Positions 1 through 64,000 of a stretch of 64,000 bases of DNA are shown here, one piece after another. The notes below the pieces were generated by a model, which saw nothing but the letters and a program-made list of their open reading frames with translations, was not told the DNA's origin and searched no databases. Positions within the stretch are counted from its first letter, which is position 1; the number at the start of each line of letters is the position of its first letter. Source of the stretch: Catellatospora vulcania (GTDB lineage: Bacteria > Actinomycetota > Actinomycetes > Mycobacteriales > Micromonosporaceae); contig NZ_ML769310.1 of NCBI RefSeq assembly GCF_009720385.1, forward strand, positions 62,001-126,000, read 5' to 3'. Position numbers and translations under genes: made by a program.

Positions 1-14
1 GCCCGGTCCGGCGG

Positions 15-488
15 TCAGGCCGCGATCGAGAACGCGACCGGGCCGACGCGCAGGATCCCGTCGTCGAGCGGGGTGCAGCGGATGCCGCCCCGGCCGCGCA
101 GGGCCCGCCACGCGCCGGGGGCGATGGTCACGTCCATCCAGGCGCAGGGATTGGCGGGCCGGTTGACGCGCAGGCGCACCGGCCCGTCGCCGGAGTCGAG
201 CACCAGCACCGAGCCGACCAGGTCGTCGACGGGGATGCCGCTGGTGAGGATGTTGCGCCGGACGTGGCTCAGGTCCGCGCCGGACGGCAGCGACTCCTGC
301 GCGATCACGGTCACGCTCGCGTCGCGGTGCGCCTGCCTGCCGAAATACCGGTCACCGACGATGCCCAGCTGCGCCCGGACCCGCACCTGCTCGACAAGCT
401 CACCCTCCGGCGCGGGCGACGGCCCGTCGGCGGGCCGCCCCTGGAACCGGCGCACCGGCGAGGCGAGCAACTGCACGATCTCGGGCAC
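15..488 (-). CDS. MOSC domain protein
   Basis: 157 residues, GTG start. The protein looks like a stand-alone MOSC domain, the fold found at the C-terminus of molybdenum-cofactor sulfurases. Such domains are thought to carry sulfur on a conserved Cys to metal-sulfur or molybdenum-cofactor targets. Visible features are a central GDRYFGRQAHRD stretch and the loop NPCAWMDV, whose Cys is the likely sulfur acceptor. It is divergent from the cysteine-desulfurase-like gene at 632, a sensible partner as sulfur donor, although that link is inferred. A second, longer MOSC gene of the YiiM type lies at 28031. Confidence 0.8.
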   Translation of the reverse strand: MPEIVQLLASPVRRFQGRPADGPSPAPEGELVEQVRVRAQLGIVGDRYFGRQAHRDASVTVIAQESLPSGADLSHVRRNILTSGIPVDDLVGSVLVLDSGDGPVRLRVNRPANPCAWMDVTIAPGAWRALRGRGGIRCTPLDDGILRVGPVAFSIAA

Positions 489-504
489 GCCCTCATCCTA
501 CGAA

Positions 505-581
505 CCCCGCGTGCGGGGCTGCGGTTTCGGGGAAAGCGCAGCAATCGGGCCGCCGGTTCGTGCACTTCCCCCGAAAGTGCA
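505..581. repeat. Palindromic repeat, family B copy 1, with adjacent GC hairpin
   Basis: A perfect 6-bp hairpin (505-518, CCCCGC/GCGGGG) is followed at once by a long imperfect palindrome (519-581). The palindrome's arms carry TTTCGGGGAAAGCGCA on the left and TGCACTTCCCCCGAAA on the right. The same element recurs at 27418-27477 with the same arm sequence. Unlike most palindromes here, this copy lies between two divergent genes rather than behind a stop codon, so it cannot simply be a terminator. Confidence 0.75.
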
Positions 582-631
582 GGGCCATCCGGATCATGAC
601 GCGGGCGGGTGGGGAAGTTAGGGTGGCGGCC

Positions 632-1843
632 ATGGCGTTCGACATCGCGCGGGCTCGCGCTGCATACCCGGCGTTGGGTGAGGGTTTTCGGCACTTCGAC
701 GCGGCGGCGGGGTCGCTGGTCGCGGAGCCGGTGGCGCGGGCGGTCGACGCGGTGTACCGCGGTGCGGTCGCCAACCGCAGCGAGGCGTTCGCGCCCGGTC
801 GGCGCGCGATCGGCATCGTCGCCGACGCCCGGCGCGCGGTCGCCGACCTGCTCGGCGCGGACCCGGCCGGGGTGGTGTTCGGCAACAGCGCGACGTCGCT
901 GGTGTACCTGGTCGCGCGCACGCTCGGGCAGTCGTGGGGCCCGGACGACGAGGTGGTCGTGTCGCGGCTGGACCACGACGCCAACGTGCGGCCGTGGGTG
1001 CAGGTCGCCGAGGAGCGCGGCGCGACGGTCGTCTGGGCCGAGTTCGACCCGGCCACCGGGCAGCTGCCGACCCTCCAGTACCGGGATCTGATCACCGACC
1101 GGACCCGGCTGGTCGCGGTGACCGCGGCCAGCAACGCGATCGGCACCCGGCCCGACGTGGCGGCCATCGCCGCGCTCGCGCACGCCGCCGGGGCTCTGGT
1201 GTTCGTCGACGGCGTGCACGCGACGCCGCACCAGCCGACCGACGTCGTCGCGCTGGGCGCGGACTTCTACGTGACCAGCGCGTACAAGTGGTCCGGGCCG
1301 CACCTGGCCGCCTGCGTCGCGGACCCGGAGACGTGGGCGTGGATGTTCCCGCCGAAGCTGCGCCCGTCCAGTGACGCGGTGCCGGAGCGGTTCGAGTTCG
1401 GCACGCCGAGCTTCGCCTCGCTGGCCGGGGTCACCGCCGCCGTGGACCACCTGGCCGACCTGGACGCGGCCGCGACCGGCACCCGGCGCGAGCGCCTGCT
1501 GACGTCCCTGGCCGCGGTACGCGACTACGAGGCGGACCTGTTCGCCCGGCTCGTCGACGGGCTCGCCGCGATCGACGGGGTGCGGCTGTGCCCGGCCCCG
1601 GCCGACCGCTGCCCGACCGTGTCGTTCCGGATCGGCGGGCAGCCCCCGGCCGAGACCTCAAAGCTGCTCGGCGACGCCGGGGTCTGCGCGTTCGCCGGTG
1701 ACTACTACGCGTGGGAGTACTTCACCGCGACGGGCCTGCGCGAGACGGGCGGCGCGGTGCGGGCGGGCATCTACCACTACACGACGACCGAGGACGTGGA
1801 CGTGCTGCTGGACGCGGTGCGCGCGCTGGCGAAGCAGGTCTAG
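632..1843 (+). CDS. Cysteine desulfurase-like aminotransferase (class V)
   Basis: 403 residues, PLP-dependent fold type I, class V (NifS/SufS-like). The PLP-lysine motif is visible as TSAYKWSGPH, preceded by the cofactor-binding Asp-His segment FVDGVHATPHQ. The C-terminal small domain has the family pattern VRAGIYHYTTTEDVD. It resembles the subgroup called cysteine desulfurase-like (VC1184 type), whose substrate is uncertain. The start at ATG 632 is preferred because a TAGGGT hexamer ends 7 nt upstream, as in other apparently leaderless genes here. The open frame continues upstream but through the palindrome. The neighbouring divergent MOSC gene fits a sulfur-transfer role (inferred). Confidence 0.85.
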   Translation: MAFDIARARAAYPALGEGFRHFDAAAGSLVAEPVARAVDAVYRGAVANRSEAFAPGRRAIGIVADARRAVADLLGADPAGVVFGNSATSLVYLVARTLGQSWGPDDEVVVSRLDHDANVRPWVQVAEERGATVVWAEFDPATGQLPTLQYRDLITDRTRLVAVTAASNAIGTRPDVAAIAALAHAAGALVFVDGVHATPHQPTDVVALGADFYVTSAYKWSGPHLAACVADPETWAWMFPPKLRPSSDAVPERFEFGTPSFASLAGVTAAVDHLADLDAAATGTRRERLLTSLAAVRDYEADLFARLVDGLAAIDGVRLCPAPADRCPTVSFRIGGQPPAETSKLLGDAGVCAFAGDYYAWEYFTATGLRETGGAVRAGIYHYTTTEDVDVLLDAVRALAKQV

Positions 1844-1856
1844 GCGGGCGGCAGGT

Positions 1857-2240
1857 TCAGGCGGGCGCCCCGGCGTCGTGCCGGGCGCGGGCGCGGTGGA
1901 TGTCGTGCCGGTGCGCGTGCGCCCACTCGCCGACGGCGACGACGAGCGGCAGCAGTGAACGCCCCAGCTCGCTGAGCGTGTACTCGGCGCGCGCTCCGGC
2001 GGCCTGTGGTGCGGTGCGGTCGATCAGGCCGTCGCGTGCCAGCTCCCGCAGGGTGAGGGCGAGGATGCGGCGGCTGAGTTCGGGCACGGTCCGGTCCAGC
2101 TCGTTGAAGCCGTACGGCCGCTCCGCCAGCAGCGCCATGACCAGCAGGCTCCACTTGTCGCCGACGCGCCGCAGCACGTCGGTCGCCGCGCAGTCGAGCC
2201 GGTCCTGCGCCGTCACCGGCGTCGCGAGCAGGGGTGACAT
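1857..2240 (-). CDS. HxlR-family transcriptional regulator
   Basis: 127 residues. A winged-helix regulator of the HxlR family is recognisable from CAATDVLRRVGDKWSLLVM, followed by FNELDRTVPELSRRILALTLREL, the recognition-helix region, and the wing EYTLSELGRSLLP. Cys17, at the conserved HxlR redox position, is present; in HypR-type members it senses thiol stress. It is divergent from the SDR gene at 2313, so control of that gene, and perhaps of the oxidoreductase beyond it, is likely. The 72-bp intergenic space must contain its operator, but I see no clear dyad there. Confidence 0.88.
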   Translation of the reverse strand: MSPLLATPVTAQDRLDCAATDVLRRVGDKWSLLVMALLAERPYGFNELDRTVPELSRRILALTLRELARDGLIDRTAPQAAGARAEYTLSELGRSLLPLVVAVGEWAHAHRHDIHRARARHDAGAPA

Positions 2241-2312
2241 CAATGTGCCTTCTTTCGGTGACGGTCGCCTCCGGCAGACGATCGAGCGTATCCGCACCCG
2301 GGAGGGAGAACC

Positions 2313-3152
2313 GTGCGCACGCTGGTCATCACCGGTGGCACCCAGGGCATCGGCCGGGGGCTCGCCCTGCATCACCTGTCCGCGGGCGACCGGGTCGTCG
2401 CCGTCGGATCGAGCCAGGCCAAGGGCGCGAGCCTGCGGGCGGAGGCGCAGCGGCTGGGGGCGGCCGACCGGTTCACGTTCCGGCAGGCCGACCTGAGCTC
2501 CGCGGCCGCCACAGCCGACCTCGCCGCCGCCTTGCGGCAGGAGTACCCGCAGCTCGACGCGCTGGTGCTCGGCGCGTTCCGGTTCGAGCAGCGGCGGCGG
2601 GAGACCGCCGAGGGGCTGGAGCGGACCTTCGCGCTGTACGTGCTGAGCCGGTTCCTGCTCGCCGAAGGGCTGCGTCCGGCGCTGGAGCGGGCGCTGCGGC
2701 CGGTCGTGGTGAACCTGTGCGGCACCGGCGGCATCCGGGCCGGGCGGCTGCACTGGGACGACCTGCAACTGACGCGGCGCTACCGGCCGTTCGACGCCAC
2801 GATGCAGGGGGCCCGCGCGAACGACCTGCTCGGGGCCGCGTTCGCCGCCGAGCAGCCGGGCAGCGCGGTCAGGTATGTGCTGTACAACCCGCTGTTCGTG
2901 GACACCGGCCTGGCCGACGGGATGCGGCAGCCGGCCCGCGCCGCGGTCAAGGCGGCGGCCAGGCTGTTCGCCACGCCGGTGGCGCGGGCGGTGCCGCCGA
3001 TCGTCGCGCTGCTCGACGAGCCGCCGCCGGAGCCGCTGTCCGCCTGGCGGGTACGCCGCCGGGTCGACGTCACGGGTCCGGCTTTCGACCCGGGCGAGGC
3101 GCGCCGCCTGACCGAGGTGCTGCGCCGCCTCGCGGCCGCCCCGCGCTCTTGA
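2313..3152 (+). CDS. SDR-family NAD(P)-binding protein with altered catalytic dyad
   Basis: 279 residues, GTG start with a GGGAGGGAG ribosome-binding site. The N-terminal nucleotide motif TGGTQGIG is intact, so an NAD(P)-binding Rossmann fold is safe. The region that normally carries YxxxK reads ATMQGARANDLLG. By alignment on the following Asn-Asp, the Tyr and Lys positions appear to be Met and Arg. The protein may therefore be a weak enzyme, use other residues, or only bind nucleotide. It is followed 58 bp later by a quinone-oxidoreductase-like gene and is divergent from HxlR. Confidence 0.8.
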   Translation: MRTLVITGGTQGIGRGLALHHLSAGDRVVAVGSSQAKGASLRAEAQRLGAADRFTFRQADLSSAAATADLAAALRQEYPQLDALVLGAFRFEQRRRETAEGLERTFALYVLSRFLLAEGLRPALERALRPVVVNLCGTGGIRAGRLHWDDLQLTRRYRPFDATMQGARANDLLGAAFAAEQPGSAVRYVLYNPLFVDTGLADGMRQPARAAVKAAARLFATPVARAVPPIVALLDEPPPEPLSAWRVRRRVDVTGPAFDPGEARRLTEVLRRLAAAPRS

Positions 3153-3179
3153 CTTCAACCGTGCTTGAGCTCCTAGCGT
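3149..3179 (+). promoter_or_regulatory. Promoter with 19-bp spacer and dyad (MerR-type architecture)
   Basis: A -35 TTGACT (3149-3154) and a -10 TAGCGT (3174-3179) are separated by 19 bp. The spacer carries the dyad TTCAACCGTGCTTGAG, with TCAA/TTGA half-sites. MerR-family activators act on promoters with long 19-20 bp spacers and a dyad between the hexamers, so this gene is probably switched on by such a protein. No MerR gene is present in the window. The -35 box overlaps the stop codon of the SDR gene. The predicted transcript start, about 3186, leaves a 25-nt leader containing AGGAG. Confidence 0.6.
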
Positions 3180-3210
3180 CGTGGGCATCCGACGCACACC
3201 AGGAGCGATC

Positions 3211-4188
3211 ATGCACGCCATCCGGCAGTACGAGTTCGGCCCCGCCGAGAACCTGCGCTACGAGGAGGTCCCCGACCCGATCCCCGGCGAGGGGCAGGTG
3301 CTGATCGAGGTCGAGGCGGCCGGGGTGCACCTCATCGACACCACGATCCGCTCCGGCGTCCCCGGGCCGTTCCCGCCGCCGCAGCTGCCGATGACGCCGG
3401 GCCGGGAGGTCGCCGGCCGGGTGGGCGCGACCGGACCGGGCGTCGACCCGGCCTGGCAGGGCCGGCGCGTGGTCGCGCACCTGGGCATGACCAGCGGTGG
3501 GTACGCCTCGCGCGCGGTCGCCGCCGTCGCCTCCCTGCACGAGATCCCGGCGCAGCTGACCGCCCCGGCAGCCGTGGCCATGATCGGGACAGGCCGGACC
3601 GCGGTCGGGGTGCTGCGCCTGGCGCAGCTGCGCGAGGGCGACGCGGTGCTGGTCACCGGCGCGGCCGGGGGCCTGGGCACGCTGTTCGTGCAGGCGGCCC
3701 AGCGGGCCGGGGCGCTGGTCGTCGGCGCGGCGGGCGGCCCGGACAAGGTGGCCCTGGTGCAGCGCAACGGGGCCGACATCGCCGTCGACTACCGCGAACC
3801 CGGCTGGGCCGAGAAGGTACGCGCCGAGCTGGGCGAACGCGACCTGACCGTGGTGCTGGACGGCGTCGGCGGCGCGGCGGGCCGGGCGGCCCTGGAACTG
3901 CTCGCCCCGCTCGGCCGCTTCCTGATCTTCGGCGGCTCCGCGGGAACGCCCACTCAGATCACCACGCAGGACCTGTACGCCCGGGGCATCGTCGCCTCCT
4001 CGGCGATCGGCCCCGCGATGATGAAGGTCGCCGGCGGCCTGCGCCCCCTGGAGGAGCAGGCTCTGCGCGACGCCGCCGAGGGCTGGTCCACCCCGGCGAT
4101 CACCACGTTCCCGCTCGCCGACGCCGCCCGCGCGCACACCGCCCTGGAAACCCGCGCCACCGTCGGCAAGGTCGTCCTGATCCCCTGA
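3211..4188 (+). CDS. Zinc-independent alcohol dehydrogenase/quinone oxidoreductase family protein
   Basis: 325 residues of the medium-chain dehydrogenase superfamily. The GroES-like N-terminal half (MTPGREVAGRV, about residues 60-75) is followed by a Rossmann domain with TGAAGGLGTLFVQAA (about 147-161). Zinc-ligand cysteines are absent, as in NADPH:quinone oxidoreductases. The ATG at 3211 has an AGGAGCG ribosome-binding site 5 nt upstream, so I reject the longer frame from 3181. The gene has its own MerR-type promoter. Together with the HxlR/SDR pair it may form an electrophile- or quinone-stress group (inferred). Confidence 0.87.
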   Translation: MHAIRQYEFGPAENLRYEEVPDPIPGEGQVLIEVEAAGVHLIDTTIRSGVPGPFPPPQLPMTPGREVAGRVGATGPGVDPAWQGRRVVAHLGMTSGGYASRAVAAVASLHEIPAQLTAPAAVAMIGTGRTAVGVLRLAQLREGDAVLVTGAAGGLGTLFVQAAQRAGALVVGAAGGPDKVALVQRNGADIAVDYREPGWAEKVRAELGERDLTVVLDGVGGAAGRAALELLAPLGRFLIFGGSAGTPTQITTQDLYARGIVASSAIGPAMMKVAGGLRPLEEQALRDAAEGWSTPAITTFPLADAARAHTALETRATVGKVVLIP

Positions 4189-4230
4189 CATGGCGCCCGA
4201 TTCGTCCTGTCCCGCCCCGCCGTCGGTCCT

Positions 4231-4308
4231 TGATCATCCGACTTGCCAGGCACGTGTGCGAATGGGTTCGCAAGATACGCACAGGTGCCAGGCAAGTCGG
4301 GCGATCAT
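4231..4308. repeat. Palindromic repeat, family A copy 1
   Basis: The two 30-nt arms (4231-4260 and 4279-4308) are complementary at about 26 of 30 positions. The core arm is CCGACTTGCCAGGCAC and its partner GTGCCAGGCAAGTCGG. The element sits 42 bp after the oxidoreductase stop codon. Closely related copies lie at 45778-45851 and 57221-57295, each 19-42 bp behind a stop codon. No T-run follows, so a classical terminator is not shown. Confidence 0.85.
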
Positions 4309-4398
4309 GCGGCGCTCGCGCGTGACCTGTCGGAGGGTTAGTGGCGTGGGTTACGGTGCCGAAACACACGTGCTGGTAGCGTGGGCGGTGCCGGCACA

Positions 4399-4550
4399 CC
4401 CGTGTGGGAGAGTCCGCGTAAAAGCGGCGCCGAAGGGGCAATTCCTCCCCGGAACCTCTCAGGCACCCGGACCTCACGGGCATGGCGACTCTGGAGCGGC
4501 GCGACCGCCGTGGCGAGGCTTGCGAGCGTCGTCCGTGACAGAGGGGGAGG
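4399..4550 (+). promoter_or_regulatory. Glycine riboswitch (single aptamer plus ghost helix)
   Basis: The aptamer at 4399-4480 is closed by P1 CCCGTG (4399-4404) and CACGGG (4475-4480). It contains the conserved glycine-aptamer segments GGGAGAGTC, GCGCCGAAGGGGCAA and CCTCTCAGGCACCCGGAC. Downstream, CTCTG (4489-4493) can pair with CAGAG (4539-4543) around a GC hairpin. This fits the ghost aptamer seen in singlet riboswitches rather than a full second aptamer. A possible -10 TAGCGT lies at 4377-4382. In bacteria, glycine binding to this element turns on the glycine cleavage system, which matches gcvP downstream. Confidence 0.92.
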
Positions 4551-4583
4551 ACTTCCATAGTCCTCGACCCCGGAGTCTTGAGA

Positions 4584-7388
<2,805 letters not shown>

Positions 7389-7398
7389 GGCTGCTGCC

Positions 7399-7442
7399 GC
7401 CGGCCCGGGGAGGCGTCTGCGTGACGCGGGCTTCGGGCCGGC
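7399..7442 (+). terminator. Nested hairpin after gcvP
   Basis: Perfect 9-bp arms GCCGGCCCG (7399-7407) and CGGGCCGGC (7434-7442) enclose a smaller stem GCGTC/GACGC. It begins 10 bp after the gcvP stop and has no T-run, like many actinobacterial terminators. Confidence 0.5.
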
Positions 7443-7513
7443 TCGGCGGGTGTGACAATGAGGGAACTGATCTTCGGGGCGCTGCGTCGCGCCGCGGGTT
7501 CTCGTGGCTAGGG

Positions 7514-7714
7514 TCAGGCCATGGCGTGCACTGCGGGACCGCGGTGCGGGGCGATGCTCGACCCGTCGGGGAGCAGCTCGCCGGTGTCCTCGAAGACGAT
7601 GACGCCGTTGCAGAGCAGGCTCCAGCCCTGCTCAGGGAAGGACGCGACGACCTTGGCGGCGTCGTGGTCGATCGCGTCGGCTGAGGGGCAGACCGGTTGG
7701 TGCTGGCACAACAT
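7514..7714 (-). CDS. DUF5999 family small protein
   Basis: 66 residues. It matches the small actinobacterial family recognised by CQHQPVCPSADAIDHDAA followed by PEQGWSLLCNGVIVFEDTGELLPDG. The spaced Cys and His residues (CxHxxxC) near the N-terminus could bind metal, but function is unknown. The start at ATG 7714 gives the usual family length; the longer open frame to 7807 is not supported. It is divergent from pabB across about 170 bp of comparatively AT-rich DNA, which should hold both promoters. Confidence 0.82.
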   Translation of the reverse strand: MLCQHQPVCPSADAIDHDAAKVVASFPEQGWSLLCNGVIVFEDTGELLPDGSSIAPHRGPAVHAMA

Positions 7715-7883
7715 CGGGGTTCTCCGCGATTCGGTTAGGGGTGGTGGCGTTGGACGCTCGATCTGAGATCCGCCGCCGGTGTGCTGTCGATCACAACAGT
7801 GACGCACGCTACCAAGCCGAACGAGTCTTTTACGAGCAGGTAACGCAGGGCCTTTCTAGATATCAACCTTTCGGACGAGCGGA

Positions 7884-9092
7884 ATGAAGCCAGTCGGTCT
7901 AGCCCCCACCCACGGGATGGCCAGGGATATTCCAGGCATTCCGGCGACCTGCCGTGACCAGGCGTGGGAACGCTCCCGGCTGGAGTGGCGTGTGGGCGAT
8001 CCGGGCGATCCGGCCACGCTGGTGGAGAACTTCCTGGCCCGGCACGGGCTGCCGGTACGTGACCTGTCCGGGCCGTCCCTGGCGGGACTGGCCCATGAGG
8101 TCTGCGGAGCCTCGCTGTTCGTGTCCGCGGCCGGCGGAGCCGCCATGATCGGCGGCCGCCTCGGGGCGCCCAGCCCCGCGCCGGCCGTGCCGGACGTGGT
8201 CGTCGTGGTCTACGAACACACGGCAACCGTACGCCTCCAGGAGCCCCCAAGTGGCGGGCTCGCCCGAACCTCGGGCGCGTGGCGGCTCGGCCCGTGGCGG
8301 CCCTCCTGGAGCCCTTCATGCCATGCCGAGGCGGTGCGGTCGGTCCGCGAGGCGATCGCCCGAGGTGATGTTTACCAGGTCAACATGGTCGGCCATGCGA
8401 GCGCGGCCTACCACGGCGACCCGCTGCCCGCGCTACGCCGGGTGACCCGGCTGCCCGGCGCGCGGTACGCCGGGATCCTGCAGGGCGACGGCTGGGCGAT
8501 CGGCTGCGCCTCCCCGGAGACCCTGCTGGAGGTGCGCGGCGGGCACGCTGTCACCCGGCCCATCAAGGGCACCACGCCGGCGACCGAAGCCGGCCGGGCG
8601 GACCTGCTCTCCTCGCCCAAGGAGCGCGCCGAGCACATCATGATCGTCGACCTGCAGCGCAACGACCTGTCCCACGTCGCGGTCACCGGCACGGTGCGGG
8701 TGCCCGAGCTGTTCGCGGTACGCCGCTGGGCCGACCTGTGGCAGGCCGAGTCGGAGGTGACCGCGCTGCTGCGTCCCGGCACCGGCCTGGCGGAGCTGCT
8801 GCGGGCGATCTGCCCCGGCGGCTCGGTCACCGGCGCGCCCAAGCTCGCCGCGCTGCGCGAGATCGCCGCCCTGGAGCCCGTAGGCCGCGGCGCCAGCATG
8901 GGCGCGCTGGGCTGGATCGGCCCCGACGGCATCGACCTCGGCCTGACCATCCGCACGGTCGTCGCCGACGGCCAGGACCTGCACGTCTGGGCGGGCGGCG
9001 GCATCACCATCGACTCCGACCCCGCCGCCGAGGTCGCCGAAGCCGCCGCCAAGGCCGCCCCCGTCCGCGCCGCCCTCCACGGCCTGATCTGA
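7884..9092 (+). CDS. pabB: Aminodeoxychorismate synthase component I (chorismate-binding)
   Basis: 402 residues of the chorismate-utilising enzyme family. The PIKGT motif (residues 226-230) has the Lys typical of aminodeoxychorismate synthases, rather than the PIRGT or PIAGT of anthranilate or isochorismate enzymes. Further signatures are the ERAEHIMIVDLQRNDL segment and the C-terminal CPGGSVTGAPK, GxxG-type, chorismate pocket. It makes 4-amino-4-deoxychorismate for folate, or as a building block in secondary metabolism. No pabA or pabC is adjacent. Start ATG 7884 lacks a strong ribosome-binding site; ATG 7917 is an alternative. It is convergent with the VWA gene, separated by the family C palindrome. 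Confidence 0.86.
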   Translation: MKPVGLAPTHGMARDIPGIPATCRDQAWERSRLEWRVGDPGDPATLVENFLARHGLPVRDLSGPSLAGLAHEVCGASLFVSAAGGAAMIGGRLGAPSPAPAVPDVVVVVYEHTATVRLQEPPSGGLARTSGAWRLGPWRPSWSPSCHAEAVRSVREAIARGDVYQVNMVGHASAAYHGDPLPALRRVTRLPGARYAGILQGDGWAIGCASPETLLEVRGGHAVTRPIKGTTPATEAGRADLLSSPKERAEHIMIVDLQRNDLSHVAVTGTVRVPELFAVRRWADLWQAESEVTALLRPGTGLAELLRAICPGGSVTGAPKLAALREIAALEPVGRGASMGALGWIGPDGIDLGLTIRTVVADGQDLHVWAGGGITIDSDPAAEVAEAAAKAAPVRAALHGLI

Positions 9093-9161
9093 CACCCCCG
9101 GCCGCGCCGGGCCCCGCCGCGCCGGGCCGCGCCGACCGACCCGCGGCCCGGCACCCCGGTC

Positions 9162-9224
9162 CGCAACTCTTAAAGACTCGCGGCCTCAGGACAGTCCTGA
9201 GGCCGCGAGTCTTTAAGAGTTGCG
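9162..9224. repeat. Perfect 63-nt palindrome, family C copy 1
   Basis: Two 31-nt arms (9162-9192 and 9194-9224) are perfectly complementary around a single central A. The arm starts CGCAACTCTTAAAGACTCGC and ends GGCCTCAGGAC. It lies between the convergent stops of pabB and the VWA gene and could act as a bidirectional terminator. A decayed relative sits at 24651-24721. The lack of mismatches suggests recent arrival or strong selection on structure. Confidence 0.9.
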
Positions 9225-9253
9225 CTAGAGGGGGCGGCGGGGCCGCCGGGTGG

Positions 9254-10993
9254 TTACTGGTAGTCGAAGATGGCGGCGCGGAGGACGTTGCCGATGTCGT
9301 ACGAGCGCTCGGAGCTGTAGGTGCTGACGCCGGTGGCGGCGGAGATCTTGGCGAGGGCGTCGCTGTTGGACGGCTTGCCCAGGGCGATGGTGACCACCTT
9401 GACGGGCCGCTCCTTGTCGGCGCCCTTGATCTTCTCGACGAGCTGATCGAGCTTGAGGCCCTGCAGCTGGTCGTCGTCAGCGCCGTCGGACAGCAGCACG
9501 ATCATGTTGGTCGCGCCGGGCACGTAGTTCTTCTGCATGGTCTGGTACGCCGCCCACACCGTGTCGTACATGCCGGTGTTGCCGCCCGGCTCCAGGCCCT
9601 TGAGCTTGGTGGTGAGCTGGTCGCGGCGCGGCTTGCCGCCGACCTCCTCGGTCAGCTTGCCCAGCGGCACGACCTCGCGGTACGCCTTGTTGCCGGACTG
9701 CTTGGAGGAGAAGCTCCACAGGCCGACCTGGGCGTCGTCGCCGAACATGTCGACGGCCTCCTGCGCGCCCTGCTTGGTCAGGTCGAGCTTGGTCTGGCCG
9801 CCGGTGCCCCGCACCACGCCGCCCATGGAACCCGACACGTCGAGCACCAGCAGCATGTTGGTGGAGCGGGTGAGCGCGGTCCAGGTCTCCTTGGTCTTGG
9901 TGATCGACTCGGTGAGCAGCACGCCGCCGGGGAGCGCGGTGAGCTTGCTGAGCACGCCGTTGGCGGTGGACAGCTGCGGACCGGGCTGGCGGTTGGAGTC
10001 GCGGTAGCCCTGCTTCTGCACCTCGCCGCGGGCGGCGTCGCCGCGCAGGTAGCCCAGGAAGGCCTCAGCCGCACCGACCCGCTGCGGGTTGGTCCAGGAG
10101 GCGTTCTTCAGCACCAGGTACGGGTTGTCGGCCTCGGTGGTGGCGTTCTGCGGGTAGACGGCCACCAGCGGCAGGTCGGGGTGGTCGGTGTTGTGCCGCA
10201 CCACGTCCTGCTCCAGCGCCGGGAACGCGTTGACCGTCTTGCCGCCGCCGCTGACGTACTCGGCGAGCAGCTCCTCGGTGCTGTTCTTGTAGACCGCCAT
10301 GCGCTGCTCCAGCGCGAACACGCGGCTCAGCTCGGTCGGGTCGACCTCGGTGTTGTCGTCGGCGTCGATGATCGCCGACAGCGCCAGCAGACCGGCGGTG
10401 GAGGTCTCCGGGTTGCTCATGCCGATCTTGACGGAGCCGTCCTGCGCGAGTTTGTCGAGCAGGTCCTTCCAGTCGAGCTTCGCGTCGGGCCAGCCGAGCT
10501 TCTCGGCGGCGGCCTTCGGCATGGCGATGACCACCGGCGTACGCGCCACGCTGGGCAGCAGGTCCGGCAGGAGCTGGTCGGCGGTCTCGCTGCCGGCGGC
10601 CGCGGCCTTGACCCAGGCGCTCGACGGCGGGACCCACACGTCGGGTGCCGGGCCGGAGACGGCCGGGTCCCATTCGCGGGCCAGCGCCCGTACGGTCGCC
10701 GCGGTGTCCTGCTCGCCGATCGTCACCGAGGCGCAGACGCCGTCGATGGACGGGTTGGTCTCGGCCCACTTGCCGGCCAGCGAGCGCAGCAGGCCGGCGG
10801 TGCCCGGAGCGGCCACGACGGTGGCCTGGGTGCTGCCGCTGCACGAGTCCTTGATGACGTACACATAGCCGATGGTCGCACCGGAACCGATCAGCACGAG
10901 CGCCGTCGGGATGACGATCCACGGTGCGATGCTGCGGCGACGGCCACCACCGCGCCGGTGCGATCGGACCGTGGAGTTACGGCCGTTCGGCAT
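9254..10993 (-). CDS. Membrane-anchored solute-binding-like protein with C-terminal VWA domain
   Basis: 579 residues. A basic N-terminus precedes one membrane segment (residues 24-44), so the bulk should lie outside the cell. Residues 55-350 resemble an extracellular solute-binding protein (PAPDVWVPPSSAWVK, NPYLVLKNASW). Residues 378-570 form a von Willebrand A domain with an intact MIDAS motif DVSGSMG (385-391), the downstream Thr region GGNTGMYDT and LSDGADDD. The combination occurs in actinobacteria, but ligand and partner are unknown. It may act in adhesion or as a metal-dependent scaffold (inferred). No kinase or ATPase partner is adjacent. Confidence 0.84.
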   Translation of the reverse strand: MPNGRNSTVRSHRRGGGRRRSIAPWIVIPTALVLIGSGATIGYVYVIKDSCSGSTQATVVAAPGTAGLLRSLAGKWAETNPSIDGVCASVTIGEQDTAATVRALAREWDPAVSGPAPDVWVPPSSAWVKAAAAGSETADQLLPDLLPSVARTPVVIAMPKAAAEKLGWPDAKLDWKDLLDKLAQDGSVKIGMSNPETSTAGLLALSAIIDADDNTEVDPTELSRVFALEQRMAVYKNSTEELLAEYVSGGGKTVNAFPALEQDVVRHNTDHPDLPLVAVYPQNATTEADNPYLVLKNASWTNPQRVGAAEAFLGYLRGDAARGEVQKQGYRDSNRQPGPQLSTANGVLSKLTALPGGVLLTESITKTKETWTALTRSTNMLLVLDVSGSMGGVVRGTGGQTKLDLTKQGAQEAVDMFGDDAQVGLWSFSSKQSGNKAYREVVPLGKLTEEVGGKPRRDQLTTKLKGLEPGGNTGMYDTVWAAYQTMQKNYVPGATNMIVLLSDGADDDQLQGLKLDQLVEKIKGADKERPVKVVTIALGKPSNSDALAKISAATGVSTYSSERSYDIGNVLRAAIFDYQ

Positions 10994-11163
10994 CGGGGCC
11001 TCCGCTTTCGAGGGGTGTCGAGGGGGGGTGAAAGGGGGGTGTCACGCACCACAACTCGTGGCGGACCGGCACAGTCTAGGACCTTGTCAAGCCAGGTCGA
11101 ACAGGGCGGACCATCTCGTGATCATCCGATTCGCTGGGTAGACCAGGGCATCACTCTGCGCGG

Positions 11164-12354
11164 TCAGAGGACGAGGAATGTCGGCTCCGGGTGCCGCAGG
11201 AACGCATGGTGCGAAATGTCCCAGCCGTACGCCCCGGTCCGGCCGAACACCAGCAGGTCCCCGACCCGCAGCCGGTCCACGTGCTGCCCCCGGCAGAGCA
11301 CGTCGCGCGGCGTGCACAGCTCGCCGACGGCGTCCACCGCCACGCCGGCGACCTCGGGCCGGGGCCACGGGTAGTCCCACCGTGCCACCGGCAGCACCGC
11401 GAACGGGTGGTCGTATCCCCAGGCCGCGGGAAGGCGGAAGTGGTGGGTGCCGCCGCGCAGCACCGCGAACCGGCGGCCGTGCGTGTGCTTGAGGTCGAGC
11501 ACCTCGGCGGCGTACCAGCCCGTGTCGGCGGCGAGCCACCGGCCCGGCTCCACGACCAGCTCGACCCCGTCCGGCACGGCCACCCGCAGCTCGTCCAGCG
11601 CGAACACCGCGTCGCCGGGGTAGTCCACGCCGAAGCCGCCGCCCGCGTTCACCGTGCGCAGCGGCACGCCGAGCCGCTGCGAGGTGGCTGCCGACCAGCG
11701 CAGAGCCTCGGCGAGGAAGGCCGAGTGCGCGGCCGCGTCCAGGTTGTTGGAGACCGCGTGCAGGTGCCAGCCAGCCAGGTCCAGGCCGGGCAGCGACCGG
11801 GCCAGCGCGACCGCCTCGGGCAGCTGCGCCTCCTCGACGCCGAACGGGGTGGGCGCCCCGGTCATCGCGTGCGTGCCGGGCAGCCCGGCGTCGGCCCGGT
11901 TCACCCGCAGCGTGATGGTCGCGGTCGTGCCCGCCCGCTGCGCCAGCAGGCTCAGCCGCCGCAGCTCGTGCGCGCTCTCCACGTTCACGGTCACGTCCGC
12001 GGTCGCGGTCAGGCGCAATGCGTGGGCCAGTTCGGCGTCGGTCTTGGCCGGGCCGCCGAACACGATCCGCCGCGCCCCGGCGGCCTCGGCCAGTGCCAGC
12101 TCGCCACCTGAAGCGACCTCAAGGCCGTCGCAGGCGCGCGCCGCCGCGGCGACGATCGCCGGATGCCCGTTGGCCTTCACGGCATAGCAGACCGTCACCC
12201 CGGGCATCGCCCGCCGCAGCTCGCCGACCCGCGCCCGCAGCACGTCCGGGTCGTAGACGTACGCGCAGACGGGTCCGTCGAGTTCGCGCAGCGCCGCTGC
12301 GACCCGCTCAGGGACGCCGTGTCGGCCGTGCGGGGAGCGCTGGTCAGAGGCCAT
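11164..12354 (-). CDS. PLP-dependent decarboxylase of a siderophore operon
   Basis: 396 residues of the fold-type III PLP decarboxylases (diaminopimelate/ornithine group). The PLP-lysine motif is CYAVKANGHPAI. The phosphate-binding GGGFGVDY, the EPGRWL loop and the C-terminal Cys-containing GELCTPRDVL are visible. It is the last gene of an operon with two IucA/IucC synthetases. By analogy with PvsE, AcsE and SbnH in vibrioferrin, achromobactin and staphyloferrin B pathways, it probably makes a diamine or ethanolamine-type unit from an amino acid or a citryl amino-acid intermediate. ATG 12354 overlaps the preceding stop by 11 bp, indicating coupling. Confidence 0.85.
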   Translation of the reverse strand: MASDQRSPHGRHGVPERVAAALRELDGPVCAYVYDPDVLRARVGELRRAMPGVTVCYAVKANGHPAIVAAAARACDGLEVASGGELALAEAAGARRIVFGGPAKTDAELAHALRLTATADVTVNVESAHELRRLSLLAQRAGTTATITLRVNRADAGLPGTHAMTGAPTPFGVEEAQLPEAVALARSLPGLDLAGWHLHAVSNNLDAAAHSAFLAEALRWSAATSQRLGVPLRTVNAGGGFGVDYPGDAVFALDELRVAVPDGVELVVEPGRWLAADTGWYAAEVLDLKHTHGRRFAVLRGGTHHFRLPAAWGYDHPFAVLPVARWDYPWPRPEVAGVAVDAVGELCTPRDVLCRGQHVDRLRVGDLLVFGRTGAYGWDISHHAFLRHPEPTFLVL

Positions 12355-13954
12355 GGAGCGGATTCTGCACGGGGACGTAGAGGTCGCCCGCACCGGCCAG
12401 CCGCATCCGGGTCAGCGCCTTGTGCGGCACCGTCGCGGCCGTGTAGAAGGCGTGGTCGGGATGCCCGGCCAGGCTCTCGTCCACGACATCCCGCACGATC
12501 CGCCACGCGGTGCCGGCGGCCAGGCCGTGCGAGTGCCCGAGCCGCAGCACCAGCTCGCCCAGGTGGGCCTGGAACGCGGTGTAGGCCACCTTCGACAGCA
12601 GCACCGTCTCGTCGTCGGTGCCGATGACCGAGCCGGGCCACAGTTGCAGCCGCGCCCCGGAGGCGGCCAGGCGCCGGTGGTGCACGCGCAGGCCGGCCAG
12701 GTCGCGCAGGGCCAGCCGGTGCGGGACCCCGTGCATGAAGGTGGGGACGCAGTTCTGCAGGTGCGCCTCCAGTCCGATGCCGTGCCGGGCGGCCAGCGCC
12801 AGCACCGGCGGCAGCAGCAGCCCGGCGTACTCGCGCAGGAAGCCCGCCGCCGCCGACCGCGGCTCGGCCAGGCCGCGGGCGTTCGCGTACCGGTCGACGA
12901 GGCCGGACAGCAGCGTCCGCCCGGTGACGGGGTCGAGCGCGGCCAGCGAGCTGGCCGGGACCGGCTGCTCGTCCGGGGTCAGCCGGCCGCCCAGGCCGTC
13001 GCGCACGATGGTGCTGAGCTGGCGGCCGTCCTCCAGCAGCCCGGCGACGCCCGCGGGCTCGGCCATCAGCAGCACCCGGTCGCCGCCCGGCACCAGCTCC
13101 AGCAGCTGTGCCAGCACCGCGCTCAGCGCCGGGCCGTTGCGGGTGGAGGCGATGGAGATGCTGCGCCGGGTCGAGGTGACCTGGATGTCCAGCGACAACT
13201 TCAGGTAGGTCGACCCCGGCGGCAGCACGGTGCGCAGCGCCGCGGTGGGCCGGGCCGGCAGCACCTCGTCGAGCACCCGCAGCGTGCCGTCGGCGAACAG
13301 CTCCGGGTGCAGGCCGGTCAGGTGCCGCAGCTGCCAGATGTGCACCGGCAGCAGCCGCCGCCCGCCGGGGGCGGCGACGCCGAGCCGCTCGGACAGGTCG
13401 TCGCCCAGCGCCAGCTCCGGCGGCACGGCCAGGAACCCGATCGCGGTCGACTCGCTCTCCAGGTCGTGCGCGATCAGATCGCCGGTGCTCCAGCCCAGCC
13501 GGGTGCGCCCGCAGGGGTGCAGGTTGTGCCCCTCGACGGCGAGCTGCTCCAGCCGGGCGGTGCGCTCGTCGGGCGCGGTGCCGTCGAGCAGTGCGAGCAG
13601 GTCGGCAGCGCCCGCGACGGCGGCGGCGGCGCGGTGGCCGGGGTCCATGGTCGCCCGGCGGGCGTACGCCAGCGCCAGCCCGTGCACCGCGCTGTCCAGC
13701 TCCGCGCGCAGGCCCTCGTGGGTCACCAGGGTGACCGGGTCCACGTCGACCGGGTCCAGCAGCACCCGGTCGAAGCCGTGCCGCTCGCCGTGGAAGCGGG
13801 CGCGGGCGTCGTCGATGTCCTCCCGCCACAGCGCCTCGGCCAGCCGGGTGGCGATGGTCACCCGGGCCTGCGGCAGCGCGTCGAAGTAGCCGTTCAGCAG
13901 CTGCGGGGCCAGGTCCGCCAGCTCGGCGGCGAGCGGGTCGGCGAGCGGGCGCAT
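12344..13954 (-). CDS. IucA/IucC-family siderophore synthetase (second gene)
   Basis: 536 residues. NRPS-independent siderophore (NIS) synthetases join carboxylates such as citrate to amines or alcohols through acyl-adenylates. Recognisable regions are EGHNLHPCGRTRLG, the ATP-site stretch LSLDIQVTSTRRSIS followed by RNGPALS, LEAHLQNCVP and the IucC-type RDLAGLRVH. The usual Lys of the HPxxKxR signature is Arg here, as in the partner synthetase. Translation is coupled to the upstream gene: ATG 13954 shares its A with the previous TGA, or GTG 13957 gives a GTGA overlap. Substrate class (A, B or C) cannot be set from sequence alone. Confidence 0.88.
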   Translation of the reverse strand: MRPLADPLAAELADLAPQLLNGYFDALPQARVTIATRLAEALWREDIDDARARFHGERHGFDRVLLDPVDVDPVTLVTHEGLRAELDSAVHGLALAYARRATMDPGHRAAAAVAGAADLLALLDGTAPDERTARLEQLAVEGHNLHPCGRTRLGWSTGDLIAHDLESESTAIGFLAVPPELALGDDLSERLGVAAPGGRRLLPVHIWQLRHLTGLHPELFADGTLRVLDEVLPARPTAALRTVLPPGSTYLKLSLDIQVTSTRRSISIASTRNGPALSAVLAQLLELVPGGDRVLLMAEPAGVAGLLEDGRQLSTIVRDGLGGRLTPDEQPVPASSLAALDPVTGRTLLSGLVDRYANARGLAEPRSAAAGFLREYAGLLLPPVLALAARHGIGLEAHLQNCVPTFMHGVPHRLALRDLAGLRVHHRRLAASGARLQLWPGSVIGTDDETVLLSKVAYTAFQAHLGELVLRLGHSHGLAAGTAWRIVRDVVDESLAGHPDHAFYTAATVPHKALTRMRLAGAGDLYVPVQNPLHGL

Positions 13955-15513
13955 CACGCGACCAGGGGGTTGGGCAGCTGTGCCCAGGCGTCGTCGAGCG
14001 GGTCGTCGGCCAGCCGCATCACGGTGGTGGCCTTCAGCGGCAGCGGGTCGCCGAGCACCGACCGCGCGTCCGCGGCGGCCGACGGCGGCAGGTTGTCGTA
14101 CGTCTGCTCCACCCGGTCACGGACCAGCCGCCACAGCTGCTGCGGCTCGATGCCGTACTCGCGCGACAGCACCGCGATCGGCTCGCCGAGCGCCACCGCG
14201 ATGCCCGAGCCGAGCGCCTTGGCCCGCAACTGCGCCGGGTCGTCGCTGGCCAGGTCGCCGTGCAGGGCGGGCACGTCCACGCCGTGGCGGCGCAGCCGGG
14301 CGGGGCTGAGCCGCACCCCGCCGACGTCGCGGTAGGACAGCCTGGTCGGCCGCCCGTGGGTGAGTGTGACCAGCAGGTTCTGCCCGTGCGCCTCCAGTGC
14401 CACGCCCCGGTGCAGCAGTGTCAGCAGCACCGGCACGATCAGCCCCGCGAGGTCGGCGAGGAACCCGGCCGGGTGCCCGCCGTAACCGAGCAGCACCGCT
14501 TCGCGGATCAGCGGTAGGCCGTCCGCCGGGGACGGGGCGGCCAGCGCCGCGATCGGCAGGATCACCTCGTTCGGGCCGGGCCGGGCGGCCCGCCGGACGA
14601 CCACGGCCAGGCTGCGCAGCGGCGTCCCGTCGTTGTCCAGCACCGCGCCCGCGGCCAGCTCCGGCCACACCCGCAGGCCGAGGTCGGCGCTGACGACGGA
14701 CAGCAGCTTCGACACGACCGGGCCGTTGCGCACGGCGGCGGGCGACACGATCCGCACCGCGCTGGTCATCTGCACGTCGATGGCCGTCTTGTAGTGCCGC
14801 GTCGGGTCGGCGACCGCGGCCAGGGTGCGCAGCGACATCAGCGGCATGGCCGCGATCCGGTCGCCGTCGGGCTTGAGGAAGGGGTACGCCGACAGCACGT
14901 GCTCGCGCTGCCAAGGGTGCACCGGCAGCCGCGGTGCGAGCCCGGCCCCGGTGGTCAGCCAGCGCTTGGCCGGCACGGTGAACACCTCCAGCGCCACCGT
15001 GGGCCGGTGCTCGGGCGCGAACCGCAGCACGTCGGCCTGTGACATGCCCATCCTGGTGCGGCAGCACGGGTGCAGCGGGTGACCGTCCACCACGGACTGC
15101 TCCAGCAGCGCCAGCCCGTCGGGGCGGCCTGCCAGCACGGTCAGTGTCGGCTCCCCGCCGGGACGGTACGGCTGGTTGGCGCGGGCCAGGGCCACCCCGG
15201 CGACGCTGTCGGCGACCTCGTCGGCCAGCCGCGTGACGTTGCCCGGCAGCCCCAGGGCGCGCAGCAGCTCGACCGGGTCGTCGAACGCCCCGGCGTCGGT
15301 GACGACGCGCATGCCCTCCGGCGGGACCGCGAACGGCTGGGCCAGCGCGGTCGACCCGATCAGCCGCCGGCCGTTCGCCAGGGTGACGCGGGTGTCGCCG
15401 CCGTACACCTGCCGCTCGACGACGCCGGGCAGCGGCTCGCGGACCAGCGCGCCCCACAGCCGGGCCAGGATCGCCGCGCGGGCCCCGGGGAGCGTCTCGG
15501 ACACACTCGGCAC
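13954..15513 (-). CDS. IucA/IucC-family siderophore synthetase (first gene)
   Basis: 519 residues from GTG 15513; an open frame reaches ATG 15597. I prefer the shorter form because the added N-terminus looks non-coding. NIS synthetase signatures are VDGHPLHPCCRTRMG, TAIDVQMTSAVRIVS with RNGPVVS, LEAHGQNLLV and RDVGGVRLS. It heads the operon of synthetase, synthetase and decarboxylase, with all junctions overlapping. That makes a compact carboxylate-siderophore pathway without visible transporter, receptor or reductase genes. A weak iron-box-like sequence upstream (near 15600) is not convincing. The pair has little obvious identity outside the motifs, so the two probably act on successive substrates. 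Confidence 0.88.
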   Translation of the reverse strand: MPSVSETLPGARAAILARLWGALVREPLPGVVERQVYGGDTRVTLANGRRLIGSTALAQPFAVPPEGMRVVTDAGAFDDPVELLRALGLPGNVTRLADEVADSVAGVALARANQPYRPGGEPTLTVLAGRPDGLALLEQSVVDGHPLHPCCRTRMGMSQADVLRFAPEHRPTVALEVFTVPAKRWLTTGAGLAPRLPVHPWQREHVLSAYPFLKPDGDRIAAMPLMSLRTLAAVADPTRHYKTAIDVQMTSAVRIVSPAAVRNGPVVSKLLSVVSADLGLRVWPELAAGAVLDNDGTPLRSLAVVVRRAARPGPNEVILPIAALAAPSPADGLPLIREAVLLGYGGHPAGFLADLAGLIVPVLLTLLHRGVALEAHGQNLLVTLTHGRPTRLSYRDVGGVRLSPARLRRHGVDVPALHGDLASDDPAQLRAKALGSGIAVALGEPIAVLSREYGIEPQQLWRLVRDRVEQTYDNLPPSAAADARSVLGDPLPLKATTVMRLADDPLDDAWAQLPNPLVA

Positions 15514-15725
15514 GGTGTTGATAGTCGACTCCCTCGTCCGACGGGCTCGGCAGAGATCCAGTGTGGACCACCGGACTGGCCGCCTGCCAGCACCCATCTC
15601 AGCCTAGCGTCCTAGGATCCGGTAGACGCCGTGACGTCCGCCTCCCGCCGACGGCGCGCGGACGCGGACCCACCGGCTGTGGCGCCGCCGCGCAGCAGGC
15701 AGGCTTGTTGCCCGGTGCTGCTGCA

Positions 15726-16682
15726 ATGTCGGGCATGGGACACGGGGACATGGAGGCGCGGCTGGCGGCCGCGGCCGAGGCGCACCGCGAGCGGCAGACC
15801 GCCGCCGCCCGGCATCGTGAACTGCTGCGGCTGATCGAGGACGCCGAAGCACGGGCGCTCGAACTGTCGAAGGCCCACGACCGGGAGGCGCGCGACGTCG
15901 TACGCCTCGAAACGGTCACCCTCACCCGGGTGATCGCCGCGCTGCGGGGCACCCGCCACGACGCGATCGCCCGGGAGCAGGCCGAGGCCGACGCGGCGGC
16001 GTACCGGCTGGCGCGGGCCAGGGCCGACGTGGACGCGCTGCGGCGGGAACTCGACGTCGTCGGCGCACGCCTGGCCGCGCTTCAGGACGCCCCGGGCCGG
16101 TATGCCGCAGTGCTCGACGAGAAGGAGCGGGCCCTCGCCGAGACCGGCGACCCTCGCGCGCGACGACTGCTGGAGATCGCCGAGGCACGTGGTGTGGCCG
16201 AGGCGGAGACCAAGGAGATCCGGGAGGCGCAACGTGCCGCCGAGGCGGCCTCGGCGGCGCTGCTCCAGCTCAAGAGGCTGCTGGACAGCGCGGCCGGCTG
16301 GTCGACCTACGACACGTTCTTCGGCGGCGGCGTCATCAGCAGCGCGATCAAGCATGACCGGCTCGACGAGGCGGCGACCGCGGCGGCGCTCGCCGACCAG
16401 CGCATCGCCGCCCTGAACGCCGAGCTAGCGGACGTCGCCGGGGGCGGGACGGCGGCCACTCTGGCGATCGACGGGATGACCCGATTCCTGGACGTGTGGT
16501 TCGACAACATCTTCACCGACCTGGCGGTACGGGACCGGATCAAGCAGGCGCAGGCCCGCGTGGAGCACTGCGATCAGCAGGTCGCCCAGATTGGGCAGCA
16601 GCTCAACGGCCGGCTGGCGCAGACGCAGGCCCGGCTCGGGCAGCTCGCGGCCGAGCGGGAACAGGCCCTGACCACCAGGTGA
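15726..16682 (+). CDS. Coiled-coil protein of unknown function
   Basis: 318 residues, almost wholly helical and rich in Ala, Glu, Arg and Gln heptads, with no signal peptide or membrane segment. Residues from about 25 to 160 and 265 to 318 look like coiled coil. The middle contains an uncharged, Gly-rich island, GWSTYDTFFGGGVISSAIKH, that interrupts the helices and is the most distinctive part. I recognise no named family. ATG 15726 or the nearby ATG 15735 are both possible and neither has a good ribosome-binding site. It is divergent from the siderophore operon and followed at once by a strong hairpin. Confidence 0.7.
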   Translation: MSGMGHGDMEARLAAAAEAHRERQTAAARHRELLRLIEDAEARALELSKAHDREARDVVRLETVTLTRVIAALRGTRHDAIAREQAEADAAAYRLARARADVDALRRELDVVGARLAALQDAPGRYAAVLDEKERALAETGDPRARRLLEIAEARGVAEAETKEIREAQRAAEAASAALLQLKRLLDSAAGWSTYDTFFGGGVISSAIKHDRLDEAATAAALADQRIAALNAELADVAGGGTAATLAIDGMTRFLDVWFDNIFTDLAVRDRIKQAQARVEHCDQQVAQIGQQLNGRLAQTQARLGQLAAEREQALTTR

Positions 16683-16716
16683 CGTGGAACCGGCTGCCCA
16701 CAGCCGGTTCCACGTC
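16681..16716 (+). terminator. Perfect 16-bp hairpin after the coiled-coil gene
   Basis: Arms GACGTGGAACCGGCTG (16681-16696) and CAGCCGGTTCCACGTC (16701-16716) are fully complementary with a CCCA loop. The stem overlaps the last two bases of the stop codon. There is no T-run, so it would be an I-shaped terminator of the actinobacterial kind. Confidence 0.7.
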
Positions 16717-16717
16717 G

Positions 16718-16763
16718 GGAAGGGCGCCTTCTGCCACGCGGAGCGTTGTGAAGGCGCCCTTCC
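16718..16763. repeat. Palindromic repeat, family D copy 1
   Basis: Arms GGAAGGGCGCCTT (16718-16730) and AAGGCGCCCTTCC (16751-16763) are perfect. The element lies 9 bp behind the EamA stop on the minus strand and abuts the hairpin of the plus-strand gene. A second copy at 42073-42118 is inside the alr reading frame. Confidence 0.8.
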
Positions 16764-16772
16764 TTCGCTTCT

Positions 16773-17657
16773 TCAGCGGCGGCCGGAGCGTTGGGCGCCG
16801 ATGCCTGCGGCGACGACGAAGGCGACGCCCGCGATCTGGAGCGGGTGCGGGGTCTGGTGCAGCACGGTGGCACCGACGGCCAGGGCGAACGCCGGTTCCA
16901 GGCACATCAGGGTGCCGAACGCGGCGACGGTGAGCCGCCGCAGCGCCAGCAGCTCCATCGCGAACGGCAGCACCGGCAGCAGCAGCGCCAGCCAGGCGGC
17001 CTGGGCGACGATGGCCCAGGTCAGGTTCGGCACGGCCTGTGGTGCGCCGACCAGGGCGGCGGCGACGGCGGAGACGGGCATCGCGATGGCGAGGCCTTTG
17101 ACGCCGCTGAAGCTGTCGCCGACCCGCTGGGTGAGCACGATGTAGCCGGCCCAGCCGGCGGCGGCGACCAGGGCGAGCGCGACGCCGACGAGGTCGATGT
17201 CGCCGCGCCAGGGGCGGGTGAGCGCGAGCACCCCGGCCAGCGCCAGCGCGGGCCACAGCAGGCCCCAGCGGCCGGTGCGGCGCAGCACGGCCAGGGACAG
17301 CGGGCCGAGGAACTCCAGGGCGACGGCGGTGGCGAGCGGGATGCGGGCGATGGATTCGAAGAAGGCGATGCTCATCGCGGCGCTGACCACGCCGAGGCCG
17401 ACCGCGCCGAGCAGGTCGTGCCGGGACTGGGCGCGCAGCCAGCGCGGCGAGGGGCGGGCGATGAGCAGGAAGGCGAGGGCTGCCCAGCAGCCGCGCAGCC
17501 AGGCGGTGCCGGCGGGACCGATGTCGTCGAACAGGCGGGTGGAGGCGGCCGCGCCGACCTGCACGGAGAGCATCGACCCCATGATCAGTCCGATGGCGGG
17601 GGCGGTGCTCTGGCGGCGGCGGGTGGTGCCGGTGGCGAGGTCGACTGCGGTCACCAC
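16773..17657 (-). CDS. EamA/RhtA-type DMT exporter
   Basis: 294 residues with about ten hydrophobic segments in two halves, as in the drug/metabolite transporter superfamily. Segments such as GPAGTAWLRGCWAALAFLL and IPLATAVALEFLGPLSLAVL match the RhtA group, which exports threonine, homoserine and related amino acids. The start is GTG 17657. It is divergent from the LysR gene at 17737, the classical layout for a LysR-controlled exporter; the substrate is unknown. Behind the stop come palindrome D and a hairpin shared with the convergent gene. Confidence 0.87.
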   Translation of the reverse strand: MVTAVDLATGTTRRRQSTAPAIGLIMGSMLSVQVGAAASTRLFDDIGPAGTAWLRGCWAALAFLLIARPSPRWLRAQSRHDLLGAVGLGVVSAAMSIAFFESIARIPLATAVALEFLGPLSLAVLRRTGRWGLLWPALALAGVLALTRPWRGDIDLVGVALALVAAAGWAGYIVLTQRVGDSFSGVKGLAIAMPVSAVAAALVGAPQAVPNLTWAIVAQAAWLALLLPVLPFAMELLALRRLTVAAFGTLMCLEPAFALAVGATVLHQTPHPLQIAGVAFVVAAGIGAQRSGRR

Positions 17658-17736
17658 TCCATGTCACCGGATGAAGATCACGCCGTCCACCACGGGTCTG
17701 CGGACTGACCGTCCGCGGATCGCGGATGATGGGGGT

Positions 17737-18696
17737 GTGGACACCAGGCTGCTGCGCGTGCTCGTCGAGCTGTCGGACCGGGGCACGCTGCGCGCGGTCG
17801 CCGAGGCCACCGGGTACGGCACGTCGGCGGTGTCGCAGCAGTTGGCCACGCTGACCCGGGAGGTCGGCGCGCCGCTGGTCGAGCGCACGGGGCGGACGGT
17901 CCGGCTGACTCCGGCGGGGCGGCGGCTGGTCACGCACGCGCGGCCGATCCTGGCGGCGGTGGACGCGGCACGTGCGGCGCTGGCCCGGGGCGGGGAGCCG
18001 GGCGGGGCGGTGCACGTGGCGGCGTACGCGTCGGTGCTGTCGGGGGATCTGATCCCGGTGGTGCGGGAGCTGGCGGTGTCACATCCGGGGTTGCAGCTGC
18101 TGCTGCAGGAGCGGGAGCCGCCGGAGGTGGTGCGGCTGCTGGAGGACGACCAGGTCGACCTGGGTTTCGTGTACGACTACGACCTGGTTCCGCGTGGTTA
18201 TGACGGCTACGTGGTGCGGCAGCTGTGTGAGACGCCGATGGTGCTGGCGGTGCCGTCGGAGCGGGCGCTGCCCGACGAGATCGACGGCCCGGGGCGGTTG
18301 TGCGCGCTGGCGGGGCAGTCGTGGGTGGTGAACTCGCGCGGGCCGGCCGACGACGAGTTGGCGGTGCGGGTGTGCGCGCTGGCGGCGTACCAGCCGATGA
18401 TCGAGCATCGGGCGGACAGCATGGATCTGGTGCTGGACCTGGTGTCGGCGGATCTGGGGGTGGCGCTGGTGCCCGGTCACCTGCCCGCGCATCCCGGGGT
18501 GCGGTACGTGCCGATGCCGGGGGTGCCGGTGCGGCGGCGCATGTTCTCGATCACCAGGCCGGGCCGGGAGCACTGGCCCGCGGTGAGCCTGGTGATCGAG
18601 CGGGTCGCCGCGCACGCGCTGGCGGAGCGGTGGCGCTCAGGCCAGCCACTGGTCGTAGGACAGCCGGGCGATCAGGGCCAGCACGACGACCAATAG
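17737..18696 (+). CDS. LysR-family transcriptional regulator
   Basis: 319 residues. The N-terminal winged helix reads RLLRVLVELSDRGTLRAVAEATG followed by SAVSQQLATLTREVGAPLVERTGR. The effector domain follows (VSADLGVALVPGHLP). The GTG at 17737 is set by the start of the HTH and by a GATGAT hexamer 6 nt upstream. It is divergent from the RhtA-like exporter and probably controls it. The final 60 bp overlap the 3' end of the convergent TSUP gene, so the last 20 residues (rich in Gln, Gly and Asp) are encoded antisense to that gene. Confidence 0.88.
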   Translation: MDTRLLRVLVELSDRGTLRAVAEATGYGTSAVSQQLATLTREVGAPLVERTGRTVRLTPAGRRLVTHARPILAAVDAARAALARGGEPGGAVHVAAYASVLSGDLIPVVRELAVSHPGLQLLLQEREPPEVVRLLEDDQVDLGFVYDYDLVPRGYDGYVVRQLCETPMVLAVPSERALPDEIDGPGRLCALAGQSWVVNSRGPADDELAVRVCALAAYQPMIEHRADSMDLVLDLVSADLGVALVPGHLPAHPGVRYVPMPGVPVRRRMFSITRPGREHWPAVSLVIERVAAHALAERWRSGQPLVVGQPGDQGQHDDQ

Positions 18697-19416
18697 CACG
18701 ATGCGGACGAACCCGGACCCTCGTTTGAGGGCCATTCGCGCGCCTACCTGGGCTCCGATGATGTTGCAGACGGCCATGGCAGCGCCGAGCTGCCACCAGA
18801 CGTGGCCGCCGGCGGCGAACACGATGAGCGCGCCGAGGTTGGTGCCCGCGTTGACGATCTTGGCCATGGCCGAGCCGTGCAGGAAGTCCGCGCCGATGAC
18901 GGTGGTGAAGGTGAGCACCAGGAAGGTGCCGGTGCCGGGGCCGATCATGCCGTCGTACAGCGCGATGAGGCCGCCGGCGAGCGCGACGGCGAGCGCGGCG
19001 CGGCCCTGGGTGCGCCGTTCGGGGTGGGCGTAGATGCCGTTGTTCGGGCGGAACGTGACGAACAGCGCGACGGCGACCAGGATGCCGAGCACGACGGGCC
19101 GGTAGACGTCCTTGTTGGGGGTCAGCTCGATGGCCAGCCACGCGCCGATGCCGGAGACGACCACGGCGATGGCTCCGGCGGGCCCGGCGACGCGCCAGTC
19201 GATGCGGGTGTGCCGCGCGTAGGTGATCGCGGCGCTGGTGGTGCCGGCGATCGCGGTCATCTTGTTGGTGCCCAGGGCGGTCGCCAGCGGCACCTGGGGC
19301 GGCAGGCCGATGAGCAGTGCGGGCAGCAGGAGCAGTCCGCCGCCGCCGACCACGGCGTCCACCCACCCGGCGGCGGTGGCGGCGGTCAGCAGCAGCGTGA
19401 GGCTACCGGCGTCCAC
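18637..19416 (-). CDS. TSUP-family sulfite/organosulfur transporter (TauE/SafE)
   Basis: 259 residues, about eight membrane segments. The repeated TSUP signature appears as GWVDAVVGGGGLLLLP with ATALGTNKM in the first half, and IALYDGMIGPGTGTFLVL with HGSAMAKIVNAGTN in the second. Family members move sulfite, sulfonates or other small anions across the membrane. It ends inside the LysR coding region with a 60-bp tail-to-tail overlap. No sulfur-oxidation genes are nearby to narrow the substrate. Confidence 0.88.
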   Translation of the reverse strand: MDAGSLTLLLTAATAAGWVDAVVGGGGLLLLPALLIGLPPQVPLATALGTNKMTAIAGTTSAAITYARHTRIDWRVAGPAGAIAVVVSGIGAWLAIELTPNKDVYRPVVLGILVAVALFVTFRPNNGIYAHPERRTQGRAALAVALAGGLIALYDGMIGPGTGTFLVLTFTTVIGADFLHGSAMAKIVNAGTNLGALIVFAAGGHVWWQLGAAMAVCNIIGAQVGARMALKRGSGFVRIVLLVVVLALIARLSYDQWLA

Positions 19417-19440
19417 GAGCCGGCACGGGGGTGCTGTGGA

Positions 19441-19530
19441 TCATGATTGGCGGCGCTTGGTGGCGAGCCACATCCCGATCGCCCCGATGGCGATGAAGAG
19501 CAGCATGAAGCAGACGAGGGCCTTGAACAC
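19441..19530 (-). CDS. Possible 29-residue membrane peptide
   Basis: A GTG-started frame encodes 29 residues: FKALVCFMLLFIAIGAIGMW forms one membrane helix and a basic tail ATKRRQS follows. The positive-inside rule suggests a cytoplasmic C-terminus. It lies 24 bp upstream of the TSUP start on the same strand and could be a small partner of the transporter. The ribosome-binding site is poor. I support it only from the clear hydrophobic-plus-basic pattern in an otherwise empty space. Confidence 0.4.
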   Translation of the reverse strand: MFKALVCFMLLFIAIGAIGMWLATKRRQS

Positions 19531-19667
19531 CCGGCAACCATAGCGACTGTCCCGCCGATGATCGATAGCGGCGGTCTGGGCGAACCCGGGTGGGCGGTCG
19601 TGCGCCTGGCGTAAGTTGGGCGGTGGTCGAACCCCCGGGGCCGTACTTGGGATGGGAGGAGTAGACC

Positions 19668-20477
19668 ATGTTCATCCGCCGGGCCCTCGCGGGCTTCTTC
19701 GGCTTTGTCACCGCCGTGCTGCTCATGTCGCTCACGGCAGCGCCCGCCGCTGCGGCGGGCAAGCAGACGAAACCGACGATCGTGCTGGTACACGGCGCGT
19801 TCGCCGACTCGTCGAGCTGGGATGGGGTCGTGCCGCTGCTGCAGGCGCAGGGCTACAACGTGATCTCCGCGGCGAATCCGCTGCGCGGCGTGAGCAGCGA
19901 CGCCGACTATGTCGCCGCGCTGCTCAAGAGCATCCCCGGGCCGGTGGTGCTGGTCGGGCACTCCTACGGCGGCAGCGTGATCTCCAACGCGGCCGAGGGC
20001 AACCCGAACGTCAAGGCGCTGGTGTACGTGGCGGCGTTCGCGCCCGAGGTGGGCGAGTCCGCGGCGGCGCTGTCGGCGAAGTTCCCCGGCAGCACCCTGG
20101 GCCCGACCCTGGCCAAGCCGGTGCCGCTGGCCGGTGGCGGCAACGACCTCTACATCGACCAGGCCAAGTTCCAGGACCAGTTCGCCGCCGACGTCCCGGC
20201 GGAGAAGGCGAAGCTGATGGCGGTCGCCCAGCGCCCGATCACCGAGGCGGCGCTGAACGAGCCGTCACCGGCGTCGGCGTGGAAGAACATCCCGTCGTGG
20301 TTCGTGTACGGCTCGGCGGACAAGAACATCCCGCCGCAGGCGCAGGCGTTCATGGCGCAGCGGGCCGGGTCCAAGGAGACGGTCGTCGTCGACGGCGCGT
20401 CGCACGTCGTGATGATCTCCCACCCGGACCAGGTCGCGAAGGTCATCCAGAACGCCGCCGCGACCGCGACGGAGTAG
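19668..20477 (+). CDS. Secreted alpha/beta hydrolase
   Basis: 269 residues. A signal peptide of about 30 residues ends in an AAPAAAA run. The alpha/beta-hydrolase fold follows, with VLVHGAFADSSSW (oxyanion strand), nucleophile elbow GHSYGG and the final His in GASHVVMISHP. This pattern resembles the esterase/haloperoxidase-like family often annotated as alpha/beta fold hydrolase; the substrate is unknown. GGAGGAG lies just before the ATG. A strong hairpin follows 17 bp behind the stop. Confidence 0.88.
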   Translation: MFIRRALAGFFGFVTAVLLMSLTAAPAAAAGKQTKPTIVLVHGAFADSSSWDGVVPLLQAQGYNVISAANPLRGVSSDADYVAALLKSIPGPVVLVGHSYGGSVISNAAEGNPNVKALVYVAAFAPEVGESAAALSAKFPGSTLGPTLAKPVPLAGGGNDLYIDQAKFQDQFAADVPAEKAKLMAVAQRPITEAALNEPSPASAWKNIPSWFVYGSADKNIPPQAQAFMAQRAGSKETVVVDGASHVVMISHPDQVAKVIQNAAATATE

Positions 20478-20494
20478 GCCCCGACGCGGCGAAG

Positions 20495-20527
20495 GCCGCC
20501 GTCCCGGTGCGGGACGGCGGCTTTCGC
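20495..20527 (+). terminator. Terminator after the secreted hydrolase
   Basis: A perfect 12-bp stem GCCGCCGTCCCG (20495-20506) and CGGGACGGCGGC (20510-20521) with a GTG loop is followed by TTTCGCG. It separates the hydrolase from the convergent Spo0M gene. Confidence 0.8.
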
Positions 20528-20560
20528 GTTCTTCGGCCGGGCCGCAGGAGAAACCGGTGG

Positions 20561-21532
20561 CTACTCGTCGCCGAAGCCGAAGTCCATGTCCATGTCGAAG
20601 ACCTCCTCGGCCACCTCGCCGGCGACCATGCCGCCGACGAAGCCCGCGGCCGCACCGGCGGCGACGCCGCCCATGCCGTGCCCACGGTGACTCTGGTGGC
20701 CGCCGTGCCCGCCGTGGAAGCCGTGCCCACCGCCGTGCCCGTAGCCGCCGCCGTGGCCCGCGCCGTGGCGGTCCAGCGCCCCGCGGATCCAGCCGTCGAC
20801 GACGGCCGGCCAGTCGGTGCGGCCGGCGTCGGCGTGGCCGACGTGGTGGCGGCTGAACGAGTCGTGCGAGCCGAGGAAGCCGCGCTTGTCGAACTCCAGG
20901 ATCACGTCCATGCCCTGCGGGCTGGTGATGAAGGTCAGCTCCAGCTGGCGCATGCGGCCGGCGTACGCCTGCGCGGGGTGGAACTCGATCTCCTGGTAGA
21001 ACGGCAGCGTCTGGTGCACCCCGCTGATCCGGCCGCGCTCCAGGTCGGCGCGGGTGAAGTGGAAGCCGAGCCGGGTGAACGCCTCCATCACCGCGGCCTG
21101 CAGCGGCAGCGGCTCGACGCCGACCGGGTCGATGTCGGTCTTGTCCACGGACTTGGCCACCGACAGCTCGGTGCGCACGCCCATGGTCATGCCGTGCAGC
21201 GGCGTGCCGTAGAACCGGGTGACCGGGGTCTCCCACGGCACCTCGACGGTGAACGGCAGGGAGTGCTGCGCACCGGCGGGCAGGTTGAACGAGCCGGTCA
21301 GGTGCACCCGGTGGAACTCCACGGTGGTGTCGTACTCGCTGTCGTGCCCCTCCACCTCGACCCGGGTGACCAGGCCGACGGAGACGTACTCGATCAGGGT
21401 GTCGTGGTCACCGCCGCGGATGTGCACGGTGCCGGACAGCGTGCCGCCTGGCTGCACGACGGGGGTCGCGAGCACGGTGTCCACCGACGGGCCGCCGACA
21501 CCGAAGGCGGCGAGCATCTTCTTGAAAACCAC
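20561..21532 (-). CDS. Sporulation-control protein Spo0M-like
   Basis: 323 residues. The N-terminal arrestin-like Spo0M domain begins VVFKKMLAAFGVGGPSVDTV and includes VQPGGTLSGTVHIRGGDHD. The C-terminal third is unusual: a Gly/His-rich tract (GHGGGYGHGGGHGFHGG), then a GxxxG-rich hydrophobic stretch (AAGAAAGFVGGMVAGEV) and an acidic Asp/Met/Phe tail. In Bacillus, Spo0M affects sporulation and cell-shape control; in actinomycetes the role is unclear. Start GTG 21532 has GAGGAGA upstream and matches the usual N-terminus, so the longer frame is rejected. Confidence 0.88.
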   Translation of the reverse strand: MVFKKMLAAFGVGGPSVDTVLATPVVQPGGTLSGTVHIRGGDHDTLIEYVSVGLVTRVEVEGHDSEYDTTVEFHRVHLTGSFNLPAGAQHSLPFTVEVPWETPVTRFYGTPLHGMTMGVRTELSVAKSVDKTDIDPVGVEPLPLQAAVMEAFTRLGFHFTRADLERGRISGVHQTLPFYQEIEFHPAQAYAGRMRQLELTFITSPQGMDVILEFDKRGFLGSHDSFSRHHVGHADAGRTDWPAVVDGWIRGALDRHGAGHGGGYGHGGGHGFHGGHGGHQSHRGHGMGGVAAGAAAGFVGGMVAGEVAEEVFDMDMDFGFGDE

Positions 21533-21585
21533 GGAACTGATCTCCTCGTAAGTGCGGGGTCCACTCGACCTGCGCTCACACCTTC

Positions 21586-23172
<1,587 letters not shown>

Positions 23173-23217
23173 GAACACCACCGGGAGGTTTTCGCAAACA
23201 GAAGCCTGCCGGGCGTG

Positions 23218-23253
23218 TGCGACGCCCCCGCGTACGCGGTCGGGCGGGTCGCA
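23218..23253 (-). promoter_or_regulatory. Leader hairpin upstream of the ABC-F gene (possible attenuator)
   Basis: On the minus strand the leader can form a stem TGCGAC/GTCGCA extended by CGCCC/GGGCG around GTACGC. T-rich sequence (TTCTGTTT) follows about 15 nt on, before the ABC-F start. A three-codon frame ATG AAG CTG TGA (23293-23282) lies upstream. Together these resemble ribosome-mediated attenuation, but the evidence is only structural. Confidence 0.35.
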
Positions 23254-23294
23254 GCCTCAGGTCACAGGCCGGTCGGTGATGTCACAGCTTCATA

Positions 23295-23322
23295 GTGGGG
23301 CCAGCCTAACGGCCGGCCCCAC
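23295..23322 (-). terminator. Hairpin after the AKR-GNAT pair
   Basis: Arms GTGGGGCC (23295-23302) and GGCCCCAC (23315-23322) are perfect and extended by GCC/GGC. It begins 16 bp behind the GNAT stop codon on the minus strand. Confidence 0.55.
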
Positions 23323-23337
23323 CGAGCTGCCAGTGAT

Positions 23338-23625
23338 TTACGCCCGCTCGATCAGCGGCAGGTATTCCGGGTGGTCCTGCACCCAGCGGCGCACGAACGA
23401 GCACGACGGCACCACGTGCACGTCGTCCTCGGCGGCCCCGGCCAGCGCCGCCGCGCACAGCATCGCGCCGATGCCGCGCCCGCGCGCCTCCGGTTCGACG
23501 CCGGTGTGGTCGAACACGATCGACCCCGGCTTGCGGTGGTACGTCAGCACACCCAGCAGGCGGCCGCCCTGGCGGGCTTCGTAGCGGCTGCTCTCGGGGA
23601 CCTCGACGACCTCGACTCCGGTCAC
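23338..23625 (-). CDS. Small GNAT-like N-acetyltransferase
   Basis: 95 residues. This is the short GNAT form (YjdJ-like). It has a beta strand GSIVFDHTGVEPEARGRGIG that contains the acetyl-CoA-binding RGRGIG loop, and a C-terminal CSFVRRWVQDHPEY. In this family that Cys, together with the C-terminal WVQDHPEY-type motif, is conserved. GTG 23625 has GGAGAGG upstream. It follows the aldo/keto reductase by 23 bp and is probably in the same transcript. The substrate is unknown. Confidence 0.85.
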   Translation of the reverse strand: MTGVEVVEVPESSRYEARQGGRLLGVLTYHRKPGSIVFDHTGVEPEARGRGIGAMLCAAALAGAAEDDVHVVPSCSFVRRWVQDHPEYLPLIERA

Positions 23626-23648
23626 GACCGTTTCCTCTCCACCTGGTG

Positions 23649-24611
23649 TCACAGCGTGGGCAGCGGCGCGAGCTTGTCCAGTTCGGCCAGCTCCGCCGTG
23701 GTCGGCTCCCAGTCGGCGGCGGCCGCGTTCGCGGCGACCTGGGCCGGGCTGGTCGCGCCGGCGATGACCGACCCGCAGCCCGGTTGCGCCGCCAGCCAGC
23801 CGATCGCGACCTTGCCCAGCTCGTGGCCGTTGGCCTGGGCCCACTCCGCGAGCGCCTCGACGGTGTTCAGCCGCTCGTCGGTGATGAACCCGGCCTGGTC
23901 CTTGGCCAGCCGGCTGTCCGAAGGCGCGTCCTGACCCTTGCGGACCTTGCCGGTCAGCAGGCCGTTCGCCAGCGGGAAGAACGGCAGCACGCCCAGCCCG
24001 AAGTGCCGTGCCGCGGGCACGACCTCGATCTCGCTGCCGCGCTCCAGCATCGACCAGTGGTTCTGCGCGCTGACGAACGGCGTCACGCCCATCGACTCGG
24101 CCAGCCGTGCGGCGTCGGCGATCTGCCAGCCCGCGAACTGCGAGCTGCCGACGTAGCGCACCTTGCCCTCGACGACCAGCTCGTGCAGCGCGGCCAGGGT
24201 CTCCGCAAGCGGCGTCACCGGGTCCGGCGTGTGCAGCTGGTACAGGTCGATGTGATCGGTGTCCAGCCGCCGCAGCGACTCCTCGACCGCCCGGCGGATG
24301 TACGCCCGCCCGCCTTTTGCGCCCGCGGCCGGGCCGTAGCCCATGTCCGCGCCCTGGTGGCCGAACTTGGTGGCCAGCACGACCTGGTCGCGGCGTCCCT
24401 TGAGGACCTCGCCCAGCATCGACTCCGACGCCCCGATCGCCGTCGCCCGGCCGTAGATGTCCGCGGTGTCGAAGAACGTGATCCCCGCGTCGATGGCGGC
24501 GTCGACCACGGCACGCGTGCCGTCCAGATCAAGCCGCCATCCGAAGTTGTTGCACCCCAGCCCGACCGCCGAAACGACCAGCCCCGACTTTCCCAGTGCC
24601 CGATAACGCAT
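23649..24611 (-). CDS. Aldo/keto reductase
   Basis: 320 residues, NADPH-dependent TIM-barrel oxidoreductase. The catalytic tetrad is visible: Asp and Tyr in FFDTADIYG, Lys in VVLATKFGHQG and His in LYQLHTPDP. The C-terminal NADP-binding region includes VIAGATSPAQVAANA. Start ATG 24611 lies 7 nt behind a TAGTGT hexamer, which suggests a leaderless transcript; the longer frame to 24635 crosses that promoter. A GNAT gene follows. The substrate is unknown. Confidence 0.9.
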   Translation of the reverse strand: MRYRALGKSGLVVSAVGLGCNNFGWRLDLDGTRAVVDAAIDAGITFFDTADIYGRATAIGASESMLGEVLKGRRDQVVLATKFGHQGADMGYGPAAGAKGGRAYIRRAVEESLRRLDTDHIDLYQLHTPDPVTPLAETLAALHELVVEGKVRYVGSSQFAGWQIADAARLAESMGVTPFVSAQNHWSMLERGSEIEVVPAARHFGLGVLPFFPLANGLLTGKVRKGQDAPSDSRLAKDQAGFITDERLNTVEALAEWAQANGHELGKVAIGWLAAQPGCGSVIAGATSPAQVAANAAAADWEPTTAELAELDKLAPLPTL

Positions 24612-24650
24612 GATCGCCACACTATCTCGCCCCACCCGGCCCCCGTTTGG

Positions 24651-24721
24651 CGCAACTCTTAAAGAGTCGCGGCCTTCAGGACCTGTCGAGGGCGCAACTC
24701 CGTCAGAGTCGCGAAGCCGCG
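24651..24721. repeat. Degenerate family C repeat, copy 2
   Basis: The first 32 nt (24651-24682) match the family C arm at 9162-9192 with one substitution and one extra base. Instead of the inverted arm, a decayed direct copy follows at 24693-24721 (CGCAACTC, AGAGTCGCG, GCCGCG). It lies between the AKR promoter and the next gene. Confidence 0.65.
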
Positions 24722-24731
24722 GGCCGGTGGG

Positions 24732-24974
24732 TCAGGGGATGAAGCGGGACAGGAGGTCCTGGGCGGCGCGGTCGACGGCGTCGCCGTTGCCGGGGTCGGG
24801 GACCTTGATCTGCGCGCCGCTGACGGTGTACCACTCCTCGGCGCCCTTGTACTGCGCCCGCAGGCGCACCGTGCCGTCGGGGCCGACCTTCGGCTCGAGG
24901 GTCAGCTCACCGGTGATCGTGCCGACCTCGTCGGTCATCACCCCGCCCGGCGGCGCCACCACGTCTTTGGTCAT
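24732..24974 (-). CDS. Conserved small hypothetical protein
   Basis: 80 residues. No named family is recognised. The sequence is mostly beta-like, with alternating charged and hydrophobic residues: GTITGELTLEPKVGPDGTV then LRAQYKGAEEWYTVSG. It has no signal peptide or membrane segment. The start MTKDVVAP at 24974 is chosen because the upstream frame turns Arg-rich and non-coding. It may be a small cytoplasmic protein; the divergent neighbour is a DUF4184 membrane protein. Confidence 0.6.
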   Translation of the reverse strand: MTKDVVAPPGGVMTDEVGTITGELTLEPKVGPDGTVRLRAQYKGAEEWYTVSGAQIKVPDPGNGDAVDRAAQDLLSRFIP

Positions 24975-25094
24975 GACGCCCGCATACCCCGTCACCCGCC
25001 GCCCAACCCGCCCGGCGTGCACATTCGGATCTGGCCGGGTCGGGGTGGTTCCAGCGGCCACCACACGTCCGGATCCTGCGGCTATGCTCCCGCG

Positions 25095-25889
25095 ATGCCG
25101 CTGACGTTTCCCTCGCACCTGGCGGCGGTGCTGCCGTTGAAGCTGTGGCGGCCACGCTGGTTCGACGGTGTGGCGCTGGCGTCCGGCACGGTCGCACCGG
25201 ACGTCGCCTACCTGGTGCTGGACGCGGACGGGCGGCTGTTCGCCGACACGCACGCGTGGTCGGCGCTGCTGTGGTGGTGCCTGCCGACGGCACTGGCATT
25301 CACCTGGATCGTCCGGCGCTCGGTCGGCACGGTCGCTGTCCACCTGCCGGACAGCCGGCGTTTCGCCTGGCGGTCGTACGCCGCGCTCGCCGACCACCGG
25401 CGCCACTGGTGGATCACCGCCGCATCATGCCTGCTCGGCGCGGCCAGCCACGTCGCCTGGGACCGGCTCACCCACACCGACGGCTGGATTCACGTCGTCT
25501 TCGGCGTCCGTTGGGCAGACATCAGCGAGGTCCCCTGGTGGACGGTTTCCGACCTGGCCAGCACCGTGATCGGGGCGGCCGTCGTCGTCACCCTCGCGGC
25601 CCGCACCGGCCGTGATCGCGCCACCGCCCTGGCCGACAGCGAGGACGATGACGGTATCGGCGTCGGTTCGGGCCTGCTCGAGCCCCGGCCACGGATCTTC
25701 TGGACGGCCGCAGCCGTCACGGCGCTGGCGGGTCTGGCGGTGGTGCCGTCGCTGCCGGGTGCAGAGCTGGCGGCAGCCACCGGCGTACGCGTCCTGCACG
25801 TCGCCGCCGCGGCATTGCTGATCGGCGCCGTGGCGGTACGGATCTCGGCTCGCCGCGGCGTCAGCCCGACGGGGACGGGGCGGGGCTGA
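25095..25889 (+). CDS. DUF4184 family membrane protein
   Basis: 264 residues. The family N-terminus is clear: PLTFPSHLAAVLPLK, then ALASGTVAPDVAY. Five or six hydrophobic segments follow, with conserved His/Asp positions (GAASHVAWDRLTH) that resemble metal ligands of membrane hydrolases. Function is unknown. The ATG at 25095 lies 6 nt behind TATGCT, a probable -10 of a leaderless mRNA, so the longer frame is rejected. It is convergent with the kinase gene, leaving 5 bp between stops. Confidence 0.85.
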   Translation: MPLTFPSHLAAVLPLKLWRPRWFDGVALASGTVAPDVAYLVLDADGRLFADTHAWSALLWWCLPTALAFTWIVRRSVGTVAVHLPDSRRFAWRSYAALADHRRHWWITAASCLLGAASHVAWDRLTHTDGWIHVVFGVRWADISEVPWWTVSDLASTVIGAAVVVTLAARTGRDRATALADSEDDDGIGVGSGLLEPRPRIFWTAAAVTALAGLAVVPSLPGAELAAATGVRVLHVAAAALLIGAVAVRISARRGVSPTGTGRG

Positions 25890-25894
25890 GCGGA

Positions 25895-27337
25895 TCAGAC
25901 GACTTTGCAGACGCCGGTGGCGGTGGCGATGACGACCTCGACGGTCGATCCGGCTGCGACGACGGAGCCGCCTGCCGGGGTCTGCTCAAGGACGTGGCAC
26001 TTGTCGGGCGTCGACCGGTACTCGATGTGGGCGACCAGGCCGAGGCGCTGCATCGCCTCTGTCACCTCGACCTCCCGCCAGCCGAACATGCCCGGCACGG
26101 TCCGGGTCGTGGACTGCGGGCTCGGTGAGGCGGCGGGGCTCGCCGGGTCGGCGGGGCCGGGAGCGGTCGAGTTCGCGGGGGCGTCTGAGGGCCCGTTCTC
26201 GCCGGGCCTGGCGGGCGGTGACAGCGTGTGCGTCGGTGTCGTGCCCGCCGCGGAGCCCGTCGCCTGGGCCGGAGAGCCCGCGAGGGTGGCACCCGAAGCG
26301 GCCACCGGCAGGGACGCGTCCGGGCCCTGCGCGTCGGTGGGCGGGGTGCCGCCCCGGGACAGCACGAAGGCGACGAGCGCCACCAGCGCCAGCACTCCCG
26401 CCGCGCCGACCAGCACAGGCCGCCGTCGCGCGGCTACGGCCACGGCCGGCCCGGTCTCGGTCGCCGCCCGTGGCAGCGCAGCGTTCGGCGTCGCCGGCAC
26501 ACCGGCTGCGGCCTGGCCCGCGACCTCTCGCATCGCCGCCGAGGCGGCCTGGGACAGCGCGGCCGCGCTGGGCCACCGGTCGGCCGGGTCCTTGGCCATC
26601 GCCCGCATGACCAGCGCCCGGACGGGCTCGGGAACACTCGGCGGCAGCTCCGGCGGCGGCTCGTTCACGTGCTGGATCGCCACCGCGAACGGGGTGTCCC
26701 CGGCGAACGGCCGGCGCTGGGTCAGCATCTCGTAGGCGACGACACCCAGGGCGTACACGTCGGTCGCGGGACCGATGTCGGAGCCGGTCACCTGCTCCGG
26801 GGCCAGATACGACGCGGTGCCGAAGATCTCGCCCGCGGCGGTGAGCCGGTCGGCGGCGACGATCCGGGCGATGCCGAAGTCGGTCAGCGCCAGCCGCCCG
26901 TCCGGACGCAGCAGCAGGTTCGCGGGCTTCACGTCACGGTGCACGATGCCCTGCAGGTGCGCTGCGTGAATGGCGTCGGCGGCCTGCGCCAGCAGCCGCA
27001 TCGCGCGGGCGGGCTCCAGCGGCCCGACCCGGCGCACCAGCGACAGCAGCGACTCGCCCTCGACGAACTGCATCACCAGGTACGCGATGCCGTCGGCCTG
27101 GCCGTAGTCGTAGATCTCGACGATGCCCGGGTCGCTGAGCGCCGCCATCGCCTGCGCCTCAGCCCGGAACCGGGCGGCGAAGCCGGGATCGGCGGCCAGG
27201 TTCGGCAGCAGCACCTTCACCGCGACCCGGCGGGCCAGCACCGTGTCGTCGGCGCTCCACACCTCACCCATGCCACCGCGGGCGATCAGAGTCTGCAGCG
27301 TGTACCGGCCGCCGAGCGTCAACCCCGGGTCAAGCAT
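25895..27337 (-). CDS. PASTA-domain Ser/Thr protein kinase
   Basis: 480 residues, PknB-like receptor kinase. The kinase domain has the Gly-rich loop ARGGMGEVW, Lys41 in VAVKVLL, catalytic HRD (133-135) in GIVHRDVKPAN and DFG (153-155). A single membrane segment (about 311-331) is followed by a Pro/Ala/Thr-rich linker and one PASTA-like domain near the C-terminus (VPGMFGWREVEVTEAM, then LEQTPAGGSVVAAGSTV). PASTA domains sense peptidoglycan fragments or lipid II. Having one PASTA unit rather than three to four, and two Cys in it, is somewhat unusual. There is no phosphatase or FHA neighbour. Confidence 0.92.
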   Translation of the reverse strand: MLDPGLTLGGRYTLQTLIARGGMGEVWSADDTVLARRVAVKVLLPNLAADPGFAARFRAEAQAMAALSDPGIVEIYDYGQADGIAYLVMQFVEGESLLSLVRRVGPLEPARAMRLLAQAADAIHAAHLQGIVHRDVKPANLLLRPDGRLALTDFGIARIVAADRLTAAGEIFGTASYLAPEQVTGSDIGPATDVYALGVVAYEMLTQRRPFAGDTPFAVAIQHVNEPPPELPPSVPEPVRALVMRAMAKDPADRWPSAAALSQAASAAMREVAGQAAAGVPATPNAALPRAATETGPAVAVAARRRPVLVGAAGVLALVALVAFVLSRGGTPPTDAQGPDASLPVAASGATLAGSPAQATGSAAGTTPTHTLSPPARPGENGPSDAPANSTAPGPADPASPAASPSPQSTTRTVPGMFGWREVEVTEAMQRLGLVAHIEYRSTPDKCHVLEQTPAGGSVVAAGSTVEVVIATATGVCKVV

Positions 27338-27417
27338 GGAAGCCAGCCTTCGGCATCAACCGCCGTCAGTCAAACCCCCTGTTCAACCGCAGAGCCCGAC
27401 TCCCGCGCAAGCGGCCC

Positions 27418-27477
27418 GCAGTTTCGGGGAAAGTGCAGAAATCACGTCGCTGATTCGTGCGCTTTCCCCGAAACTGC
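27418..27477. repeat. Palindromic repeat, family B copy 2
   Basis: Arms carry GCAGTTTCGGGGAAAGTGCA on the left and the complementary CTTTCCCCGAAACTGC on the right (ends 27477), with a central loop around CACGTCGCTG. It starts 27 bp behind the GNAT stop codon. The match to copy 1 at 519-581 includes the 15-nt core TTTCGGGGAAAGNGC. Confidence 0.8.
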
Positions 27478-27504
27478 AAGCGGGAACGGCGTCAGCCGCG
27501 GGCG

Positions 27505-27978
27505 TTACCGGGCCAGGGCGGTCAGGGCTTCGTCGGAGACGCGGTAGACGGTCCAGTCGTCCATCGGCTTCGCGCCGATCGAGCGGTAGAAGTCGATCGC
27601 GCTCGTGTTCCAGTTCAGGACCCACCACTGCAGGCGGGTGTAGCCGCGTTCGCGGCAGATGCGGGCCAGTTCGCGCAGCAGGGCCTTGCCGTGGCCCTGG
27701 CCGCGCGCCGCCGGACGCACGTACAGGTCTTCCAGGTAGATGCCGTGCACGCCGTGCCAGGTCGAGAAGTTCAGGAACCACATCGCCATGCCGACCGGCT
27801 CGCCGGACTCGTCGTCGACGGCCAGGTGCGCGTACGCGGCCGGGTGCGGGCCGAACAGGGCCTCGTGCAGCTGTGCCGGCGTCGCCTTGGCCTCCTGCGG
27901 GGCCTTCTCGTACTCGGCGAGCTCGCGGATCAGGTCGATGAGCACCGGGACGTCGGCCGGCACAGCGGGGCGGATCAT
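27505..27978 (-). CDS. GNAT N-acetyltransferase (diamine/thialysine type)
   Basis: 157 residues. It resembles SSAT-like acetyltransferases: IRPAVPADVPVLIDLIRELAEYE at the N-terminus, IYLEDLYVRPAARGQGHGKALL with the acetyl-CoA loop, and WVLNWNTSAIDFYRSIGA. Such enzymes acetylate polyamines or lysine analogues. ATG 27978 lies 7 nt behind TATCGT, another likely leaderless start. It is divergent from the MOSC gene. Confidence 0.9.
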   Translation of the reverse strand: MIRPAVPADVPVLIDLIRELAEYEKAPQEAKATPAQLHEALFGPHPAAYAHLAVDDESGEPVGMAMWFLNFSTWHGVHGIYLEDLYVRPAARGQGHGKALLRELARICRERGYTRLQWWVLNWNTSAIDFYRSIGAKPMDDWTVYRVSDEALTALAR

Positions 27979-28030
27979 GGCGGGGACGATACTCGCAGCC
28001 CGTCCGGACAGGGCCCACTAGGCTGGCCCG

Positions 28031-28696
28031 ATGGGCACCGTACTCTCCGTCAACCTGGGCAAGGCCCGGCACAGCGACGCCGCCGACACCGGCGTCACCG
28101 CGATCGACAAGCATCCGGTGACCGGATCGGTCGAGCTGCGCGCACCGGGGCCGAAGCAGGGCGGGCTCGGCAGCGGCGTGGTCGGCGACGAGATCTGCGA
28201 CCGGCGCCATCACGGCGGCGACGACCAGGCGGTGTACGCGTACGCCCGGGAGGATCTCGACGGCTGGGCGGCGGAGCTGGGGCGCGACATCCCCGGCGGC
28301 ATGTTCGGCGAGAACCTGACCACGTCCGGCATCGACGTGAACGGGGCCCGCATCGGCGAGCGCTGGCAGGTCGGCGACGAGGCGGTGCTGGAGGTGTCGC
28401 TGCCGCGCATCCCGTGCCGCACGTTCGCCGACCAGATGCGCGAGCGGGGCTGGATCAAGACGTTCACGCAGCGCGCCCTGCCGGGGGCGTACCTGCGCGT
28501 GGTCGTGCCCGGCCGGGTCAAGCAAGGCGACCCGGTCACCGTCCTGCACCGCCCGGACCACGACGTGACGGTGGCGCTGACGTTCCGCGCCCTGACCCTG
28601 GAGCCCGACCTGCTGCCGAGCCTGCTGGCCGCCGACGCGCTGCCGGAGAAGGTGCGCGAGAAGGCCCGCGTGCGCGCGGCAAAGCAGGGGGACTGA
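28031..28696 (+). CDS. MOSC domain protein, YiiM type
   Basis: 221 residues. It begins GTVLSVNLGKAR as in YiiM-type proteins and contains GDEICDRRHHGGDDQAVYAY, GGMFGENLTTSG and the conserved Cys in LPRIPCRTFADQM. The C-terminal 3-alpha region follows. YiiM-like proteins are linked to molybdenum-cofactor-dependent reduction of N-hydroxylated compounds; the exact reaction here is inferred. ATG 28031 lies 6 nt behind TAGGCT (leaderless type). Confidence 0.9.
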   Translation: MGTVLSVNLGKARHSDAADTGVTAIDKHPVTGSVELRAPGPKQGGLGSGVVGDEICDRRHHGGDDQAVYAYAREDLDGWAAELGRDIPGGMFGENLTTSGIDVNGARIGERWQVGDEAVLEVSLPRIPCRTFADQMRERGWIKTFTQRALPGAYLRVVVPGRVKQGDPVTVLHRPDHDVTVALTFRALTLEPDLLPSLLAADALPEKVREKARVRAAKQGD

Positions 28697-28721
28697 CGCG
28701 CATTGCGTCGCCGACTCCCGA

Positions 28722-29525
28722 TCAGGCGTGCAGGGTGCCGTCCAGGACGGTGACGGCGCGGCCGGTCAGCTCGACGCGGTCGCCGCGCAGGGCCGTGCGG
28801 ACCAGCCCGGACCGGGCCGACGCCTGCAGCCCGACCAGCTCGTCGCGGCCCAGCCGCGCCGCCCACAGCGGCGCGAGCGCGGTGTGCGCGCTGCCGGTCA
28901 CCGGGTCCTCGGGGACGCCGACGGCCGGGCCGAAGAACCGCGACACGAAGTCGTACCCCGACGCCGGGTCGGCGGCGGCCGCCGTGACGATCACCCCGCG
29001 GGTGGCCAGTGCCGCGACCAGGCCCAGGTCCGGGCGCAGGCCGCGGACCGTCTGCTCGTCGGCGACCTCGACGAGCAGGTCGCCGAGCGCCGGTCCGGTC
29101 TCGTACGCGGCGAGCACCGGCGCGCCCAGCGCCTCGGCGACCCCGACCGGCTCGGCAGGAGTCAGCGGCGAGACCGGGAAGTCCAGGGTGATGGCCCCGT
29201 CGGCGGCGAGGGCGGCGGTCAGGATGCCGCTGCGGCTGTCGAACGCGACCCGGTCGCCGATCAACTGATCGTCGACCAGCGCGTGGGCCATGGCCAGGGT
29301 GGCGTGGCCGCACAGGTTCACCTCGCACAGCGGCGTGAACCAGCGCAGCGCCCAGTCCTGCCCGCCGCGCGGGTGCGCGAACGCGGTCTCGGCGAGGTTC
29401 ATCTCGGCGGCCACGCGCTGCATCCATGCCTCGTCCGGGAACGTGTCCGTGGCCAGCACGACGACCCCGGCCGGGTTGCCGCCGAACGGCCGGTCGGTGA
29501 ACGCGTCGATGATCCTGATCCGCAT
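28722..29525 (-). CDS. PhzF-family isomerase/epimerase
   Basis: 267 residues with the diaminopimelate-epimerase-like double fold. Motifs are IIDAFTDRPFGGNPAGVV at the N-terminus, Glu in NLAETAF, the CGHATLA loop and the C-terminal EDPVTGSAHTAL. PhzF itself isomerises dihydro-3-hydroxyanthranilate in phenazine synthesis, but most relatives have unknown roles and there are no phenazine genes here. ATG 29525 follows TAGGGT by 6 nt. It is convergent with the MOSC gene. Confidence 0.9.
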   Translation of the reverse strand: MRIRIIDAFTDRPFGGNPAGVVVLATDTFPDEAWMQRVAAEMNLAETAFAHPRGGQDWALRWFTPLCEVNLCGHATLAMAHALVDDQLIGDRVAFDSRSGILTAALAADGAITLDFPVSPLTPAEPVGVAEALGAPVLAAYETGPALGDLLVEVADEQTVRGLRPDLGLVAALATRGVIVTAAAADPASGYDFVSRFFGPAVGVPEDPVTGSAHTALAPLWAARLGRDELVGLQASARSGLVRTALRGDRVELTGRAVTVLDGTLHA

Positions 29526-29593
29526 ACCGGCACCCTAACCCGGCCGACGCCACCGGCGGGACGGCCAATCACGGGCCGGTGGACCGGGCAGGG

Positions 29594-30607
29594 TCAGGCG
29601 TCCTGCTGCCACAGCTCGATGTCGTCCAGCCCGGCCCGCAGGTGCGCCAGGTCGGGCTCGGCGCGGCCGGACCGGCGGGCGAACTCGGCGACGGCCGCGG
29701 CGAACCCGTCGTCGCTGTCGGGGATGGTCAGGTGGTGGCCGTACACGAGGTCGACGGTCAGTTCGAGATGGTCGATGCCGGCGACCTCGACGACGAGCCG
29801 GGAGACCGAGGCGCGGTGGACGTCGTGCCATGCGACGTCGAAGACCGAGCCGTCATGCTCGACGCGCACACCCCGGTCGTCGACGGCCACCGCGCGGCGC
29901 GGCGGCGGCACCGGGTCGGGGCGGGTGCCGGTGCGCAGCGGGCGGTAGTAGGAGTCGACGGCGGGCTGGCCGGTGTAGTTCGGGCCGGCCCGGTCGTCGG
30001 CCCCGGCGTATTCCAGCGGCAGGTCCAGCACGGCCGGGCCGGTGCGGGTGACGATGCGGCGGCGGGCGTCGTAGTCGACCCCGGCGTCGCGCAGCAGGCG
30101 GCGTACCAGCCGCGTCGCCGGGGTGCCGTCGGCCAGCCGGATGCTCGCCACGTCCAGGTGCGCGGCGAACATGCCGCCGGGGGACAGCCAGGTCAGCGCG
30201 CGGGCCAGCACGCCGAGCTTGTCGCCGACGTAGTGCAGCCCGTGCACGCAGGTGATCAGGTCGAACGTCCGGCCGGGCTGCCACTGCGAGACCGAGCCGG
30301 TGACCAGGGTGAGCCCGTCCACCCCGGCCGCCTGCGGGTCGAAGTGGTCGACCAGGTCGACGCCGACCAGGGCCAGGCCGTCCGGCGCCTGCCGGGCCGC
30401 CTGGGCCAGCGCCCGGCCCTGGCCGCAGCACAGGTCCAGCCACGCCGCCGAGCCGTGCTCCACCAGCTGCGGCCGGAGCCGGTCCAGTGGATGGAAGCCG
30501 AGGTCACGGGCGTAGCTGTTGACGCCGTCGAGCCCGCGCTCGCGGTTCATCGCGTTGTTCGCCACCACCGAGGACCGCTGCAGGGCCTCGTCGTCGAGAA
30601 GGCGCAT
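29594..30607 (-). CDS. Class I SAM-dependent methyltransferase
   Basis: 337 residues. Motif I reads WLDLCCGQGRALAQAA, the acidic ribose-binding residue lies in LVGVDLVDHF, and motif IV is FDLITCVHGLHYV. This is followed by a C-terminal extension of about 150 residues with no recognised motif, longer than a minimal methyltransferase. The substrate is unknown. Start ATG 30607 lies 8 nt behind CATGAT. It is divergent from the first Imm1-like membrane gene. Confidence 0.87.
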   Translation of the reverse strand: MRLLDDEALQRSSVVANNAMNRERGLDGVNSYARDLGFHPLDRLRPQLVEHGSAAWLDLCCGQGRALAQAARQAPDGLALVGVDLVDHFDPQAAGVDGLTLVTGSVSQWQPGRTFDLITCVHGLHYVGDKLGVLARALTWLSPGGMFAAHLDVASIRLADGTPATRLVRRLLRDAGVDYDARRRIVTRTGPAVLDLPLEYAGADDRAGPNYTGQPAVDSYYRPLRTGTRPDPVPPPRRAVAVDDRGVRVEHDGSVFDVAWHDVHRASVSRLVVEVAGIDHLELTVDLVYGHHLTIPDSDDGFAAAVAEFARRSGRAEPDLAHLRAGLDDIELWQQDA

Positions 30608-30710
30608 GGCCGCAGATCATGCCACGGCCGCCTGCCGGGTGGGGTCCGGTCGGGCCGCGACCGTGGCGGGCGGGCGTTACCTTCGGCGGCTGACGACGGG
30701 GAGCGTGCGG

Positions 30711-31361
30711 ATGGGTGCCAAAAGGAGCTTCGCCGTACGGCGGCCGCGGGCGGTTGCCGGCGGCATGCCCTGGGTGGCGCTGGTGCTGGGCGTCTACAGC
30801 ATTCTGCGGGTGCCGGAGGCGGTCGAGCGGGGCGGCTGGTCGATGTGGTTCCGGCTGGTGCTGGCCGTCGGCCTGCCGGTGATCGCCGTGTCCACCACGC
30901 GGGAGCTGCTCCGCAAGCGGCGCGAACACCGCGGCGCCGACTTCGTGTACTCGTCCGAGGCCGGTCGCCGCATCCGGGTGCCCGCGAGCGGCCACGGCCG
31001 CCTGGTGTGGGGCCAGGGCGGCAACACCCTCGTCGTGGGGACGGCGGAGGAGCTGCGGACCCGGCTGGACCTCGTGCATCGCGCACTCGCGGGCGCACCC
31101 GAGGTAGCCGATCTGGTGCTCGCCAACGGCGACCGGGTCAGCCTGCTGCTCGGCGGCACACACAGCCTGCTGGCGGTGGCCCCCGGCGACGGCGGCACGC
31201 CCCGAGCCGTCGCCGCCGACCCGGCAGGCCCGCACACCGTGCCCCTGCAGGGTGGGGCCGCCGGGCAGGAGACGCCGCCGGCGCCGGAGCTGCCGGTGGC
31301 GACGGCGTTCGACGCGGCCTGCCGCTACTTCACCACGGGCAGGCTGCCACCGGGACGGTGA
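30711..31361 (+). CDS. Membrane protein with Imm1-like C-terminal domain (paralogue 1)
   Basis: 216 residues. Two membrane segments (about 20-33 and 46-62) precede a soluble domain at 98-214. That domain has the pattern LVWGQGGNTL, VGTAEELRTRL, SLLLGGTHSLLAV and the end FDAACRYFTTGRLP. The order, and the final A..A...F..TG..P, recall the Imm1 immunity-protein family. The same domain ends the proteins at 34062 and 36168, which differ in membrane segments. No toxin gene is adjacent. ATG 30711 is preceded by GACGGGGAGCG, a leader shared by all three paralogues. Function is unknown; immunity or membrane sensing is only inferred. Confidence 0.72.
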   Translation: MGAKRSFAVRRPRAVAGGMPWVALVLGVYSILRVPEAVERGGWSMWFRLVLAVGLPVIAVSTTRELLRKRREHRGADFVYSSEAGRRIRVPASGHGRLVWGQGGNTLVVGTAEELRTRLDLVHRALAGAPEVADLVLANGDRVSLLLGGTHSLLAVAPGDGGTPRAVAADPAGPHTVPLQGGAAGQETPPAPELPVATAFDAACRYFTTGRLPPGR

Positions 31362-31365
31362 CGGG

Positions 31366-32241
31366 TCAGCGCCAGCGGCGCATCATCCACTTGCGCAGCA
31401 GCGGCGGCACGACCCACGAGTACACGCACAGCGCGAACCAGGCCACCGCGGCCACCGTCGCCAGCGTGGACAGCCCGAGGCTGCGCAGGCCGTAGATGAC
31501 CACGATCGCCGCGATCCACGTCTTGACCGGCCCGAATCGGGCGAACGGGCGCAGCGGCACCAGCAGCGGGTGCATCGCGATCCGCGCCTCGTACGCGGCC
31601 TGCGCGTAGTCGCGGTCGCCCGGGTCGTTCGCGACCGCCTGACGCAGCCCCGAGTATGCCGAGCGGACCTGCCCGCGGGCCGCGCTGGTCCCGCCGAGCA
31701 GGGCGTGCGCCTGCGCGTTCTCGGGGTGCGCGGCGACGAACGCGCGGCTGATCCGCTGGGCGAGCACGTCGTCGCCGCTCGCGTGGGCCAGCTGCACCCG
31801 GGTCGAGTACACCGTCGGGGAGTCCGGGTCCTGGGCCGCGGCCAGGTCGACGAGCCGGCGGGCCTTGTCGAGCTGGCCGTGCTCCAGGCACAGCCGGGTG
31901 TACACGCACAGCAGGCTGACGTCCTCCGGCGCGAGCGCGAGCCCGTCGAGCAGCGCCCGCTCGGCGGTCTCGTGCCGGCCCAGCCGGTATTCGGCCAGGC
32001 CCAGCTGGCACAGCAGGTCCGGGTCGGGGCCGCCCGCGGCGAGGCCGGACCGGGCCGCCTCGGACGCCTCGGACCAGCGTTCGAGCTGCAGCAGCGCGGC
32101 CGCGCGCAACTCGAACACGATCGCCGACACGGCTTCGGAGGCAGGCAGCGCCGCGAGCTCGCGCAGCGCCTCCTCGGGCCGGTCGGCCGACAGCAGCGCG
32201 TGCGCGCGCATCAGCGCGGGCGCGTGGGCGTTCTCGGTCAT
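31366..32241 (-). CDS. Tetratricopeptide-repeat membrane protein
   Basis: 291 residues. About six TPR-like helix pairs cover residues 5-215 (LLSADRPEEALREL, LLCQLGLAEYRLGRHETAERAL, ALLGGTSAARGQVRSAY). Two membrane segments near residues 240-275 follow, then a basic tail RKWMMRRWR. The TPR part should face the cytoplasm and bind a protein partner. ATG 32241 overlaps the stop of the upstream small membrane gene (TGATG), indicating translational coupling. It is divergent from the AAA+ ATPase, whose own N-terminus has a TPR-like unit, so a common complex is plausible. Confidence 0.85.
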   Translation of the reverse strand: MTENAHAPALMRAHALLSADRPEEALRELAALPASEAVSAIVFELRAAALLQLERWSEASEAARSGLAAGGPDPDLLCQLGLAEYRLGRHETAERALLDGLALAPEDVSLLCVYTRLCLEHGQLDKARRLVDLAAAQDPDSPTVYSTRVQLAHASGDDVLAQRISRAFVAAHPENAQAHALLGGTSAARGQVRSAYSGLRQAVANDPGDRDYAQAAYEARIAMHPLLVPLRPFARFGPVKTWIAAIVVIYGLRSLGLSTLATVAAVAWFALCVYSWVVPPLLRKWMMRRWR

Positions 32242-32672
32242 CAGTCCACCACCACGGCGATCAGGAGGTTCTCGAGGAGTCCGCAGCCGATGACGGCCGC
32301 CAGACCGGGGCCGAACAGGCTCGCCGGTTCGCCGTCGCCGTACTGGTACGCCCGGAACGCCTTCTTCTGGGTCGCGGCGATCAGTCCCCAGACGGCGAGC
32401 CCGAACAGGGTGCCCAGGGTCCGGGCCCCGACCTGCCCGCCGAGCAGGCCGGTCACCGCCAGCCGGGCGAGGATGGCGGCCAGGCCCGCCCCGGCCAGGA
32501 TCAGCTGCTGGTTGCGGCCCAGCGACAGGCGGCGCGCGTTGAGCACCCCGAGCATCGTCACGGCCAGCGGGCCGCCGAAGAACGCCGGGTAGACGAGAGA
32601 GGAGGGCCGCCACGGGCGCTCGGTGACCACCGGGCGGGCGCCGATGGTCGGCTGGAACAGGTCGTCGTTCAT
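32241..32672 (-). CDS. Small membrane protein coupled to the TPR gene
   Basis: 143 residues, about four hydrophobic segments: SLVYPAFFGGPLAVTMLGVL, LILAGAGLAAILARLAVTGL, LGTLFGLAVWGLIAATQ and GPGLAAVIGCGLLENLLIAV. Between the second pair lies a basic-aromatic stretch KKAFRAYQYGDG. I recognise no named family. ATG 32672 is chosen because the frame upstream runs into the promoter region of the divergent AAA+ gene. It is translationally coupled to the TPR protein. Confidence 0.78.
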   Translation of the reverse strand: MNDDLFQPTIGARPVVTERPWRPSSLVYPAFFGGPLAVTMLGVLNARRLSLGRNQQLILAGAGLAAILARLAVTGLLGGQVGARTLGTLFGLAVWGLIAATQKKAFRAYQYGDGEPASLFGPGLAAVIGCGLLENLLIAVVVD

Positions 32673-32693
32673 GGGGGTCCTCAGGCAGGGGCG

Positions 32694-32721
32694 TTGCCGG
32701 TTCGGGTCGGCACAGCATAAT
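32694..32721 (+). promoter_or_regulatory. Promoter of the AAA+ gene
   Basis: TTGCCG (32694-32699) and CATAAT (32716-32721) are separated by 16 bp. The ATG at 32730 is 8 nt behind the -10, so the mRNA would be leaderless or nearly so. Confidence 0.5.
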
Positions 32722-32729
32722 GGCACGCC

Positions 32730-33995
32730 ATGAGCTCCTCGCTGATCGAAAGTCTGCTCGCGGCCGTAGCTGCCCGTCCCGACGACCTGCCGCTGCGGCT
32801 GCACGTAGCCGAGCTGCTGGTATCCGCGGACCGGCCCGCGGAGGCGATCGGCCAGCTCGCGGCGGTGCTGGCCCAGCAGCCTCAGCACGAGCAGGCGCAG
32901 GCGCTGATGGCCCGCGCGCTCGGCGGACCGGCGCCCGCCGCCGCCCAGCCCGAGGCCGTGCGGTCCGAGGACGTGCAGCCCCAGGGCGCGCCGCCGGCCG
33001 CCCCGCGTGCCGATCTGGACTGGCTGGCGATGGAGGCGCAGTTCGCCGACTCGGTGCCGCTGCGCTTCGCGCCCGCCGACGACGAGCCCGAGGCCGTGAA
33101 GGGCGAGGGGGACCGGGTCTTCGACGTCGAGAGCAGCGACGTGCGCCTGGCCGACGTCGGCGGCATGGCCGACGTGAAGAAGCGCCTGGAGCTGGCGTTC
33201 CTCGCGCCGATGAAGAACCAGAAGCTGCGCGAGCTGTACGGCAAGAGCCTACGCGGCGGCCTGCTGCTCTACGGCCCGCCCGGCTGCGGCAAGACGTTCC
33301 TGGCCCGCGCGGTCGCCGGGGAGATGGGCGCGAAGTTCACCACGATCTCGCTGGTCGACGTGCTGAACATGTGGATCGGCGAGTCCGAGCGCAACCTGCA
33401 CGAGATCTTCGAGACGGCCCGCCGCAACGCCCCGTGCGTGATCTTCCTCGACGAGGTCGACGCGCTCGGGCACAAGCGCAGCCAGATGAAGTCCTCGGCG
33501 ATGCGCACGCTGGGCAACCAGCTGCTGGCCGAACTCGACGGCATGGAGGGCGCCAACGAGGGAGTGTTCGTGCTCGCCGCGACCAACGCCCCGTGGGACG
33601 TCGACCCGGCGCTGCGCCGCCCCGGCCGGCTGGACCGCACCGTGCTGGTCGCGCCGCCGGACGCCGCCGCCCGGCGCTCGATCATCGAGTACCACCTGCG
33701 GCAGCGGCCCATCGCGGGCATCGACCTGAAGAAGCTCGCCGCCTCGACGGAGCAGTTCTCCGGCGCGGACCTGGCGCACCTGTGCGAGACCGCCACCGAG
33801 TACGCCATGCACGACTCCATCACCAGCGGCGACCTGCGGATGATCGAGCAGCGCGACTTCGAGGCCGCGCTGCGCGAGGTGCGCCCGTCCACCGGTCCGT
33901 GGTTCACCACCGCCCGCAACGTGGCGATGTTCGCCAACGAGGGCGGCGCGTACGACGAACTGGTCAGCTACCTGAAGAAGCAGAAACTGCTCTGA
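32730..33995 (+). CDS. AAA+ ATPase of the Vps4/spastin-like (meiotic) type with TPR-like N-terminus
   Basis: 421 residues, one AAA+ module. Walker A GPPGCGKT (182-189), pore loop MWIGESE (214-220), Walker B VIFLDEVD (237-244), sensor ATN (284-286), arginine fingers RRPGRLDR (296-303) and GAD (345-347) are all intact, so it should hydrolyse ATP and thread substrates. The WxGESE pore loop and the C-terminal VRPSTGPWFTTAR resemble the katanin/spastin/Vps4 clade rather than FtsH or ClpX. Residues 15-65 form a TPR-like helical unit and 66-125 are an acidic, Pro-rich linker. It is divergent from TPR and membrane genes that are likely partners. Confidence 0.92.
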   Translation: MSSSLIESLLAAVAARPDDLPLRLHVAELLVSADRPAEAIGQLAAVLAQQPQHEQAQALMARALGGPAPAAAQPEAVRSEDVQPQGAPPAAPRADLDWLAMEAQFADSVPLRFAPADDEPEAVKGEGDRVFDVESSDVRLADVGGMADVKKRLELAFLAPMKNQKLRELYGKSLRGGLLLYGPPGCGKTFLARAVAGEMGAKFTTISLVDVLNMWIGESERNLHEIFETARRNAPCVIFLDEVDALGHKRSQMKSSAMRTLGNQLLAELDGMEGANEGVFVLAATNAPWDVDPALRRPGRLDRTVLVAPPDAAARRSIIEYHLRQRPIAGIDLKKLAASTEQFSGADLAHLCETATEYAMHDSITSGDLRMIEQRDFEAALREVRPSTGPWFTTARNVAMFANEGGAYDELVSYLKKQKLL

Positions 33996-34061
33996 CCCCC
34001 ACCGCCTGGCCCATCACCGCTACTGTCTGCGTGATCATCTTCATGACGGGGGCGTCGCTGC

Positions 34062-35012
34062 ATGGTTCGGTTGTGGTGGATCGTCGCCGTTGTGCCGGTC
34101 GCCGGGATCTTCTGCATCGGATTGCGCGGTATCGAGCTGTACGTGCCAGAGGACTGGATCGTGGCGAAGACGGTCCTCAAGCTGGCGGGCTGCGGGCTTC
34201 TCGGTGCCGCGTGTACCTACCTGCGGGTGTGGGCGGAGTGGACGGCGGCTCGGTCCGGCGATCCGCAGCGGCGGGCAGGCGCGGTCCGGCCGGATTTCCG
34301 CCTGCGGCGGCCGTACTGGCGATACGTCCTGCTGGCGTCGGCACTCCCGATGTTCATCGTGAGCGTTTTCATCGTGCACCGGCTCGTTCCCGCCGACTGG
34401 GGTTGGTTCTGGACGGATCTGCTGGAGCTGGCGCTGGCCGTGCTGACTGTGGGCGGGGCTGTGCTGGCCCTGAAACGGTCCGGGCCGCCGGTTCGTCCGC
34501 CGGCTCCTGCCACGCAGACCGCACCCGCGAGGCCGACGGGCGCCGCCCCGCGCCCATCGGACGGATCACGCCACGTCCCGTCGCCCCGGTTCGGCGCGAT
34601 GTTGGTGTGGCACGCAGGTGGCAGGCAGTGTGCGGTCCGCACCTCCGCGCGACTGCGCAGACAACTGCTGCACCTGCACCTCAGCTCGGTGCACAGCCTG
34701 CGGATCGTCGACTTCGTGCCGGCGGTCGGCGCGCGGGTCAGCGTCGCCCTGGGCGGCGAGGACAGCCTGGTGACGATCATGTCAGTCGGTGGCGACCCGC
34801 TCGTCGTGACGATGACGCCGGGCGGCCTGGCCGTCGCGCCGGTCACGCGCACGGACGACGGCATGGCGGTGTTCCCGCCGGAGTCGGCCATCAGTGTCGA
34901 GGCCGCGATCGACGTTCTCGACCGCTACTTCATCACCGGTGAACTCCCCGCCCGGAGTGTCCGGGCGTGCGAAAGGCCGATCAGGTCGGACGCGAGCGGA
35001 TCGCGGTCCTGA
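34062..35012 (+). CDS. Membrane protein with Imm1-like C-terminal domain (paralogue 2)
   Basis: 316 residues. Four membrane segments (about 5-22, 36-54, 88-106, 116-137), a Pro/Ala linker, then the domain at 181-298: LVWHAGGRQCAVRTSARLRR, VSVALGGEDSLVTI, a PPESAISVEAAIDVLDRYF segment and the ending ITGELP. It shares with paralogues 1 and 3 the W..G........T...L start and F/Y..TG.LP end. It starts 66 bp after the AAA+ stop and has its own TACTGT hexamer and a GACGGGGGCG leader. The role is unknown. Confidence 0.72.
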   Translation: MVRLWWIVAVVPVAGIFCIGLRGIELYVPEDWIVAKTVLKLAGCGLLGAACTYLRVWAEWTAARSGDPQRRAGAVRPDFRLRRPYWRYVLLASALPMFIVSVFIVHRLVPADWGWFWTDLLELALAVLTVGGAVLALKRSGPPVRPPAPATQTAPARPTGAAPRPSDGSRHVPSPRFGAMLVWHAGGRQCAVRTSARLRRQLLHLHLSSVHSLRIVDFVPAVGARVSVALGGEDSLVTIMSVGGDPLVVTMTPGGLAVAPVTRTDDGMAVFPPESAISVEAAIDVLDRYFITGELPARSVRACERPIRSDASGSRS

Positions 35013-35032
35013 GCTGTGGGCGGGGCGGACGG

Positions 35033-35443
35033 TCAGGCCCCCGCGAGGGCGGCGGCGATCGCAACGGTGTGCTGGTATTCCCGCCACCCGCAGATACGGC
35101 CGTCCCGGGTGTGCAGCACGCCGATGAACGGTGCCGACGCCTTCGCGCCGGTGGTGGTGACGGTGCCGCCGAGTTCGTACTCGACGACGATGACGTCCGG
35201 GTCGGCGGTCTCGTGGGCGGCGGTGACCAGGCACCGGTCGAACCGCACCGGCAGCGCGGCCCGCCCGGCCTGGGCGAACGCGACGAACGCGGCCCGGCCC
35301 TCGATGCGGTTCGGGTGGCCGGGCGCGGCGAACGGCATCTCCACCACGAGGTCCTCGGTGAACAGGTCCGGGTCGAGGGTGGGCTGGTCGGACAGGAACC
35401 ACTGCTGCCGCAGCCGGGCGAACGCTTCGCGGGGCGTGGACAT
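35033..35443 (-). CDS. SnoaL/NTF2-like protein
   Basis: 136 residues. An NTF2-like cone fold is suggested by PREAFARLRQQWFLSDQPTL, DLFTEDLVVEMPFAAPGHPNRIEG and IGVLHTRDGRICGWREYQ, the pattern of SnoaL-type polyketide cyclases and ketosteroid-isomerase relatives. ATG 35443 has a strong GGAGGTG ribosome-binding site. It is divergent from the TetR gene, with two copies of a TetR-type operator between them, so TetR very probably controls it. The substrate is unknown. Confidence 0.85.
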   Translation of the reverse strand: MSTPREAFARLRQQWFLSDQPTLDPDLFTEDLVVEMPFAAPGHPNRIEGRAAFVAFAQAGRAALPVRFDRCLVTAAHETADPDVIVVEYELGGTVTTTGAKASAPFIGVLHTRDGRICGWREYQHTVAIAAALAGA

Positions 35444-35462
35444 GGGACACCTCCAGCTAAGA

Positions 35463-35504
35463 TGAGCGGCGACTCGACTTCGCACGATAATGAGTGGTGA
35501 CTCA
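35463..35504. promoter_or_regulatory. Two tandem TetR-type operators
   Basis: Two related 14-mers lie 28 bp apart: TGAGCGGCGACTCG (35463-35476) and TGAGTGGTGACTCA (35491-35504). The second is a perfect inverted repeat with 5-bp arms. They sit between the divergent SnoaL-like and TetR genes and overlap the GTG codons upstream of the TetR frame, which argues for the TTG start at 35524. Confidence 0.72.
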
Positions 35505-35523
35505 CTTTTCAAGGGGAGGGCCG

Positions 35524-36084
35524 TTGCCGGCCGAGGACAAGCCGCTGCGCGCGGACGCGCTGCGCAACCGCAACCGCATCCTGGAGGCCGCCGAGCAGGT
35601 GTTCTCCGAGCGCGGACCGGCCGCGTCGACCGAGGAGGTCGCCAACCGGGCCGGGGTCGCCATCGGCACCGTCTTCCGGCACTTCCCGACCAAAGGCGAC
35701 CTGCTCCGCGAGATCATGAAGAACCTGCTGGCGCGGCTGGTGTCCGAGGTGGAGACGCTGCGGCGTGACAGTCCGCCCGGAGCGGCCCTGTTCGACTTCT
35801 TCACCGCCCTGGTCGCCCAGGCCGCCCGCCAGAAGACCGTGCTCGACCTGCTCGCCCAGGCGGGTACGGAGCTGAGCATCCCCGACGCGGTGGGCATGCT
35901 GGAGCGCTCCGTGGACGGGCTGCTGCACGCCGCGCAGGAGGCCGGCACGGTCCGCCCCGACGTACGCCTGCCCGAGGTGATGGCGCTGCTCAGCGCCGTG
36001 TGCCAGGGCGCGGTGTCCGGCGGCTGGGACGAGCGGCTCCAGACCCGCACGCTCGCGGTGGTTTTCGCCGGCTTGGCTCACTGA
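35524..36084 (+). CDS. TetR-family repressor
   Basis: 186 residues from TTG 35524. The N-terminal HTH reads RNRNRILEAAEQVFSERG, then EEVANRAGVAIGTVFRHFPTKGDLL. A helical ligand-binding domain follows. I choose TTG because AGGGGAGGG lies at the right distance and the upstream GTGs (35494, 35497) fall inside a predicted operator. It most likely represses itself and the divergent SnoaL-like gene; the ligand is unknown. Confidence 0.9.
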   Translation: MPAEDKPLRADALRNRNRILEAAEQVFSERGPAASTEEVANRAGVAIGTVFRHFPTKGDLLREIMKNLLARLVSEVETLRRDSPPGAALFDFFTALVAQAARQKTVLDLLAQAGTELSIPDAVGMLERSVDGLLHAAQEAGTVRPDVRLPEVMALLSAVCQGAVSGGWDERLQTRTLAVVFAGLAH

Positions 36085-36167
36085 CCGGGCCTGCGCCGAC
36101 CTCACCGGCTGGCGGGGCTCCGTTATGGTTCGTTCGGCCGATGATCGGCAAGACGCGGGGGCGGACG

Positions 36168-37424
36168 ATGGCGAGTCGGTGGTGGACACGGTACGGGCAT
36201 GCTGTTCGGTTGACTGCGCCGGTGGTGACGTCTCTGCTGTTCATCGCGGTCTTCTATTGGCTGGTGCCCAAGGACGGCAACGTTGCGCGCGGTGCTCTTC
36301 TGGGTGCGTTCCTGGCGGTTCTGCTCCGGGTGCAGGCCGCTTCCGCAGACCGATCGGCAGCGCCGAAAACGTCAGGCCAGGCTGCCGAAAGCGAGGGCCA
36401 GGAAAGTGCCAGCCCGCCGCCGGGCGGGGCGGCGCCGATGGTCAGGACCGTCGTCGGGGAGCTGCGGACCAGTCGCTCCTTCTGGCTGCTGCTGGCGATC
36501 CTGCTGCTGACGGTGCTCGCGGCGGTCGCACCTCGGACGTGGTACGACGTGACCTGGCTGTCCGTGGCACGGCACGTGGTCGTGGGCGCGAGCCTCGTGG
36601 GATGGTGTTGGGTCCTGGTCAGGTTGGGCCGCAAGCCGGCCGCTGCCGAGCCGGAGTTCAAGTCCGCTGCTGACAGAAGGCTCCACCTTTGGCGGCAGGT
36701 CTGGCCGTTCGGCCTGGTGGTGTCAGTGCCCATCGGTTACGGCCTGGGCATCCTGGTCATTCGCGCGCTGTTCCCGGTCTGGCCGAGTGGTGGCGGGCCA
36801 CGGGCGATCACGCTGGTGCTCTGGACGGCGGCGTTTGCGCTGGTCTTCTGGCGCGTCATCCGCCGGCTCGAACGCGATGCGCCGCCGCGATCGGCTGTGG
36901 CGTCCGCCTGGACGCCCGCGCCGCGGTCCACGGTCGGTCCGGAGCAAGCGGATCGCATGGCACAGCGGGCGAAGATCATGCGTGCGCCGCCGACGGCACC
37001 GCACGTCGACCGGGCGGTGTCGCGGCGGGCGGCCCCGGTGGACCGGGACGGCGGCGGGCTCCTGACGTGGGACAGCGGCACCAAACGCCGGGTGGTGCAT
37101 ACCTCGGCGCAGCTGCACGCCGAGGTGTTGCGGCTGCACCTGAGCACGGTCACGCTGCCCAGACACGCCGACTTCACACCCGAGTCCGGTATGACGGTGC
37201 GGATCCGTCTCGGCGAGGAGCGCAGCGTGCTGGTGACCGATCCGGACGACCTCCGGCGGCAGTCGGTGGTGACGATGGACGGGCTGCAGACGTTCTGGGT
37301 GGCCTTCGCCGACACGCGGGTGCACGTTTACCCGCCCGAGGCCTACCTGCCGGTGGAACTCGCGATGGAGATCCTGCGCCGGTACTGCGCGACCGGCGCG
37401 CTGCCTGGTACGAAGACGGCGTGA
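36168..37424 (+). CDS. Membrane protein with Imm1-like C-terminal domain (paralogue 3)
   Basis: 418 residues. Six membrane segments (about 16-34, 42-58, 105-122, 133-151, 181-203, 212-231), a long basic-Pro linker, then the domain at 298-414: [34 protein letters not shown] and [19 protein letters not shown]. This is the largest of the three paralogues. I prefer ATG 36168 over ATG 36141 because the GACGCGGGGGCGGACG leader then falls where it does in the other two. The Nudix gene overlaps its stop by 4 bp (GTGA), so the two are co-translated. Function is unknown. Confidence 0.72.
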
Positions 37425-37894
37425 GCATCCGGCGGGACTATCACCACGACCCTGCCGCGCCTGCGGCCACCCGCATCGTGCCCGGTGGGGTCGCGGTAAT
37501 CGTCGACGGGCAGGGCCGGGTGCTGCTGCAGCGGCGGGCCGACTCGGGCAACTGGTCGCTGCCCGGTGGCACCATGGAGGTCGGCGAGACCCTCGAACAG
37601 TGCGTGGTGCGCGAGGTCCGCGAGGAGACCGGCCTCGACATCGAGATCACCGGCCTGGTCGGCGTCTACACCGACCCCGGGCACGTCATCGCGTACGGCG
37701 ACGGCGAGGTCCGCCAGCAGTTCAGCCTCGTGTTCCGCGCCCGTGCCGTCGGCGGCGACCTGGCCCTCAGCGACGAGTCCACGGACCTGCGCTATGCCGA
37801 CCCGGCCGAGTTCGACGCCATGCCGATCCACGAGTCGACCCGCCTGCGCCTGCGCCACCACCTCGATCACCGGCCGAACCCCTACCTGGGCTGA
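37421..37894 (+). CDS. Nudix hydrolase
   Basis: 157 residues. The Nudix box is complete: [18 protein letters not shown] followed by REETGL. It is preceded by [12 protein letters not shown]-like substrate strands ([14 protein letters not shown]). Such enzymes hydrolyse nucleoside diphosphates linked to another group. GTG 37421 overlaps the stop of the upstream Imm1-like membrane gene by 4 bp, so the pair is translationally coupled. The substrate is unknown; coupling to a membrane protein is unusual and may hint at nucleotide signalling (inferred). Confidence 0.92.
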
Positions 37895-37916
37895 GACTGC
37901 ACAAGGAGGCCGTGTC

Positions 37917-38399
37917 ATGTCGGGTGGGGATGCGTTCGCCGGTGCGCTGACGGTGCTCGCGAGCTGCGCGGGTGTTCCCGTGCCGGAGGATCCGCACGAC
38001 GAGCACGAGCGCTGGCCGGTGTACGAGCAGGCGATGAGCCGGCGGGAGTGCCACGGGCAGCTGATGGCCACCGTCGCTGCCGACCCGGACCCGGTCCTGG
38101 TGATGGCCGTGGTCGTGCAGATGCTCGGTGTCGATCGGAAGTCCCGAGGCGAGTGGGTGGCGTTGGCACGCGACGAGTCAGGGCGGGCATACGCGTCCCG
38201 CCGGGCCGCGGAACACGCGATCCTGGAAGCGCACGGCGACGTGCCCGGCCTCGACGCCGCGGTGATGGCGAGCTGGACCGACTGGTTGCAGCGGAACCTG
38301 TCCGAGGTCTCCAGGGCGCCCGAGGTACTGGATCTGCTGGCGCGCCACGGCCGGACGAAGCGCATCAGGCGGACGGCGTCGAACCGCCGCATCCGGTAG
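37917..38399 (+). CDS. Hypothetical protein
   Basis: 160 residues, mainly helical, no membrane segment. No family is recognised. Visible features are PEDPHDEHERWPVYEQAMSR, an Ala-rich middle and a very basic C-terminus (RHGRTKRIRRTASNRRIR) that could bind nucleic acid or membrane. ATG 37917 has a perfect AAGGAGG. It lies 22 bp after the Nudix stop and may belong to the same transcript. It is convergent with the CNNM-like gene at a distance of 7 bp. Confidence 0.7.
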   Translation: MSGGDAFAGALTVLASCAGVPVPEDPHDEHERWPVYEQAMSRRECHGQLMATVAADPDPVLVMAVVVQMLGVDRKSRGEWVALARDESGRAYASRRAAEHAILEAHGDVPGLDAAVMASWTDWLQRNLSEVSRAPEVLDLLARHGRTKRIRRTASNRRIR

Positions 38400-38406
38400 C
38401 GCGCGA

Positions 38407-39726
38407 TCAGCCGGTACGCGGCTTCGGCGGGCACAGCGCGTCGCCGGCCGGGCCGCCGCAGGGCCGCAGCCTGATCTCGGTGATGGCATGCCGGTCCACT
38501 GACGTCACCTGGGCGGTCCACCCGTCGAGGTGCACGATCTCGCCGGTCCGGGTCGGCACGTGGCCCAGCATCGCGATGACCAGCCCCGCGATGGTGATGT
38601 AGTCGCCGCCGGGCCGCTCGTCCAGGTTCACCCCGATGTCGGGCAGGTCGTGGATCGGGAAGGTGCCGGGCAGCAGCATGTCGCCGTCGTCGCCCTGCTG
38701 CACCGCCAGCACGTCGCGGTCGGTCTCGTCGTAGATCTCGCCGACGACCTCCTCCAGCAGGTCCTCCAGCGTGACGATGCCGTCGACCGCCCCGTGCTCG
38801 TCGACGACAAGCGCGAACTGCTGGTGCTCGACCTTGAACCGGCGCAGCGCGTCGGCGGCGTGCAGGGAGTCGGGCAGCAGCAGGGCCGGTCGGGCGATGT
38901 CGGCCAGCCGGTCCGCGTCGTCGAGCAGCAGGTCGCGCAGGTGCACGACGCCGAGCGTGTCGTCGAGGTTGCGCCGCCGTACGACGGGGGCCCGGGAGAA
39001 TCCGGAGCCCGCGAGTTCCTTGCGGGCGACCTCGACGGGCAGGTCGGCGTCGAGGGTGAACACGTTGCGGCGGGGGATCAGCACCTCGCGCAGGACCCGC
39101 TCGGTGATCTCCACGGCCCCGGCGATGATCAGCCGCTGCTCGGCGGTGAAACCGCGGTGCACGCTGACCATGTCGCGCACCTCGGCGGGCGTGATCTCGT
39201 CGCCGCGGTGCCGGTGCGGGTCGCCGCCCATGAGGCGTACGCCCAGGTCGGTGGCTTTGCTCAGCACCCACACGAAGGGCCGGGAGACGGTGGCGAGCAC
39301 GGTCAGCGGGCGGCCGGCCAGGCGTGCCCACCGCTCGGCGTGCTGCATGGCGACGCGTTTGGGCGCGAGTTCGCCGAAGACCAGGGTGAGGAAGGTCAGC
39401 AGCAGGGTCACCACGATGACGGCGGCGGGCCGGGCCGCGCGGCCGAGGAAGCCCAGCGCGGGTTGCAGCACCTCGGCCAGTGCGATGGCGGCGGTCGCCG
39501 ACGCCAGGAACCCGGCCAGGGTGATGCCGATCTGGATGGTGGCCAGGAACCGGTTCGGGTCCCGGGCCAGTGCCGCGGCGGCCGCGGCGCCGCCACCCTG
39601 CTGCCCCATCCGGCGCAGCTGGCCCTCACGCAGCGAGACCAGCGCCATCTCGCTGCCGGCGAACAGCGCGTTCAATACGATCAGTACGGCTACCAGAACG
39701 AGCTGAATCCAGTGGTCGCCCACCAT
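38407..39726 (-). CDS. CNNM/HlyC-CorC family membrane protein
   Basis: 439 residues. An N-terminal DUF21 region with three to four membrane segments (LIVLNALFAGSEMALVSL, FLATIQIGITLAGFLASATAAI) is followed by a CBS pair (IPRRNVFTLDADLPVEV to VDEHGAVDGIVTLEDLLEEVVG) and a C-terminal CorC/HlyC transporter-associated domain. The family is linked to magnesium and cobalt efflux or transport. The name hemolysin sometimes used for it is misleading. No partner gene is adjacent. Confidence 0.93.
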   Translation of the reverse strand: MVGDHWIQLVLVAVLIVLNALFAGSEMALVSLREGQLRRMGQQGGGAAAAAALARDPNRFLATIQIGITLAGFLASATAAIALAEVLQPALGFLGRAARPAAVIVVTLLLTFLTLVFGELAPKRVAMQHAERWARLAGRPLTVLATVSRPFVWVLSKATDLGVRLMGGDPHRHRGDEITPAEVRDMVSVHRGFTAEQRLIIAGAVEITERVLREVLIPRRNVFTLDADLPVEVARKELAGSGFSRAPVVRRRNLDDTLGVVHLRDLLLDDADRLADIARPALLLPDSLHAADALRRFKVEHQQFALVVDEHGAVDGIVTLEDLLEEVVGEIYDETDRDVLAVQQGDDGDMLLPGTFPIHDLPDIGVNLDERPGGDYITIAGLVIAMLGHVPTRTGEIVHLDGWTAQVTSVDRHAITEIRLRPCGGPAGDALCPPKPRTG

Positions 39727-39860
39727 TGATCACCTGGGGCCCGCCAGCAGATCCAGCCGGTACGCGCAGGCCGGGCGTCGGCCCGGCCCGGTATCACAGC
39801 CTTCCATTCGGTCAACGGTAGCAGCAGGTCACGGCCCTGGGGCCGGGTCTGCGGGACCGG

Positions 39861-40118
39861 TCAGCGGCCGCCGCGGGGCTGGTTGCCCTTCTTGAGGCGC
39901 ATCACGCCGGACTGGCCCACCGACAGCTGGGTGCGGGTGGCCTTCTCCCGCGCCGCCATGGCGCGCTGGCGGGACTGCTCCTGCGCGTGCTCGGACGCCC
40001 AGGCGGCGTGCTCACCGGGCGCGTGGTCGTGCTCGGCGTGCGGCGTGCCTGGCTGGTCCTGCTCGACGCGCGGCTTGTCCGGGCGCGGGTGCCGGCGGGA
40101 CTGGTTGTTCTTGGGCAT
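39861..40118 (-). CDS. Small hydrophilic protein
   Basis: 85 residues, very rich in Arg, Gln, His and Glu and predicted disordered: PKNNQSRRHPRPDKPRVEQD, then HAEHDHAPGEHAAWASEHAQ. It has no recognised domain. The C-terminal GVMRLKKGNQPRGGR is basic. The start at ATG 40118 has GGAGGAG upstream, so it is likely expressed. It may be a nucleic-acid-associated or stress protein, but nothing in the sequence shows it. Confidence 0.65.
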   Translation of the reverse strand: MPKNNQSRRHPRPDKPRVEQDQPGTPHAEHDHAPGEHAAWASEHAQEQSRQRAMAAREKATRTQLSVGQSGVMRLKKGNQPRGGR

Positions 40119-40196
40119 CGCTCCTCCTCGACGGATCACCTCCACGCTAAGGAGCGCGGGCGGCGGGCCGCAGGCGGTTGGCGAATCAGCACCCGA

Positions 40197-40847
40197 TCAG
40201 GCGGGGCGCAGCAGGTCGGGCAGGGCGTCCAGGCCGTCGACGATGACCGCGTGACGGGCCGCCTCGGGCTTCTCCGAGCCGAGGTAGCCCCACGGGCCGC
40301 GGCGGACCAGGACGGGCTTCATACCGGCGCGGGTGGAGGGCAGCACGTCGTTGTCGACCCGGTCGCCGACGTAGCAGATCGCCGCCGGGGCGAGGTCGGC
40401 CACTTCGGCGACCTTGGTGAAGAAGCTCGGGTGGGGCTTCTCGATGCCCCACTCGGCCGAGGTGTAGATCGCGTCCACGGGCAGGTCCATGCGCTCCAGC
40501 GCGGCCTTGGCCTGCGGCGGCTGGTTGCCCGCGATGATCACGGCGAGGCCGCGGCGGCGCAGCTCGGCGAAGGCCGGGCGCACGTCGGGGTAGAGGTCGG
40601 CGGAGTCGAAGTTCTCGCGCAGGCCGTCGGGGTCGTCGGCGGCCCAGGCGGCCATCTCGGCGTCCACGTCGAGGCCGGGGCGCAGCAGCGCGAACGCGTC
40701 GCCGTGCGGGCGGTCCATGGCGGCCATGCCGCCGAGCAGGCCGAGCATCGCGAAGCGGGGCACGCCGAGGCGGTCGGCCCAGCGGCTCCAGATGCGGGTC
40801 TCGTCGATCAGCGTCTCGCCCACATCGAACACCACTGCCTTGATCAT
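40197..40847 (-). CDS. HAD-superfamily hydrolase
   Basis: 216 residues. HAD motifs are VFDVGETLID (I), AGNQ (II), Lys in EKPHPSFFTKV (III) and YVGDRVDNDVLP (IV). In motif I the second Asp of DxD is Gly, which phosphatases use as general acid, so activity may be weak or differ from simple phosphatases. ATG 40847 follows TATCCT by 6 nt, again the leaderless pattern. The substrate is unknown. Confidence 0.88.
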   Translation of the reverse strand: MIKAVVFDVGETLIDETRIWSRWADRLGVPRFAMLGLLGGMAAMDRPHGDAFALLRPGLDVDAEMAAWAADDPDGLRENFDSADLYPDVRPAFAELRRRGLAVIIAGNQPPQAKAALERMDLPVDAIYTSAEWGIEKPHPSFFTKVAEVADLAPAAICYVGDRVDNDVLPSTRAGMKPVLVRRGPWGYLGSEKPEAARHAVIVDGLDALPDLLRPA

Positions 40848-40923
40848 CTGCCCAGGATATCGGGCGCGGGGGCGGATACCCCGCACGGGTGCGCCGCTGG
40901 TGCCGCCCGTCACCGGGCGTGGT

Positions 40924-40992
40924 GCGCCGGCCCGGAGACGTCGATCCGCCTAAGCCGCCAGGTTCGGGCGGCCGACGTCCCCGGGCCGGCGC
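40924..40992. repeat. Long GC palindrome upstream of the HAD gene
   Basis: Arms GCGCCGGCCCGGAGACGTCG (40924-40943) and CGACGTCCCCGGGCCGGCGC (40973-40992) differ at one pair. The inner part can also pair, CCGCC with GGCGG. I see no second copy in the window. It lies between the HAD promoter and the ddl terminator. Confidence 0.7.
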
Positions 40993-40999
40993 GAGGTGT

Positions 41000-41039
41000 C
41001 CGCGGAGCCGGGCACTACCCCAGTGGCCCGGCCCCGCGG
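41000..41039 (-). terminator. Terminator hairpin of the alr-ddl operon
   Basis: Arms CCGCGGAGCCGGGC (41000-41013) and GCCCGGCCCCGCGG (41026-41039) pair with one mismatch around a 12-nt loop. It starts 4 bp behind the ddl stop codon on the minus strand. Confidence 0.65.
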
Positions 41040-41043
41040 CGTC

Positions 41044-42045
41044 TCAGCGCCGCCCGGCCAGGGCGGTCAGCGAGCGGGCCGCCGTGGCGGCCGCGGTGTT
41101 CACGAGGGTGTCCAGCAGCTCCGGGTACGACATCCCGGCGGCCTGCCAGATGCGCGGGTACTGCGACGCGGCGGTGAACCCGGGGAACGTGTTGACCTCG
41201 TTCAGGACCGGCTCGCTGCCGTCGGCGGGCAGGAAGAAGTCGACGCGCAGCAGGCCGCGGCATTCGAGAGCGGCGAACGCCTGCAACGCCCGGCACTGCA
41301 GCAGCGCGGTCACCCACGGGTCGAGCCGCGCCGGGATGTCGAACACCACCTCGCCGGCGGTGTACTTGGCGTCGTAGTCGAAGAAGTCGTGCCCACCGGC
41401 CACCCGGATCTCCAGCGGCGGCCCGGCCTGCAGCGTGCCGTCCGGGTGCTCCAGCACCGCCACGTCGACCTCGCGCCCGGCCACCCCGGCCTCGACGAGG
41501 ACCTTGCCGTCGCAGGCGCGGGCGGCGGCCAGCGCCGCGGGCAGCTGCGCCCAGTCGTCGACCCGGGTGACGCCGATGCTGGACCCGGCGCGGGCCGGCT
41601 TGACGAAGACGGGCAGGCCCAGGCGCTCGCGGTCGGCGGGGGACACGTCGTCCTGGCCGGGGCGCAGCACGACGCCGTCGGCCACCCGCAGCCCGTCGGC
41701 GGCCAGGATCTTCTTGGTGAACTCCTTGTCCATGCCGGTGGCGCTGGCCAGCACACCGCTGCCGACGTACGGCACCCCGGCCAGCTCCAGCAGCGACTGC
41801 ACGGTGCCGTCCTCGCCGTAGGGGCCATGCAGCGCGGGGAAGACCACGTCGGCGCGGCCGAGCGTGCGCAGCGCGTCGCCCATGCTCACCGGGATGCCGT
41901 CGACGTGCCAGGCCCCGTCGCGGCCGATGACCACCTCGGTGACGTCGTACCGGACCCGGTCCAGGTGGGCCAGGATGCTGCGGGCCGACTTGCACGACAC
42001 GTCGTGCTCCCCACTCCGCCCCCCGTAGATCACAGCAAGCTTCAT
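41044..42045 (-). CDS. ddl: D-alanine--D-alanine ligase
   Basis: 333 residues, ATP-grasp. It makes the D-Ala-D-Ala end of peptidoglycan precursors. Motifs: VFPALHGPYGEDGTVQSLLE near the N-terminus, FVKPARAGSSIGV (ATP loop), FDYDAKYTAGEV (omega loop with the Tyr-Lys pair of D-Ala-type ligases) and LNEVNTFPGFTAASQYP. The omega-loop Tyr argues against a vancomycin-resistance D-Ala-D-Lac enzyme. It is coupled to alr: its ATG overlaps the alr stop as ATGA (42042-42045). A hairpin terminator follows. Confidence 0.93.
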   Translation of the reverse strand: MKLAVIYGGRSGEHDVSCKSARSILAHLDRVRYDVTEVVIGRDGAWHVDGIPVSMGDALRTLGRADVVFPALHGPYGEDGTVQSLLELAGVPYVGSGVLASATGMDKEFTKKILAADGLRVADGVVLRPGQDDVSPADRERLGLPVFVKPARAGSSIGVTRVDDWAQLPAALAAARACDGKVLVEAGVAGREVDVAVLEHPDGTLQAGPPLEIRVAGGHDFFDYDAKYTAGEVVFDIPARLDPWVTALLQCRALQAFAALECRGLLRVDFFLPADGSEPVLNEVNTFPGFTAASQYPRIWQAAGMSYPELLDTLVNTAAATAARSLTALAGRR

Positions 42046-43223
42046 CGAACGCTTCCTTCCGTGGTGCAGGAAGGAAGGGCACCTTCACATCGGACGTCCG
42101 TGTAGAAGGTGCCCTTCCCATCGTGGCGGCGGGGCACGCGGGTGCCGATGCCGGTGAGGATCTCGTGGGGGTTGGTCGACGCCCAGGTGGCCCACTCGGC
42201 GGCGGTGGGTTCGCCGCAGTCGCCGGGGCCGAGGACGGTCACCGGGTCGCCGATGCGTACGTCCAGCTCGCCGGCGTCGACGATGCACTGGTCCATGGCG
42301 ACGCGGCCGATGATCGGCAATCGCCGCCCCCCGAGCAGGACCTGTGCGCGGCCGTCGACGCCGCGCGGGATGCCGTCGGCGAACCCGAGCGGGATCAGGG
42401 CCAGGGTGGTGGGCCGGGCCGTGACGTGGGTGTGCTGGTAGGAGACCCCGGTGCCGGCGGGCACCCGCTTAACCATGATCACCTGGGTACGCAGGGTGAG
42501 CGCCGGACGCAGCCCGAAGGCGCGACCGGGCACCGGCTCGACCCCGTACACCGCGATGCCGGCCCGGACCAGGTCGAAGTGGGTCCTCGGGGCGGTGAAC
42601 ACGGCGGCCGAGTTGGCCAGGTGCAGCAGCTCCGGGTCCAGCCCGGCGTCGCGGGCATACGTCACCGCCTCGGCGAACGCCGCCGTCTGCGCGGTGACGC
42701 CGTACGGCGAGGAGTCGGCGGTGGCCAGGTGCGACCACACGCCGCGCACGGCGAGCACGCCCTCCCGCTCGTACTTGCGGGCCCAGGCGACCAGCTCCGG
42801 CCAGCCGTCGGCGGTCGCGCCGTGCCGCGACATGCCGGTATCGATCTTGAGGTGGACCTGGGCGGTGCGGCCCGTGCCGCGGGCTGCGGCGGCGACCGCG
42901 TCGAGCAGCTCCGGGGCGGCCACGGACACGTCGACGTCGGCGGCGGCCAGCGCCGCGAAGTCGGTGCCGGGGCCGTGCAGCCAGCTCAGCACCGGCGCGG
43001 TCAGGCCCGCGGTGCGCAGTTCGAGCGCCTCGGTGGCGCTGGTGACCCCGAGCCAGGTCGCGCCGCCGGACAGCGCGGCGCGGGCCACCGGCACCGCGCC
43101 GTGGCCGAACCCGTCCGCCTTCACCACGGCCATCACCGCGGCGGTCGTGGCCCCGGCGATCCGTTCGACGTTGCCCGCGACGGCCGCGAGGTCGACTACC
43201 GCCTCAGCCAGCTCTCCAGTCAC
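42042..43223 (-). CDS. alr: Alanine racemase with palindrome-encoded tail
   Basis: 393 residues, fold-type III PLP enzyme that makes D-Ala for Ddl. The PLP-lysine motif is VMAVVKADGFGHG; VWSHLATAD and the C-terminal IGRVAMDQCIVD with the catalytic Tyr region (AVYGVEP) are present. The conserved fold ends at ILTGIGTRVPRR. The last 28 residues (from HDGKGTFYT to SVR) are encoded by, or next to, the family D palindrome at 42073-42118, and the frame stays open to overlap the ddl start by 4 bp. The tail looks like an insertion kept in frame. Start GTG 43223. Confidence 0.92.
   Translation of the reverse strand: MTGELAEAVVDLAAVAGNVERIAGATTAAVMAVVKADGFGHGAVPVARAALSGGATWLGVTSATEALELRTAGLTAPVLSWLHGPGTDFAALAAADVDVSVAAPELLDAVAAAARGTGRTAQVHLKIDTGMSRHGATADGWPELVAWARKYEREGVLAVRGVWSHLATADSSPYGVTAQTAAFAEAVTYARDAGLDPELLHLANSAAVFTAPRTHFDLVRAGIAVYGVEPVPGRAFGLRPALTLRTQVIMVKRVPAGTGVSYQHTHVTARPTTLALIPLGFADGIPRGVDGRAQVLLGGRRLPIIGRVAMDQCIVDAGELDVRIGDPVTVLGPGDCGEPTAAEWATWASTNPHEILTGIGTRVPRRHDGKGTFYTDVRCEGALPSCTTEGSVR
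42073..42118. repeat. Palindromic repeat, family D copy 2, inside alr
   Basis: Arms GGAAGGGCACCTTC (42073-42086) and GAAGGTGCCCTTCC (42105-42118) are perfect, around a central CGGACGTCCG that is itself a palindrome. It matches family D copy 1 (16718-16763), differing in one arm base pair and in the loop. All 46 nt are in frame within the alr 3' end. Confidence 0.85.
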
Positions 43224-43271
43224 GCTCGGTAGCCAACAGCAGGGCGTGTGAGGGTGCCGAGAGGGATTTCA

Positions 43272-43303
43272 CTAACGCTGCGCTAACAACGCCCGTGCAT
43301 ACT
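43272..43303 (+). promoter_or_regulatory. Direct repeats and promoter of the two-component operon
   Basis: CTAAC occurs at 43272 and 43283, 11 bp apart, in the sequence CTAACGCTGCGCTAACAACG. One helical turn between half-sites is typical of OmpR-family binding. A -10 candidate, CATACT, lies at 43298-43303. The repeats are placed where an activator would replace the -35 box, which suggests positive autoregulation. Confidence 0.5.
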
Positions 43304-43333
43304 TGGCGGTCGGTCGATCGCGGAGGTGGCGGG

Positions 43334-43990
43334 GTGCGGGTCCTGGTCGTGGAGGACGAGGAACTGATGGCCGAGGCCGTCGCCGAGGGGCTGCGGCAGG
43401 AGGCTTTCGCCGTCGACGTCGCCTACGACGGGGCGGCCGCGCTGGAGAAGCTCGCGGTCAACGCGTACGACGTCATGATCTTGGATCGGGATCTGCCGCG
43501 GGTGCACGGGGACGAGGTGTGCCGGCAGGTCGTGGCGCAGGGCCTGGACGTGCGGGTGCTGATGCTCACCGTGTCGGTGACGGTGGCCGAGCGGGTCGCC
43601 GGGCTCAGCCTCGGTGCCGACGACTACCTGGCCAAGCCGTTCGCGTTCGCCGAGCTGGTGGCCCGGGTGCGCGCGCTGGGCCGCCGCGCCCGCCCGGCCA
43701 CGCCGCCGGTGCTGGAGCGGGCCGGCATCCGGCTCGACCCGCACCACCGCGAGACGTACCGCGACGGGCGTTATGTGAGCCTGTCCCGTCGCGAGTTCGC
43801 GGTGCTCGAGGAGCTGCTGCGGGCCGAGGGGGCGGTGGTGTCGGCGGAGACGCTGCTGGAGAAGGTCTGGGACGAGCACATGGACCCGTTCACCACCATC
43901 GTCCGGGTCACCATCAGCGGCCTGCGCCGCAAGCTGGGCGAGCCGCAGCCGATCGAGACGGTCACCGCCGTCGGCTACCGGATCCGCTGA
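43334..43990 (+). CDS. OmpR-family response regulator
   Basis: 218 residues. The receiver domain has the acidic pair in VLVVEDEELMAE, phospho-acceptor Asp in VMILDRDLP, Thr/Ser in MLTVSV and Lys in DDYLAKPF. The C-terminal winged helix reads LSRREFAVLEELLRAEG and IVRVTISGLRRKLG. GTG 43334 has GGAGG upstream. Its stop overlaps the start of the histidine kinase (TGATG), so the pair is co-translated. The target is unknown; direct repeats in its own promoter suggest autoregulation. Confidence 0.94.
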   Translation: MRVLVVEDEELMAEAVAEGLRQEAFAVDVAYDGAAALEKLAVNAYDVMILDRDLPRVHGDEVCRQVVAQGLDVRVLMLTVSVTVAERVAGLSLGADDYLAKPFAFAELVARVRALGRRARPATPPVLERAGIRLDPHHRETYRDGRYVSLSRREFAVLEELLRAEGAVVSAETLLEKVWDEHMDPFTTIVRVTISGLRRKLGEPQPIETVTAVGYRIR

Positions 43991-45198
43991 TGGGCGAGTG
44001 GCGCGGCAACCTGCGGGTACGCCTGACCGTCGTGTTCAGCCTCGTGTTCGCCCTCGCGGGCGGGTCGGTGCTGGCGGGCATGTTGATCATGGTCGACAAC
44101 GCCATGGCGTACAGCCTGGGCATCATCTTCGCCGACAAGTACTCCGGTTTCGGGCCCGGCGGCTTCCCGAACACCGAGCAGGCGATCAGCTCGCTGGACG
44201 CGTCCAAGCAGACGATCATGGATTCGATGCAGTCCAACCTGCTGTTCAAGGGCGGCCTGACGCTGCTGGCGATGTGGGTCGTGGCCACCGCGGCGGGCTG
44301 GTTCGTCGCCGGGCGGCTGCTGCGGCCGCTCAGCATGATCACCGCGACCGCGCACCGGATCGCCGGGCGCACCCTGCACAAGCGCATCGACCTGGACGCA
44401 CCGCCCGGCGAGGTGAAGAGCCTCGCGGACTCCTTCGACAGCATGCTAGACCGCCTCGACGAGGCCTTCGCCGGACAGGGCCGGTTCATCGCCAACGCGG
44501 CCCACGAGCTGAAGACCCCGATCGCGCTGAACCGCACCCTGGTCGAGGTCGCCATGAGCCGCCCGGACAGCCCGCCGCAGGTGCACCAGCTCGGGGAGAA
44601 CCTGCTCGCGGTCAACCAGCGCCACGAGCGGCTCATCGACGCCCTGCTGACGCTTGCCCGCGCCGAGGACGCGGTGACCGAGCGCCGCCTGGTCGACGTG
44701 GCCGAGCTGGCGACCATCGCCGCGGACACGACCGAGGCCCTGGCCGGGCGGCTGACCGTGCAGATCGGCCGCGACCTGGCCCCCGCGCCGGTGACGGGCG
44801 ACCCGATCCTGCTGGAGCAGATGATCCGCAACCTGATCGACAACGCGACCCGCTACAACGTAGAGGGCGGCTGGGTGCGGGTGCAGACGATCGCCCGGCC
44901 CCGCCACGCCGAGATCGTGGTGAGCAACACCGGCGCGGTCATCTCGTCGTACGAGGTGCCGACGCTGTTCGAGCCGTTCCGGCGGCTCACCGACCGGGTC
45001 GGCTCGTCGCGCGGCAGCGGCCTCGGCCTGTCCATCGTGCGCGCGGTCGCCCAGGCCCACCGCGGCGACGCCGTCGCCGTGCCCCGCCCCGGCGGCGGCC
45101 TGGTCGTCCGCGTGATCCTGCCCCGCTCCGCCCACCCCCTCGCCGAACCGGTCATCGTCGCCCCCGCCCTCCCCGACCCCCCGCCCCCTCCGTGTTGA
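43990..45198 (+). CDS. Sensor histidine kinase
   Basis: 402 residues. The first membrane helix (about 15-34), a short extracellular loop of about 55 residues and the second helix (about 85-105) are followed by HAMP (AGRLLRPLSMITATAHRIA) and the DHp with phospho-His in ANAAHELKTPIALNR. The ATPase domain has N-box NLIDNATRY, a weakened G1 box (NTGAVI in place of DxGxG, common in actinobacterial kinases), FEPFRRL and GSGLGLSIVRA. The small sensor loop suggests an envelope or ion signal. It is coupled to the regulator gene. The stop codon lies within the first bases of palindrome E. Confidence 0.93.
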   Translation: MGEWRGNLRVRLTVVFSLVFALAGGSVLAGMLIMVDNAMAYSLGIIFADKYSGFGPGGFPNTEQAISSLDASKQTIMDSMQSNLLFKGGLTLLAMWVVATAAGWFVAGRLLRPLSMITATAHRIAGRTLHKRIDLDAPPGEVKSLADSFDSMLDRLDEAFAGQGRFIANAAHELKTPIALNRTLVEVAMSRPDSPPQVHQLGENLLAVNQRHERLIDALLTLARAEDAVTERRLVDVAELATIAADTTEALAGRLTVQIGRDLAPAPVTGDPILLEQMIRNLIDNATRYNVEGGWVRVQTIARPRHAEIVVSNTGAVISSYEVPTLFEPFRRLTDRVGSSRGSGLGLSIVRAVAQAHRGDAVAVPRPGGGLVVRVILPRSAHPLAEPVIVAPALPDPPPPPC

Positions 45199-45257
45199 TC
45201 ATGAAATTATGGCACGGGTCGACGGTGTGTCGTGGGCCTAACCTCATGATCAACGCG
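45191..45257. repeat. Palindrome family E overlapping the histidine-kinase stop
   Basis: Arms CGTGTTGATCATGA (45191-45204) and TCATGATCAACGCG (45244-45257) pair with one mismatch. Weaker pairing continues inwards (TTATGGCAC with GTGGGCCTAA). It begins inside the last codons of the kinase and ends 19 bp before the stop of the convergent membrane gene. I find no second copy in the window. Confidence 0.75.
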
Positions 45258-45276
45258 GGCTTCGGCGTCCTGCCGG

Positions 45277-45681
45277 TCAGACCAGGCCGAGGCCGAGGGT
45301 CAGGGTGCCGGCGGCCAGGGAGGCTCCGCCGAGCGGGACGAGCCAGATGAGCTTGTTCGGCTTGGTGTCGGTCGGTCGGACGACGGACAGGAAGAAGCCG
45401 AGCGACATGACGATCGGCGGGGCCACCAGCAGTGCGCGGACCAGGGTCTGCGTACCCGCGCTGTAGCCGGTCTGGTCGAGGTAGGGCAGGGCGACCAGGG
45501 CGAAGATCACGAGTACGCCCGCGTGCGCGTGCCCCGCGGTCCAGAGCGCCCGCCGGACCGGGTTGTCGAGGTAGCCGGGGATGCGCTTGACGATGCTCAT
45601 CAGCAGCGACAGCCCGCCGAACACGATGGTCGACACGGTGATGAGCAGGATCCCTGCGGTGAAAACGGTGGCGGCGGACAT
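45277..45681 (-). CDS. Four-helix membrane protein with HAHAG motif
   Basis: 134 residues, four hydrophobic segments: VFTAGILLITVSTIVFGGLS, HAHAGVLVIFALVALPYLD, LLVAPPIVMSLGFFLSVV and LVPLGGASLAAGTLTLGL. The second helix starts with GHAHAG, a His pair that could bind heme or metal, as in some small quinol- or heme-linked membrane proteins (inferred). The intergenic region upstream has a perfect 19-bp operator-like palindrome (45701-45719), so expression is probably controlled by a dimeric regulator not encoded here. Confidence 0.75.
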   Translation of the reverse strand: MSAATVFTAGILLITVSTIVFGGLSLLMSIVKRIPGYLDNPVRRALWTAGHAHAGVLVIFALVALPYLDQTGYSAGTQTLVRALLVAPPIVMSLGFFLSVVRPTDTKPNKLIWLVPLGGASLAAGTLTLGLGLV

Positions 45682-45700
45682 GGCGGCCCTCTCTGGATAA

Positions 45701-45719
45701 CGGATAGCATCACTATCCG
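45701..45719. promoter_or_regulatory. Operator-like palindrome upstream of the HAHAG membrane gene
   Basis: CGGATAG-CATCA-CTATCCG has perfect 7-bp arms. An extra partial half-site, GGATAA, lies at 45695-45700. It is 20 bp upstream of the ATG, where a repressor would block transcription. No regulator gene is adjacent. Confidence 0.65.
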
Positions 45720-45777
45720 CCAAGCCGCCGAACCGGTCAATGGCCTTCCGTCCCCGGGCCGGGGGAGGGTCGGTCAA

Positions 45778-45851
45778 GATCGTTCGACTGCCGGGCGCCT
45801 TTGCGCATCTTGAGGCGGCATTCGCCCAGGTGCCAGGAAAGTCGAACGATC
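45778..45851. repeat. Palindromic repeat, family A copy 2
   Basis: Arms start GATCGTTCGACT and end AGTCGAACGATC, and both carry the family core (CCGGGCGCC on the left, GGTGCCAGG on the right). It lies 24 bp behind the SDR stop codon on the minus strand. Compared with copies 1 and 3 the outer arms have changed together (TTCGA in place of CCCGA), which keeps the pairing. Confidence 0.8.
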
Positions 45852-45875
45852 GCGGGCGCGGTGCGCGGGGAAGGG

Positions 45876-46604
45876 TCAGCGGCCGCCGGAGACCTTGAGG
45901 GTCGCGCCGGTGGTGTAGGAGGCTTCGTCGCTGAGCAGCCAGGCGATGGCGTTCGCGACTTCTTCGGGCTGCCCGGAGCGGCCCAGCGGGGCGGCCGGGC
46001 CGAGCCGGTCCGCGCGGCCGGGCTCGCCGCTGCCGGCGTGGAATCCGGTGTGGATGACGCCGGGGGAGACCGTGTTGACCCGGATCCCGGCCGGGCCGAG
46101 TTCCTTGGACAGGCCCACGGTCAGCGTCTCGACGGCCGCCTTCGACGCGGCGTAGTGCACGTACTCGCCGGGGCTGCCCAGGTTCGCGGCGACCGAGGAG
46201 ACGTTCACGATCGCGCTGCCGGGTCCCATCCGGCGGGCCGCCTCCTGGGCGCACAGGATCGCGCCGATGACGTTGACCTCGACCACCCGGCGCAGGTCGG
46301 CTTCGGACAGCTCGGTGAACGGCCCGATGGCGCTGCTCACCGCGGCGTTGTTGACCAGTCCGGTGGGTGTGCCGAGCTCGGCCTGCGTACGGTCGAACAG
46401 CTCGCGCACCTGCGTGCCGTCGGACACGTCGACGCGCGCCGCGACCGCCCGCCGTCCCGCCGCAGCCACTTTCGCGACGACCTCCGCCGCCGCATCGGCG
46501 TCGCCGCGGTAGCCGACGACGACGTCATGGCCCGCCGCGGCGAGCTTTACGCAGGTGGCAGCGCCTATGCCGCGGCTGCCGCCGGTCACGATGATGATCC
46601 CCAT
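45876..46604 (-). CDS. SDR-family oxidoreductase
   Basis: 242 residues, classical short-chain dehydrogenase. The cofactor motif TGGSRGIG, the NNAA segment (VNNAAVSS), Ser in VNVSSVAAN and the catalytic YxxxK in YVHYAASKAAV are intact. The end GQPEEVANAIAWLLSD and YTTGATLKVSGGR is typical. ATG 46604 is close behind TCTAAT and GGAGCG. The substrate is unknown. Behind the stop lies palindrome A. Confidence 0.92.
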   Translation of the reverse strand: MGIIIVTGGSRGIGAATCVKLAAAGHDVVVGYRGDADAAAEVVAKVAAAGRRAVAARVDVSDGTQVRELFDRTQAELGTPTGLVNNAAVSSAIGPFTELSEADLRRVVEVNVIGAILCAQEAARRMGPGSAIVNVSSVAANLGSPGEYVHYAASKAAVETLTVGLSKELGPAGIRVNTVSPGVIHTGFHAGSGEPGRADRLGPAAPLGRSGQPEEVANAIAWLLSDEASYTTGATLKVSGGR

Positions 46605-46733
46605 CGCTCCATTAGAGCAACCGTGCAACGAGCGTGACAGGCCGTGACACTGTCACCGCCGACACACCCGGTGCGCGCGGCGGGCCGGTGCTGCGAAGAT
46701 GTCCCCACTTTCCGCATGGTGTCAGTGCCGATG

Positions 46734-46778
46734 TTGTCGGTGGGCTCTGATAGAACATGCGTATCAAACATGTGTTCG
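46734..46778 (+). promoter_or_regulatory. DNA-damage promoter (PafBC/RecA-NDp type) with LexA box
   Basis: TTGTCGGTG (46734-46742), an 8-nt spacer and TAGAAC (46751-46756) match the mycobacterial RecA-independent damage-promoter consensus TTGTCRGTG-N8-TANNNT, except for the last base. Just behind the expected start lies CAAACATGTGTTCG (46765-46778), which agrees with the actinobacterial SOS-box consensus CGAACRNRYGTTYG at all but one defined position. The gene at 46801 should therefore respond to DNA damage through two routes. Confidence 0.75.
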
Positions 46779-46800
46779 GCGAGGGTGTGGGAGCGCGGTT

Positions 46801-47499
46801 ATGGCGGGACTGTCGACTCAGGAGTTGACGCAGATCCAGGAGACGCTTGCGTCCGGCAAGCGACCCAGGGTCATGTTCACCGAGGCGGCCGGCCAGATCG
46901 CGGGCCAGCTGGGACAGGTCGTGCAGCTCGACGACCCGGCCACCCACGATGAATGGATCATGGTGAAGTTCGGTAGCGACGTGCTGCCGTTCGCCCCAGG
47001 CGACCTCACCATCCCGCCCAAGGGTGCGACCGGTCGCAAGCCGGTGCCCGAGCCGGTTCCGGAGCCTGTCGCCCCGCCCGAGCCCGAGTTTATGATCATC
47101 CGTGAGAAGCCTGGCCGTCAGGAGCGACCCGTGTCCGTTAATCCCGAGGTGTCCGAACAGGAGACGCCGTCCGCCGTCGCGCCCGCCCCGCGCAAGCCCG
47201 CCGCGAAGGGCCCCAAGGTCAAGCCGCCGGCGGGGCTGACCGTGACGCTGGCCTACACCGAGGGCGAGTGGACGGTCGGGGCGGTCCAGGGCACCAAGGC
47301 GCTCGCCAAGCCCTACATCATCAAGGCGCAGGAGGCGCTGAAGATGGTGTCGATGCTGGACGTGCCGGGTGTGCAGGAGGCCGTGGAGCAGATCCTGGGC
47401 GCGGAGCGGGCCGAGGCCGAGGCGCACGCGCTCAAGCTGCGGGCCGAGCTGGCCGAGTTAGAGGCCAAGCTGGCCGAGTTGGGCGCGGCAGGCGCCTGA
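46801..47499 (+). CDS. Uncharacterised protein with DNA-damage-type promoter
   Basis: 232 residues. The N-terminal domain (1-80) is compact: LSTQELTQIQETLASGKRP, FTEAAGQIAGQLGQVV, WIMVKFGSDVLPFAPGDL. A Pro/Glu/Lys-rich linker (85-160) and a C-terminal part of about 70 residues follow, with LAKPYIIKAQEALKMVSM and a Glu/Ala/Leu coiled coil to the end. I recognise no named family. The KxxxA-rich helices and basic linker could suit a nucleoid or repair-associated adaptor (inferred). The upstream region combines a PafBC-type promoter and a LexA box, which is strong contextual evidence for a damage-response role. Confidence 0.75.
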   Translation: MAGLSTQELTQIQETLASGKRPRVMFTEAAGQIAGQLGQVVQLDDPATHDEWIMVKFGSDVLPFAPGDLTIPPKGATGRKPVPEPVPEPVAPPEPEFMIIREKPGRQERPVSVNPEVSEQETPSAVAPAPRKPAAKGPKVKPPAGLTVTLAYTEGEWTVGAVQGTKALAKPYIIKAQEALKMVSMLDVPGVQEAVEQILGAERAEAEAHALKLRAELAELEAKLAELGAAGA

Positions 47500-47510
47500 G
47501 ACAGCACGGA

Positions 47511-47546
47511 AGCGGGGTGGCCGTTCGCGCGGCCGCCCCGCTTCTT
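47511..47546 (+). terminator. Terminator after the damage-type gene
   Basis: Stem AGCGGGGTGGCCG (47511-47523) and CGGCCGCCCCGCT (47530-47542) with one mismatch and a TTCGCG loop, followed by TCTT. It starts 12 bp behind the stop codon. Confidence 0.8.
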
Positions 47547-47640
47547 GCTGCGCAGCGCCGGGTCCGTGGGCATCCCGGTCTCCGGCACGCCACGACCCGG
47601 CGCTCAGCGCCGGTGGCCTCCGGCGGCCGTCACGGGGGCG

Positions 47641-48987
47641 TCACAGGGCCGTGCAGGACACCGTGGTGCCGGTCGGCGCACCGTTGGCCTGGAAGCCGAA
47701 CTCCGTGTACGCGCCCGCGGCCAGCTTGCCGTTGTAACCCAGGTTGCTCACCTGGACCGTGCCGGTGGCCCCGGTGAACTGCCCGTTCCAGCCGTTGACG
47801 AGGGTCGTCCCGGACGGCAGGGCCAGCGCGACCCGCCAGCCGTTGACCCCGCCGCTGCCCGCGGTGACCCGCACGGCGGCGACGAACCCGCCGGTCCACG
47901 CGTTGCTCACGGTGAACGCCGCGGTGCAGCCGCCGGGTGCCGGGGGCGAGCCGCTCGGCGACGGTGACGCACTCGGCGAGGGTGAGGCGCTCGGCGACGG
48001 CGGCCGGGACGGCGAGGGCGACACCGACGGCGACGCGCTGGGCGACGTGGACGGTCCCGCCGACGGGCTGGCCGTGGTGTTCAGGCCGAAGAAGGCGACC
48101 GCAGCCCCGTACTGCACGGGCAGGTTGTGCGGGGTGTTGGCCATGCTGACCGCCTCGACCAGCACCTGGCCGGAGCCGTTGGCGTAGCGGGTGCGGGTCC
48201 AGCCGGACTGCGGCGTGTCGGTCGAGGTCGGCGTCTGGCTCAGGCCGTGCACGTTGGTCCACTGCTCGATCGCCTCGCCGAAGTTGACGTACGACAGGAC
48301 CTCGTCGTTGACGCCGTGCCACAGCTGCATCCGCGGCCGTGCCCCGGTGTAGCCGGGGTAGGCGTTGCGGACCAGGTCGCCCCACTGCTGCGGGGTCTTG
48401 ACGACCTGCCCCTGGGCGCAGGCGCTGTGCCAGCTTTCCGTCCCGGCGAAGCAGCCGAAGGGCACCCCGGCGAAGGCCGAGCCGGCCCGGTACACGTCCG
48501 GGTACGCGCCGAGCAGGACATTGGTCATCATGCCGCCGGAGGAGACGCCGGTGACGTAGGTGCGGGCCGGGTCGGCGTTGTGGGTCTGCTGCGCATACTT
48601 CGTCATCGACACGATGCTCAGCGAGTCGCCGCCGCCGTTGTGGGTGAGCGTGGCCGCCGACGCCACGTCGAAGCAGCCGTCGCTGCGGGTCACCGACGGG
48701 TAGACCACGATGAAGCCGTACTGGTCGGCGAGCCGGGCGTAGTCGGAGCCGTTGTACATGGCGGGGCCGTCGCCGTGGCACCAGTGCACCGCGACCAGCA
48801 GAGCCGGGCGGGGCGCGACGGTGTTCGGGACGTAGAGGAACATGCGCAGGCTGCCGGGGTTCGCGCCGAAGCCGGTGACCTCGGTGAGGGTCGCGGCGGC
48901 GGCGGGGGAGGCCACGGTGAGGACCACCGCGGCGATGAGCGGGACGACGGCGAGCCACAGGGCGTGCAGGGCTCTGCGTGGGGTCAT
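47641..48987 (-). CDS. Secreted PHB-depolymerase/feruloyl-esterase-like enzyme with CBM2
   Basis: 448 residues. The signal peptide ends near residue 33 (SPAAAA). The esterase domain has the oxyanion segment VAVHWCHGDGPAMYN, nucleophile elbow GVSSGGMM and a late GVNDE/WHGVND region, the pattern of the LpqC/PHB-depolymerase and CE1 esterases. A Ser/Pro repeat linker (SPSASPSVSPSPS) joins it to a C-terminal CBM2 (CTAAFTVSNAWTGGFVAAV to GFQANGAPTG) that binds cellulose or xylan. It probably removes acetyl or feruloyl groups from plant cell-wall polymers. The substrate is inferred. Confidence 0.9.
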   Translation of the reverse strand: MTPRRALHALWLAVVPLIAAVVLTVASPAAAATLTEVTGFGANPGSLRMFLYVPNTVAPRPALLVAVHWCHGDGPAMYNGSDYARLADQYGFIVVYPSVTRSDGCFDVASAATLTHNGGGDSLSIVSMTKYAQQTHNADPARTYVTGVSSGGMMTNVLLGAYPDVYRAGSAFAGVPFGCFAGTESWHSACAQGQVVKTPQQWGDLVRNAYPGYTGARPRMQLWHGVNDEVLSYVNFGEAIEQWTNVHGLSQTPTSTDTPQSGWTRTRYANGSGQVLVEAVSMANTPHNLPVQYGAAVAFFGLNTTASPSAGPSTSPSASPSVSPSPSRPPSPSASPSPSASPSPSGSPPAPGGCTAAFTVSNAWTGGFVAAVRVTAGSGGVNGWRVALALPSGTTLVNGWNGQFTGATGTVQVSNLGYNGKLAAGAYTEFGFQANGAPTGTTVSCTAL

Positions 48988-49218
48988 GGAGTTTGCTCCT
49001 TGCCGAGGAGAGACGCAGGTCCCGGCCGCGGAGGCCGCGGAGCGGGAGATGCGCGGGTGCGCTGCCGCCACGCGGGCTCGGCCCGGTGCGCCCTCGGCAG
49101 TCGGATCAGGCCGCCCACCCGGGTGGACGGTCGTTGCTCCCGATCCGCGAGTGTAGTGGTGGTGGTGAATGCGTGTCAGTGCCGCGTCGGCGAGCGGTAG
49201 CGCGGCAGCGCCGAGCGG

Positions 49219-50298
<1,080 letters not shown>

Positions 50299-50307
50299 GG
50301 CGGCCTC

Positions 50308-51726
50308 CTAGTACGCGAACGCCAGCGGCCGGTCCTCGTCGGACTCGGTGGCCGGTGGCGGGGTGACGTCGGGCAGCCCGGCGCGGGCGTAGTGCAGCAG
50401 CAGGCCCACCTCGACGACGGCGAGCGCGCCGTAGAGCAGGGTGTACACGGCCAGCGAGGTGATCACGTCGCCGGAGGAGGCGGCGGGTGACGCCGCGATC
50501 GCGGTCTTCATCTGGCCGAACACGATCCAGGGCTGCCGGCCCATCTCGGTGAAGATCCAGCCGAAGGAGTTCGCGGCCAGCGGCAGCAGCGGCAGCGCGA
50601 TCATGCCCCACATCAGCAGCCGGGTGCCGCGCCGCTCGGGCGCGGGGGAGCGGCCCTTGCGGATCGCCCACAGTGCCCACAGCGCGAACAGCGCCGCCAG
50701 CACCCCGAAGCCGATCATGAGGCGGAACGACCAGTAGGTCACCGGGATGTTGGGCGCGTAGTCGCCGGGCCCGAACCTGGCCGCGTACTCGGCCTGCAGG
50801 TCGTTGACGCCCTGGACCCGGCCGTCGAAGGTGCCGGTGGCCAGGAACGACAGCACCCGCGGCACGTCCAGCGACCAGACCGGCCGGCTGCCGTCGAGCG
50901 TGCCGATGGTGAACAGGGAGAACGGGGCGGGCTGCTCGGTGCCGTAGAGGGCCTCGGCGGCGGCCATCTTCATCGGCTGCACCTCGGTCATGATCTTGCC
51001 CTGGATGTCGCCGGTGATGAACAGCAGCGCCATCGCCACCAGCGTGGTCCAGGAGCCGAGCTTCACCGCGCTGCGGAACGCTGCGGTGTCGCGCCCGGGA
51101 CGGCGTACCAGGTGCCACATGGCCACGGCGGCCATCAGCGCGCCCGCGGTCAGGAACGCGCCCGCGATCGTGTGCGGGATCGTGATCAGGGCGACCTTGT
51201 TGGTCAGCACGGCCCCGAAGTCGGTCAGCTCGGCCCGGCCGCGCTCAGGATTGATCTTGAAGCCGACCGGGTTCTGCATCCACGAGTTCGCGGCCAGGAT
51301 GAACGCCGCGCTCAGCACCGTGCCGACCGCGACGATCCAGATGCAGGCCAGGTGGACCTTCTTGGGCAGCTTGTCCCAGCCGAAGATCCACAGGCCGAGG
51401 AACGTCGACTCCAGGAAGAACGCGAGCAGGGCCTCCATCGCCAGGGGCGCACCGAAGATGTCGCCGACGAAGCGGGAGTACTCGCTCCAGTTCATGCCGA
51501 ACTGGAACTCCTGCACGATGCCGGTCACCACACCCATCGCGAAGTTGATCAGCAGCAGCTTGCCGTAGAACTTCGTCAGTTTCAGCCACTTCTCGTTCCC
51601 GGTCCGCGACCAGGCCGTCTGCAGTCCCGCGACGAGGAACGACAGGCCGATCGTGATCGGGACGAACAGGAAGTGGTACACGGTGGTGATGCCGAACTGC
51701 CAGCGGGCCAGGTCCGTCGCGTCCAT
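50308..51726 (-). CDS. cydA: Cytochrome bd oxidase subunit I
   Basis: 472 residues, the short-Q-loop form found in actinobacteria. DLARWQFGITTVYHFLFVP carries the His ligand of the high-spin heme; helices continue through MEALLAFFLESTFLGLWIFGW and GWIFTEMGRQPW (heme b558 region), and the quinol loop contains GxIQGKIMTEVQP-like sequence. ATG 51726 has GGGGAG upstream. The longer open frame upstream is not credible. It is followed after 9 bp by cydB. Confidence 0.95.
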   Translation of the reverse strand: MDATDLARWQFGITTVYHFLFVPITIGLSFLVAGLQTAWSRTGNEKWLKLTKFYGKLLLINFAMGVVTGIVQEFQFGMNWSEYSRFVGDIFGAPLAMEALLAFFLESTFLGLWIFGWDKLPKKVHLACIWIVAVGTVLSAAFILAANSWMQNPVGFKINPERGRAELTDFGAVLTNKVALITIPHTIAGAFLTAGALMAAVAMWHLVRRPGRDTAAFRSAVKLGSWTTLVAMALLFITGDIQGKIMTEVQPMKMAAAEALYGTEQPAPFSLFTIGTLDGSRPVWSLDVPRVLSFLATGTFDGRVQGVNDLQAEYAARFGPGDYAPNIPVTYWSFRLMIGFGVLAALFALWALWAIRKGRSPAPERRGTRLLMWGMIALPLLPLAANSFGWIFTEMGRQPWIVFGQMKTAIAASPAASSGDVITSLAVYTLLYGALAVVEVGLLLHYARAGLPDVTPPPATESDEDRPLAFAY

Positions 51727-51864
51727 CCCGGGGGCTCCCCACTTGCCGGATTCGATCCCTTTCGCCGACCATACGCACAGGTCGGCGGGCTGGTGGGCGA
51801 CTTCGCGGACGCTGCGTCGAACAAGTGCCCGAGCACGTGACCGCGCATGGCAGGATCGTGGACC

Positions 51865-52635
51865 GTGAGCCCCTCGACGAGCTGGTCCCCGCCCCCGCTG
51901 CTGCGCTTCGCGATGCTGCTCGCCGAGGGCGTGGTGCGCCTGACCACGCGCCTGGAGGTCACCGGGGACATCCCCGAGCAGGCCCGGCACGGCCGGCTCA
52001 TCCTCGCCGCGAACCACATCAGCCCGTTCGACCCGATCGCGGTGGCGGCGGCGTTCCGGCGGCTCGGCGTGTACCCGCGGATCATGGCCAACGCGGGCCT
52101 GTTCCGCACCCCGGTCATCGGGCCGCTGATGCGCTGGCAGGGCCACATCCAGGTCGACCGCGGCGAGCCGACCGCCGCCAACGCGGTCACCGACAGCGTC
52201 ACCGCGCTCAACGAGGGCGCCCTGCTGATGATCTACCCGGAGGGGCGCATCGGCCTCGACCCGGCCATGTGGCCCGAGCGCGGCCGCACCGGCGTCGGCC
52301 GCCTGGTGCTGGCCACCGGCGCCCCGGTCGTCCCGATCGCGATCTGGGGAAGCCACGAGGTCATCCCGTACGCCGCGCCCACCGGCATGTGGCCCATGGT
52401 CTGGCACTCGCTGCGCCATCGCCCGCGGGTGCGGGTGCACGTCGGGCCCGCCGTCGACCTGTCCGGCGTCGACGCGGCCCGGCCGGGCGCGGCGCAGCGC
52501 ATCGCCGACCGCATCATCGACGCGATCGCGGCCGAGCTGGTCCCGCTGCGCACCGACGAACCCGACACCCCGCGCTTCGTCGACCCGTCCCGGCCCACCG
52601 AGACCCGCCGCGCGAGGCCGCGCACCGCGCGCTGA
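51865..52635 (+). CDS. 1-acyl-sn-glycerol-3-phosphate acyltransferase (PlsC-like)
   Basis: 256 residues from GTG 51865. Motif I NHISPFDP (HX4D), motif III YPEGRI and the hydrophobic N-terminal part are visible; it acylates lysophosphatidic acid at the membrane. ATG 51847 is an alternative, 6 codons earlier. I prefer GTG because a CAGGAT hexamer lies 8 nt before it, as in other leaderless genes here. The C-terminus is Arg/Thr-rich. The gene is divergent from cydA. Confidence 0.85.
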   Translation: MSPSTSWSPPPLLRFAMLLAEGVVRLTTRLEVTGDIPEQARHGRLILAANHISPFDPIAVAAAFRRLGVYPRIMANAGLFRTPVIGPLMRWQGHIQVDRGEPTAANAVTDSVTALNEGALLMIYPEGRIGLDPAMWPERGRTGVGRLVLATGAPVVPIAIWGSHEVIPYAAPTGMWPMVWHSLRHRPRVRVHVGPAVDLSGVDAARPGAAQRIADRIIDAIAAELVPLRTDEPDTPRFVDPSRPTETRRARPRTAR

Positions 52636-52641
52636 GCGACG

Positions 52642-52860
52642 TCAACCCCGGCGGGAGCGGTAGGCGGCCACCAGTTCGCGGGTGGTGGCCAGGCCCAGCT
52701 CCTGGCGTAGGTCGGCGATGCGGCGGTTGGCCGTGCGCAACGACAGGTACTCCGCGGCAGCCGCCGCGGCTATCGTCGCCCCGTCAGCCAGCCGGTCCAG
52801 CAGCGCACGCTGGACCGGGGAAAGCTGTCGCAGCCAGTCCACAGGGTCGTCGTCGGCCAC
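52642..52860 (-). CDS. Small LuxR-type helix-turn-helix protein
   Basis: 72 residues. It is essentially one HTH domain: LSPVQRALLDRLADGATIAA, then YLSLRTANRRIADLRQELGL, similar to the C-terminal domain of LuxR/NarL regulators but without any receiver. GTG 52860 has GGGGTG upstream. It is convergent with plsC (6 bp between stops). The Ala-rich turn AAAAAAEYLSL is odd. It is either a stand-alone regulator or a remnant of a longer one. Confidence 0.75.
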   Translation of the reverse strand: MADDDPVDWLRQLSPVQRALLDRLADGATIAAAAAAEYLSLRTANRRIADLRQELGLATTRELVAAYRSRRG

Positions 52861-53010
52861 CTGAGCACCCCTTCAAGACATCAACGTCCCCGGAAAGATC
52901 GATTTGTTTCGACGCGGTGGTGCGGACATTCTCACCGATGTCGCCCGTTGTTGGCGAGCGGTCAGTACGCGGGCCATCCATCCGCACCCGGCAGTGGCAA
53001 GCTTTCCCAG

Positions 53011-53793
53011 ATGGAGACGCCGCAGGGTCACCCCCATCCGTATCTCGCCGCGCCGCCGCTCGCCTTCGCCCATCGGGGTGGCGCCGCGGAAGGCGACGAG
53101 AACACCGCCGACGCGTTCGACCGGGCGGTGAAAGCCGGCTACCGGTACGTCGAGACCGATGTGCACGCCACCCGAGACGGGATCGCGGTGGTGCTGCACG
53201 ACGCCAACCTGCGCCGCGTCGCCGGTGACCCGCAAGCCGTCGCCACCATGGCCTGGGCGGACCTGAAGACGGTGCGCGTCGGCGGGGCTGCCGCCGTGCC
53301 GCGGCTCGACGAGGTCCTCGACGCCTGGCCGGAGATCCGGTTCAACATCGACATCAAGTCCGACGCGGCCGTCGCGCCGACCGTGACCGCGGTGCACGAG
53401 CGCGCCACCCCCGACCAGGTGCTGCTCGCCTCGTTCTCCGACACCCGGCTGCAGCGGGCGCGGGAGCTGGCCGGCCCGATGTACGCCACCTCGCTGGCGC
53501 AGCGCGAGACGGCCCGGCTGTGGCTGGCCTCGCGGCTGCGGCGGCGCATCACGCTGCCGCCGACGGCGGTCGCGGCGCAGGTGCCGATCCGTTTCGGGGC
53601 CGTGCGGCTGGTCGACCGGCGGTTCGTGGACCACGCCCACGCGCTCGGGCTCCAGGTGCATGTGTGGACGGTCGACGATCCTGCCGTGATGGAGGGGTTA
53701 CTTGATCTCGGTGTGGATGGCATCATGACCGATCGCATCGACGTGTTACGGGAAGTTTTCACGCACCGGGGTCTTTGGAAGGACCAGGCATGA
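53011..53793 (+). CDS. Glycerophosphodiester phosphodiesterase family protein
   Basis: 260 residues, TIM-barrel GDPD family. The first catalytic motif is FAHRGGAAEGDENTADAF, then VETDVHATRDGIAVVLHD with the metal ligands, and DGIMTDRIDVL near the end. It hydrolyses glycerophosphodiesters to glycerol-3-phosphate. There is no signal peptide, so it is cytoplasmic. Its stop is overlapped by the 23-codon ORF at 53790, and a transporter follows, so they probably form one operon. Confidence 0.92.
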   Translation: METPQGHPHPYLAAPPLAFAHRGGAAEGDENTADAFDRAVKAGYRYVETDVHATRDGIAVVLHDANLRRVAGDPQAVATMAWADLKTVRVGGAAAVPRLDEVLDAWPEIRFNIDIKSDAAVAPTVTAVHERATPDQVLLASFSDTRLQRARELAGPMYATSLAQRETARLWLASRLRRRITLPPTAVAAQVPIRFGAVRLVDRRFVDHAHALGLQVHVWTVDDPAVMEGLLDLGVDGIMTDRIDVLREVFTHRGLWKDQA

Positions 53794-53861
53794 GCGAGCA
53801 CAGCGAGCGAATCGGCGGGCTTGGCTATGCCGCCGATGAGCGAAGCGAGGAGAAGGCATGA
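53790..53861 (+). CDS. 23-residue linking ORF between GDPD and the MFS gene
   Basis: ATG 53790 overlaps the GDPD stop (ATGA), and the frame ends in TGA 53859-53861, which overlaps the MFS ATG (ATGA again). The peptide MSEHSERIGGLGYAADERSE is charged and low in complexity. Its DNA contains the related segments AGCGAGCACAGCGAGCGA and GAGCGAAGCGAGGAG, which look like a GAGCGAGC-type repeat. A coupling frame, rather than a functional peptide, is the likelier role. Confidence 0.4.
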   Translation: MSEHSERIGGLGYAADERSEEKA

Positions 53862-55216
53862 CCGCTGATGTCAGCGCACCCCCCGCGCCTGCCGAAGGGT
53901 ATGGCGAGAGCACCAAACGTGAGCGGGTCGGCTGGTACTTCTACGACTGGGCCAACTCGGCGTTCTCCACCACCGTGGTCACGGCGTTCCTGGGCCCCTA
54001 CCTGACCGCCATCGCCGAGAACGGGGCCGACCCGGCGGGCGACGTGCACCTGCTCGGCATGTCGTTCAAGGCGGGCTCGCTGTTCGCGTACACCACCTCG
54101 CTGTCGGTCTTCCTGCAGGTGCTGCTGCTGCCGGTGGTCGGCGCGATCGCCGACCGGGCCGCCCGCAAGAAGATCTGGCTCGCGGTGTTCGCCTACATCG
54201 GCGCGGCGGCCACCTGCGGCCTGGTGTTCCTGACCGGCGACCGCTACCAGCTCGGCGCGGCGCTGTTCTTCATCGCCAACCTGTCCTTCGGCGCCAGCAT
54301 CGTGGTCTACAACTCGTTCCTGCCGCAGATCTCCGACGAGAACGAGCGCGACGGCGTGTCCAGCCGCGGCTGGGCCTTCGGCTACCTCGGCGGCGGACTG
54401 CTGCTGCTGCTCAACGTCATCGTGGTGCTGATCGGCGGCGAGGAGAACCAGGGCGAGATCGCCCGCTGGTCGCTGGTGTCGGCGGGCCTGTGGTGGGCGG
54501 GCTTCACGACGCTGCCGCTGCTGTGGCTGCGCGACCGTCCGTCACCGGCGGGCACCGCCCGCGGCTCGGTGCTGATCGACGGGTTCAAGCAGCTCGGGCA
54601 CACCCTCAAGGAGATGCGGGCGTTCCCGCTGACGCTGTTCTTCCTCGGTGCGTTCCTCATCTACAACGACGGTATCCAGACCGTCATCGCGATGGCGGGC
54701 ACGTACGGGTCCAAGCAGCTCGGTTTCACCAACACCGTGCTGATGCCGACCATCCTGATGGTGCAGTTCCTGGCGTTCGCCGGGGCGATGCTGCTGGGCC
54801 GGCTCGCGAAGAAGTTCGGCGCGTGGAAGACGGTGCTCGGCAGCCTGGTCGGCTGGACCGCCATCCTGATCGCGGCGTTCTTCCTGCCGTACGGGCAGGC
54901 GGTGCCGTTCGTGATCCTCGGCGGCGCCATCGGCCTCGTGCTCGGCGGCAGCCAGGCGCTGAGCCGCTCGCTGTTCAGCCAGCTGATCCCGCGCGGCAAG
55001 GAGGGCGAGTACTTCGGCCTCTACGAGATCTCCGACAAGGGCACCAGCTGGCTCGGGCCGCTGCTGTTCGGCCTGGCGTACGACCTGACCGGCTCGTACC
55101 GGGTCGCGATCATCTCGCTGATCGTGTTCTTCGTCGTGGGCTTCATCATGCTGATGATGGTGCCGATGGCGCGGGCCATCGCCGCCGTCGGCAACACGCC
55201 GCCCGACAAGCTCTGA
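53858..55216 (+). CDS. MFS transporter, UMF1/Atg22-like
   Basis: 452 residues with about twelve membrane segments. The N-terminus WYFYDWANSAFSTTVVTAFL and the phrase SSRGWAFGYLGGGLLLLL are typical of the UMF1 family (Pfam Atg22-like), whose bacterial members may export small molecules. A long central loop precedes LTLFFLGAFLIYNDGIQTVI. It follows the GDPD gene through a coupling ORF. The substrate is unknown. Confidence 0.9.
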   Translation: MTADVSAPPAPAEGYGESTKRERVGWYFYDWANSAFSTTVVTAFLGPYLTAIAENGADPAGDVHLLGMSFKAGSLFAYTTSLSVFLQVLLLPVVGAIADRAARKKIWLAVFAYIGAAATCGLVFLTGDRYQLGAALFFIANLSFGASIVVYNSFLPQISDENERDGVSSRGWAFGYLGGGLLLLLNVIVVLIGGEENQGEIARWSLVSAGLWWAGFTTLPLLWLRDRPSPAGTARGSVLIDGFKQLGHTLKEMRAFPLTLFFLGAFLIYNDGIQTVIAMAGTYGSKQLGFTNTVLMPTILMVQFLAFAGAMLLGRLAKKFGAWKTVLGSLVGWTAILIAAFFLPYGQAVPFVILGGAIGLVLGGSQALSRSLFSQLIPRGKEGEYFGLYEISDKGTSWLGPLLFGLAYDLTGSYRVAIISLIVFFVVGFIMLMMVPMARAIAAVGNTPPDKL

Positions 55217-55260
55217 CACGCCCGGCGGCCTGCGAATCGCCGTCATGGATTCCCGATAAC

Positions 55261-55288
55261 GGAGGGGTAGCCACTAGGCTGCCCCTCC
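55261..55288 (+). promoter_or_regulatory. Inverted repeat and TAGGCT hexamer at the tdk start
   Basis: GGAGGGG (55261-55267) and CCCCTCC (55282-55288) are perfect arms that end at the GTG start. The TAGGCT hexamer (55275-55280) lies inside the loop. The GGAGGGG could otherwise be taken as a ribosome-binding site, but it is 21 nt from the start. Repression by an operator or a leader hairpin is possible. Confidence 0.45.
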
Positions 55289-55963
55289 GTGACCGCTGCT
55301 GACGAACCCACCATCGCCCCGGCGCACTGCCAGTCCGCGGGAGACGGCCGGCTGCGCCACGGCGCCGCGCTGAAGTTCTTCTGGGGCCCGATGGACTGCG
55401 GCAAGTCCACCCTGGCGCTGCAGATGGACCACAACCACGGCCGCCAGGGCCGCCGCGGCCTCGTGCTGACCCGCAACGACCGGTCGCTCGGCCCGCAGGT
55501 CACCACCCGGATCGGGCTGGCCCACGCGGCCGTCGAGGTCACCGACGACCTGGACCTCATCGCGCTGGTGCGCAAGGAGTGGGGCGACGGGGCCCGCATC
55601 GACTACCTGATCTGCGACGAGGCCTGCTTCTACACCGTCGAGCAGATCGAGCAGCTGGCCGACCTGGTCGACTCCTACGACGTCGACGTGTACGCCTTCG
55701 GCCTGGCCTCGGACTTCCGCTCGTACCTGTTCCCGGCGGCGCAGCGGCTGTTCGAGCTGGCCGACGAGGTGAACCGGCTGCAGGTCGAGGTGCTGTGCTG
55801 GTGCGGCCGGGAGGGCCTGCTCAACGCCCGCATCGTCGGCGGCGCGGTGGCCCGCGAGGGCGAGCAGGTCGTCATCGGCGACACCGCCGCCGCCGACCGG
55901 TCCGAGGTCCGCTACCAGGTGCTCTGCCGCCGCCACTACCGCTCCGGGGACCTGGGCCGGTAG
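55289..55963 (+). CDS. tdk: Thymidine kinase
   Basis: 224 residues, type II thymidine kinase. P-loop FWGPMDCGKSTLAL, Walker B-like DYLICDEACFY and the substrate-binding region VYAFGLASDFRSYLFPAA are visible. Near the C-terminus, LCWCGREG and LCRRHY supply likely zinc ligands, though the spacing (CWC) is tighter than the usual CxxC. It salvages thymidine to dTMP. GTG start, with the open frame overlapping the convergent small membrane gene by 28 bp. Confidence 0.9.
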   Translation: MTAADEPTIAPAHCQSAGDGRLRHGAALKFFWGPMDCGKSTLALQMDHNHGRQGRRGLVLTRNDRSLGPQVTTRIGLAHAAVEVTDDLDLIALVRKEWGDGARIDYLICDEACFYTVEQIEQLADLVDSYDVDVYAFGLASDFRSYLFPAAQRLFELADEVNRLQVEVLCWCGREGLLNARIVGGAVAREGEQVVIGDTAAADRSEVRYQVLCRRHYRSGDLGR

Positions 55964-56277
55964 GCCCGCGCGGTGATGACGACGACGCCCGCGGCGAGTG
56001 CGCCGACGGCGGTGACGGCGGTCAGTGCCACGGCCGGCGCACCGACCTCGCCGAGGTTCGCCTCGGGGTAGCCGGCCATGCCGATGAGCGGCTTCCCGTG
56101 CCGGACCGCCCACACCCCGGTGCCGCTGAGCTGGGCCGCGGTGACCGCACCGGCCACCGCCGCCGTGGCGCAAGGCCGGGTTGCCGCGAGGCGCCGGTCA
56201 AGAGGGACTCCCGTCGATATGCTTGCCAGCCATCCTGGCCGATGGGAGCGGTGCGTGGTGACCCGTGAGGCGGTCAT
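55936..56277 (-). CDS. Small two-helix membrane protein
   Basis: 113 residues from ATG 56277. Two membrane segments, ATAAVAGAVTAAQLSGTGVW and VALTAVTAVGALAAGVVVI, are joined by a charged loop HGKPLIGMAGYPEANLGEVG. No family is recognised. The first 25 residues are basic and may not be translated, but I see no better start. The 3' end overlaps the thymidine kinase gene by 28 bp tail-to-tail. Confidence 0.5.
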   Translation of the reverse strand: MTASRVTTHRSHRPGWLASISTGVPLDRRLAATRPCATAAVAGAVTAAQLSGTGVWAVRHGKPLIGMAGYPEANLGEVGAPAVALTAVTAVGALAAGVVVITARAYRPRSPER

Positions 56278-56352
56278 GGGGCCGTTTCGGCCCGCGGGGT
56301 CCGCGAGGTCGGTCACTATGGTGACGAAACGGACTTTGTGAGGTGACCCGGG

Positions 56353-57201
56353 ATGTCCCAGCGCGAGCCGGCGGACGACGAGACGACCGGCGACGCCCAG
56401 GCGGAGCAGCGCGGCCGCACCGAGCGCGACGCCTACCGGATGAAGGTGCAGGAGCTGCGCGCGCTGCTGCGGGAGAAAGGCGTGCCGGGCACCTCCCAGA
56501 TGCACAAGGACGAGCTGGTCCGCGAGCTGGTCAAGACGGTGCACTCCGACCAGCGGGCGCGGACCGTCGCGAAGGTCGCCACCGGCAAGAAGAGCGTGGT
56601 GCCGCCGGACGACCAGGCGCCCAGCTCGAAGGTGCCGAAGCCGCCGCGCCCGGCCAAGCGGGTGCCCGCCGCGGCCGCCCCGCCGCCGCTGCCCTACGAC
56701 CCCGGCGACGTGATCGATCTGCTGCTGGTCCAGCACCAGCAGCTCGGCGACCTGTTCGACGAGCTGGACGGCGTGCGCGGCGCGCGGCGCCGGGACCTGT
56801 TCGCCGAGCTGGTGCGCCTGCTCGCGGTGCACGAGAGCATCGAGCAGCTGCTGGTGCATCCGCTGGCGCGGGCGCGGCTGTCCGGCGGCGACGCCGTGGT
56901 TGACGCCCGCACCGAGGAGGAGGACCAGGCCGAGCAGGACCTGGTGGAGCTGTACGAGCTCGGGCTGGAGCACGACGACTTCGAGGAGAAGCTGGCCAAT
57001 CTGCGCGACGCCGTCATCGAGCACGGTGAGCTGGAGGAGGAGGAAGAGTTCGACGCCCTCCGCGAGCACGTGCCCGCCGAGGAGCTGCGCCGCCTCGGCG
57101 CGATCGCGGTGGCCGCCACCGACGCCGTCATGTCCTCCGACGACGCCGCCGCACCGGACGAGATCTTCGCCCTCGCTCGCGAGTCCTTCCCCGACCCCTG
57201 A
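56353..57201 (+). CDS. SAP/Rho-N-like and hemerythrin-like fusion protein
   Basis: 282 residues. Residues 29-62 (YRMKVQELRALLREKGVPGT, then MHKDELVRELVK) match a SAP or Rho-N-type helix-extended-loop-helix nucleic-acid-binding unit. A Lys/Pro-rich linker (65-112) joins it to a hemerythrin-HHE domain from about 117, with LLLVQHQQLGDLFDEL, LAVHESIEQLLVHP, then LEHDDFEEKL and IEHGELEEEEEF; these His and Glu residues are probable di-iron ligands. The pairing of a DNA/RNA-binding element with an oxygen- or metal-sensing four-helix bundle is unusual. ATG 56353 has GAGGTG upstream. Confidence 0.83.
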   Translation: MSQREPADDETTGDAQAEQRGRTERDAYRMKVQELRALLREKGVPGTSQMHKDELVRELVKTVHSDQRARTVAKVATGKKSVVPPDDQAPSSKVPKPPRPAKRVPAAAAPPPLPYDPGDVIDLLLVQHQQLGDLFDELDGVRGARRRDLFAELVRLLAVHESIEQLLVHPLARARLSGGDAVVDARTEEEDQAEQDLVELYELGLEHDDFEEKLANLRDAVIEHGELEEEEEFDALREHVPAEELRRLGAIAVAATDAVMSSDDAAAPDEIFALARESFPDP

Positions 57202-57220
57202 CGGCCCGCCCGCGCTGCTC

Positions 57221-57295
57221 GATCGCCCGACTTGCCGGGCACCTGTGCGAATCTTGAACCCGCTTTCGCCCGCGTGCCTGGCAAGTCGGGCGATC
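57221..57295. repeat. Palindromic repeat, family A copy 3
   Basis: Arms GATCGCCCGACTTGCCGGGC (57221-57240) and GCCTGGCAAGTCGGGCGATC (57276-57295) pair with one mismatch, followed inwards by AC..GTGCGAA pairing. It lies 19 bp behind the hemerythrin-fusion stop codon and is the best preserved of the three A copies. Confidence 0.88.
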
Positions 57296-57380
57296 TTTGC
57301 GGGCGGTGTGCTGGTCGCGTACGCAGAGTAATACATCGGCATCTATTGACTTCGGAAGGTCCACAGTAAAGTCTGTTTCT

Positions 57381-57394
57381 TGAGAGCGCTCTCA
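57381..57394. promoter_or_regulatory. LacI-type operator upstream of the secreted protease
   Basis: TGAGAGCGCTCTCA is a perfect 14-bp palindrome. It matches the pattern of LacI-family operators such as CebR sites (TGGGAGCGCTCCCA) that control carbohydrate-use genes in actinomycetes. It lies 35 bp before the GTG start. Confidence 0.75.
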
Positions 57395-57428
57395 CGCCCT
57401 GATCCGTCCCCTCCTTGAAGGACTCGAC

Positions 57429-58931
57429 GTGAGACTCACTGCGCTGACCAGCGCGGCGGTGCTCGCCGTGGCGCTGATCGCCCCCGCACCCGCCTACGCT
57501 GCCCCCACCCCCGACCCCGCCATCGGCATGGAACAGGCGCTGCAACGCGACCTGGGCCTGACCGCCGGCCAGGCCCGCATCCGCCAGGCGCACGAAGCCG
57601 CCGCCCCCGTCGTCGAGCGCGCCGTGCGCGAGCGGCTCGGCAGCCGGTTCGCCGGCGCCTGGTACTCGCCCGAGGACGGCCGTCTCAAGGTCGGCGTCCT
57701 CGACGAGGCCGCCGCCGAGCAGGCCCGCGCCGCGGGCGCGCTGCCCGTCCGCGTCGGCCGCAGCCAGCAGCAGCTCGACTCGGTCAAGGCGACGCTCGAC
57801 GGCAAGGCCGCCGCGGCCGGGCGCGACGTGCACGGCTGGTACGTCGACGTAGCCGCCAACACCGTCACGGTCAGCGCCGCGACCCCGGCCGCCGCACGCC
57901 GGTTCGTCGCTGCGAGCGGCCTGTCCGCCGCCGAGGTGCGGATCGTCACCGCGCAGGCCCCGCGCCCGCTGTACGACATCCGCGGCGGCGACCAGTACGT
58001 CATCAACGGCAACACGCTGTGCTCGATCGGCTTCTCGGTCAACAACGGCGGCTTCGTCACCGCCGGGCACTGCGGCGGCGCGGGCAGCCCGACCCTCGGC
58101 TACAACAACGTAAGCCAGGGCACGTTCGCCGGTTCGTCGTTCCCCGGCAACGACTACGCCTGGGTCCGCACCAACGCCAACTGGACCCCGCGGCCGTGGG
58201 TGAACAACTACGCCGGGGGCAACGTGACCGTCGCCGGTTCGCAGGAGTCGGCGATCGGCGCGTCGATATGCCGGTCCGGCCGCACCACCGGCTGGCGCTG
58301 CGGCACCGTGCAGGCCAAGAACGTCACGGTCAACTACTCCGACGGCCGCACCGTCTACGGCCTCACCCAGACCTCGGCCTGCGCCGAGGGCGGCGACTCC
58401 GGCGGCGCGTGGATGAGCGGCAACCAGGCGCAGGGCGTCACCTCCGGCGGCTCGGGCAACTGCTCCACCGGCGGCACCACGTTCTTCCAGCCCGTCAACG
58501 AGATCCTCGGCGCGTACGGCCTCACCCTCACCACCTCCGGTGGCGGCGGCTCCACCAGCCGGATCATCGGCTGGCAGGACAAGTGCATCGACGTGCCGAA
58601 CTCCAACTTCGTCGACGGCCAGCGCCTGCAACTGTGGGACTGCAACGGCACCAACGCGCAGAACTGGAACTTCCCCGGCGACGGCACCATCCGCACCGTC
58701 ACCGGCCTGTGCATGGACGTCGCCTGGGGCTCGACCGCGAACGGCGCGGCGATCCAGCTCGCCGGGTGCAGCGGCAACCCGGCCCAGCAGTTCGTGCTCA
58801 CCGGCGCGGGCGACCTGGTGAACCCGCAGGCCAACAAGTGCGTCGACGTCACCGGCTGGGGCGGCACCGGCACCCCCCTGTCCACCTGGGACTGCACCGG
58901 CGGCGCCAACCAGAAGTGGCGTCGCGGCTGA
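57429..58931 (+). CDS. Secreted streptogrisin-type serine protease with beta-trefoil lectin domain
   Basis: 500 residues. Signal peptide (1-24), propeptide (about 28-180) and chymotrypsin-fold protease follow in order. His is in FVTAGHCGG, Asp in GNDYAWV and Ser in EGGDSGGAWMSG, so the triad is complete. Cys pairs (LCSIG...GHC, CRSG...WRC, ACAEG...GNC) match streptogrisin disulfides. After a GGGGS linker comes a ricin-type beta-trefoil lectin domain with three repeats (RLQLWDCNGTNAQNW, AAIQLAGCSGNPAQQF, PLSTWDCTGGANQKW), likely a carbohydrate anchor. A LacI-type operator precedes it, which fits induction with polysaccharide growth. Confidence 0.94.
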   Translation: MRLTALTSAAVLAVALIAPAPAYAAPTPDPAIGMEQALQRDLGLTAGQARIRQAHEAAAPVVERAVRERLGSRFAGAWYSPEDGRLKVGVLDEAAAEQARAAGALPVRVGRSQQQLDSVKATLDGKAAAAGRDVHGWYVDVAANTVTVSAATPAAARRFVAASGLSAAEVRIVTAQAPRPLYDIRGGDQYVINGNTLCSIGFSVNNGGFVTAGHCGGAGSPTLGYNNVSQGTFAGSSFPGNDYAWVRTNANWTPRPWVNNYAGGNVTVAGSQESAIGASICRSGRTTGWRCGTVQAKNVTVNYSDGRTVYGLTQTSACAEGGDSGGAWMSGNQAQGVTSGGSGNCSTGGTTFFQPVNEILGAYGLTLTTSGGGGSTSRIIGWQDKCIDVPNSNFVDGQRLQLWDCNGTNAQNWNFPGDGTIRTVTGLCMDVAWGSTANGAAIQLAGCSGNPAQQFVLTGAGDLVNPQANKCVDVTGWGGTGTPLSTWDCTGGANQKWRRG

Positions 58932-58940
58932 CCCACCTGC

Positions 58941-58978
58941 CCGGCCCGCGCGCGGCGTGACCGCGGCGCGCGGGCCGG
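58941..58978. terminator. Bidirectional terminator between protease and LRV genes
   Basis: Perfect 13-bp arms CCGGCCCGCGCGC (58941-58953) and GCGCGCGGGCCGG (58966-58978) separate two convergent stops. No T-run is present. Confidence 0.65.
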
Positions 58979-58981
58979 TGC

Positions 58982-60442
58982 TCAGCGACGGGGCACACCC
59001 GCCCCGTCGAGCAGCGCATGCAGTGCCTCGGAGCCGAGCTGCGGATTCGCGGCGGCGTGCCGGACCAGTTCGCCGTCGAGCAGTGCAGGTAGCCGGTGCG
59101 GCGGCAGGCGCGGGTGTGCCGCGGCCGCCGCACGCACCTGCTCGTCCGCGTCGCGCGTGAGCTCGTCCACCAGGTGCGGGGGGACCTCCGGGTCGCGCAG
59201 AGCCAGCAGCCGCACCTGCGCGTCGGTGTCCCGGGCGAACCGGACCAGCCCCGCGGTCGGAAACCGTGGCCGGGAGAGCAGGTAGGGCCGATGCGGGTCG
59301 CGGCTGTCTAGATAGGCGCGTAGCAGCGCCGCCGGGGGCGCGGCCGGATGGTGGTATGCCAGCAGCACCCGTACGCCCTCGTCGGAGTCCGCGGCCAGGC
59401 GCGCCGCGACCGCGAGCGGCAGCCGCGGGTCCTGGGCGGCCCGGCGGCGCAGCAGCGGGTTCGCCGAGTACGCCCACCCGATGCCGACCTCGGGCTCGGT
59501 ATGCGGCACCTCGGGCACCGCCAGGTGGACGTGGTACGGCGGCCACGAACTCACCTCGATCGCCGCCCGCTCCGCCTCGCTGAGGCCCGGATGCGTCGAC
59601 ACCGTCACCCGCACAGCCTGGTTCACGTCCCGGCACAGCCGGGCCAGCTGCTCGGCGCTGAGCTCGTCACGAGCCGCGACCTGCCCCCGGACCGCCGCGT
59701 CCGGATGACGGGAGAGGATCTCCACTACGTACGGCGGCGTGCCGGGGTTGCTCGCCACGTACTGCAGCTCGGAGTCGTTCGCGGCCAGCAACATGTCGAT
59801 CAGAGCCGGGGACAGCCGCCTGGTCGACAGGACCATCGGGCGGGCGTGGCCACTCGCCGGCAGCTCGTCGGGCTGCACCTCGCCCCTGTCCGAGTCCTCG
59901 GCGGCGGCCGCGGCCCGGACCTGTGGATCCGGGTCGGCGTGCAGCACCTGCCACAACCGCGTCGGCAGCATGGCGCGATCACCGCACGCCCGCGCCCGCG
60001 CCCCCGCGTCCGGGTGGGTGGCCGCGAGCGCGATCACCTGCCGGGCGAACGGGGTCAGCATCAGCTCGCCGAGGATCTCGTACCCGGTGAACAGCGGCCC
60101 GTCGCAGGTGAGCAGCCGGCGCACGGCGTCGTCGGGCAGCGGGCGCGCTCTGACGCCGGCCGGCCACATCGGACCGCTCGCCAGCCGCATCGGCATCCGG
60201 GGATCCGGGTCGTCGAGCAGCCGGGCCCGCTGGGCCGGGTCGACGTACGGATTGCGCGCCAGGTGAACGGCCGGTCGGCGGTCGGAGTGCGCCAGGATCG
60301 CGTCGACCACCTCCACCGGCAGGTCACGCCCACCGCTCAGCACGCCCCAGCTCGCGGACGCCGCCGGGGCGAGCAGGCGCAGCAGCACCCCGGCCGGGGC
60401 GGCCGGGTTGGCGGCCACACCCCGCAGCAGTTCGTCGCGCAC
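58982..60442 (-). CDS. LRV/HEAT-repeat protein (paralogue 2)
   Basis: 486 residues from GTG 60442, which has GGAGGTG upstream. The protein is built of leucine-rich-variant/HEAT-like units with the refrain NP.V.P.QRARLLDDPDP, HPDAAVRGQVA and DPEVPPHLVDELTRD.DEQVR. It has no signal peptide or membrane segment, so it is a cytoplasmic scaffold. The start VRDELLRGVAANP matches the start of the next gene upstream, VRDEILRGVAMNA, so the two are a tandem duplication 35 bp apart. Partner and role are unknown. Confidence 0.85.
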   Translation of the reverse strand: MRDELLRGVAANPAAPAGVLLRLLAPAASASWGVLSGGRDLPVEVVDAILAHSDRRPAVHLARNPYVDPAQRARLLDDPDPRMPMRLASGPMWPAGVRARPLPDDAVRRLLTCDGPLFTGYEILGELMLTPFARQVIALAATHPDAGARARACGDRAMLPTRLWQVLHADPDPQVRAAAAAEDSDRGEVQPDELPASGHARPMVLSTRRLSPALIDMLLAANDSELQYVASNPGTPPYVVEILSRHPDAAVRGQVAARDELSAEQLARLCRDVNQAVRVTVSTHPGLSEAERAAIEVSSWPPYHVHLAVPEVPHTEPEVGIGWAYSANPLLRRRAAQDPRLPLAVAARLAADSDEGVRVLLAYHHPAAPPAALLRAYLDSRDPHRPYLLSRPRFPTAGLVRFARDTDAQVRLLALRDPEVPPHLVDELTRDADEQVRAAAAAHPRLPPHRLPALLDGELVRHAAANPQLGSEALHALLDGAGVPRR

Positions 60443-60477
60443 GGCGTCACCTCCGTTCCGTGCTCGGCCGACCGTGC

Positions 60478-61950
60478 TCAACGCGTCGCCCCGGGGATTC
60501 CCGCCGCGTCCAGCAGCTCGTGCAGGGTGGCGGCGTCGAGTGTGGGATTCGCGGCGGCGAGCGGTGCCCGCTCGGTGTCCAGCAGCTCGCGCAGGCGGTC
60601 GGCGGGCAGTCGCGGATGGAGGATCGCGGCCGTCGCCACCTGATGGTCCGGATCGGTCAGGAACCCGTCGACCACGTCTTCGGGCACCTCGGGGTCGAGC
60701 AGCGCCAACAGGCGCACCGCAGGGTCCGGGTCGCGGGCGAGACGGGCGAGACCGGTGACGGGGAAGCCGGGCAGCGTCGTCAGGTGCAACCGGTCCGGCC
60801 CGTCGTACTCGAGGTAGCAGCGCAGCAGCAGGGCGGGTGGCGGAGCCGGGTGGCAGAGCGCGAGCCGAACCCGTACCCCCGGATCCGGGTCTTCGGCCAG
60901 TCGTTGCGCGACGGCCTGCGGCAGCCGGGGCTCCCGTGCGGCGCTGCGGCGCAGCAGCGGATTCACCGAGTACGCGTCGGCGATGCTGACCGCGAGTTCC
61001 GGCATCAGCCCCGGCTTGAGCCGGTCGAACGAGTCGCGGGGCCAGCGCTCGACGGCGATCGCCGCGCGCTGGGACTCGGTGAGGCCGCGGTGGGTCGACA
61101 CGGCGATCCGCACCGACGCGTCCACGTCGACGGCCAGCCGCGCCAACTGGTCAGCGGTCAAATCGTCACGCCTGGTGGCGGTGCCTCGAATCCCTGCGTC
61201 CGGGTGGGACACCAGGGCCTCCACCAGATCCGGCGGCAGGTAGGGGTTGTACGAAAGAAACGCGAGATTGTCCAAGTCCGCGGTCAGCTGGTCCAGCGCC
61301 GCTCGCGAGAGCCGCCGGGTCTGCAGCAGCAGCCAGTGGTAGTGGCCGCGATACGGCGGCAGGTCGGCGGGTTCGATCACGACGGCGTCGTAGGCGACAG
61401 CCTCGGCAGCGGCCGCACGCACCTGCGGGTCGGGATCGCGTTGTAGGGCCAGCCACTGCTCGCCGGACAGCGCTCGGCGGTGGTCGCAGGCTTCGGCGCG
61501 GACCTCGGGCAGCGGGTGGGTGGCCGCGATCTCGCACGCCAGCCGGCCGAAATGGGTGAAGGTCAGCTCTTCGAGCACGTCCCGGTACGTCATTATCGGC
61601 GGGGGTGAGGCGAGCAGCCGTCGGAGCACGTCGTCGGGCAGCGGGCGCGGGCTTGTCCCCGCAGGCCACTGCCGGGGCCCGCGGAGCAGGGCGGCGGCGG
61701 CGGTCTTCGGGTCCGGGTCGTCGATGAGGCGCGCCCGCTGTGCCGGGTCGAGATGGGGGTTGCCCGCGATGCGCCTGCGCACCTGGTGGTCCGGGTGGGC
61801 CAGGATGGCGTCGACGAGTTCCGTGGGCAGGTCGCGCTCCGTGCACAGGGCGTCCCAGCAGGCGTGCGCCTCGACGGCCAGCAGCCGCAGCAGGACGTCG
61901 ACAGGCGCTCCGGCGTTCATCGCCACCCCGCGCAGGATCTCGTCGCGCAC
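60478..61950 (-). CDS. LRV/HEAT-repeat protein (paralogue 1)
   Basis: 490 residues from GTG 61950 with a GGGGAGGGG ribosome-binding site. Repeats resemble NPHLDPAQRARLIDDPDP, HPDAGIRGTA and DPEVPEDVVDGFLTDPDHQV. Identity with the downstream paralogue runs along the whole length but is moderate, so the duplication is old. A DPDPxVR-type refrain, as in iron-sulfur LRV proteins, is present, but no N-terminal Cys cluster is seen, so a [4Fe-4S] LRV protein is not supported. It is divergent from the ECF sigma gene. Confidence 0.85.
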   Translation of the reverse strand: MRDEILRGVAMNAGAPVDVLLRLLAVEAHACWDALCTERDLPTELVDAILAHPDHQVRRRIAGNPHLDPAQRARLIDDPDPKTAAAALLRGPRQWPAGTSPRPLPDDVLRRLLASPPPIMTYRDVLEELTFTHFGRLACEIAATHPLPEVRAEACDHRRALSGEQWLALQRDPDPQVRAAAAEAVAYDAVVIEPADLPPYRGHYHWLLLQTRRLSRAALDQLTADLDNLAFLSYNPYLPPDLVEALVSHPDAGIRGTATRRDDLTADQLARLAVDVDASVRIAVSTHRGLTESQRAAIAVERWPRDSFDRLKPGLMPELAVSIADAYSVNPLLRRSAAREPRLPQAVAQRLAEDPDPGVRVRLALCHPAPPPALLLRCYLEYDGPDRLHLTTLPGFPVTGLARLARDPDPAVRLLALLDPEVPEDVVDGFLTDPDHQVATAAILHPRLPADRLRELLDTERAPLAAANPTLDAATLHELLDAAGIPGATR

Positions 61951-62098
61951 TCGACCCCTCCCCGCTGATCTCAGCGGGCAAGTGTCGCATCCAGGCCGCG
62001 TCCCCGCAGTCCTGCGGCGAGATCCGGCGGTAAAGGCCGGGCGGGGTGCCGCGCGTAGTCCATGCGAGAGTTCCCTTCCCCGGCCACAGGTGGTGTCG

Positions 62099-62599
62099 AT
62101 GGACGATTTCGGCGAGTTCTACGCGGCGCGCAAGGACGCCGTCTACCGGGCGCTGCTGGTCGCCACGCGCGGGCAGCCCGGTGCCGAGGACGCCGTCGCG
62201 GAAGCGTTCACCAGGGCGTACGCCCGCTGGGATGCGGTGCGGGCGCATCCCAACCCGACGGCCTGGGTGCTGCGTACCGCGCTGAACGAGCAGCGGTCCT
62301 GGTGGCGGCGGCTGCGCCGGGAGCTGCTCGGTGATCCGCCGGACGTCTGCGGCGCCGCCGACCGCGATCCGGGCGGGCTCGACGCGCGGCTGCGCGCCCT
62401 GGTGATGGCACTGCCCACCCGCCAGCGGCAGGTGGTGGCGCTGCGGCTGCTGGCCGACCTGTCGGCCGAGGAGACGGCGCGGACGCTGCACATCGGCGCG
62501 GCCACCGTGCACGTCCACCTGCACCGTGCGCTGGCGACCCTGCGCACCCGACTCGCCGTCGCGACGGGCGACGGCTCGCTGGTCCGGGAGGAGCTGTGA
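62099..62599 (+). CDS. ECF RNA polymerase sigma factor (SigE-like)
   Basis: 166 residues. Region 2 reads DFGEFYAARKDAVYRALLVA then AEDAVAEAFTRAYARWDAVR. Region 4 is RQRQVVALRLLADLSAEETA then IGAATVHVHLHRALATLR. The length and the SACE/SigE-type spacing fit small ECF factors used in Micromonosporaceae. ATG 62099 is chosen; upstream frame is not conserved-looking. It is translationally coupled to the next gene, a membrane protein that may act as its regulator. Confidence 0.9.
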   Translation: MDDFGEFYAARKDAVYRALLVATRGQPGAEDAVAEAFTRAYARWDAVRAHPNPTAWVLRTALNEQRSWWRRLRRELLGDPPDVCGAADRDPGGLDARLRALVMALPTRQRQVVALRLLADLSAEETARTLHIGAATVHVHLHRALATLRTRLAVATGDGSLVREEL

Positions 62600-63360
62600 T
62601 GACCGAACTCGACGACGACCGGCTGGCCGACCTGATCCGCGAGGCGCACCGGGATACGCATCTGGCCGTGCCGCTGGCCCGGGTGACCGGTGCGCGACCG
62701 CGGCGGCGGCCGGGCCCGCTGCTGTTGGCGACGACGGCAGTGGCCGTCGGAGTCATGGTGATCGTCCTTGGCGCGGCGTGGTTGCTGCTGGGTGGCGCGC
62801 CGCTGCCCGTGGAGCCGGCGGCGCCCACGGAGTCGGCGCTCCCGCCGGGCAAGCCGCCCCGGCCCAGCAGCAGCGCGACGACGGCGCAGGGACGCTGCGC
62901 GGACTACGCCGCCGGGGAGCTGGCCGGGGCGGGGCTGACGGAGCTGCCGCCGCTGCGCTTCGAGGCGGAGCCGGTCCCGGGTCAGCTGCGGCTGCTGCTG
63001 TACGCCGACGACCGCGGCAGCACGGCGTGCTGGCTGGGCGCCGAACAGCACTCGGTGCAGGTCGGCGTGTCCGACCTGACGACGGCGATGCGGCCGTCGT
63101 TTCCGCCGGGCCGGTTGAGCAACGCCTCGTCGGCGTACGGGTCCGAGCCCGCGGCCGCGTACACCTTCGGGCGCGCGCCGGTGGGCGTCACCCGGGTCGA
63201 GGTCCACTTCCCGGGCGGGGTGGTGCGCGAGGCGCAGGTCGACGGCGAGTGGTATCTGCTGGCGGCGACGGGCCAGGAGTCGTACGGCTTCGCCGAGATC
63301 ACGAAGATCGTCGCCGTCACCCCGGGTGGCCGCCAGGAACTGCCCGTGCAGCACGGCTGA
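62599..63360 (+). CDS. Membrane protein coupled to the ECF sigma factor (possible anti-sigma)
   Basis: 253 residues. A short cytoplasmic N-terminus (about 40 residues, DDDRLADLIREAHRDTHLAV) precedes one membrane helix (about 42-66) and an extracytoplasmic domain from about 95 with two Cys (GRCADYAA, STACWLG). The shape resembles an anti-sigma factor, but no zinc-binding HxxxCxxC is present, so the assignment is tentative. ATG 62599 shares one base with the sigma stop; GTG 62596 is an alternative with a GTGA overlap. A hairpin follows at 63376-63405. Confidence 0.8.
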   Translation: MTELDDDRLADLIREAHRDTHLAVPLARVTGARPRRRPGPLLLATTAVAVGVMVIVLGAAWLLLGGAPLPVEPAAPTESALPPGKPPRPSSSATTAQGRCADYAAGELAGAGLTELPPLRFEAEPVPGQLRLLLYADDRGSTACWLGAEQHSVQVGVSDLTTAMRPSFPPGRLSNASSAYGSEPAAAYTFGRAPVGVTRVEVHFPGGVVREAQVDGEWYLLAATGQESYGFAEITKIVAVTPGGRQELPVQHG

Positions 63361-63375
63361 CGACGCAACGGGGCA

Positions 63376-63405
63376 GGTGGGGCGTGGTCACGGCCGCGCC
63401 CCACC
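63376..63405 (+). terminator. Hairpin after the sigma-partner gene
   Basis: Arms GGTGGGGCG (63376-63384) and CGCCCCACC (63397-63405) pair perfectly around a 12-nt loop, 16 bp behind the stop codon. Confidence 0.55.
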
Positions 63406-63534
63406 CGTGTCTGCGCCGGAGCGCGCACCCGGCTGTGCAGCAGGTGTCGTGCCGCCGTGGCACACTGTCGCCTCGCGGACAGTTCATGTTTCGCATTCAC
63501 CCCCGGACGAAGGACACCCCCCTCGTGGATCTGG

Positions 63535-64000
63535 CCACCCTGCAGGCTCAGCAGACGCTGTTCATCAAGCAGCGCTTCACCATGATGATCAATCGGTACG
63601 AGGTCACGTCGGTGCAGCCCGACGGCACCCCCGGCCAGCAGCTGGCGTTCGTCGAGCAGAAGCGCATGGCCTTCAAGGAGCAGGTCACGCTGTACCGCGA
63701 CGACAGCAAGACCGGCGTGTTCGCCGCGTTCAAGGCCCGCAGCGTGATCGACCTCGGCGCGACCTACGACGTCACCGACGACCAGGGCGCCCCGATCGGT
63801 CTGTTCAAGAAGGACTTCGCGAAGTCGCTGCTGCGCTCGACCTGGCACGTTGAGCCCGCCGGCGGCGCGCGTATCACCGGCCAGGAGCGCAGCCTGCCGA
63901 TCGCGCTGCTGCGCCGCTTCGCCGACCTGACCTTCTGGCCCTACCACTTCGACTTCGTGCGCGACGGCCAGCCGGTGTTCTCCGTGGTGAAGAAGTTCGC
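63535..64000 (+). CDS. LURP-one-related/scramblase-like protein (partial, runs off the window)
   Basis: At least 155 residues; the window ends before the stop. From GTG 63535, with GAAGGAC upstream: LATLQAQQTLFIKQRFTMMI, NRYEV, then FVEQKRMAFKEQVTLYRDDS, IDLGATYDVTDDQGAPIG and FDFVRDGQPVFSVVKKF. This is the beta-barrel pattern of LURP-one-related proteins, a fold shared with phospholipid scramblases. Function in bacteria is unclear. The ATG at 63486 is out of frame. Confidence 0.8.

Follow-up and report, generated by a model that had tools for sequence, protein, structure and literature searches.

Predicted LexA- and PafBC-type control of a gene for a two-domain DUF6319-like protein in Catellatospora vulcania: a candidate DNA-damage-response unit

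This study examined a 64,000-nucleotide stretch of the Catellatospora vulcania genome (assembly GCF_009720385.1, contig NZ_ML769310.1, positions 62,001 to 126,000; hereafter the window), in which a gene for a 232-residue protein lies behind a PafBC-type promoter element and a LexA-type box. From comparisons of sequence and predicted structure, we moderately favor reading this gene as a single-gene DNA-damage-response unit that would be controlled by LexA and PafBC and would encode an adaptor-like product of two domains. The elements described in an earlier note on this DNA were all found where it had placed them when the sequence was re-read, and they are collected in Table 1 together with the features that were added here. 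The inferred 5' leader measures about 38 nt. A longer reading frame starting at 46699 (266 aa) was rejected because it would traverse the promoter and because relatives start at or near the ATG at 46801.

Table 1. Features of the gene and its promoter region (positions count from the first letter of the window).
Feature	Position	Strand	Basis or remark
PafBC-type upstream element TTGTCGGTG	46734-46742	+	sequence, pattern scans; followed by N8, then the -10 hexamer
Extended -10, TG-A-TAGAAC	46748-46756 (TG 46748-46749, hexamer 46751-46756)	+	TGNTA in 76/76 box-aligned ortholog promoters
LexA/SOS box TCAAACATGTGTTCGG	46764-46779 (core CAAACATGTGTTCG 46765-46778)	+	matrix score 23.8; over the inferred transcript start
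Ribosome-binding site GGGAG	46789-46793	+	sequence
Gene, 232-residue two-domain DUF6319-like protein	46801-47499	+	ATG 46801, stop 47497-47499
N-terminal domain, residues 1-75	46801-47025	+	SH3/KOW-like by prediction
Pro/Ala/Lys-rich linker, residues 76-142	47026-47226	+	low pLDDT
C-terminal DUF6319-like domain, residues 143-232	47227-47496	+	three strands, helix, long helix (predicted)
Terminator-like hairpin 3' of the gene	47502-47550	+	-43.5 kcal/mol, z -7.5

The promoter differs from the pattern TTGTCRGTG-N8-TANNNT at one position, the final T, and the box differs from CGAACNNNNGTTCG at one position, as the earlier note had claimed for the SOS box. Within the window, the promoter pattern with up to 2 mismatches occurs at 1 site compared with 1.10 in shuffled sequences, and the box with up to 1 mismatch occurs at 8 sites compared with 2.77 expected; therefore, the window by itself makes a convincing case for neither motif. 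Across the source genome (8.83 Mb), 35 sites match the promoter pattern with at most 1 mismatch compared with 7 for a reversed-pattern control, and the box CRAACANNTGTWCG is found at 11 distinct places (14 rows, with three palindromes counted twice), including recA, lexA and the window gene, compared with 2 control matches. Given these genome controls and the conservation among orthologs, a chance origin of the motifs was rejected, although the window data alone could not do so.

Conservation was assessed in 80 ortholog loci, of which 79 were testable (the upstream region of L026 was too short), against 1501 control windows of 150 nt drawn from elsewhere in the same loci and mostly coding. The LexA matrix was derived from 48 boxes within 1 mismatch of CRAACANNTGTWCG in the upstream regions of 30 recA and 30 lexA genes of the family, the source genome included; since the CRAACANNTGTWCG pattern was composed after the boxes of the genome's own recA and lexA and of the orthologs were known, the matrix score and the hypothesis are not wholly independent. 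Scores of at least 12 were reached by 70/79 ortholog promoters and 0/1501 controls, and scores of at least 6 by 76/79 promoters and 2.0% of controls (L007, L035 and L065 fell below). In a thinned set, comprised of 29 dereplicated promoters already scoring at least 6 plus L007 and L035 re-added by hand (L065 omitted), 26/31 reached 12 compared with 0.016% of shuffles. The strict box CGAACNNNNGTTCG with at most 1 mismatch was found in 12/80 orthologs (in one, L018, at a different site); this low count arises because most Micromonospora ortholog promoters carry CAAACAGGTGTACG, a form resembling the family's own lexA operator CAAACATCTGTACG. The window box belongs to the same class as the boxes of the genome's own lexA (CAAACATCTGTACG) and recA (CGAACACGTGTACG), both read on the strand opposite to the gene. 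The box follows the -10 hexamer by 8-11 nt in 75/76 aligned promoters, and in the window it covers the inferred +1 downstream of the -10, in agreement with the earlier expectation of a box at the transcript start. Judged by these sequence comparisons, LexA control of the gene is highly probable. Of the two motifs whose presence upstream of orthologs the earlier note had treated as decisive, the LexA box is thus conserved, and the PafBC element is patchier.

With the last T ignored, the PafBC element had 0 mismatches in 15 of the 79 orthologs, at most 1 in 26, at most 2 in 38 and at most 3 in 72, compared with 0/1501, 0.07%, 3.0% and 16.8% of the controls, respectively. Most loci of Catellatospora (4/5 fetched, with TTGTCGGAC in L005), Actinoplanes and Winogradskya carry the element in near-exact form; it is decayed in many Micromonospora loci (GTGTCGCAG), and it was not seen in the four Salinispora ortholog loci. 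Among the 76 promoters scoring at least 6, the start of the element precedes that of the box by 31-34 nt in 66. All 76 box-aligned promoters carry a TGNTA extended -10, and their hexamers end in A 65 times, in C 10 times, in G once and in T never. The resemblance to a PafBC-type promoter that the earlier note had described is thus supported, spacing included, apart from the final T, which is missing here and in all 76 aligned orthologs, with TGNTA instead. As a result, PafBC dependence is less certain than LexA control in the family; the shared -10 deviation makes a fully canonical PafBC promoter less likely and might permit PafBC-independent firing after LexA release. The genome encodes pafB and pafC beside pafA, with the Pfam architectures WYL+WCX and HTH_PafC+WYL+WCX. 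For the window species, we lean slightly toward PafBC control of the gene, going by its sequence features. As a separate observation, contig C24 of the same genome (L207, L208) carries a pair of Pup_ligase-family genes separated by about 4 kb; pafB, pafC and a frame with a TatC-like look by eye come after the second gene.

Thirty of the 35 genome-wide PafBC-type sites were inspected. Such sites start 28-32 nt before the start codons of genes for a NAD-dependent DNA ligase, an Lhr-type helicase and a UvrD-type helicase (Pfam names), and recA of the same genome has a site with 2 mismatches 29 nt before its start codon; these loci (L090, L091, L108, L139) suggest a near-leaderless PafBC regulon in Catellatospora. 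Other inspected sites precede unrelated genes or no good frame, in line with the control count. In 20 genomes of the order, recA had the exact CGAACNNNNGTTCG SOS box in 20/20 and a PafBC-type element with at most 3 mismatches in 17, located 92-134 nt before the RecA match. The earlier statement that this combination marks core repair genes such as recA is thereby supported as a pairing. The layout differs, however: at recA of the source genome, 83 nt separate the starts of the two elements, whereas at the window gene both belong to a single promoter whose box covers the inferred +1.

Several further arrangements were noted. In several Micromonosporaceae lexA promoters (L179, L185, L190, L192 and others), the LexA box is followed by a PafBC-like motif at a start-to-start distance of 17 nt, as in GTGTCGGTGAAACACGATACGGT of L192. 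Locus L143 has a LexA-type box, CAAACATATGTTCG, at its positions 1501-1514 on the opposite strand, shortly before a long frame that appears radical-SAM-like with an intein-like interruption by eye; the partial frame had no Pfam match at E <= 1e-10. Additionally, at L294, L295 and L296 and in genomes G396, G399, G414, G426 and G430, recA lies in a frame of 728-995 codons whose RecA match falls into two parts, as an intein would cause.

At E <= 1, the encoded protein itself matches no family in Pfam or NCBIfam, so that the earlier description of a product with no recognised family is correct for this protein; its relatives, on the other hand, match Pfam DUF6319 (PF19844). The closest relatives, from five Catellatospora species, are 91-98% identical. 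A PF19844 match was obtained for 7/16 close relatives at E <= 10 (best E 1.2e-4) and for 40/50 two-domain relatives of the wide alignment at E <= 0.5 (best E 1.3e-22), and the relative at L276, with 40% identity to P0001 in the alignment, reaches a PF19844 score of 27.5 against a cut-off of 23.9. Through such intermediates, the window protein qualifies by sequence as a homolog of DUF6319. This family was detected in 151/397 genomes of the order, in 128 above the curated cut-off, and some genomes hold two copies, one short and one long with an extra N-terminal domain. No mention of DUF6319 by name was found in the mostly non-subscription literature searched, and earlier studies may refer to such genes by locus tag. 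Residues V24, G35, G58, D60, W157, L213, L217 and L224 are invariant in 50 relatives and look structural; no catalytic signature was seen in the window protein. Sequence searches of the PDB gave nothing informative, and a further NCBIfam search gave scattered matches that look like composition.

At least four MFS-type proteins encoded in the same genome likewise end in this C-terminal domain (three with a Pfam MFS match; loci L083, L084, L085 and L126). The domain is therefore not damage-specific and is probably an interaction or dimerisation module. Membership of these fusions in the damage regulon was considered and rejected, as the upstream regions of three of the four contained no motif (best ROM 5 and SOS 2-3 mismatches).

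The AlphaFold2 model (50 sequences) has a mean pLDDT of 79.5, with residues 1-75 and 143-232 folded and approximately 76-142 forming a disordered linker of low confidence. Foldseek returned no match at E <= 0.001 for the predicted structure; for the N-terminal domain, PsaE chains ranked first with TM scores by target of about 0.5-0.7 and E of 0.05 or worse (best 0.054 and 0.14), and a Pol II-DSIF chain was also listed as a weak match. Among the 50 members, 6 had a weak match to KOW2_Spt5 (best E 6.2e-5), which lies below the curated cut-off in the one member tabulated. Net charges are -4 for the N-terminal domain, +2 for the linker, 0 for the C-terminal domain and -5 for its helix. Such values are atypical of a DNA-binding protein, and a DNA-binding tail in the window protein was rejected on charge. 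No membrane segment was seen in the sequence by eye.

The surroundings of the gene point to local synteny only. In the 80 ortholog loci, a divergent SDR-like gene occurs in 44, a convergent cydB-like gene in 40 and an upstream peroxiredoxin-like gene in 32 (automatic frames, with gene names assigned by eye); a function in an operon or neighborhood was rejected, as no functional link is visible among these neighbors. A phage origin was likewise rejected, since tblastn of the window protein and one short relative against 50,697 phage records gave no match at E <= 0.01.

Damage-type promoters extend to distant relatives across the order. Forty long relatives were hand-picked from the DUF6319 search (39 from outside Micromonosporaceae and L276 from within it), and 220 nt upstream of each were scanned. 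A PafBC-type site with at most 2 mismatches precedes 16 of them, a LexA-like box with at most 1 mismatch precedes 12, and one or the other precedes 27, compared with 0.8%, 1.2% and 2.0% of 1175 control windows; examples are TTGTCGGTGGGGTGCGGCATCAT (L237), TTGTCGGTGTCGTAGGGCAAGCT (L245) and, at L263, CGCACGGACGTTCG just before ATAAGCT and 145 nt before the start. The 13 relatives with neither motif include L276 and 6/7 of those with proteins beginning MPPRRR. For the short form, the 30 best-scoring DUF6319 loci, seemingly without the N-terminal domain, were used, of which 29 were testable (the domain was not located in L221). A LexA-like box with at most 1 mismatch lies within 450 nt before the domain in 28/29, compared with 2.0% of 999 control windows, and in 25/29 the box is CGAACNNNNGTTCT, with one fixed deviation (GTTCT) and overlapping the apparent -10. 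Because the recA box is exact CGAACNNNNGTTCG in 20/20 genomes drawn from both groups, the fixed T counts as a genuine departure from the SOS box, and LexA binding at these boxes is presumed. With damage-type sites at both long and short loci, DUF6319 has the appearance of a damage-regulon family across much of the order. Since many distant relatives carry one signature or the other, the protein is probably a damage-response factor, as the earlier note had proposed for this gene.

Combined, the motifs suggest a scheme in which LexA, bound over the start of a sigma-A extended -10 promoter, would block firing in undamaged cells, and RecA-driven LexA cleavage after damage would open the promoter. 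PafBC activated by single-stranded DNA would then raise firing through TTGTCGGTG (mechanism as described in PMC11804915 and PMC6789036), a boost that appears likelier in Catellatospora and Actinoplanes than in many Micromonospora. Going by sequence and predicted structure, the product would be a cytoplasmic, non-enzymatic two-domain protein that may self-associate through the C-terminal DUF6319-like helix, with the SH3/KOW-like N-terminal domain held on a flexible linker and binding a partner, for which the likeliest candidates are RNA polymerase, a repair protein or nucleic acid. This biochemical role, self-association combined with partner binding by the N-terminal domain, is offered as a doubtful first guess.

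A simpler account is that the gene responds to LexA alone through an ordinary extended -10 sigma-A promoter, with TTGTCGGTG a relic or a chance match and PafBC uninvolved. The extended -10 in all 76 aligned promoters and the final T in none agree with this account, as does the retention of the box where the PafBC element has decayed in many Micromonospora. It sits poorly, however, with the 15/79 orthologs in which the element is perfect apart from the ignored last T, a state found in 0/1501 controls, and with the PafBC-type sites of at most 2 mismatches before 16/40 distant long relatives compared with 0.8% of controls; we regard it as rather unlikely.

Two further explanations accept the damage response and assign the product another task. 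The protein could be a damage-induced nucleoid or chromatin protein, a coiled-coil dimer whose basic tail compacts or protects DNA. Some short relatives have KPKRGRPKG-type and KKAPAKK-type stretches, which resemble AT-hooks and HupB tails, and weak matches to H-NS_N, YbaB and KfrA_N were recorded (KfrA_N mainly in the helix); yet the window protein is not basic, weak coil matches can be composition, and the C-terminal domain is present on MFS-type proteins, so this task is unlikely. The protein could instead be a damage checkpoint factor that slows cell division or replication by attaching to a protein of either process, which would suit a gene that stands alone with a LexA box of its own and a terminator-like hairpin behind it, the adaptor-like architecture of the predicted structure, and the analogy with SOS division inhibitors. 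The known actinobacterial inhibitors of this type are small membrane proteins, however, and with no membrane segment seen by eye in the window protein, a checkpoint task seems more improbable still.

The reading of the gene as a damage-response unit under LexA and PafBC has implications beyond this locus. Most of the targets known for the SOS and PafBC responses are repair and replication proteins of the classical kind. Here, an uncharacterised family tracks damage-type promoters in several families of the order while the regulator apparently switches between PafBC, LexA and both, and the damage link persists in roughly two of every three long relatives examined, as would be expected for a gene that cells need during damage. 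Tentatively, the short and two-domain forms of DUF6319 may constitute a dedicated DNA-damage-response family of Mycobacteriales-type actinobacteria, under LexA in some lineages, PafBC in others and both in Micromonosporaceae, with a function (SH3/KOW-like recruitment of a partner to damaged DNA or to stalled RNA polymerase) held by no known SOS protein. The role of DUF6319 thereby becomes a testable question in harmless soil actinomycetes. PafBC-type promoters are also indicated at repair genes of Micromonosporaceae; for Streptomyces venezuelae, PMC9380542 describes an initial motif search suggesting that the PafBC motif is not conserved there.

Compared with known systems, the protein shares with DUF6319 (PF19844) the C-terminal domain, with co-linear W157, G164, R203 and a leucine series, and differs in its extra N-terminal domain, which lies outside the 115-position model. 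The predicted fold of that domain comes nearest to the small beta barrels of PsaE and the Spt5 KOW domains, with no match reaching significance, and the window protein itself has no KOW match. The promoter reproduces exactly the TGTCGG-10N-TA spacing of mycobacterial PafBC/RecA-NDp promoters, for which the published consensus is tTGTCRgtg-8nt-TannnT (PMC5656591) and TGTCGG-10N-TA-3N-T (PMC8151990); it departs from them in a -10 that ends in C and in the added TGN extension, and its inferred leader of about 38 nt contrasts with the near-leaderless layout of the PafBC-type sites at the genome's own recA, ligase and helicase genes. Relative to actinobacterial LexA regulon promoters, for which the S. 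venezuelae consensus is tCGAAC-N4-GNNCGa (PMC9380542), the box is alike in form and position; the second base of its core is A, as in the lexA boxes of the family, and the window gene carries a PafBC-type element as well.
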